A stretch of 29,047 nt of DNA from an uncultured Collinsella sp. (lineage in GTDB: Bacteria; Actinomycetota; Coriobacteriia; Coriobacteriales; Coriobacteriaceae). A model generated the notes under the pieces. The model was not told where the DNA came from and did not search any database. It saw only the letters and a program-made list of their open reading frames with translations. Position numbers and translations under genes: made by a program. The stretch is taken from contig CABQHR010000002.1 of the NCBI GenBank assembly GCA_902463875.1, positions 1 through 29,047 of the forward strand, written 5' to 3'. Shown here piece after piece: positions 1 to 29,047 of the stretch (positions are counted from its first letter, which is position 1; the number at the start of each line of letters is the position of its first letter).

Positions 1-326
1 CCAAGGCCGGGCGCACGATTCACCTGCCCGATCTGGCGGCTTCGTTTGAGGCAGCCGTCTTTGACGTTCAGTACAAGAAGGCCAAGAACGCGCTGCATGC
101 CACCGGATGCAAGGAATACTGCATCGGCGGCGGCGTCTCGGCTAATCCGCATCTGCGCGAGATGATGATCAAGAAGCTTGGGCGTCAGGGGATCCGCGTG
201 ACGGTACCGCCGCTTTCGGCGTGCACCGATAACGCTGCCATGATCGCGGAGGTCGCCCGCCGTAAATTCGACCGAGGTGAAATCTCGCCGTTCGACGTCG
301 ATGCCGATCCGAACATGACGCTGTAG
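1..326 (+). CDS. tsaD: TsaD, tRNA N6-adenosine threonylcarbamoyltransferase, C-terminal part
   Basis: This is the last 108 codons of a gene whose 5' end lies outside the window; the reading frame begins at base 3. TsaD transfers threonylcarbamoyl to A37 of ANN-decoding tRNAs, together with TsaB and TsaE in the cytoplasm. The fragment carries the family's C-terminal signatures: the glycine-rich GGGVSANPHLRE stretch that contacts the nucleotide and, further on, the P-x-x-x-C-T-D-N-x-A-M-I-A segment, whose Asp is a metal/ATP ligand in the ASKHA fold. The reading frame ends in TAG only 12 bp before a long hairpin repeat. No T-rich terminator directly follows, so the repeat is the only strong secondary structure available to end the transcript. 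Family identity is clear; the rest of the gene and its operon context cannot be judged. Confidence 0.93.
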   Translation, partial: KAGRTIHLPDLAASFEAAVFDVQYKKAKNALHATGCKEYCIGGGVSANPHLREMMIKKLGRQGIRVTVPPLSACTDNAAMIAEVARRKFDRGEISPFDVDADPNMTL

Positions 327-338
327 TCATACGGGTGC

Positions 339-473
339 GGTCCCCGACCGGAGGGGCCGGATATAAGGTTTCCTGCTCTACAGTCCTGCGCAAGACGAAG
401 GCCACATTAAGTGGCCTTCTTTGCGTGCGGAACTCGCGATAAACCTTATATCCGGCCCCTCCGGTCGGGGACC
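339..473 (+). repeat. Long hairpin repeat, family 1, copy 1 (33-bp arms, 69-nt core)
   Basis: Positions 339-371 and 441-473 are perfect inverted repeats of 33 bp enclosing a 69-nt core (372-440). The core holds its own hairpin: GAAGGCCAC / GTGGCCTTC (397-405 / 411-419) around an ATTAA loop, extended by CGCAA/TTGCG. The same 69-nt core recurs at 5313-5381 and 23674-23742. The outer arms differ between copies but are perfectly self-complementary in each. The arms open with GGTCC and end next to the core with TAAGGTTT. It lies directly downstream of tsaD, in the same orientation as that gene. No polyT tract follows, so it is not a standard intrinsic terminator. No protein-coding capacity is convincing. 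Confidence 0.95.
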
Positions 474-734
474 TTTCTGTATCGATATGGCTTCTGGGCT
501 GGTTTGGCGTCGACAACGTCCGGCAAGGTTAGCCAGCTGCGTCGAATTTCCGGCGTGCTTTAGCTGAAAGAAAAAGATGGTGTGCAGAGCTTTGCTCCGC
601 ACATTTGGGATGGGAGCTCCCGCGGCCCTCAGGGGCATCTCTCATGCAAAAACTTTTGTTGGGTAAAGTCCGAGGTCAGTGGCGTTTTATACCGAGAATT
701 TCAAAAAAAGTTGAAAATTCATTACAAATTTGCG
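474..734. other. Intergenic stretch with no recognised gene
   Basis: Between the hairpin repeat and the cstA promoter I find no ORF with a ribosome binding site and no known RNA. A small imperfect hairpin lies near 580-600 (GTGCAGAGC TTT GCTCCGCAC), and the stretch becomes AT-rich from about 690. It may contain further decayed repeat sequence or an unrecognised small RNA. Confidence 0.5.
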
Positions 735-763
735 TTGACTTTAGGTAACTAAAGTTTCATACT
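735..763 (+). promoter_or_regulatory. Promoter of the cstA leader, with palindrome between -35 and -10
   Basis: TTGACT (735-740) and CATACT (758-763) are separated by 17 bp, a good sigma-70-type pair. The spacer and the end of the -35 box form the palindrome ACTTTAGGTAACTAAAGT (738-755; 6-bp arms ACTTTA/TAAAGT with a 6-bp centre). A protein bound here would block RNA polymerase, so it is a likely repressor site. The half-site TTAGG is reminiscent of DtxR-type boxes, but the match is partial and I do not assign a regulator. Transcription should begin near 770 and produce a leader of roughly 235 nt before cstA. Confidence 0.7.
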
Positions 764-834
764 GCTTTTCATCCACTGGGGGATGTGAACACGCACGGAT
801 CGTTCGCATCATGATTGAAGAGGATTTCTTAGAC

Positions 835-879
835 ATGTTCACGCATCAGCTAAACATTATCAGCGTAGTAATTATCTGA
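835..879 (+). CDS. Leader peptide rich in branched-chain residues, upstream of cstA
   Basis: A 14-codon ORF reads MFTHQLNIISVVII and stops at TGA (877-879). AGAGGA (819-824) sits 10 nt before the ATG, a usable Shine-Dalgarno. An in-frame upstream ATG at 811 has none. Seven of the last nine residues are Leu, Ile or Val, encoded CTA-AAC-ATT-ATC-AGC-GTA-GTA-ATT-ATC; CTA and GTA look uncommon in the surrounding GC-rich genes. The ORF lies between a promoter and an intrinsic terminator (931-969) in front of cstA. The control-codon region sits inside a 7-bp hairpin (843-849 / 876-882). This is the classic layout of ribosome-mediated attenuation, as in ilv operon leaders. I infer that starvation for Ile/Val lets transcription reach cstA. 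The ORF is short, so coding status rests on this context. Confidence 0.6.
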   Translation: MFTHQLNIISVVII

Positions 880-930
880 TGCGGGTTAGCACATACAGCT
901 AGCCCGTACGATAACGGGCGGCTGATGAAG

Positions 931-969
931 ATGAGGGCCGTCGAGCGCAACCGACGGCCCTCATTTTTT
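931..969 (+). terminator. Intrinsic terminator (attenuator) in the cstA leader
   Basis: A 13-bp stem (931-943 / 952-964) with loop AGCGCAAC is followed by a run of T (964-969). It lies 35 nt before the cstA start codon, so it must be bypassed for expression. Upstream hairpins at 843-849/876-882 and 882-890/898-906 share bases at position 882. CATCAGC (844-850) can alternatively pair with GCTGATG (921-927). I did not find a strong antiterminator that covers the 5' arm of the terminator; a fold calculation is needed for that. Confidence 0.85.
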
Positions 970-1004
970 ATGTCTAGGAAGTTCTTTTTAGAGGAGGAAA
1001 TGTA

Positions 1005-2894
1005 ATGAACGGAGTTTTGCTCATGGTTGTGGCCGCGGCGGTGCTCGCCTGTGGCTATCTGGGCTACGGCCGCTGGCTGGCCAACAAGTGGGGCGTTGAC
1101 AAAGAGGCCCTCACGCCGGCCAAGCGCATGAAGGACGGCAAGAGCTTCTCGCCCGTCTCCGCCTTCACCGCGTTCTCGCACCAGTTCAGCTCGATCTGCG
1201 GTGCTGGCCCTGTCACGGGTACGATCGTCGCCATGGCCTTTGGCTGGCTGCCCGTCGTGCTCTGGGTCCTCGTCGGCGGCATCTTCTTTGGCGCCGTCCA
1301 CGACTTTGGTGCTCTGTACGCTTCGATGAAGAACAACGGCAAGTCCCTGGCCCAGCTCATCGAGAAATACATCGGCAAGACCGGCCGTCGCCTGTTCCTG
1401 CTGTTCTGCTGGCTGTTCTGCATCATCGTCATCGCCGCTTTCACCGACATGGTCTGCAAGACGTTCATGTTCACCTCGGTCGTTGACGCTTCTGGCGCTG
1501 CCACCGGTGCTATCGACTTCACCAAGTCCTATGCCGCCGGCTGCGCTGGTACCATCTCCATCCTGTTCACCTTCGTCGCTATCGCCTTTGGTTGGGCCCA
1601 GAAGAAGTTCAACCTCACCGGCGCTGCCGAGTTTGTCACTGGCGTGGTGCTCATGGTTCTCATGTTTGCCGTCGGCATGCAGTTCCCGGTCTACCTGGAC
1701 AAGTTCCAGTGGTTCGCCGTTGTCATGGTCTACCTGGTCTTTGCTGGCGCCATGCCCATCCAGATGCTCAAGACCCCTCGCGACTACCTCACTTCCATCA
1801 TGATGATCGTCATGATCGCCTGCGCTGTCCTCGGTATCGTCGTCCTGGGTGTTAACGGCCAGGCCACCATCACCGCTCCGGCCTTTACCGGCTTCTCCAG
1901 CGCTTCTGGCATGATGTTCCCGGTCCTGTTTGTTTCCGTTGCCTGCGGTGCCCTCTCCGGCTTCCACAGCCTCGTTTCTTCTGGTACCTCCTCCAAGCAG
2001 GTCGAGAAGGAGCAGGACGCCGTCAAGGTCGGTTATGGCGCCATGATCGTCGAGTCTTTCGTCGGCATCCTTGCCATCATCGTCGCCGGCATCATGTTCT
2101 CCGACATGAACACCGCCGGTACCGGCGCCCTCAACGCCGGCGTCGCTTCCACCCCGTTCCAGATCTTCGCCGCTGGCATCTCCCGCGGTATGCAGGCCTT
2201 CGGTGTTGACGGCACGCTCGCTACCGTCTTCATGACCATGAATGTCTCCGCTCTGGCCCTGACCTCGCTCGATGCCGTCGCCCGCATCGCCCGCACCTCG
2301 TTCTCCGAGTTCTTTGCCCAGACCAACGACGCCCTGGCCATCGAGTCCAAGGCCGGCTACATGAAGGTTCTCGGCAACCCCTGGTTCGCCACGGTCGTCA
2401 CCCTGCTTCCCGGTCTCGCCCTCGCCTTTGGCGGCTATGCCAACATCTGGCCGCTCTTTGGTGCTTCCAACCAGCTGCTCGGCGGTATGACCATGATCAC
2501 CCTCGCCGTGTTCTGCAAGTGCACCGGCCGCAAGGGCTGGATGCTCTACGTGCCCGTCGCCTTCCTGCTCTGCTGCACCTTTACCTCGCTGGTCCAGAGC
2601 GCCATGGGCTGCATGACCGCCGTCCAGGCCTACGGTTTCTTCGGCACCATCCCGGCTACCGCCACCACGGCCGCCGTTTCCGTCGCCGCCACCAAGGGCC
2701 TGCAGCTCGTTTTCGCCGTCCTGCTGATGGTCCTGGGCCTCATCGTCGCCGTCAACTGCCTCAAGGAGTTCTTCGGCAAGGAGGCCGGCTCCATGCCCGA
2801 CGAGGAGCCCGAGTGGTCCGAGATGGGCAAGGCCGAGTACGGTCGCGCCGCTGCCGCTGAAGCTCCTGCCGACGCCGAGGCCGCTAAGGCCTAG
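1005..2894 (+). CDS. cstA: CstA-family carbon starvation / pyruvate (peptide) transporter
   Basis: This 629-residue polytopic membrane protein belongs to the CstA family. E. coli members CstA and BtsT import pyruvate, and CstA has also been linked to peptide uptake. Family signatures include the N-terminal HQFSSICGAGPVTG segment (about residue 60) followed by GAVHDFGALYAS. Many hydrophobic spans follow, with a short acidic cytoplasmic tail rich in Ala and Glu. It is a little shorter than E. coli CstA (about 700 residues). The start is fixed by AGGAGG (992-997) eight bases before the ATG. It is the only gene in its unit: an attenuated leader precedes it and a strong terminator follows. The leader peptide suggests control by branched-chain amino acid supply, which would suit either peptide import or import of pyruvate, the precursor of valine and leucine. 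The actual substrate cannot be read from the sequence. Confidence 0.92.
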   Translation: MNGVLLMVVAAAVLACGYLGYGRWLANKWGVDKEALTPAKRMKDGKSFSPVSAFTAFSHQFSSICGAGPVTGTIVAMAFGWLPVVLWVLVGGIFFGAVHDFGALYASMKNNGKSLAQLIEKYIGKTGRRLFLLFCWLFCIIVIAAFTDMVCKTFMFTSVVDASGAATGAIDFTKSYAAGCAGTISILFTFVAIAFGWAQKKFNLTGAAEFVTGVVLMVLMFAVGMQFPVYLDKFQWFAVVMVYLVFAGAMPIQMLKTPRDYLTSIMMIVMIACAVLGIVVLGVNGQATITAPAFTGFSSASGMMFPVLFVSVACGALSGFHSLVSSGTSSKQVEKEQDAVKVGYGAMIVESFVGILAIIVAGIMFSDMNTAGTGALNAGVASTPFQIFAAGISRGMQAFGVDGTLATVFMTMNVSALALTSLDAVARIARTSFSEFFAQTNDALAIESKAGYMKVLGNPWFATVVTLLPGLALAFGGYANIWPLFGASNQLLGGMTMITLAVFCKCTGRKGWMLYVPVAFLLCCTFTSLVQSAMGCMTAVQAYGFFGTIPATATTAAVSVAATKGLQLVFAVLLMVLGLIVAVNCLKEFFGKEAGSMPDEEPEWSEMGKAEYGRAAAAEAPADAEAAKA

Positions 2895-2933
2895 TCGGTC
2901 GGACGGGTTGAATCTCCCATCTATTTGACTCGG

Positions 2934-2973
2934 AAAGACCGGGTCCGCAATCAAGCGGACCCGGTCTTTTTTC
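2934..2973 (+). terminator. Intrinsic terminator of cstA
   Basis: A perfect 15-bp stem (2934-2948 / 2955-2969) with loop AATCAA runs directly into a T tract. It lies 40 bp after the cstA stop and is the natural end of that transcript. Confidence 0.93.
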
Positions 2974-3077
2974 TTGTGATAACAGGTGGTGCAAGGGCGT
3001 TCTCGCAGATGTTTTGCGTGGATAGGCTCGTGCGTTGTACCATATGGACGTATATGTGTGCATAGGAAAGGGGCCCC

Positions 3078-5270
3078 GTGGCCAAGACGGTATATTCCGA
3101 TAATCAAAACAATGTCGATGCTCTGGCTGAGCGTCTGAGCAGCCAGACGTCGCTTTCTGCCGAGCGCGCCAAGCTGGTTGCCTACGACCTGCTCTGCCGC
3201 AAGGCGCTCAAGATTAAGTCGAGCGCGCTGGCGCAGATTTTCCGCTCCGTCGATAAGGAATGCGACACCAAGGTGATGCGCGACGAACTCATCGCGGCAA
3301 AGATCGTTACCAAGATCGAGGGCAGCGGCATTAACGGGCGCCCGGCGTTCTATACCATCAATGCCGAGATCCGCGATGCCCAGGAGCAGCCTGCCGAGTC
3401 CGTCGAAGATTTTGTCGTCGAGGATTTCGCTGACGTGCCTGCTGTGGAAGAAGTTGCTCCGCGTGAGCATGTCGATACCGATGAGTTGCTCGATGAGAAC
3501 GTCGTGCGTGCCTTTACGGCCAAGGCAGGACGCGGCGGTTTTGGCGGGGGCGGCAAGCGCGATGCACAGCGCCGCGCCCAGCAGGAGCGCTTCCGTCGCG
3601 CCGTTGCTCGAAAGGGCGAGACGGATGCCGAGGCTGTTGAGACCGAGGTTGCTGCCGAGTCGCAGAGGCCCGCGAAGGAGCAAAAGCCCGTGGAGGCCCA
3701 GGAGCCCCAGCGTCGCCGTGGTGCCCACTTTAAGGCTGCGCAGCAGGATGTCGCGCATGAGGTTGAAGAGCCTTCCGAGGCTGCAGACGATGTTGAGGAG
3801 TCTGCCAAGAAGGCTCCGGGTTCATGCCGTCCCGGGCGTGGTTTTGCGAGGCGCGCGTATCCCGTAAGGCGTCAGGAGAAGGGCGAGCCGGCTTCGACCG
3901 CTCAGGCCGAGAAGGCCGAACAAACCGAGAAAACCGTTGAGCCGGCGGCTCGCGAACAGCAACCTTCCGAGTCGCAGCCTGCGGCTGACACTGAGGTCAA
4001 AGCTCAACAGACCGCTGATAAGCAGGCGGGGGAGAGCGCCTCAGGCAAGCCCCGCCGTCGTCGTCACCGCGGCGGTCGTGGCTCAAATGCCGAGGCCGCG
4101 GCCGAGAAGACAGCGACACAAAACGGAGATGAGAAGGCCGAGACTCCGGTGGATCAGGTCAAGCGCCAGCCGGCGAAGGAGGCCAAGTCCGATCGTCCGC
4201 AAAAGCGCTCGTCTGCGCCCAAGCAGGAACGTAATACCCGGGCAGATTCCAAGCGTAAGCCTCATGCACAGGCTGAGCCTGCCGCGGCTGATAGTGCTAC
4301 CCAGCAGCCCGAGTCGGCCGTCCACGGCGAGGTATCGGCGTTTGCCCTTGCCCGCGTTTTGGGCAGGCAGCTGCTCAAAGTTGTCCCTACGCCTACGGCG
4401 CTCTCTAAGATCAAGGAGCAGCAGACTCAAATTGTTAAGGTCGGGGGCAAGGACGGCAAAAAGGCGCCGCAGCGCACTCAGCACAACGAGATGTCCAACC
4501 GCAAGATTGCCGAGGAAATCGCAATCATCCAGGCTTGGATCGAGCAAAACCGAGGTGCCGATACGCCGGTTGCCTCGCGCCGCCAGCGTGCCTACCAGAT
4601 TTTTAACGACGAGAAGGCTTTTGACGGCAAGCACGGTGAGCGCCTGATAAGGCGCATGACCGAAAAGGGCATCAGCATGCAGGCGATCAAGGTCGCCCCC
4701 AACCGCCCCGTGCACTTTACGGGTTTCTTTACGCTGGGCGCCGATAAGCCGTTCATTATGGTCGAGAACCTGGACACCTACGACGAGATCGTCAGGCTGC
4801 TGCGTGGCCGCAAGCACGCCAAGCTCTTTGGCATCAAGGTGGGCGGCGTGATTTTTGGCGGCGGATGCAAGGCGAGCGTCTCGCATGCCCTGGACGATTA
4901 TCTGGCCGAGATCGGCTATCGCTTTAACTACGTCTACTACGTGGGCGATATCGACCGCGAGGGCGCGCGCATCGTCGAGCAGGCTCGCAATGCCAATGTG
5001 GTTGAGATTCGCCTGCATGCCGGTATGTACCGCGCCATGCTCGCCGAGCATAAGCGTCGCGTGAAGGCCGGCGGCGAGTGCGAGCGCGCGGCTGCCAACC
5101 AGGGCGTGCCGCAGAACTTGGCGGCGACGATCAAGGATCTGCCCATGGTCACGCGCGTGCAGTTCCGCAATGTGCTACGTGAAGGCGGGCGCATTCCGCA
5201 GGAGATTCTGATGACCGCCGACTATCGGGATGGCGACTCGGGAAGCTTCGACCGCATGCTGAACAACTAA
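3078..5270 (+). CDS. Protein with C-terminal TOPRIM-like (JetD-type) domain and long charged linker
   Basis: This 730-residue protein starts at GTG behind a GAAAGGGG ribosome site. Three parts are visible. Residues 1-100 are compact, with helices and a short beta-like end that could be a winged-helix fold. Residues about 115-430 are low complexity, rich in Ala, Glu, Lys, Gln and Arg, with basic clusters such as RRRRHRGGRG near 326, and are probably disordered. Residues about 430-730 are globular and carry FIMVENLDTYDE (E563), GGVIFGGG (589-596) and YYVGDIDREGARI (D624, D626). The Glu, then GGG, then DxD order matches the TOPRIM fold and most resembles the nuclease subunit JetD of Wadjet systems (DUF2220 type). 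I infer nucleic-acid cleavage or binding. No JetA, JetB or JetC gene is near; the neighbours are cstA and a repeat-rich gap. A topoisomerase/Spo11-like role is an alternative. The exact function is unknown. Confidence 0.72.
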   Translation: MAKTVYSDNQNNVDALAERLSSQTSLSAERAKLVAYDLLCRKALKIKSSALAQIFRSVDKECDTKVMRDELIAAKIVTKIEGSGINGRPAFYTINAEIRDAQEQPAESVEDFVVEDFADVPAVEEVAPREHVDTDELLDENVVRAFTAKAGRGGFGGGGKRDAQRRAQQERFRRAVARKGETDAEAVETEVAAESQRPAKEQKPVEAQEPQRRRGAHFKAAQQDVAHEVEEPSEAADDVEESAKKAPGSCRPGRGFARRAYPVRRQEKGEPASTAQAEKAEQTEKTVEPAAREQQPSESQPAADTEVKAQQTADKQAGESASGKPRRRRHRGGRGSNAEAAAEKTATQNGDEKAETPVDQVKRQPAKEAKSDRPQKRSSAPKQERNTRADSKRKPHAQAEPAAADSATQQPESAVHGEVSAFALARVLGRQLLKVVPTPTALSKIKEQQTQIVKVGGKDGKKAPQRTQHNEMSNRKIAEEIAIIQAWIEQNRGADTPVASRRQRAYQIFNDEKAFDGKHGERLIRRMTEKGISMQAIKVAPNRPVHFTGFFTLGADKPFIMVENLDTYDEIVRLLRGRKHAKLFGIKVGGVIFGGGCKASVSHALDDYLAEIGYRFNYVYYVGDIDREGARIVEQARNANVVEIRLHAGMYRAMLAEHKRRVKAGGECERAAANQGVPQNLAATIKDLPMVTRVQFRNVLREGGRIPQEILMTADYRDGDSGSFDRMLNN

Positions 5271-5278
5271 ATTCCGCC

Positions 5279-5415
5279 GGCCCCGGGAGAGCGGGGACAC
5301 CGGCTTAGGTTTCCTGCTCTACAGTCCTGCTCACGACGGAGGCCACATTAAGTGGCCTCCTGTTCGTGCGGAACTCGCGATAAACCTAAGCCGGTGTCCC
5401 CGCTCTCCCGGGGCC
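5279..5415 (+). repeat. Long hairpin repeat, family 1, copy 2 (34-bp arms, 69-nt core)
   Basis: Positions 5279-5312 and 5382-5415 are perfect 34-bp inverted repeats around the 69-nt core at 5313-5381. The arm sequence is unlike copy 1 except at the core-proximal TTAGGTTT and the terminal GGCCC. The core differs from copy 1 at six bases. Two of the changed pairs are compensatory: an A-T to G-C in the inner stem and an A-T to C-G in the lower stem. It starts 8 bp after the stop codon of the preceding gene and has the same orientation as that gene, as in copies 1 and 3. Confidence 0.95.
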
Positions 5416-5447
5416 TGTCGTGGCTTGGCCGTTGCATGCGGCTCGCT

Positions 5448-5480
5448 TTTCGGAACGGGGCTGACGGACACGTTCCGAAA
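5448..5480. other. Small perfect hairpin of unknown role
   Basis: TTTCGGAACG (5448-5457) and CGTTCCGAAA (5471-5480) form a 10-bp inverted repeat with a 13-nt loop. No T tract follows on either strand, so it is not a clear terminator. It may be the remains of a terminator or of another repeat. Confidence 0.55.
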
Positions 5481-5518
5481 TCTACCACCGTCGCTGTACA
5501 GGGTGTCTATAAAGAGCC

Positions 5519-5748
5519 GTGGCCAAAAAACGGCAAATATGAGTACTGATACTCTTTTAGTAGCAGTAATTTTGACCACATTTAAGGTGATTTGACGTGT
5601 CGATCGAGCAGATAAGCTGCCGTATCTCCTCAAGTGTTCATTAATGGAAGACCTTGATGCGAATAAATCTCATTAAGATCTTCTTTTATTAACGAAAATA
5701 ATGTAGCTACAACGGTAACAGTACTCATATTTGCCGTTTTTTGGCCAC
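5519..5748. mobile_element. 230-bp MITE-like element with 30-bp perfect terminal inverted repeats
   Basis: Positions 5519-5548 and 5719-5748 are perfect 30-bp inverted repeats that begin GTGGCCAAAAAACGGC. They enclose about 170 bp of AT-richer sequence with no convincing ORF. The abrupt drop in GC against both flanks and the ends suggest a non-autonomous transposable element. I see no clear target-site duplication next to the ends, so the exact boundaries and the partner transposase are unknown. A long inverted duplication of other origin is the alternative. Confidence 0.6.
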
Positions 5749-5783
5749 AGTCCTTCGGAGGGTCCTCGAAAATAGTCCCGAGC

Positions 5784-5838
5784 CGGCACTTGGGGACGTT
5801 CCTATAATGTCGGCACTTAGGAGCGTCCCCAAGTGCCG
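5784..5838. repeat. REP/REPIN-like palindrome
   Basis: CGGCACTTGGGGACG (5784-5798) pairs perfectly with 5824-5838. The stem continues to 5804/5818 with one G-T wobble, 21 bp in all. The loop side contains another direct copy of CGGCACTT (5811-5818), so the unit looks like two REP-type half elements. The GGGGACGT core resembles palindromes I associate with RAYT (Y1 transposase) families. That link is inference; no transposase is in the window. Confidence 0.6.
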
Positions 5839-5841
5839 ACA

Positions 5842-6098
5842 CCGCGTCTGCCTGCGGCGGCCGCGCCCCGCTGCGTCGCTTCGCATCCTTGCGGGTTCGG
5901 ATTCCTCCGCTTGGCGGCGTTGGCTCGATTTGCTTGACGTGAGGGGCTCTTGGCTGGTGTGGGACGGAGGGATTCCGCGTCCGCCTGGTCGGCGGCCGCG
6001 CCCCGCTGCGTCGCTTCGCTCCTTGCGTGCTGCGCTGGAAAACGCTTCGCGTTTCCTCAGCTCCGCACCCTTGCGGGCTCGAATTCCTTCGCTTGCCC
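5842..6098. repeat. GC-rich degenerate direct repeats
   Basis: A 30-bp segment is repeated exactly (5855-5884 and 5990-6019). It sits within a longer match (5842-5884 against 5975-6019) interrupted by a 2-nt indel. The sequence after the first copy (5885-5916) recurs imperfectly at 6067-6098, about 26 of 32 bases. No ORF has a ribosome site. The open frames here arise only from high GC. It looks like decayed extragenic repeat sequence next to a tRNA gene. Confidence 0.7.
5960..5975 (-). pseudogene. 16-bp copy of the tRNA-Gln 3' end (possible att remnant)
   Basis: TGGGACGGAGGGATTC is identical to 6151-6166, the acceptor 3' strand and T-arm end of the neighbouring tRNA-Gln gene, in the same orientation and about 190 bp away. 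Duplicated tRNA 3' ends commonly mark attachment sites of integrated elements. Only a short repeat-rich segment lies between the two copies, so any element would have been almost fully deleted. Slippage among the local repeats is an alternative. Confidence 0.45.
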
Positions 6099-6102
6099 AC
6101 AA

Positions 6103-6137
6103 GAAAGCGCCCTGGGCCGTTATGGGCTTAGGGCGCT
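6103..6137 (-). terminator. Terminator downstream of tRNA-Gln
   Basis: On the minus strand AGCGCCCT / AGGGCGCT (6130-6137 / 6106-6113) forms an 8-bp stem with a 16-nt loop, followed by TTTCTT. It begins 14 bp beyond the tRNA 3' end. Confidence 0.7.
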
Positions 6138-6150
6138 CAGTTTTAATGGC

Positions 6151-6221
6151 TGGGACGGAGGGATTCGAACCCCCAACAGCCGGCACCAAAAACCGGAGTT
6201 CTACCGTTGAACTACGTCCCA
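6151..6221 (-). tRNA. tRNA-Gln (anticodon TTG)
   Basis: A complete 71-nt cloverleaf reads on the minus strand. The acceptor is TGGGACG/CGTCCCA, the D stem GTTC/GAAC, and the anticodon stem CCGGT/GCCGG with loop TTTTGGT. The T arm is GGGGG-TTCGAAT-CCCTC. The anticodon TTG is at 6187-6189 and decodes CAA (and CAG by wobble). The 3' CCA is not encoded. The 3' 16 bp recur at 5960-5975. Confidence 0.96.
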
Positions 6222-6259
6222 ATGTGTGGTGTCGCCCAAAAGCAACTCGTCTAGTTTAC

Positions 6260-7165
6260 CTAATCTGCGAGGGCATCGCAAACGCCGTCGAGTAGGCGTA
6301 CGGCGAGCGTCTGCGCGTCGCTGGCCGTGAAGGTGCCGTTGTAGCGCGTCATGCCCGTGAGCTCAATGCGAATGCGAGCCGGCTTCTGCTGCGCGGCGAC
6401 ATTGGCGGTGCGGATGCGCTGGGCCAGGTTGTGGCACTCGGCGAGGGCAATCGTGGCGCGTGGCGCGGCGTCGGCGGGCAGCTCGTCGCTTGCGATCTCG
6501 AGCACCAGGTCAACGTCGGTTGGGACCTCGGAGTCGCAGAGCATCATGCCGCTGTTGTCGGTCGTTGCCGTGGCGATGTTCCACATGCGCGAAGCAACGC
6601 TGCGTGCGATGGGGTCCTCACCGATAACGGCGATCTGGAAGCGCTCGAGCACGTTGGCGGCGCGAGCAAAACCGATGCGGGACTCGGCTTCGGTGACCGA
6701 GGGCTTGCCCTCCCACACATGGTGCAGGCGGTTGATGTAGGCGTAGGTGTCCTGGAAGGCCATGCCGTCGGCAAACAGGCCGACATTTTCCTGGAACTGC
6801 TGCAGGGCGGCCTCGGTATGCGGACCAAAGTAGCCGTCGTCTTCGCCACAGGCAAAGCCCAAAACGTTGAGAGCGCGCTGCAGGGCCTGCACATCGGCGC
6901 CATGGAAATTGGGCATGCGCAGATACAGGGTGCGGTCGCCCAGCTTATACGAGGCGTCGACCAGGGCGCTCCAACAGGGGATATCGACGGCATGACCGGC
7001 AGCAAGGCCGCTGTCGAGCCTGAAGGTGCTGACGGCCTGCTCGGTGGTGGTGCCAAAGCGCTTGTCGGCAACCTCGGTGTCATCGATTGTATAGCCGAGC
7101 TGCAGAAGGCGGGACTGGACGTCCTCGACGGCTGCTCCCTGCATGCCCGTTGTAATAGGTTCCAT
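6260..7165 (-). CDS. Peptidoglycan-binding protein with two PG_binding_1-type repeats
   Basis: This 301-residue protein has two repeats of the peptidoglycan-binding-domain-1 type. The first is at about residues 7-70 (GMQGAAVEDVQSRLLQLGY, then FGTTTEQAVSTF). The second is at about 83-140 (GADVQALQRALNVLGF, then DGYFGPHTEAALQQFQ). The rest (about 145-301) is a globular alpha/beta region that I do not recognise. It has the size and position of the amidase domain in CwlM-like proteins, but I see no zinc-binding His/Glu set. No signal peptide or membrane span is visible, so the protein may be cytoplasmic, as CwlM is. The start is supported by GAAAGGGG on the minus strand 8 bases before the ATG. 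The preceding minus-strand gene is a prenyl diphosphate synthase, also linked to envelope precursors. A regulatory rather than enzymatic wall role is inference. Confidence 0.8.
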   Translation of the reverse strand: MEPITTGMQGAAVEDVQSRLLQLGYTIDDTEVADKRFGTTTEQAVSTFRLDSGLAAGHAVDIPCWSALVDASYKLGDRTLYLRMPNFHGADVQALQRALNVLGFACGEDDGYFGPHTEAALQQFQENVGLFADGMAFQDTYAYINRLHHVWEGKPSVTEAESRIGFARAANVLERFQIAVIGEDPIARSVASRMWNIATATTDNSGMMLCDSEVPTDVDLVLEIASDELPADAAPRATIALAECHNLAQRIRTANVAAQQKPARIRIELTGMTRYNGTFTASDAQTLAVRLLDGVCDALAD

Positions 7166-7303
7166 GAACGAACCCCTTTCGGCGTACCATTCGTACTATT
7201 TGAGCGTGTGTCGGATAGACAACGCAAAGGGATGCATAAACATGCACTCAACAGTGTAGCAAGTTGTACCCAAATACGCTGCTGACAGGTTTTATAACCC
7301 CCG

Positions 7304-8329
7304 CTAGTTAAGGCGCTCCACAAAGAAATCTGCCATGGAGAGGAACAGTTCACGTGCATGCGGGTCGAGCGAAACGTCCTCGATGGCTGCTTTGGCCTTG
7401 GCGGTCAGGTCGAGCGCATAAGTGTGGGCGTAATCGATAGAGCCGGTCTCCTGGAAGATCTCCACGGCGCGTGCGAGTTGCGCGGGGTCCTCGGTGCCCG
7501 AGGAAAGGATCGCTTCAATCTCGTCGTGATAGCGCTCATCAGACAGGGCGTGCACGGCAACGAGCGTGCGCTTACCCTCGGTGATGTCGGTGCGGAAGTC
7601 CTTGTTGGCGGCCTCCTTGGTGCCGATCAAGTTGAGCAGGTCGTCTTGAATTTGGAAGGCAAGGCCCGTGTGCAGGCCAAAGGCGCGCAGCGCCTCAATT
7701 TGCTCCTCGCTGCCTCCGCCAATGATGGCTCCGGTGGCAAGTGGCGTGGCTCCGCTGTAGTACGCGGTCTTGTGCGTCGCCATGTCCAGATAATCGTCGA
7801 CCGAGATGTCGAAGCGTGCGTCACGGACCCAGCCCAGGTCGAGCGCCTGGCCCTCGATGGTGCGAACGATCATCTCGGTGAGCTCGTGGAGCACGCGCAG
7901 TTTCACGTCGGACTCCAGCGTGGGGTCGTCGAGAACCGTCTTGGTGACCATGGTGAGCGCCAGGTCACCGCAGTTGATGGCAAGACCGGTGCCCTCGGTA
8001 AGGTGCATGCAGGGCTTGCCGCGACGAATCTGCCCGTTGTCGGCGATGTCGTCGTGGATGAGTGCGCCCGACTGAAAGTGCTCGATGGCAGCCGCGGCGC
8101 TGCGGGCGCTCTCAAAGCTGCCGCCTACCGCGGTGGCGGCGAGCATGCAGATGAGCGGGCGGTGGCGCTTGCCGGCGTTGGCCGTAAAAGCCGAGAGCGG
8201 CGCGTACAGGTAGCGCTCGATATCGGCAGAGGTCGCCTGTCCGTCAAAGAACATGGCCAGATAGTCGTTGATCTGGTCAAAGTGCTGGGCTAAAAAGCTG
8301 GTAAACGGACTGGACACGGGTTCTCGCAT
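7304..8329 (-). CDS. Polyprenyl (farnesyl/geranylgeranyl-type) diphosphate synthase
   Basis: This 341-residue protein is a trans-prenyltransferase, which condenses isopentenyl diphosphate with allylic diphosphates to make quinone or undecaprenyl precursors. The GKRHRP substrate-binding motif lies at residues 53-58 and the first Asp-rich motif is DDIAD (93-97). GLHTGLAFQIQDDLLN carries the second motif; the usual last Asp is Asn here (DDLLN instead of DDxxD). The open frame extends 78 codons upstream, but that part overlaps the preceding gene. I chose ATG 8329 (MREPVSS), with AGAAAG immediately upstream. GTG 8317 and ATG 8347 are alternatives, and none has an ideal ribosome site. Product chain length cannot be told without modelling the residues before the first Asp motif. 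It lies 115 bp after the PTS fusion gene on the same strand. Confidence 0.88.
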   Translation of the reverse strand: MREPVSSPFTSFLAQHFDQINDYLAMFFDGQATSADIERYLYAPLSAFTANAGKRHRPLICMLAATAVGGSFESARSAAAAIEHFQSGALIHDDIADNGQIRRGKPCMHLTEGTGLAINCGDLALTMVTKTVLDDPTLESDVKLRVLHELTEMIVRTIEGQALDLGWVRDARFDISVDDYLDMATHKTAYYSGATPLATGAIIGGGSEEQIEALRAFGLHTGLAFQIQDDLLNLIGTKEAANKDFRTDITEGKRTLVAVHALSDERYHDEIEAILSSGTEDPAQLARAVEIFQETGSIDYAHTYALDLTAKAKAAIEDVSLDPHARELFLSMADFFVERLN

Positions 8330-8371
8330 TCTTTCTAAAGGTTGCATCGATGTAGTGTGCAGGCAACATAT

Positions 8372-8398
8372 TGCCACATTGTGCCTGCCTGTGTGGCA
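8372..8398. other. Small hairpin between PTS fusion and prenyl synthase genes
   Basis: TGCCACA (8372-8378) pairs with TGTGGCA (8392-8398) around a 13-nt loop. No T tract follows on the minus strand, so termination after the PTS gene is doubtful. It could be a weak terminator or part of a regulatory site. Confidence 0.4.
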
Positions 8399-8444
8399 GG
8401 TTTGGGGATTTAAGGCAACGGCGCATGTCGGACGAGTTTCGTAG

Positions 8445-10895
8445 TTAGACCAGTCCAAAGTGCTCAAGCGCCTTGACGACGCCATCTTTGTCGACCGAGT
8501 CGGTGATGTAGTCGGCGCGCTTTTTGAGATAGTCCGGCGCATTGCCCATGGCGATACCGACATCGACGGCGTTCATCAGCGAGATGTCATTGCTGGCATC
8601 ACCGATGCCATACACCATTCCATGGTTGGGGTCGAGAGCGTCGAGTACGGACTGGATACCCTCGCGCTTGGTGCATTCGCGAGGCGAAATCTCGGTCACT
8701 TCGAGCTCGAGCTCGTTAAAGCAGAGCAGCGGCTCAAACGCTTGATCCTGAGCGATGCGGTTGGCAAGCGACGTGGACATTAAGATCTTGTAGGCGCTGT
8801 AATGTTGCAGCTGCGTAATTGCATCGCCCACGGTGCGGGCGTATCCGGGGGCGTCGGGCGCATCGGCACTCATGCGAACGACGCCATTGAGTCCCTCAAA
8901 ACGAATCACTTCGTCCGATTGCTCAAGAATGGGAGCAAGGCGCTGCAGCATGCCGGGCGTCATCGCCAAATCGCGAATCACGTGTCCCTCAAGTTCGACA
9001 TAGCCACCCGCGAGGCAGACGATGCCGGTCCAGGGCAGCTCGAGCAGCTTTGGATGGATGCAGCTCAGCGTGCGCCCTGTGCAGATAAACGCCATATTGC
9101 CCTTGGCGACAAAATCACGGATGGCTTGCGAGACCGCTTCATTGGGATAGGGGGAGAGGTCTCGCTCGCTCTCGGGAAGCTCTTGTGCCACTCGAGGGTC
9201 TTGCCAGGCGAGCGTTCCGTCGATATCGAAGAAGCAGATATCGCCGCGCTTATGGGCTGCGCTGGCGGCAGGGGAGGCCGAGGTGGTGGGCACAAATCCC
9301 GGCTCGAGGCCCATGATCTGGTCAAAATGCTCTTTAACGCGGGGAACGGAGATGCCAATAATCACCTGGGCGGTCTTGCCCGTAATGATGAGGCCCTTGG
9401 CGCCCACCGCGACAAACGACGCATTATCTGCAACGATGGAAGGGTCTGCGACCTCGACGCGCAGGCGCGTGGCGCAGTTGGTTGCGCCCACGATATTGCC
9501 AACGCCACCTAAAAGCTGAATTACCCGCTCAGCGAGGACGTGATCTTGATCGGATTGAATACTGACCTCGCCATTGGGAGATTGCTCTTTGGCAAAGCCG
9601 CTTCCCGTTAAACGATCGATTGCCGCGCGATTGGAGACATGATCCTCGCGGCCCGGCGTCTTAAGGTCATAGACCAAGATGAGTGCTCGAAAACTAACAA
9701 AAAAGATGAGGCTAAAGGCAAGACCGATACCGAGCGCCAAAAGGTAGGAGCCGGCATGCATTCGCATGAGTGGGATGAAGTTGAAGGCCGTCATTTCCAT
9801 GAGACCGCCCGAGAAGATGCCGACGATGCCAAAGAAGTTCATGGTCATGGCAAGGCAGGAGGATAGGACGGCGTAGAGCAAAAAGAGTCCGGGATAGGTG
9901 AACATAAAGAGAAACTCGAGCGGCTCGGTGACGCCGCAGACCACCGAGGCGACGATGGCGGGCAAAAGGATGACTTTAAGGCCGGCGCGGCGTTCGGGTT
10001 TGGCGGTGAAATAGAATGCTGCCGCGATGGCGGGAAGGCCAAAGAGCTTGCCCCAGCCGGTGGCGGTAAAACCTGCCCAGGGCGCAAGTTCATTTAAAGG
10101 GCGCGTGCTATGGGAGAGAATGGGGAGCAGGTTGGTCCACGTGGCGTAAATACCGTCGTGAATGACCAGATTGTCGTAATAGATGGGCATATAGAGCAGA
10201 TGGTGCAGCCCCATGGGCTCGAGCGCTCGCTCCAAAAACACAAAGATGCCCACGCCGAAGGGGCCGACGCCCGCAAGTGCGTGGCGCAGCGTTTCGGTCA
10301 CAGCGTATGCGAAGGGCACGATGGCGGCCGAGATGGCGGCAAGGGCAAACACGGCAAAAAAGCTGATGAGGTAGACCAGCGAGGAACCCGAGAAGGTGCC
10401 GAGCCAATCGGGAACCTTGGCATCGTAGAAGCGGTCATGGATGGCAACGACGGTTGCCGACACCGCCAGCGGGCCGATAATGCCGGTGTCGAGCGTCTTG
10501 ATGCCGTCGATGACGGTGATGCCGCTGGCGGGGGTCAAAGACGACGGGTACTTAAGTCCAAGGTTGTCTCCGCTCAGCTTAATGATCTCGCTCAAAAAGA
10601 AGCAATAGGCAAAATAGGCCACGAGTGCCTCGAGGCAGCAGCGTGCCGGTTGCTTTTGGGCAAGACCGATAGGCAGCGCTACGGCAAAAAGGAGCGGGAG
10701 ACGTTTAAAGACCGTCCACGAGCCGCGCTGGATGATGGTCCAGAAAACGTACCAAGGGGTTCCGTATACGGCGAGATCGCCGACGATGTCTACGGTCGTG
10801 GCGAGGGCGGAGATGCCGACCATGAGGCCTGATATAGAAAACAGCATGGCGGGCGCGAACATGGCTCCGCCAAAACGTTGGATTTTCTGCAGCAT
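8445..10895 (-). CDS. Fusion protein: alpha-glucoside PTS EIICB + HAD-IIB (Cof-type) phosphatase
   Basis: This 816-residue protein joins three domains. Residues 1 to about 400 are a membrane EIIC of the alpha-glucoside type (MLQKIQRFGGAMF start, LLFAVALPIGLA, IKTLDTGIIG, FLERALEPMGLHHLLY, GVTEPLEFLFMF, DLKTPGRED end). Residues about 450-535 are EIIB, with the phospho-accepting cysteine in GATNCATRLR (C474). After a short Ala/Ser/Thr linker comes a HAD phosphatase with FFDIDGT (D557, D559), ICTGR and GIGDASNDISLM. Family knowledge: EIICB takes up maltose-type alpha-glucosides as 6'-phosphates, normally split by a GH4 6-phospho-alpha-glucosidase. None is in the window. The fused phosphatase may release free sugar, or act on another phosphate ester. 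EIIA is absent and must be supplied in trans. ATG 10895 is preceded by GGAAGG at good spacing; an upstream in-frame ATG (10931) lacks one. It is divergent from a GntR regulator. Confidence 0.88.
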   Translation of the reverse strand: MLQKIQRFGGAMFAPAMLFSISGLMVGISALATTVDIVGDLAVYGTPWYVFWTIIQRGSWTVFKRLPLLFAVALPIGLAQKQPARCCLEALVAYFAYCFFLSEIIKLSGDNLGLKYPSSLTPASGITVIDGIKTLDTGIIGPLAVSATVVAIHDRFYDAKVPDWLGTFSGSSLVYLISFFAVFALAAISAAIVPFAYAVTETLRHALAGVGPFGVGIFVFLERALEPMGLHHLLYMPIYYDNLVIHDGIYATWTNLLPILSHSTRPLNELAPWAGFTATGWGKLFGLPAIAAAFYFTAKPERRAGLKVILLPAIVASVVCGVTEPLEFLFMFTYPGLFLLYAVLSSCLAMTMNFFGIVGIFSGGLMEMTAFNFIPLMRMHAGSYLLALGIGLAFSLIFFVSFRALILVYDLKTPGREDHVSNRAAIDRLTGSGFAKEQSPNGEVSIQSDQDHVLAERVIQLLGGVGNIVGATNCATRLRVEVADPSIVADNASFVAVGAKGLIITGKTAQVIIGISVPRVKEHFDQIMGLEPGFVPTTSASPAASAAHKRGDICFFDIDGTLAWQDPRVAQELPESERDLSPYPNEAVSQAIRDFVAKGNMAFICTGRTLSCIHPKLLELPWTGIVCLAGGYVELEGHVIRDLAMTPGMLQRLAPILEQSDEVIRFEGLNGVVRMSADAPDAPGYARTVGDAITQLQHYSAYKILMSTSLANRIAQDQAFEPLLCFNELELEVTEISPRECTKREGIQSVLDALDPNHGMVYGIGDASNDISLMNAVDVGIAMGNAPDYLKKRADYITDSVDKDGVVKALEHFGLV

Positions 10896-10935
10896 AATAT
10901 GCCTTCCGGATGCAACATGCTGTGCGAGCAAGAAC

Positions 10936-10958
10936 GTTTAAACAATGAACTCATTGTA
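10936..10958 (-). promoter_or_regulatory. PTS-fusion promoter -10 box and operator-like site
   Basis: On the minus strand a -10-like TACAAT (10958-10953) is followed, about where transcription would start, by TTGTTTAAAC (10945-10936). The same 10-mer occurs on the minus strand at 11067-11058 and on the plus strand at 20968-20977. Its placement just past the start suggests repression by blocking elongation or initiation. No convincing -35 box is visible. Confidence 0.5.
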
Positions 10959-11046
10959 GAGGACTGGCTGCTTGCCGCATTGACGGTTTTGATTCGGTCC
11001 GATTTGGGTTTCGGGGGAACCGTCGACGGTAAATAATCCGTGCTTT

Positions 11047-11086
11047 ACCGATAATCGGTTTAAACAACTTTAAGAAATGCTATCGT
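11047..11086 (+). promoter_or_regulatory. GntR-gene promoter region with two palindromic sites
   Basis: ACCGATAATCGGT (11047-11059) is a perfect 6-bp inverted repeat about a single base. It overlaps GTTTAAACAA (11058-11067). A -10-like TATCGT (11081-11086) puts the -35 region at about 11058-11063, on top of the second palindrome. Binding of the adjacent GntR protein here would give autorepression and joint control of the divergent PTS gene. Which of the two palindromes it reads is open. Confidence 0.5.
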
Positions 11087-11119
11087 GCCTAGCCATACAT
11101 ATTCATTAGAGGTGAAGTC

Positions 11120-11839
11120 ATGCCAAAAGCGATTTACGAAGGAATCTACCGCGAGATCCGTTCGCGCATCATCAACGGGACCTATGCGTTTCAGGAGATG
11201 CTGCCAACCGAAGCCGAGCTGACCGCGGAGTTTGGCTGCACGCGCAATACCGTTCGACGCGCCTTGAGCATGCTGGCCGACCAGATGTTTGTGCAGCCTA
11301 TACACGGTAAGGGCGTGCGCGTTATTTGGCTTAAGGGCGAAACCGACATGCTGGGCGCACTCGAAGAGGTTGAGTCGTTTGGCGAGTTCGCAAAACGCAA
11401 CAATGCCGTCGCATCGACCGAGGTCAAGTCTTTTGAACATTTGATTTGCACTGAGCAACTCTCTCGCCGCCTGGGCTTTAAGGTGGGCGAGGAGCTGATT
11501 CGCGTCGTGCGTGTCCGAAGCCTCAACGGCAGCGCGCGCCAAGTGGACCATGGCTACTTTTTGGCGTCGATCGCCAAGGGCCTGACCCCCGAGATCGCGG
11601 CGGATTCTATCTACGGCTATCTGGAGCACAAGCGCGGCGTCAAAGTGATGGCGAGCCGTCGTACGGTGAGTGTCGAGCTCGCCAACGATGAGGACTGCAG
11701 CTATCTGGACCTTGGCAAGTACAACTGCGTCGCCGTTATGGAGAGCCAGTCGTACACCTCGGACGGCATCTTGTTCGAGGTCACGCATGCCCGCACACAC
11801 CCCGAGATCTTCCATTACCGCGTCAATTCCAAGCGATAG
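11120..11839 (+). CDS. GntR-family (HutC/TreR subfamily) transcriptional regulator with UTRA domain
   Basis: This 239-residue regulator has an N-terminal winged helix-turn-helix (about residues 5-70; IYREIRSRIINGTY, then LPTEAELTAEFGCTRNTVRRAL, then GKGVRV) and a C-terminal UTRA effector domain (about 90-235). In this subfamily the UTRA pocket binds sugars, sugar phosphates or amino-acid derivatives; TreR binds trehalose-6-phosphate. The start is supported by AGAGGTGA before the ATG. Its position between a divergent alpha-glucoside PTS gene and the binding-protein gene of an ABC importer makes it the best candidate regulator of both. The palindrome TTGTTTAAACAA, with near-copies upstream of itself, the PTS gene, the ABC operon and malQ, is the likely operator. 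The ligand is unknown; a phosphorylated glucoside made by the PTS would be logical. Confidence 0.88.
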   Translation: MPKAIYEGIYREIRSRIINGTYAFQEMLPTEAELTAEFGCTRNTVRRALSMLADQMFVQPIHGKGVRVIWLKGETDMLGALEEVESFGEFAKRNNAVASTEVKSFEHLICTEQLSRRLGFKVGEELIRVVRVRSLNGSARQVDHGYFLASIAKGLTPEIAADSIYGYLEHKRGVKVMASRRTVSVELANDEDCSYLDLGKYNCVAVMESQSYTSDGILFEVTHARTHPEIFHYRVNSKR

Positions 11840-11880
11840 CCGGCTAGCTCGCAGCCTGACGAGACTCATGCCCTCAAAGC

Positions 11881-11930
11881 GAAAACGCCCGGTCAAACCG
11901 ACGATGCATCGGCTTGATCGGGCGTTTTCT
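11881..11930 (+). terminator. Intrinsic terminator after the GntR gene
   Basis: GAAAACGCCCG (11881-11891) pairs with CGGGCGTTTTC (11919-11929), extended to 16 bp by GTCAA/TTGAT with one wobble, plus an inner 4-bp stem. The T-rich 3' side fits termination on the plus strand, and the A-rich 5' side could also work on the minus strand. Confidence 0.85.
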
Positions 11931-11950
11931 CTGCATTCGATAACAAATAA

Positions 11951-12057
11951 TTGTTTATACAAAACTTGTCAAGTATCAAGTCGAAATTACCGTTCACCGA
12001 AGTTTTTCTACCGCTCTAGTAATACTTGTTCAAACAACTAGCCAAATAGCGTATTGT
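11951..12057 (+). promoter_or_regulatory. Control region of the maltodextrin ABC operon with two operator-like palindromes
   Basis: TTGTTTATACAA (11951-11962) and TTGTTCAAACAA (12026-12037) lie 75 bp apart. Each differs by one base from the palindrome TTGTTTAAACAA. The second overlaps the -35 position of a -10-like TATTGT (12052-12057). Two sites at this distance could support looping. The transcript would carry a 7-bp hairpin (12104-12110 / 12116-12122) shortly before the ribosome site. Confidence 0.6.
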
Positions 12058-12145
12058 ACAAATCAGCAAAAGGGGCAAAGTCCCCGAGCCAATCTCCGAA
12101 GGCGGCGGCAAAGGGTGCCGCCACGGTGTGAAAGGGTGGATTGTA

Positions 12146-13462
12146 ATGAAGAACGAAATGAGCAGAAGGCAGTTCCTGGGCTTTGCTGGTTCCGCGGCTG
12201 CGGTTCTTGGTCTGGGTCTCGTGGGCTGCGGTGGTTCTGCCGGCTCCGGCTCCTCTGCTTCTGGTGACGCTGCCGAGGTCTACTTCCTCCAGTTCAAGCC
12301 CGAGGTCGACAAGGAGTGGAAGGAGATCGCCAAGGCGTACAAGAAGGAGAAGGGCGTCGAGGTCAAGATCGTGACCGCCGCCTCCAACACCTACGAGGAG
12401 AAGCTCAAGTCCGAGATGTCCAAGAGCTCCGCTCCGACGCTGTTCCAGGTCAACGGCCCCACCGGCCTTAAGAACTGGAAGGACTACTGCGCCGATCTTT
12501 CCGACACCAAGCTCCGCGGCGAGCTCATCGACGACTCCCTGGCGCTGCAGTCCGACGGCAAGGATCTGGGTATCGACTGGGTTCAGGAGAGCTACGGCAT
12601 CATCTACAACAAGGAGCTCCTCGAGAAGGCCGGCTACAAGGCCGAGGACATCAACTCCTTCGACAAGCTGAAGGCTTGCGCCGATGACATCCAGGCCCGC
12701 AAGGACGAGCTCGGCGTTGACGGTGCCTTCACTTCCGCCGGTATGGATGACTCCTCCAGCTGGCGCTACACCACGCACCTCGCCAACCTCCCGCTCTACT
12801 ACGAGTTCGAGAAGGAGCACAATCAGGAGGACGACGAGATCAAGGGCGAGTATCTCGACAACTTTAAGCAGATCTTCGACCTGTATATCACCGACTCCAC
12901 CTGCGATCCTTCGCAGCTCGCCTCCAAGACCGGTGACGACGCCACCAACGAGTTCGCAACCGGCAAGGCCGTCTTCTACCAGAACGGCTCTTGGGCCTAC
13001 GCCGACCTCACCAAGGCCGGTATGACCGACGACCAGCTCGGCATGCTGCCGATCTACATCGGCGTCGACGGCGAGGAGAACCAGGGCCTGTGCTCCGGCG
13101 GCGAGAACTACTGGTGCGTCAGCTCCCAGGCTTCCGAGGATGCCCAGAAGGCCACCGAGGACTTCATGTATTGGTGCGTCACTTCTGACACCGCCACCAG
13201 CATCATCGCTGACAAGATGGGTCTGACCGCCCCGTTCAAGAGCGCTAAGGAGACCACCAACGTCTTCTCGCAGCAGGCCGTTGCTATGGCCAAGGACGGC
13301 AAGAAGACCGTTGCTTGGGACTTCGTTTACATCCCCTCTGAGGAGTGGAAGAAGAACCTCAAGCAGGCTCTCATCGCTTATGCTGCCGACAACACCAAGT
13401 GGGACGGCGTCAAGAACGCCTTCGTCGATGGCTGGAAGACCGAGAAGGCTGCTTCCGAGTAA
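12146..13462 (+). CDS. Maltodextrin-type ABC transporter substrate-binding lipoprotein
   Basis: This 438-residue extracellular solute-binding protein belongs to the MalE/family 1 type. It begins with a short N-region and a twin-arginine stretch, SRRQFLGF (residues 6-13), then a hydrophobic span and a lipobox LVGC with Cys28. A Gly/Ser spacer follows, as expected for a Tat- or Sec-exported lipoprotein anchored on the outer face of the membrane. The mature part has the ordinary family layout, with motifs such as GIIYNKELLEKAGY, FATGKAVFYQNGSWA and WWCV-like aromatic patches. I chose ATG 12146 because AAAGGGTGGA lies 5 bases before it; an in-frame GTG at 12128 has no such site. It heads the operon with two permeases and an ATPase. 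The nearby malQ and glgP genes argue for maltose or maltodextrin as ligand, but specificity is inference. Confidence 0.92.
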   Translation: MKNEMSRRQFLGFAGSAAAVLGLGLVGCGGSAGSGSSASGDAAEVYFLQFKPEVDKEWKEIAKAYKKEKGVEVKIVTAASNTYEEKLKSEMSKSSAPTLFQVNGPTGLKNWKDYCADLSDTKLRGELIDDSLALQSDGKDLGIDWVQESYGIIYNKELLEKAGYKAEDINSFDKLKACADDIQARKDELGVDGAFTSAGMDDSSSWRYTTHLANLPLYYEFEKEHNQEDDEIKGEYLDNFKQIFDLYITDSTCDPSQLASKTGDDATNEFATGKAVFYQNGSWAYADLTKAGMTDDQLGMLPIYIGVDGEENQGLCSGGENYWCVSSQASEDAQKATEDFMYWCVTSDTATSIIADKMGLTAPFKSAKETTNVFSQQAVAMAKDGKKTVAWDFVYIPSEEWKKNLKQALIAYAADNTKWDGVKNAFVDGWKTEKAASE

Positions 13463-13493
13463 GCAGTTGCTGCCCAAGCTATCTGATTAGCGA

Positions 13494-13529
13494 CAGGGGG
13501 CGGGCAGACGTAGGTTTGCCCGCCCCCTG
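13494..13529 (+). promoter_or_regulatory. Intercistronic GC hairpin between binding-protein and permease genes
   Basis: CAGGGGGCGGGCA (13494-13506) pairs perfectly with 13517-13529 around a 10-nt loop; no T tract follows. Such hairpins after the binding-protein gene often protect the upstream mRNA from 3' decay or cause partial termination, giving more binding protein than permease (known for malE-malF in E. coli). The role here is inferred from position. Confidence 0.7.
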
Positions 13530-13549
13530 CATATTGAAAGGACCCTTCT

Positions 13550-14404
13550 ATGGGCAAAGCACTCAAACGCTGGTGGCCGCTCTTTATGCTGCCCACGTGC
13601 CTGGCGTTTATGATCGGGTTCGTGATTCCCTTTATCCAGGGTTTCTATCTCTCGTTCTGCCAGTTTATTACCATCAATAACGCGCACTTTGTCGGTATCG
13701 AGAACTACGTGCGCGCACTGACCGACCCGCAGTTCTCCACGTCGTTCTTCTTTACCGTGGCGTTTGCCTTCCTGTCGACGGTGCTTATCAACGTGATCGC
13801 GCTGGCCATCGCGCAGGCGCTCACCCGCAAGGCGCTCAAGGGCACCAACATCTTCCGTACGATCTTCTTTATGCCTAACCTGATCGGCGGCATTGTGCTG
13901 GGCTACATTTGGCAGATTCTGATCAACTGCCTGCTCTCCAACGTGGGCGCCCAGCTCATCGCCCTTAACTCTGCTGCTGGCTTCTGGGGCCTTATCATCC
14001 TGACCCTGTGGCAGCAGGTCGGCTACATGATGATCATCTACATCGCCGGTCTGCAGTCCATCCCGTCTGACTACATCGAGGCCGCCAAGGTCGATGGCGC
14101 TACGGCATGGCAGACGTTTTGGAAGGTTAAGATCCCCAACCTGATGCCGACCATCACCATCTGCCTGTTCCTGTCCATCACCAACGGCTTTAAGCTGTTC
14201 GACCAGAACCTCGCCCTTACCGGTGGCGCCCCGGCGCACTCCACCGAGATGCTCGCCCTGAACATCTACAACACGTTCTATTCGCGTGCTGGCATCGCAT
14301 GGCAGGGCATCGGTCAGGCCAAGGCAGTTATCTTCTGCATCCTGGTTGTCGCTATTTCTATGATCCAGCTTAAGGCCACGAGGTCCAAGGAGGTGCAGCA
14401 GTAA
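13550..14404 (+). CDS. Sugar ABC transporter permease, MalF/MsmF type
   Basis: This 284-residue integral membrane permease has about six hydrophobic spans, beginning with a very early span (LFMLPTCLAFMIGFVIPFI). The EAA loop that docks on the ATPase is visible as DYIEAAKVDGATAWQTFWKVKIPNL (about residues 180-204). It lacks the extra N-terminal spans of enterobacterial MalF and so matches the shorter MsmF form of Gram-positive bacteria. The start ATG is preceded by GAAAGG. Its stop overlaps the start of the next permease by one base (TAATG), so the two are translationally coupled. It works with the binding lipoprotein upstream, the second permease and the ATPase downstream to import maltodextrin-like sugars. 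Confidence 0.93.
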   Translation: MGKALKRWWPLFMLPTCLAFMIGFVIPFIQGFYLSFCQFITINNAHFVGIENYVRALTDPQFSTSFFFTVAFAFLSTVLINVIALAIAQALTRKALKGTNIFRTIFFMPNLIGGIVLGYIWQILINCLLSNVGAQLIALNSAAGFWGLIILTLWQQVGYMMIIYIAGLQSIPSDYIEAAKVDGATAWQTFWKVKIPNLMPTITICLFLSITNGFKLFDQNLALTGGAPAHSTEMLALNIYNTFYSRAGIAWQGIGQAKAVIFCILVVAISMIQLKATRSKEVQQ

Positions 14405-15243
14405 TGAAACGCGATAAGGCTATCAACCGCGCGCTCTCGATCTTCTTTACGATTCTGTCGCTCGCATGGATCTACCCCGTGTTCATGATTGCGCTCAATT
14501 CCTTTAAGAAAGCGACCGCAATCAGCACCACCACGGCGTTCGATCTGCTCACGCCCGAGACGTTCAACGGCCTCGCAAACTACGTGCACGCTCTGAACGA
14601 GCAGGGCTTTGCCTCGGCGTTTATGTACTCTCTTATCATCACGGTCACGTCGGTCGTGCTGATTCTGGTGTGCTGCTCCATGTGCGCTTGGTACGTGGTG
14701 CGCGTCAACAGCAAGATCTCGAACTTCTTCTATTACCTGTTCGTCTTCTCGATGGTCGTACCGTTCCAGATGCTCATGTTCACGCTGTCCAACCTCGCGG
14801 ACCGCATCGGCTTTAACACGCCGTTTAACATCTGCTTCATCTACCTTGGTTTTGGCGCGGGCCTCGCGGTCTTTATGTTCGCCGGCTTCGTCAAGAACAT
14901 CCCGCTCGAGATTGAGGAAGCGGCCATGATCGACGGCTGCAACCCGGTCCAGGTGTTCTTTAAGATCGTCCTTCCCATTATGAAGCCCACCTATCTTTCG
15001 GTCGGCATCCTTGAGACCATGTGGGTCTGGAACGACTATCTGCTGCCCTACCTTACGCTCGACTCCACCAAGTACAAGACCATTCCTATCTTGATCCAGT
15101 ACTTCCGTGGCGGCTATGGCCACGTCGAGCTCGGCCCCATGATGGCATGCATCATGATGGTCGTCATCCCCATCGTCATCATGTACATCTTCTGCCAGAA
15201 GTACATCATTGACGGCGTTGTGGCAGGTGCCGTCAAGGGCTGA
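14404..15243 (+). CDS. Sugar ABC transporter permease, MalG/MsmG type
   Basis: This 279-residue permease is the second membrane subunit. It has an N-terminal span (IFFTILSLAWIYPVFMIALN), the loop FKKATAI typical of MalG-type proteins, and the ATPase-docking EAA motif IEEAAMIDGCNPVQVFFKIVLP (about residues 174-195). An aromatic-rich region after the EAA loop (MWVWNDYLLPYL) is also usual in the family. The start codon overlaps the preceding stop, and spacing to the ATPase gene is 68 bp with a GC hairpin in between. It forms the heterodimeric channel with the product of 13550-14404. Confidence 0.93.
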   Translation: MKRDKAINRALSIFFTILSLAWIYPVFMIALNSFKKATAISTTTAFDLLTPETFNGLANYVHALNEQGFASAFMYSLIITVTSVVLILVCCSMCAWYVVRVNSKISNFFYYLFVFSMVVPFQMLMFTLSNLADRIGFNTPFNICFIYLGFGAGLAVFMFAGFVKNIPLEIEEAAMIDGCNPVQVFFKIVLPIMKPTYLSVGILETMWVWNDYLLPYLTLDSTKYKTIPILIQYFRGGYGHVELGPMMACIMMVVIPIVIMYIFCQKYIIDGVVAGAVKG

Positions 15244-15268
15244 TGCCGTAACTGTTTTGCAAGTTTTG

Positions 15269-15293
15269 GCGGCGCCTCTCAGCGCGGCGCCGC
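15269..15293 (+). other. GC hairpin between permease and ATPase genes
   Basis: GCGGCGCC (15269-15276) and GGCGCCGC (15286-15293) form an 8-bp stem with a 9-nt loop, ending 18 bp before the ATPase start codon. There is no T tract, so readthrough is expected. It may act as an mRNA stability or processing element. Confidence 0.55.
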
Positions 15294-15311
15294 GTATCGA
15301 AAGGTAAAGAC

Positions 15312-16511
15312 ATGGCCGAGATCGTTCTCAAACATGTTCAGAAGGTGTATCCCAACAACGAGTCAAAAAAGAAGGGCTTCTTTGGCAAAAAGAAGAAAAC
15401 CGAGGAGAAGAAGCACAACCTCAAGGTTACCGAGGACGGTGTGCTCGCTGTAGAGGACTTCAACCTCACCGTTCACGACCAGGAGTTCATCGTCCTCGTT
15501 GGCCCTTCTGGCTGCGGTAAGTCCACGACGATGCGCATGGTCGCCGGCCTGGAGGATATCACCTCGGGCGACGTGCTCATCGACGGCAAGCGCGTCAACG
15601 ACGTCGCTCCCAAGGACCGCGACATCGCCATGGTGTTCCAGAGCTATGCTCTGTACCCCAATATGACGGTGTACGAGAACATGGCGTTTACGCTCGAGCT
15701 CAAGAAGGTCCCCAAGGACGAGATCGACCGCAAGGTTCGCTCCGCTGCCGAGATCCTGGGTATTACCGAGTACCTTGACCGTAAGCCCAAGGCACTCTCC
15801 GGCGGCCAGCGTCAGCGTGTCGCCATCGGCCGCGCCATCGTACGTGACCCCAAGGTCTTTCTGATGGACGAGCCCCTGTCCAACCTGGATGCTAAGCTTC
15901 GTAACCAGATGCGCGCTGAGCTCATTAAGCTGCGTCATGAGATCAAGGGCACGTTCATTTATGTTACTCACGACCAGACCGAGGCTATGACCCTCGGTGA
16001 CCGTATCGTGGTCATGAAGGATGGCGTCGTCCAGCAGATCGCCACCCCGCAGGAGGTCTTCAACCATCCCGCGAACATCTTCGTCGCCGGCTTTATCGGC
16101 GTGCCGCAGATGAACTTCTTCGATGCCCAGCTGGTGCGCTCGGGCAACGGCTTTACCGTCAAGACCGAGGATATGAACGTGGCGCTCGCCCCCGAGACCT
16201 GCGCTCAGCTTGCTCTCAACTGGGACGGCGGCGACGTGAAGGAGATCACGGCCGGCGTGCGTCCCGAGCAGATTCTGCTTGCCGACAAGGGCGAGGAGGG
16301 TGCGCTCCAGGGCACCGTCGAGGTGACCGAGCTCATGGGCTCGACCGAGCATGTCCACGTGACCGCTCCCGACGGCCAGTTTGTCCTGATTATCCCCGTC
16401 GTCGACCTCGAGGCCAAGGGCGCGCTCAAGGCTGGCGACCCCATCTGGTTCAAGTTCGAGAAGAACGCGACTCATCTCTTCGATAAGGTGTCTGGCAAGA
16501 ACCTTATCTAG
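15312..16511 (+). CDS. msmK: Sugar ABC transporter ATPase, MsmK/UgpC/MalK type, with Lys-rich insertion
   Basis: This 399-residue ATPase powers the importer encoded just upstream. Walker A is GPSGCGKST (64-72), the signature is LSGGQRQRV, Walker B is VFLMDEP and the switch is YVTHDQTEAM. The C-terminal part (about 265-399) is the OB-type regulatory/TOBE region found in MalK, UgpC and MsmK. Residues 16-42 are unusual: a Lys-rich stretch (ESKKKGFFGKKKKTEEKKHN) sits between the first and second beta strands. Most relatives have only a short turn with a few residues there (KxYPNG...AV). The ATG has GAAAGG upstream. In other Gram-positive bacteria one MsmK serves several importers, so this subunit may be shared with other systems. 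Its direct operon position supports service to the maltodextrin permeases. Confidence 0.93.
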   Translation: MAEIVLKHVQKVYPNNESKKKGFFGKKKKTEEKKHNLKVTEDGVLAVEDFNLTVHDQEFIVLVGPSGCGKSTTMRMVAGLEDITSGDVLIDGKRVNDVAPKDRDIAMVFQSYALYPNMTVYENMAFTLELKKVPKDEIDRKVRSAAEILGITEYLDRKPKALSGGQRQRVAIGRAIVRDPKVFLMDEPLSNLDAKLRNQMRAELIKLRHEIKGTFIYVTHDQTEAMTLGDRIVVMKDGVVQQIATPQEVFNHPANIFVAGFIGVPQMNFFDAQLVRSGNGFTVKTEDMNVALAPETCAQLALNWDGGDVKEITAGVRPEQILLADKGEEGALQGTVEVTELMGSTEHVHVTAPDGQFVLIIPVVDLEAKGALKAGDPIWFKFEKNATHLFDKVSGKNLI

Positions 16512-16579
16512 GCCCGGTGCATCCAGGCCCTCCCTTTGGGCGACTGCGGCTTTGCCATCCTTTTGCCGCGGTCACATAT

Positions 16580-16625
16580 AAGGCTCCCCTCCCGTCCACT
16601 GGGCGAGAGGGGAGCCTTTCTTTGT
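16580..16625 (+). terminator. Terminator of the ABC transporter operon
   Basis: AAGGCTCCCCTC (16580-16591) pairs perfectly with 16607-16618 around a 15-nt loop and is followed by TTTCTTT-like sequence. It lies about 70 bp after the ATPase stop codon. Confidence 0.85.
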
Positions 16626-16651
16626 GTTGGGACTGTCTGACCGGTCGTTTG

Positions 16652-16867
16652 TCTCGATCTGTAACGGATAGGGCCGATTTCGGACGTTAGATGTTACAGA
16701 TCGAGGCGGTTCCGCTGAGCTAACCATTTCATCTAAATCTGTAACACCAAAGGCGAATTTCACCTGCTAGATGTTACAGATTGAGATAAACCCAAGGGGA
16801 GGGGCCGGTATGTCTCAATCTGTAACAGCTGGGACCGTTTTGGTTGAGTAGTTGTTATGGATCGAGA
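16652..16867. repeat. Tandem array of three 55-bp palindromic units
   Basis: Three units lie at 16652-16706, 16732-16786 and 16813-16867. Each has outer arms related to TCTCRATCTGTAAC and its reverse complement, separated by exactly 27 nt. In the first two units the spacer ends in TAGAT. Perfect arm pairing is 13 bp in unit 1 and 10 bp in unit 2; unit 3 is degenerate. Unit starts are 80-81 bp apart, so the ATCTGTAAC motif occurs six times in alternating orientation. The array lies between the convergent ends of the ABC operon and glgP, which argues against a promoter operator and for an extragenic palindromic repeat. Confidence 0.8.
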
Positions 16868-16905
16868 TTGTTTGGCCGAGTCGGATCACAGGGTAACGTG
16901 CGGGC

Positions 16906-16940
16906 ACAAAAAACGGAGCCGTGTTGCCACGACTCCGTTT
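16906..16940 (-). terminator. Terminator of glgP
   Basis: On the minus strand a 13-bp stem with one G-T pair (16928-16940 / 16911-16923) and a 4-nt loop runs into a T tract. It begins 28 bp beyond the glgP stop. Confidence 0.88.
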
Positions 16941-16967
16941 CTCAAGAGGATGGGTAAGGGGAATGAG

Positions 16968-19235
<2,268 letters not shown>

Positions 19236-19282
19236 GTTTCCTCCTGTAATGGGTTGATTACATGTCTGCAATTCATAAGAAT

Positions 19283-19316
19283 CCCGCGCGAGGGGATTGG
19301 GGTGGCCTCGCGCGGG
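19283..19316 (-). other. GC hairpin between malQ and glgP
   Basis: CCCGCGCGAGG (19283-19293) pairs perfectly with 19306-19316 around a 12-nt loop. The sequence after it on the minus strand is not T-rich, so full termination is unlikely. mRNA stabilisation or partial attenuation between malQ and glgP is plausible. Confidence 0.6.
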
Positions 19317-19363
19317 TAAGCAAGCGCGTCCGCACGGTGGGGAGGGGTCGGGCGCGGTAGCTC

Positions 19364-20869
19364 CTATTGAGGAAGCTCGATTTCGGCTTCCGACGGGATG
19401 CGGAAGTAGGTCTCGGTCCAGTCGGTGAGTTTGTGCTCGAGCTCGCGGGTGATGGCGCCGTCGAGCATGCGCCAGGTCCAGTTGCCGCCCAGCGTGGCAG
19501 GGGTGTTGATGCGCGCCTCGTTGCCCAAGTTGAGCAGGTCCTGCATGGTGTAGATGCACGTGTCGCTCACGCTGGCGGCGATGGTGCGGTTGAGCGCGTC
19601 GGTGATGGGTTCGCCGGCCTGCTGATGGGTGTAGAGGGCTGCCTGCTCGCGCTGACGCGGGGTGGCCGTTCCCTCAAACCAACCGCGTGCCGTCTCGTTG
19701 TCGTGGGTGCCCACGTAGGCGACGGTGTTGGCAATGTAGTTGTGCGGCAGGTAGTACGAGTTGGTGCCCTCAAAGGCAAACTGCAGGATCTTCATGCCGG
19801 GGAAGCCCGAGTTGTCGCGCATATCGATGACGCCGGGGGTGAGGAAGCCCAGGTCCTCGGCGATGATGGGCAGCGTGCCGAGCTTTTCCTCGAGCGTCTT
19901 GAAGAGCTTGAGGCCGGGACCCTGCGTCCACGAACCGTAGGACGAATCAGGCGAGGAGAACGGCACCTCCCAATAGGCCTCGAAGCCGCGGAAGTGATCC
20001 AGGCGGATGACATCGTACATGTCGAGGGCGGCGCGAATGCGGCCCTCCCACCAGGAAAAGCCGTCGGCCTCCATGGCGTCCCAGTCGTAGATGGGGTTGC
20101 CCCAGTACTGGCCGGTGGCCGAGAACTGGTCGGGCGGCGTGCCGGCGACGCTCACGGGATTGCCGGCGGCGTCGATCTTAAAGAGCTCGGGTGTCGCCCA
20201 CATCTCGACGGAGTCACGCGAGACATAGATGGGCAGGTCGCCGATGATGAGAATGTCGCGCTCGTTGGCATAGGCCTTGAGGCGGCTCCACTGGCGATCG
20301 AAGAAGTACTGCGTCATCTGGTGGTAGAGCATACGCGCCGGATGGTCGGCGCAGACCTTGGCGGAAGCCTCGCCGCGGGTGCGGAGCTCCGCGGGCCACT
20401 CCCAAAACGCCTTGAGACCGCACTCCTCTTTGACGGTCATGAACTCACAGTAGGGGATGAGCCAGTCCTCGTTGGCCTGGATAAAGCCATCGAAATCGGC
20501 CGGCTTGTCGGCAGCAAAGCGCTCGGCGGCGCGGTCGAGAATCTGACGGCGGCCGCCAAAGATAGCACCGTAGTCGACATTGCTGGGGTCGGATCCCAGA
20601 TACACGCCATCGATATCGCGCTGCTCCAGATACCCTGCCTCGATAAGCTCGGCAAAGTCGATAAAGTTGGGGTTGCCTGCGCGGGCCGAGAACGACTGAT
20701 AAGGCGAATCGCCATAGCTGGTCGTCGTAAGGGGCAGAATCTGCCAGTAATGTTGTTTGCACGAGGCGAGAAAATCGACGAAGTCGTAGGCATTCCAGCC
20801 AAAGCCGCCGATTCCGTATGGTCCGGGCAGAGATGAGACGGGCATGAGGACGCCGCTTGCACGCTCCAT
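19364..20869 (-). CDS. malQ: 4-alpha-glucanotransferase (amylomaltase)
   Basis: This 501-residue GH77 enzyme transfers alpha-1,4-glucan segments between maltodextrins and yields glucose plus longer chains that GlgP can attack. Signatures are the N-terminal RASGVLMPVSSLPGPYGIGGFG, the nucleophile region IRLDHFRGFEAYWEVP, IIAEDLGFLTPGV with the acid/base Glu, and GTHDNETARGW. The length is standard for the short bacterial form. I chose ATG 20869, preceded by GGTGAG at seven bases. In-frame GTG 20881 and TTG 20884 lie between AGAAGG and this ATG and remain possible. The TTGTTTAAACAT site 100 bp upstream links it to the regulon of the PTS and ABC genes. The next gene on the strand is glgP. Confidence 0.95.
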   Translation of the reverse strand: MERASGVLMPVSSLPGPYGIGGFGWNAYDFVDFLASCKQHYWQILPLTTTSYGDSPYQSFSARAGNPNFIDFAELIEAGYLEQRDIDGVYLGSDPSNVDYGAIFGGRRQILDRAAERFAADKPADFDGFIQANEDWLIPYCEFMTVKEECGLKAFWEWPAELRTRGEASAKVCADHPARMLYHQMTQYFFDRQWSRLKAYANERDILIIGDLPIYVSRDSVEMWATPELFKIDAAGNPVSVAGTPPDQFSATGQYWGNPIYDWDAMEADGFSWWEGRIRAALDMYDVIRLDHFRGFEAYWEVPFSSPDSSYGSWTQGPGLKLFKTLEEKLGTLPIIAEDLGFLTPGVIDMRDNSGFPGMKILQFAFEGTNSYYLPHNYIANTVAYVGTHDNETARGWFEGTATPRQREQAALYTHQQAGEPITDALNRTIAASVSDTCIYTMQDLLNLGNEARINTPATLGGNWTWRMLDGAITRELEHKLTDWTETYFRIPSEAEIELPQ

Positions 20870-20954
20870 GAATGCGCTCACCAACCTTCTTGTTGTGGGG
20901 TCGGCCTGCCGATGGGTGTGCAGTCCGCCTCCGATGTTCTGATTCGATACGCCT

Positions 20955-20983
20955 ATTGTAAAACATGTTGTTTAAACATGTAC
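20955..20983 (-). promoter_or_regulatory. malQ promoter -10 box and operator-like palindrome
   Basis: On the minus strand TACAAT (20960-20955) is a -10-like box. The expected spacer/-35 region is occupied by ACATGTTGTTTAAACATGT (20963-20981 on the plus strand). This contains TTGTTTAAAC and a wider ACATG/CATGT inverted repeat. The position suits a repressor. The same 10-mer occurs twice in the GntR-PTS intergenic region. Confidence 0.55.
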
Positions 20984-21033
20984 AGGCAAGATAAAAAAGT
21001 TGGTCGATTTTCGGCGAATGGCTACATGCCATG

Positions 21034-21067
21034 AAAAAGCCCCGACCTCACAACGTGAGATCGGGGC
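21034..21067 (-). terminator. Terminator of galE
   Basis: On the minus strand GCCCCGATCTCAC / GTGAGGTCGGGGC (21067-21055 / 21051-21039) pairs with one mismatch around a 3-nt loop and is followed by five T. It begins 22 bp after the galE stop. Confidence 0.9.
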
Positions 21068-21089
21068 AAGAACGGTATGTAGGTTTTTG

Positions 21090-22151
21090 CTACTCGGCGT
21101 CGGTGAAGCCGTTGGGGTTGTGGCTCTGCCAGTTCCAGCTATCGCGGCACATGTCCGCGATGTCGTACTGGGCCTTCCAGCCCATCATGCGCTCGGCCTT
21201 GGAGGCATCGCACCAGTTGGCAGCGATGTCGCCGGCGCGGCGCTCGCGGATCACGTAGGGCAGCTCCTTGCCACAAGCCTTGGAGAAGGCGGCGACGACC
21301 TCGAGTACCGAGGTGCCGGTGCCGGTGCCCAGGTTAAAGATCTCGACGCCGGTCTTGCCGTTCATCCAGTTAAGGGCGGCAACGTGACCAGAGGCCAGAT
21401 CGCACACGTGGATGTAGTCGCGCACGCCGGTGCCGTCGGGGGTGGGGTAGTCGTTGCCAAAGACCTGAACGGCCTCGAGCTTGCCCACGGCGACCTGGGC
21501 GACATAGGGCACCAGGTTGTTGGGGATGCCCTTGGGGTCCTCGCCGATCAGGCCCGACGGATGAGCGCCGATGGGGTTGAAGTAACGGAGCAGCACGACG
21601 TCCCACTCGGGGTCGGCGGTGTGGACGTCCATAAGGATCTGCTCGATCATCCACTTGGTCCAGCCATAGGGGTTGGTTGCGGGCTTCTTGGGGTCTTCCT
21701 CGGTGACGGGCGGGTTGTCCGGGTCGCCGTAGACGGTCGAGGAGCTCGAGAAGATGATGGACTTGCAGCCATGGTTGCGCATGACGTCGATGAGCACCAG
21801 GGTGTTCTCGATGTTGTTGTAGTAGTACTCGACGGGCTTGCTCACCGACTCGCCGACGGCCTTAAAGCCGGCAAAGTGGATGACACGGTCGATCTGATGG
21901 GTATCGAAGATCTTGTTCATCGCATCGCGGTCGAGCACGTTGGCCTCGTAGAAGGTGAGGTTCTTGGCGGCCTCGTCGCCCACGATGGTCTTGACGCGGT
22001 CGACGGCGACGGCGCTGGAGTTGGAGAGATCATCGACGATGACGACCTGGTAGCCACCCTCGAGCAGCTGAACGACGGTGTGCGAGCCGATAAAGCCGGC
22101 GCCACCGGTAACGAGGACGCAGGTGTCTTTGGGGTCGAGTGCTTTGGACAT
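21090..22151 (-). CDS. galE: UDP-glucose 4-epimerase
   Basis: This 353-residue extended short-chain dehydrogenase interconverts UDP-glucose and UDP-galactose for galactose use and for surface glycan precursors. The NAD-binding motif GGAGFIGSH (residues 16-24), the acidic VDDLSNSS strand end, the FSSSSTVYG catalytic Ser/Thr segment and YGWTK with Tyr162 and Lys166 are all present. The C-terminal GVEIFNLGTGTGTSVLEVV and RRAGDIAANWCDASKA match GalE. The open frame extends 24 codons upstream, but AGGAGA lies just before ATG 22151. It appears to be a single-gene unit with its own terminator. Preference between UDP-Glc and UDP-GlcNAc cannot be read off safely. Confidence 0.95.
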   Translation of the reverse strand: MSKALDPKDTCVLVTGGAGFIGSHTVVQLLEGGYQVVIVDDLSNSSAVAVDRVKTIVGDEAAKNLTFYEANVLDRDAMNKIFDTHQIDRVIHFAGFKAVGESVSKPVEYYYNNIENTLVLIDVMRNHGCKSIIFSSSSTVYGDPDNPPVTEEDPKKPATNPYGWTKWMIEQILMDVHTADPEWDVVLLRYFNPIGAHPSGLIGEDPKGIPNNLVPYVAQVAVGKLEAVQVFGNDYPTPDGTGVRDYIHVCDLASGHVAALNWMNGKTGVEIFNLGTGTGTSVLEVVAAFSKACGKELPYVIRERRAGDIAANWCDASKAERMMGWKAQYDIADMCRDSWNWQSHNPNGFTDAE

Positions 22152-22345
22152 GTAGTCTCCTATCGAATCAGGAACACTTCTAGAGGGGAGTATAGCGCAG
22201 GCGGGGACGCCCAAATGGTGCACTGTAGGAAAAGCAGAGGATTATGTTAACGTACTCATATAAGAGCTTGCTCAATTGTTACCTCAAATTTGACAATTGC
22301 TTACGAGCCGCCGACCTTGTAGTTTCCTGCCGTTCGTGGAAATCG

Positions 22346-22373
22346 TTGGGACGCGCCATATGTACGCTAATAT
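22346..22373 (+). promoter_or_regulatory. Promoter of the cell-wall hydrolase gene
   Basis: TTGGGA (22346-22351) and TAATAT (22368-22373) are 16 bp apart. The sequence CCATATG-ACG-TATGT around the -10 box also occurs in front of the TOPRIM-like gene (3040-3056), so the two may share a promoter type or regulator. An inverted repeat CAATTGT/ACAATTG (22273-22279 / 22293-22299) lies further upstream. Confidence 0.5.
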
Positions 22374-22417
22374 GTATGAGTTGAGCGACATATAAATAAG
22401 CATGTAACGGAGTACAT

Positions 22418-23623
22418 ATGTCACCAAACAGCGATTCCATCCTTTCCCAGGAGCTCTCGCGCCGCACTGCCCTTAAGGCCCTGTTCGGCGCCGCTTCTGC
22501 GGCAGTTCTTTTTGGCCTGCCCACTCGCGCCCATGCGGCGGAGGCTTCCAAAGAAACCACCGATAAACTGAATGCCGCCCAGGCCCAGCTCGACGAGGTT
22601 CAGGCCCAGCTCGACAGCATCGCAAATGAGTATGCGGCGCTGGCCAACAAGAATGCCCAGACCCTCAACGACATCGAGAATGTCCAGGGCAAGATTGACG
22701 ACACACAGGCCCAGATCGATGAAAAGAAGGCCGAGCTCAAGAAGAAGCGCAACGACCTTTCCGATCGCGTGGCCGCCAGCTACAAGTCCGGCGGCACGAA
22801 CATCCTGTCGCTGCTGCTGGCCTCTGGCTCGTTTGAGGAACTCGTCGCCAACGCGCATTACGTTGAGAAGATCAACAAGAGCGACCGCGATGCCATCGAG
22901 GATATCCAGACGATTCAGGCTGAGCTCGACGCACAGAAGACCGAGCTCGAATCACAAAAGGCCGACCTGGAGAAACTCAAGGACCAGCAGACGGCTCAGA
23001 TGCAGGATATGCAGGCCAAGCAGCAAGAAGTCCAGACCGTGCTGAACGGTCTTTCCGACGACGTCAAGGAGCTCATGGCTCAGCGCGATTCCGAGATCCT
23101 CGCTGCCGCCCAGGCCGAGGAGGCCGCTAGGAAGGCGGCTGCAGCGGCCGCGGCCTCTGCGAACACGGGCTCTTCTTCGGGTGGCTCGAGCTCGGGTGGC
23201 GGCTCGTATGCCGGCGGCACCCCGCAACAGACGGGCGGTTCGGGCAAGCAGCAGGCCGTCGTCAATGCGTGCTACTCGACGCCTTCTCCCGGCCAGGGCT
23301 GGTGTGCTGCCTGGGTTACCAACGTCTTCCGCAATGCCGGCGTGGGCTATTTTGGCGGCAACGCGTGTGACATGTTCAACGCCTGGTGCTATAGCTCCGA
23401 CCGCTCGGCGCTGCAGGTGGGCATGATCGTGGCCGATTCCTCGCACAGCGGCACGGGTGCTCCGGGCCTTATCTACGGTCATGTGGGTATCTACGTTGGC
23501 GGCGGCATCGTTATGAGCAACGAGGGTGCCATTACGTCGAAGTCGCTTGATTCGTTTATTAGCTTCTATGGTACTGGCTCTGGCGTGCGTTGGGGCTGGC
23601 TTGGCGGTATTGCGCTGTCGTAA
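22418..23623 (+). CDS. Exported coiled-coil CHAP/NlpC-like peptidoglycan hydrolase (PcsB/CwlO-like)
   Basis: This 401-residue protein has a twin-arginine signal (SRRTALKALFGAASAAVLFG) ending at ARAHA-AE near residue 41. A long coiled coil follows (about 45-240; repeated AQLDEVQAQLDS-type heptads). Next is an Ala-rich then Ser/Gly-rich linker (about 243-275). The C-terminal cysteine peptidase-type domain has GWCAAWVTNVF (Cys296) and GHVGIYVG (His355). The organisation equals PcsB, CwlO and RipC-like proteins, in which the coiled coil inhibits the hydrolase until FtsEX or a similar partner activates it. The spacing of Cys and His and the WCAAWV motif fit a CHAP-type amidase/endopeptidase better than classical NlpC/P60. 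ATG 22418 has GGAG six bases upstream. It is a single-gene unit. Confidence 0.9.
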   Translation: MSPNSDSILSQELSRRTALKALFGAASAAVLFGLPTRAHAAEASKETTDKLNAAQAQLDEVQAQLDSIANEYAALANKNAQTLNDIENVQGKIDDTQAQIDEKKAELKKKRNDLSDRVAASYKSGGTNILSLLLASGSFEELVANAHYVEKINKSDRDAIEDIQTIQAELDAQKTELESQKADLEKLKDQQTAQMQDMQAKQQEVQTVLNGLSDDVKELMAQRDSEILAAAQAEEAARKAAAAAAASANTGSSSGGSSSGGGSYAGGTPQQTGGSGKQQAVVNACYSTPSPGQGWCAAWVTNVFRNAGVGYFGGNACDMFNAWCYSSDRSALQVGMIVADSSHSGTGAPGLIYGHVGIYVGGGIVMSNEGAITSKSLDSFISFYGTGSGVRWGWLGGIALS

Positions 23624-23642
23624 CTGCGGCTTGAAGCTGGTT

Positions 23643-23773
23643 GGTCCGGGACTGCGGGCGAGGCATAAGGTTGCCTGCTCTACAGTCCTGCGCAAGACGA
23701 AGGCCACATTAAGTGGCCTTCTTTGCGTGCGGAACTCGCGACCAACCTTATGCCTCGCCCGCAGTCCCGGACC
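23643..23773 (+). repeat. Long hairpin repeat, family 1, copy 3 (31-bp arms, 69-nt core)
   Basis: Positions 23643-23673 and 23743-23773 are perfect 31-bp inverted repeats around a 69-nt core (23674-23742). The core differs from copy 1 only at its last base. The arms share with copy 1 only GGTCC at the outer end and ATAAGGTT next to the core. The final T/A pair of copies 1 and 2 (TTT/AAA) is G/C here (TTG/CAA), a paired change. It starts 20 bp after the hydrolase stop and before that gene's terminator, in the gene's orientation. Confidence 0.95.
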
Positions 23774-23825
23774 TTCCGGGTTCAAAGCGCGACACACCGG
23801 ACTGGTTGTCTGATATAAAGATGGC

Positions 23826-23853
23826 GAAGGCCCCTTTCGGGGCCTTCTTTTTT
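23826..23853 (+). terminator. Terminator of the cell-wall hydrolase gene
   Basis: GAAGGCCCC / GGGGCCTTC (23826-23834 / 23839-23847) with a TTTC loop runs into seven T. It lies beyond hairpin repeat copy 3 and two bases from the end of murB on the opposite strand. Confidence 0.93.
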
Positions 23854-23854
23854 A

Positions 23855-24817
23855 TTAGAGGAATTCGCCTACTCGGTGGACTTCGGGTTCTAGGTCTACG
23901 TTGAATTGGTCTTTGACGGTTGTTTGGATGTGGCGGATGAGTTCGTCGACATCGGCGGCGGTGGCGTGGTCGGCGTTGACGATGAAGCCGCAGTGCTTTT
24001 CGCTCACCTGCGCGCCGCCGATGGCGTGTCCTCGCAGGCCGGCGTCCATGATGAGCTTGCCGGCAAAGTAGCCCTCGGGGCGCTTGAAGGTGGAGCCGGC
24101 GCTCGGCATGTCGAGCGGCTGCTTGTCCTCGCGGCGCTGGCGGTAGTCATCCATGTCGGCCTTGATCATCGCGGCGTTGCCCGGGGCGAGATTGAAAGTG
24201 GCCGAAAGCACGATGAAGCCGTCGTCGGCGATGCGGCTCTTGCGATAACCCAGGTTGAGCTCGTCGACATCGAACTCGATGATGCTGCCGCTACCGCGGG
24301 TACCGTCGTCAAGCATGCGGGCGGGCTTGTAGACGCGCACGGACTCCAGCACATCGGCCATGCAGGCACCGTAGGCACCGGCGTTCATGTAGCAGGCGCC
24401 GCCGACCGATCCGGGAATGCCCGAGATGGGCTCCATGCCGGTGAGACCGGCCTCGGCTGCCGCCGCGGCGACATCGGAAAGCAAGGCGCCGGCTGCCGCC
24501 GTGACGTGCGTGCCGTTGACCGTAATGTCGGAGAAGCCCTCGCTCAGCGCTACGACGACGCCGCGGATGCCCTTGTCGCCGACGAGCAAGTCGGAGCCGT
24601 TGCCCACGATGGTGAGTGGCAGGTCGCAGCGATAGCAGGTATCGAGCGTGGCGACGAGGCCCTGCTCGGTATCGGGCGTGACAAAGACGTCGGCCGGGCC
24701 GCCGATCTTAAACGTGGTGTGCTCGCGCATGGGCTCGCTCATCAGCACGTTGTCCTCGCCGGCAACGCCAGCGAGCGCGCACAGCAGGTCCTCGTTAAAA
24801 AAGTCGTTCTCGTGCAT
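23855..24817 (-). CDS. murB: UDP-N-acetylenolpyruvoylglucosamine reductase
   Basis: This 320-residue flavoprotein reduces UDP-GlcNAc-enolpyruvate to UDP-MurNAc in cytoplasmic peptidoglycan precursor synthesis. Signatures include HTTFKIGGPADVFV, the FAD-binding VGNGSDLLV, SGIPGSVGGACYMNAGAYG, GYRKSRI (catalytic Arg region), the proton-donor Ser in PSAGSTFKRPEG and the terminal Glu in LEPEVHRVG. It is a type I MurB by length. The frame is open 33 codons further upstream; I chose ATG 24817 (MHENDFF), with AAAGGCGGA about ten bases before it. Its end is two bases from the terminator of the convergent hydrolase gene. It is divergent from the LacI-type regulator gene. Confidence 0.95.
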   Translation of the reverse strand: MHENDFFNEDLLCALAGVAGEDNVLMSEPMREHTTFKIGGPADVFVTPDTEQGLVATLDTCYRCDLPLTIVGNGSDLLVGDKGIRGVVVALSEGFSDITVNGTHVTAAAGALLSDVAAAAAEAGLTGMEPISGIPGSVGGACYMNAGAYGACMADVLESVRVYKPARMLDDGTRGSGSIIEFDVDELNLGYRKSRIADDGFIVLSATFNLAPGNAAMIKADMDDYRQRREDKQPLDMPSAGSTFKRPEGYFAGKLIMDAGLRGHAIGGAQVSEKHCGFIVNADHATAADVDELIRHIQTTVKDQFNVDLEPEVHRVGEFL

Positions 24818-24924
24818 ACGAATATCCGCCTTTTGGTGGTCGTTGTCATCAATCGATTGCAATATACCCCACCCGGACGGATTTGGTGCGCTGGCGGCGA
24901 TAAAACAGCCGTCCACCGGATTGG

Positions 24925-24965
24925 TAAAGTGTTTATCACCGAGGTAGAGGGGTAGTCGCTATACT
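24925..24965 (+). promoter_or_regulatory. Promoter region of the LacI-type regulator gene
   Basis: A -10-like TATACT lies at 24960-24965. No clear -35 box is visible. TAAAGTGTTTA (24925-24935) resembles the TAAAACGTTTTA palindromes of the phosphoketolase promoter and could be an autoregulatory site; the match is imperfect. Confidence 0.4.
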
Positions 24966-25000
24966 TTCAAGAGATTGCGCGTAAACCCGGAAGGAGCGAG

Positions 25001-26029
25001 ATGGCCAACAAAGTCACCCTCAAGCAGATCGCCCAGGAGGTGGGGCTTTCCCCCTCGTCGGTCTCGCTTGTTCTTAATAATCGGCCCTGTCGCATCTCGG
25101 AAGAAAACCGCAAGCTCATCAAAGAGGTCGCGGCGCGCAACCACTATGTTCCCAACCAGATTGCGCGCAGCCTGGTCATGCGCGAGTCGCGCACGCTGGG
25201 CCTTATCGTCCCTAACATCGAGAGCCGCTTTTTTGCCTCGCTCGCCGGTAGCCTGGAAAAGCGCTGCCGCGAGGACGGCTATGCGCTCTTCATTACCAGC
25301 TCGGGCGGAAGCGCCGATGACGATCTGGAGCTGCTGCGCCAGCTGGTGACGCGCGGCGTTGATGGCGTCTTCCTGGTGGTGGGTGACGAGTTCTCCGATG
25401 ACCGCGCCCTGCGCGAAGAAGTCAGCCACCTGCCCATCCCGGCCGTAATGGTCGACCGTGCCATTGAGGGGCTCGAGTGCGACAAGGTGATGTTCGACCA
25501 CGAGATGGGCGGCTATATGGCCACCCGCTATCTGATCGAGCAAGGCCACCGCCGTATTGCCTGCCTGGTTAATGCCCGCCGTTCCAATACGGGTCGCAAG
25601 CGACTTGCCGGCTATGAGCGCGCGCTGCGCGAGGTTGGCCTGCCGATCGACGCGCGTTTGGAGTTTGAGAGCGAGTACTACATTCCGAGCGCATACGAGG
25701 CCTCGGAGGCAGTGCTCGCAACTGACGCCACTGCCGTGTTCGCAAGCTCGGATAACATTGCCCTCGGTTTGCTCAAGCGCTTGCACGAGATGGGGAAGAG
25801 CATCCCGGGCGATATCTCGGTGGTGAGCTATGACAACTCGGCGGCCGACGTTCTCTTTGAGCCGGCGCTGACCGCGATTGAGCAGGATCCTGGTGTCCTT
25901 GCGGAGCATGCTTTTGGCTGCATGTCCAAGCGTCTTGCCGGTAGGGGCGGCAGGCGTGCCGAAGAGGTCGTTCTGGAGCCGGAGCTTATCGTTAAGGACA
26001 GCGTGCTCGAACTTACTAAACACAACTAA
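25001..26029 (+). CDS. LacI-family transcriptional regulator
   Basis: This 342-residue regulator has the N-terminal helix-turn-helix (TLKQIAQEVGLSPSSVSLVL, residues 6-25), a hinge helix region ending near residue 60, and a periplasmic-binding-protein-like sugar domain (RTLGLIVPNIESRFFASL onward). GGAAGGAG precedes the ATG. The next gene, phosphoketolase, follows 204 bp downstream and its promoter contains paired TAAAACGTTTTA-type palindromes with the central CG typical of LacI/GalR operators. A further perfect palindrome, TAAACATGTTTA, begins at the regulator's own stop codon. Control of phosphoketolase by this protein is therefore likely. The effector is unknown; a pentose or a sugar phosphate would suit the pathway. 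Confidence 0.92.
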   Translation: MANKVTLKQIAQEVGLSPSSVSLVLNNRPCRISEENRKLIKEVAARNHYVPNQIARSLVMRESRTLGLIVPNIESRFFASLAGSLEKRCREDGYALFITSSGGSADDDLELLRQLVTRGVDGVFLVVGDEFSDDRALREEVSHLPIPAVMVDRAIEGLECDKVMFDHEMGGYMATRYLIEQGHRRIACLVNARRSNTGRKRLAGYERALREVGLPIDARLEFESEYYIPSAYEASEAVLATDATAVFASSDNIALGLLKRLHEMGKSIPGDISVVSYDNSAADVLFEPALTAIEQDPGVLAEHAFGCMSKRLAGRGGRRAEEVVLEPELIVKDSVLELTKHN

Positions 26030-26038
26030 ACATGTTTA
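26027..26038. promoter_or_regulatory. Perfect 12-bp palindrome at the regulator stop codon
   Basis: TAAACATGTTTA includes the TAA stop of the LacI-family gene. It has the TAAA/TTTA ends of the downstream palindromes but a different centre (CATG instead of ACGT). It could be an auxiliary operator about 105 bp upstream of the main pair, or chance. Confidence 0.4.
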
Positions 26039-26131
26039 CCAATTTGCAGAGACCGAATGTGGAGCACCTGTGACGGGCAATGCCGCAGGTGAATGTCGCG
26101 TTTTGCTAATCGATGGGATTGATAAGGGCGG

Positions 26132-26175
26132 TAAAACGTTTTTTCACCATGATAAAACGTTTTAGCAAATATACT
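26132..26175 (+). promoter_or_regulatory. Phosphoketolase promoter with tandem LacI-type operators
   Basis: TAAAACGTTTTT (26132-26143) and TAAAACGTTTTA (26153-26164) have centres 21 bp apart, two helical turns, so two dimers would bind the same face. TATACT (26170-26175) is a good -10 box, and the second palindrome fills the space between it and the -35 position. Binding there should repress transcription. No strong -35 hexamer is visible, which suggests that a strong core promoter is not needed or that an activator helps. Confidence 0.7.
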
Positions 26176-26233
26176 GGTCCCAACGAAAGGTTGCCGTATT
26201 GGAGGGTGACCGCACAGCGAAGGGACATAAACA

Positions 26234-28762
26234 ATGGCTAAAACACTGGGGACGCCGTGGCAAAAGCTGGGCCACGAGGTGCCGGCTTCCGAGCTCGAGG
26301 GCGTCGACCTGTATTGGCGCGCATCGAACTATCTGTCCGTCGGTCAGATCTACCTTCGCTCTAACCCGCTAATGCGCCCCGACTTTGTTGATGAGAAAAC
26401 CGGTGAGGTGCGCGACTTCGGTCGTCCGGACGTTAAGCACCGCCTGGTTGGCCACTGGGGCACCACGCCCGGCATCAACTTCCTGTTCGGTCACGTCAAT
26501 CGACTGATCGCCGACCACAACCAGAATGCTATCTTCTTGATGGGCCCTGGTCACGGTGGCCCCGCCGGTACTGCTCAGTCGCTGCTCGACGGCACCTACC
26601 GCGAGATTCGCCCCGACATCACCAATGACGAGGCAGGCCTGCAGAAGTTCTTCCGCCAGTTCTCTTATCCCGGCGGCATCCCGAGCCACTTTGCGCCCGA
26701 GACGCCCGGTTCCATCCACGAGGGCGGCGAGCTCGGCTACACGCTCAGCCACGCTTACGGTGCCGTCATGGACAACCCGAGCCTGTTGGCCGTGGCCGTG
26801 GTGGGCGACGGCGAGTCCGAGACCGGCCCGCTCGCGACCTCTTGGCAATCCAACAAGCTCGTGAACCCGGCAACCGACGGTATCGTTTTGCCGATCCTGC
26901 ACCTCAACGGCTACAAGATCGCCAACCCCACCATCCTTGCCCGCGTGTCCGATGAGGAGCTCACCAAGTTCTTTGAGGGCATGGGCTATAAGCCGCACTT
27001 CTTTGTCGCCGGCTTTGACGACGAGAGCCACGCAAGCATTCATGCGCGTTTCGCTGCCCTGTTTGAGCAGGTCTTCGATGAGATTTGTGACATCAAGGCC
27101 ACCGCGCAGGCCCAGGCCGCCTCAGGCGAGACCGTGGTCCGCCCGGCCTACCCCATGATTGTGTTCCGTACGCCCAAGGGCTGGACTTGCCCCAAGCACA
27201 TCGACGGTAAGAAGACCGAGGACTCCTGGCGCGCGCATCAGGTGCCGCTGGCGAGTGCCAAGGACACCCACGAGCACTTCCGCGTGCTGCGCGAGTGGCT
27301 GCGTTCCTACAAGCCCGAGGAGCTCTTTACGCCCGAGGGCCAGGTGCGCCCCGAGGTGACGGCCTTTATGCCGACCGGCGAGTTGCGCATCGGCGCCAAC
27401 CCCAACGCGAACGGCGGTAAGGTGCGTCGCGAGCTCGAGCTGCCCGATATTCATGCCCACGAGGTCCCCGTCGCAACTAAGGGTCATGGCTGGGGCTCCA
27501 CCGAGGCCGCCCGCGTCTTTGGTGAGTACACTGCCGACGTTCTGGCCAAGAACATGGATGACTTCCGCATCTTTGGTCCCGACGAGACCGCGTCCAACCG
27601 TCTGCAGGCTGCCTACAAGGTGACCAAGAAGCAGTGGGACGCCGGCTTCTACGAGGACGAGGCCAACGACGAGCTGCTGGCAGGCTCCGGTAAGGTCGTC
27701 GAGCAGCTGTCCGAGCACCAATGCGAGGGCTTCCTTGAGGCCTACGTGCTCACTGGCCGTTCCGGCGTGTGGAGCTCCTACGAGAGCTTTGTCCATGTGG
27801 TCGACTCCATGGTCAACCAGCACTGCAAGTGGCTCGAGGCTACCAAGCGCGAGATTCCGTGGCGTGCTCCCATCAGCGGCCTTAACATTTTGCTGTCGAG
27901 CCACGTTTGGCGTCAGGACCACAACGGCTTCTCGCATCAGGACCCCGGCTTTATCGACCTGCTGCTCAACAAGGCCAACGACACGCACATCGTAAATGCC
28001 TACTATCCGGCCGACGCCAACATGGCTCTCGCCGTGGCCGAGCGCGTCTACCAGTCCACCGACTGCGTCAACGCCATCTTCTGCGGCAAGCAGCCCGCCC
28101 CGACCTTCCAGACGGTCGACGAGGCCAAGGCAGAGCTCGCTGAGGGCGTTGCGACCTGGGACTGGGCATCGACCGCCGACTCGCTCGCCGGGGCCGATGT
28201 CGTTGTTGCCACCTGCGGCGACGTACCGACGCTCGAGGCCCTGGCCGCAACCGATATGCTGCGTGAGCTGGGCATCAAGGTGTGGTTCGTCAACGTGGTC
28301 GATCTGCTCAAGATCCAGAACGTCTGCGAGAACGACCAGGCTATCAGCGACGAGCACTGGGCTGAGCTCTTCGGCCGCGGCGAGAAGCCCGTTCTCTTCG
28401 CGTTCCACGCCTATGCCGGCACGATCCGCCGCCTGATCTGGAACCGCCCCGGCCACGACGCCTTCCGCGTCCATGGCTACGAGGAGAAGGGCTCCACGAC
28501 CACGCCGTTCGACATGCTGCGCCTGAACAACATGGACCGTTGGGCCCTGGCTGCCGACGTGCTGCGTATGGTCGACGCCGATAAGTTTGCCGAGCAGATT
28601 GATAAGTGGGAGGCATTCCGCACCGAGGCCTTCGAGTTCGCGTGCGATGAGGGCTACGATCACCCGGCCTTCACCGACTGGGTCTGGCCCGACGCCGCTG
28701 CCGCAACCGCAGCCGACGGCGCGCTCTCCGCAACGCAGCTAACTGCCGGCGACAACGAGTAG
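26234..28762 (+). CDS. xfp: Phosphoketolase (xylulose-5-phosphate / fructose-6-phosphate)
   Basis: This 842-residue thiamine-diphosphate enzyme splits xylulose-5-phosphate, and in bifunctional members also fructose-6-phosphate, with phosphate to acetyl phosphate and a shorter aldose phosphate. Signatures are the N-terminal [60 protein letters not shown], and the ThDP motif GDGESETGP (191-199) ending in [26 protein letters not shown] further on marks the pyrimidine domain. Length is slightly above the usual 790-830 because of an Ala-rich tail. AAGGGA precedes the ATG. It is controlled by tandem LacI-type operators. It gives a bifid-shunt-like route to acetyl phosphate. Substrate preference cannot be told from sequence alone. 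Confidence 0.95.
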
Positions 28763-28789
28763 GTAGGCATCCGGGACGGTCTCGCGCTG

Positions 28790-28876
28790 GGGCCGCCTCC
28801 GGGCGGGGAGACTTTGTCCGGGGAAGTGGGCTTCGCGAACTTCCCCGGACAAAGTCTCCCCGCCCGGAGGCGGCCC
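28790..28876 (+). repeat. Long hairpin repeat, family 2, copy A (38-bp stem, 11-nt loop)
   Basis: Positions 28790-28827 and 28839-28876 are perfect 38-bp inverted repeats with the loop GGGCTTCGCGA (28828-28838). It begins 27 bp after the phosphoketolase stop. No T tract follows. The same loop, reverse complemented, tops the hairpin at 29003-29047; the stem ends next to the loop share GAAGT/ACTTC and, further out, CTTTGT. Confidence 0.92.
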
Positions 28877-29002
28877 TCTCGATCGTTTCGATATGCGGGG
28901 GCTGATACTTTTTAAAGTAATGGGGACTTTGCTGACGCTACCTTGGATACTGTGCATATAACTATGGTCAGCCAGTGATATATCGCCGGGGCCGGGGCGC
29001 CT
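28877..29002. other. Intergenic stretch between two family-2 hairpins
   Basis: About 125 bp contain no ORF with a ribosome site. A short palindrome, ACTTTTTAAAGT, lies at 28907-28918. AT-rich TATAAC-like sequence near 28957 could belong to a promoter for a gene beyond the window; no matching -35 is convincing. Confidence 0.4.
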
Positions 29003-29047
29003 GCTTTGTTTTGAGAAGTTCGCGAAGCCCACTTCTCAAAACAAAGC
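29003..29047 (-). repeat. Hairpin repeat, family 2, copy B (at least 17-bp stem, 11-nt loop, cut by window end)
   Basis: Positions 29003-29019 and 29031-29047 pair perfectly around TCGCGAAGCCC (29020-29030), the exact reverse complement of the copy A loop. The stem may continue past the window end. The arm CTTTGTTTTGAGAAGT matches the copy A arm CTTTGTCCGGGGAAGT at both ends and differs in the middle. Confidence 0.88.

Follow-up and report, generated by a model that had tools for sequence, protein, structure and literature searches.

Many-copy hairpin repeats whose stems vary while the pairing is kept are known in organelles as double-hairpin or palindromic elements, and the repeat family described here differs from them in being bacterial, class-wide and tied to gene ends. 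Hairpins maintained by template switching, together with quasipalindrome correction, are a second close system (PMC8794818, PMC8604942, PMC7202029): they resemble the present family in their homogenised arms, in the change of several bases at once and in an inverted spacer. Template switching is described there as maintaining hairpins (PMC8794818) and as homogenising arms and inverting spacers (PMC8604942), so the copying mechanism is already known; what differs here is that it would have acted repeatedly on a dispersed bacterial family whose loop is conserved across a class. The REP, BIME and REPIN sequences with RAYT are likewise intergenic, palindromic and present in many copies. However, a REP or REPIN is built on a short palindrome that is conserved and tagged by GTAG or CGTC (PMC3733652), whereas the arms of the present family are not conserved between copies, are much longer and free in sequence, and enclose a conserved central loop, not a palindrome; moreover, the family is present where no Y1 transposase was detected. 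Candidate structured RNAs, such as Collinsella-1 (RF01700) and the human-microbiome sets (PMC8040213), share with it a conserved unpaired motif, co-varying stems and the same kind of organism, but no Rfam family matches the present one at the gathering score, its copies number about 30 in each of G001 and G040, and its arms are near perfect. A literature search that took in passages of PMC8040213 found no description of the family, which could be among the thousands of candidates listed in the supplements of that paper.

Elements of the window and copies in other genomes

The window, that is, the whole stretch of 29,047 nucleotides that was analysed, comes from a member of the Collinsella aerofaciens group, and its nearest genome among those compared is G001. 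In a plasmid collection the sole record matched was NZ_OY725717.1 (C. aerofaciens, a 0.9 Mb replicon), in which the gene preceding site 1 is annotated tsaD, and a search of a phage collection gave no match. The window contains three elements, all in the sense of the preceding gene and with its stop codon shortly upstream:

339..371, plus strand: left arm of element 1, 33 nt, beginning 12 nt past the TAG of the preceding gene (tsaD at the same place in an annotated relative)
372..440, plus strand: core of element 1, 69 nt, with the internal-loop motif CTGCTCTACAGTCCT / TGCGGAACTCGCGA flanking a variable inner hairpin
441..473, plus strand: right arm of element 1, the perfect reverse complement of the left arm
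612..636, no strand: site 1b, a scar read as a deletion, the window having no element here
5279..5312, plus strand: left arm of element 2, 34 nt, beginning 8 nt past the TAA of the preceding gene
5313..5381, plus strand: core of element 2, of a different inner-stem subtype (GCTCACGACGG / TGTTCGTGC)
5382..5415, plus strand: right arm of element 2
23643..23673, plus strand: left arm of element 3, 31 nt, beginning 19 nt past the TAA of the preceding gene
23674..23742, plus strand: core of element 3
23743..23773, plus strand: right arm of element 3

The outer arms of 33, 34 and 31 bp are perfect reverse complements within each copy and differ between copies, and the core is exactly 69 nt long in all three, as the initial annotation had stated. 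Its description of the cores as nearly identical applies to cores 1 and 3, which are one base apart, but less well to core 2, which departs from core 1 at six positions lying in the inner stem and the adjoining loop. The fold of element 1 has a z of -14.43, with none of 200 shuffles as stable, and the hairpin pattern is not due to chance. In relatives, site 1b carries a second element, head-to-head with element 1, which occurs as the alleles alpha, beta and gamma.

Other hairpins are present in the same window. At 28790-28876 and about 29000-29047 there are two with a tiny core, GGGCTTCGCGA, in opposite orientations; their arms are perfect but variable, those of the first measuring 38 bp and those of the second extending beyond the window, and relatives of these are found in the complete related genome G040 at 1525879, 1527048 and 1527235. 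At 16652-16866 a palindromic repeat with TCTCGATCTGTAACA-like ends occurs three times in near tandem, at a distance of 80 nt, and similar palindromes are present in G040. Just downstream of element 2, at 5512-5755, two 61-nt arms separated by 122 nt form a long inverted repeat that is imperfect, with 80% complementarity. In addition, G040 has repeats of the reverse design, with fixed arms GAGAGTGGATAATCTCCC and a 28-nt variable spacer, at 99512, 967605, 1329786, 1373971, 1900587 and elsewhere, several of them near palindromes with GGGGACGTTC; these are possibly of REPIN type.

When related genomes were searched, a step suggested at the outset, dozens of copies per genome and class-wide model matches were found. 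G001 gave 28 BLAST matches with the 135-nt element, which correspond to 27 places because one place was matched on both strands, and in the alignment of these copies the arms vary from copy to copy and the core subtypes change both sides of the inner stem together. A scan of G040 for inverted repeats (arms of at least 18 bp, spacers up to 160) gave 153 non-overlapping ones, against 0 in one base-shuffled copy, and a pattern search gave 32 copies of the family, hereafter family 1. A covariance model built from 30 family-1 copies recovered 34 places in G040, namely the 32 strong ones and two weak ones, and matched 40 of the 43 genomes of the genus. In the 22 genomes with a match of at least 90% to the site 1 gene there were 29-47 model matches per genome (the exception is the incomplete G053, with 19), and the true copies are fewer because both strands of one palindrome count twice.

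Furthermore, the model matched 127 of the 246 sampled Coriobacteriia genomes, in 47 of 110 genera (E up to 0.001), and 88 of the 127 at E 1e-8 or better. These E-values are rough and most of the weaker class-wide matches are known from the model score alone, so that they could be other hairpins, since the reverse strand of true copies itself scores about 1e-3 to 1e-5. In a sample of the phylum, 18 of 346 genomes were matched (E up to 0.0001), all of them the nearest genome or members of its genus, family or order. Twelve loci from 12 genera were read, and all 12 have CAGTCCT, or a close sequence, with GGAACT or a close partner, their arms being paired, some imperfectly, and L315 being more diverged; L320, from another order, has an element with perfect 23-bp arms. 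The element is also present in 20 of 20 further distant regions (L321 and L337 included), and the inner stem is much shorter in L337 and L338. A second family of the same design, with variable arms around GTCCTC, a variable stem and TGCGGAAT, has 15 copies in G040 by pattern; its RNA form is GUCCUC - stem - UGCGGAAU, of which the GUCCU / UGCGGAAY part is common to family 1. Several family-2 copies, at G040 951249 and others, resemble one another in what comes after the right arm, a stretch of about TGCGGTAACGTTGCTGG. Poly-G artefacts or contig ends fall inside hairpins in L293 and L295 and at the ends of L059, L074, L086, L096 and L116, and the same pattern is seen at the ends of L118, L132, L133, L282 and L287, which suggests that draft assemblies undercount these hairpins.

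The constant loop and its varying helices

One part of the element is constant, an asymmetric internal loop that in the 32 distant copies read approximates CUCRRACAGUCCU / UGCGGAACUCGC, and the outer arms and the inner stem are free in sequence with their pairing retained. Across 30 aligned sequences, pairing reaches 97% in the outer helix, with two-sided changes at 15 of 15 pairs, the inner helix is 97.8% paired, and the central UCC / GGA pairs are nearly invariant. The alignment has 252 two-sided-change cells compared with 74.7 in shuffles, none of the 500 shuffles reaching 252, for a scored structure that includes as a pair columns 29-79, which pair in no sequence. Sliding the partner strand reduced the count to between 22 and 56 cells, a control that favours the structure because the structure was derived from that same alignment. 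The core subtypes, too, differ by co-varying inner stems. Conserved unpaired positions together with co-varying helices, the marks of a conserved structured RNA, are therefore both present.

At the gathering score no Rfam family covered the window elements, the 12 distant loci or six G040 stretches representing families 1 and 2; the only Rfam matches in the scanned stretches were tRNAs, and Collinsella-1 (RF01700) was not matched. Weak matches at an E-value threshold were rejected, being mostly microRNA-type hairpins far under their own cut-offs. A likeness of ACAGUCCUG to a hairpin-ribozyme substrate was also dropped.

Compensatory change is the ordinary route by which structured RNAs evolve, and the pairing might be kept by selection on the RNA or the DNA through successive compensatory mutations, with no copying from arm to arm. 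The conservation of the structure throughout a class and the co-variation of the inner stem as well as the arms both speak for such an origin, which we nevertheless consider unlikely in view of how the arms and cores have changed at orthologous sites.

Change and origin of the hairpins at orthologous sites

The arms differ even between orthologous copies in related species, and the initial annotation understates the pattern with respect to these orthologous arm differences, the core subtypes and the second motif family. Where the flanks of orthologous sites are close, species differ in whole arms and in core subtypes, and each allele is normally self-paired: at site 3 there are at least four arm types, the other arms of the orthologs being perfectly paired, and at site 1b there are three alleles plus deletion scars. 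Through both flanks 21 of the 27 G001 loci map to G040, where family sequence is present at all 21 (left-truncated at one), with the same arms at some sites and replacement arms at many others.

Pattern searching gave 113 distinct hits, 12 of which had arms of at most 8 bp and were set aside. The arms are mostly 20-49 bp and near perfect: 59 of the remaining 101 hits are perfect and 42 imperfect, and their pairs comprise 3125 Watson-Crick, 20 G.T and 51 mismatched ones under a scoring that penalises G.T and mismatch equally. When wobble was allowed in the scoring, the G040 arms had 31 wobbles against 40 mismatches in 999 pairs, whereas 256 intrinsic terminators of the same genome, scored alike, had 273 against 78 in 3098 pairs; wobbles thus outnumber mismatches about 3.5-fold in the terminators, and the family arms lack such an enrichment, a point against pairing selection by itself. 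Between nearest relatives on a spanning tree, the strict set of comparisons gave 48 two-sided Watson-Crick changes, 22 one-sided changes and 2 two-sided changes to a non-pair. A looser set, in which comparisons between sites were included, gave 125, 27 and 2, respectively. Among the two-sided changes, 23 of 48 in the strict comparisons and 52 of 125 in the looser ones could have passed through a wobble pair, and the other 25 and 73 could not. For instantaneous compensations in rRNA, PMC8794818 gives 61% wobble-reachable and 39% not, so that both sets count against selection on pairing as the only force, the strict-set share (25/48) being only moderately above the rRNA figure.

Cores have, moreover, been inverted in place. 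L270 and L272 have almost identical arms at site 2174980, and between these the two cores run in opposite orientations; at a second site the core of L013 is inverted relative to its G040 ortholog between nearly unchanged arms. Spacer inversion between near-unchanged arms, which is characteristic of template switching, is thus observed at two sites and is a further point against pairing selection alone, although ordinary recombination between the arms could likewise invert a core. Two more candidate inversion clusters were rejected, as they read as adjacent elements and chimeras. Elements with chimeric or unmatched arms occur in L131 and at the G040 sites 731307, 2234285 and 1470422, and mismatched recombinants also persist in L114 and L124. 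Mismatched arms therefore arise and are tolerated for a while, that is, such forms are viable, which favours repair by copying over strict selection only. At site 2 in L061, L070 and L071, a different nested hairpin with GCGAGGGGCCCTGG arms takes the place of the element's left half and meets the rest close to the core loop, and we read the junction as a break point or an insertion at the hairpin tip.

Arm-to-arm copying, one of the routes put forward in the initial annotation, accordingly gains support from the excess of two-sided over one-sided changes, the lack of a wobble excess and the cores inverted between near-unchanged arms. Judged from the aligned sequences, both arms appear to change together and not by way of wobble intermediates, a pattern with which selection alone would also be compatible; indeed, strong selection on pairing could produce a largely similar pattern even if no arm were ever copied.

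Another reading is that of a short mobile element of the MITE or REPIN kind, mobilised by a transposase that works on folded single-stranded DNA, with the target palindrome as its arms. This would account for the many copies per genome, the several families and the head-to-head pairs, and Y1_Tnp proteins are found in 37 of the 43 genus genomes. However, family sequence at all 21 of the mapped G001 loci shares its G040 site, so that the positions look old, and Y1_Tnp does not track copy number, in disagreement with the idea of a linked transposase (the Y1 type being the one searched): no Y1_Tnp was found in G047 or G006, where the model matches number 23 and 12, and four Y1 matches were found in both G048 and G017, where the model has just 4 and 3. 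The Y1 transposase was rejected as the mover on this ground. The element-less alleles of site 2174980 contain neither arm, no empty palindrome and other intergenic content, and at site 1 the loci L136, L137, L141 and L142 have no element and, by eye, no palindrome. Both observations speak against insertion into ready-made palindromes, another of the routes first considered, but they are weak evidence, the four site 1 loci being only 77-79% identical to the query. On the whole, a mobile origin is very unlikely. Also at site 1, the distant Collinsella locus L135 has in the same intergenic place a coreless hairpin whose arms, about 47 bp long, pair perfectly, L138 and L140 have inverted relatives, and L139 has G+C-rich repeats. 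Site 1b of the window was considered as an empty site and rejected, since its sequence, like that of L130, is read as the scar left by a deletion in the gamma allele; the orthologous sites yielded no empty site that was both close and clean.

Gene ends and the proposed role of the loop

A stop codon lies shortly upstream in the sense direction (a coding ORF ending at most 110 nt upstream) in 3 of 3 window copies and in 22 of 36 others tested. Among 25 pattern-defined copies in G040, such an ORF end is found in sense only for 13, in antisense only for 2, on both sides for 1 and on neither for 9, and at 11 distant loci the corresponding numbers are 7, 0, 1 and 3. Likewise, 13 of the 15 family-2 copies are centred 72-99 nt past a stop codon, in the sense orientation. 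In tandem gaps of G040, family-1 copies are in the sense direction in 12 cases and opposite in 10, according to crude gene calls, so that the strand preference is clear only close to stops. The presence of both orientations there would suit a site acting at the DNA level, an extruded hairpin recognised as DNA in, for example, chromosome organisation or recombination, and so would the recombining and inverting arms and the low wobble fraction, which befits DNA pairing. Copies near stops, however, are mostly in the gene sense, which a DNA site does not require, and we regard this reading as distinctly unlikely.

The location behind stop codons and the very stable hairpin also recall ordinary bidirectional intrinsic terminators. 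Against this, an intrinsic terminator is a G+C-rich hairpin with a U-run directly behind it, and in none of the three window copies do four or more consecutive T come right after the arms; element 3 is followed by a separate ordinary hairpin of its own with a T-run (about 23826-23856); and termination does not need a conserved internal loop. In G040 a separate terminator follows 7 of 15 family-1 gene ends and 1 of 13 family-2 gene ends, compared with 209 of 661 other gene ends. For family 1, terminators are thus neither clearly in excess nor lacking. The separate ones at 7 of its 15 ends also count against the elements being terminators themselves, an identity that is highly improbable.

The explanation we prefer, with a probability of about 0.6, starts from the observed anatomy, distribution, co-variation, in-place inversion and location and takes the element to be a structured Coriobacteriia hairpin at gene ends, whose arms would be shaped by template switching and whose loop by selection at the RNA level. 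The arms would be kept identical mainly by template switching during replication, one or a few events sufficing to carry a change from one arm to the other, and recombination between copies or strains would shuffle arms and cores, giving temporary mismatched forms. A conserved asymmetric loop throughout the class goes beyond what template switching provides and therefore needs selection or recognition, and the sense location at gene ends suggests RNA. From its location and conservation, selection probably preserves the core as an RNA motif in the 3'-UTR that would be recognised by some protein or RNA, and the recognition might, for instance, set the 3' end or the stability of the mRNA. This functional step is the weakest part of the explanation and carries most of the doubt.

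Hairpin evolution is usually ascribed to slow pairs of compensatory mutations, and the present family offers dozens of orthologous replicates, one-sided, two-sided, inverted and chimeric, within one species group, so that the share of template switching becomes measurable. The family also exposes a conserved gene-end motif, matched by no Rfam model, across a bacterial class common in the gut. As a tentative extension, which we hold to be possible but not probable, it may form a class-wide 3'-UTR system, in which one loop motif at dozens of mRNA ends per genome would be bound by a factor of the Coriobacteriia, the helices would be maintained almost only by template switching, and family 2 would be a sister set served by the same or a related factor. 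If this is true, selection would preserve the loop, and the replication fork would maintain the helices.
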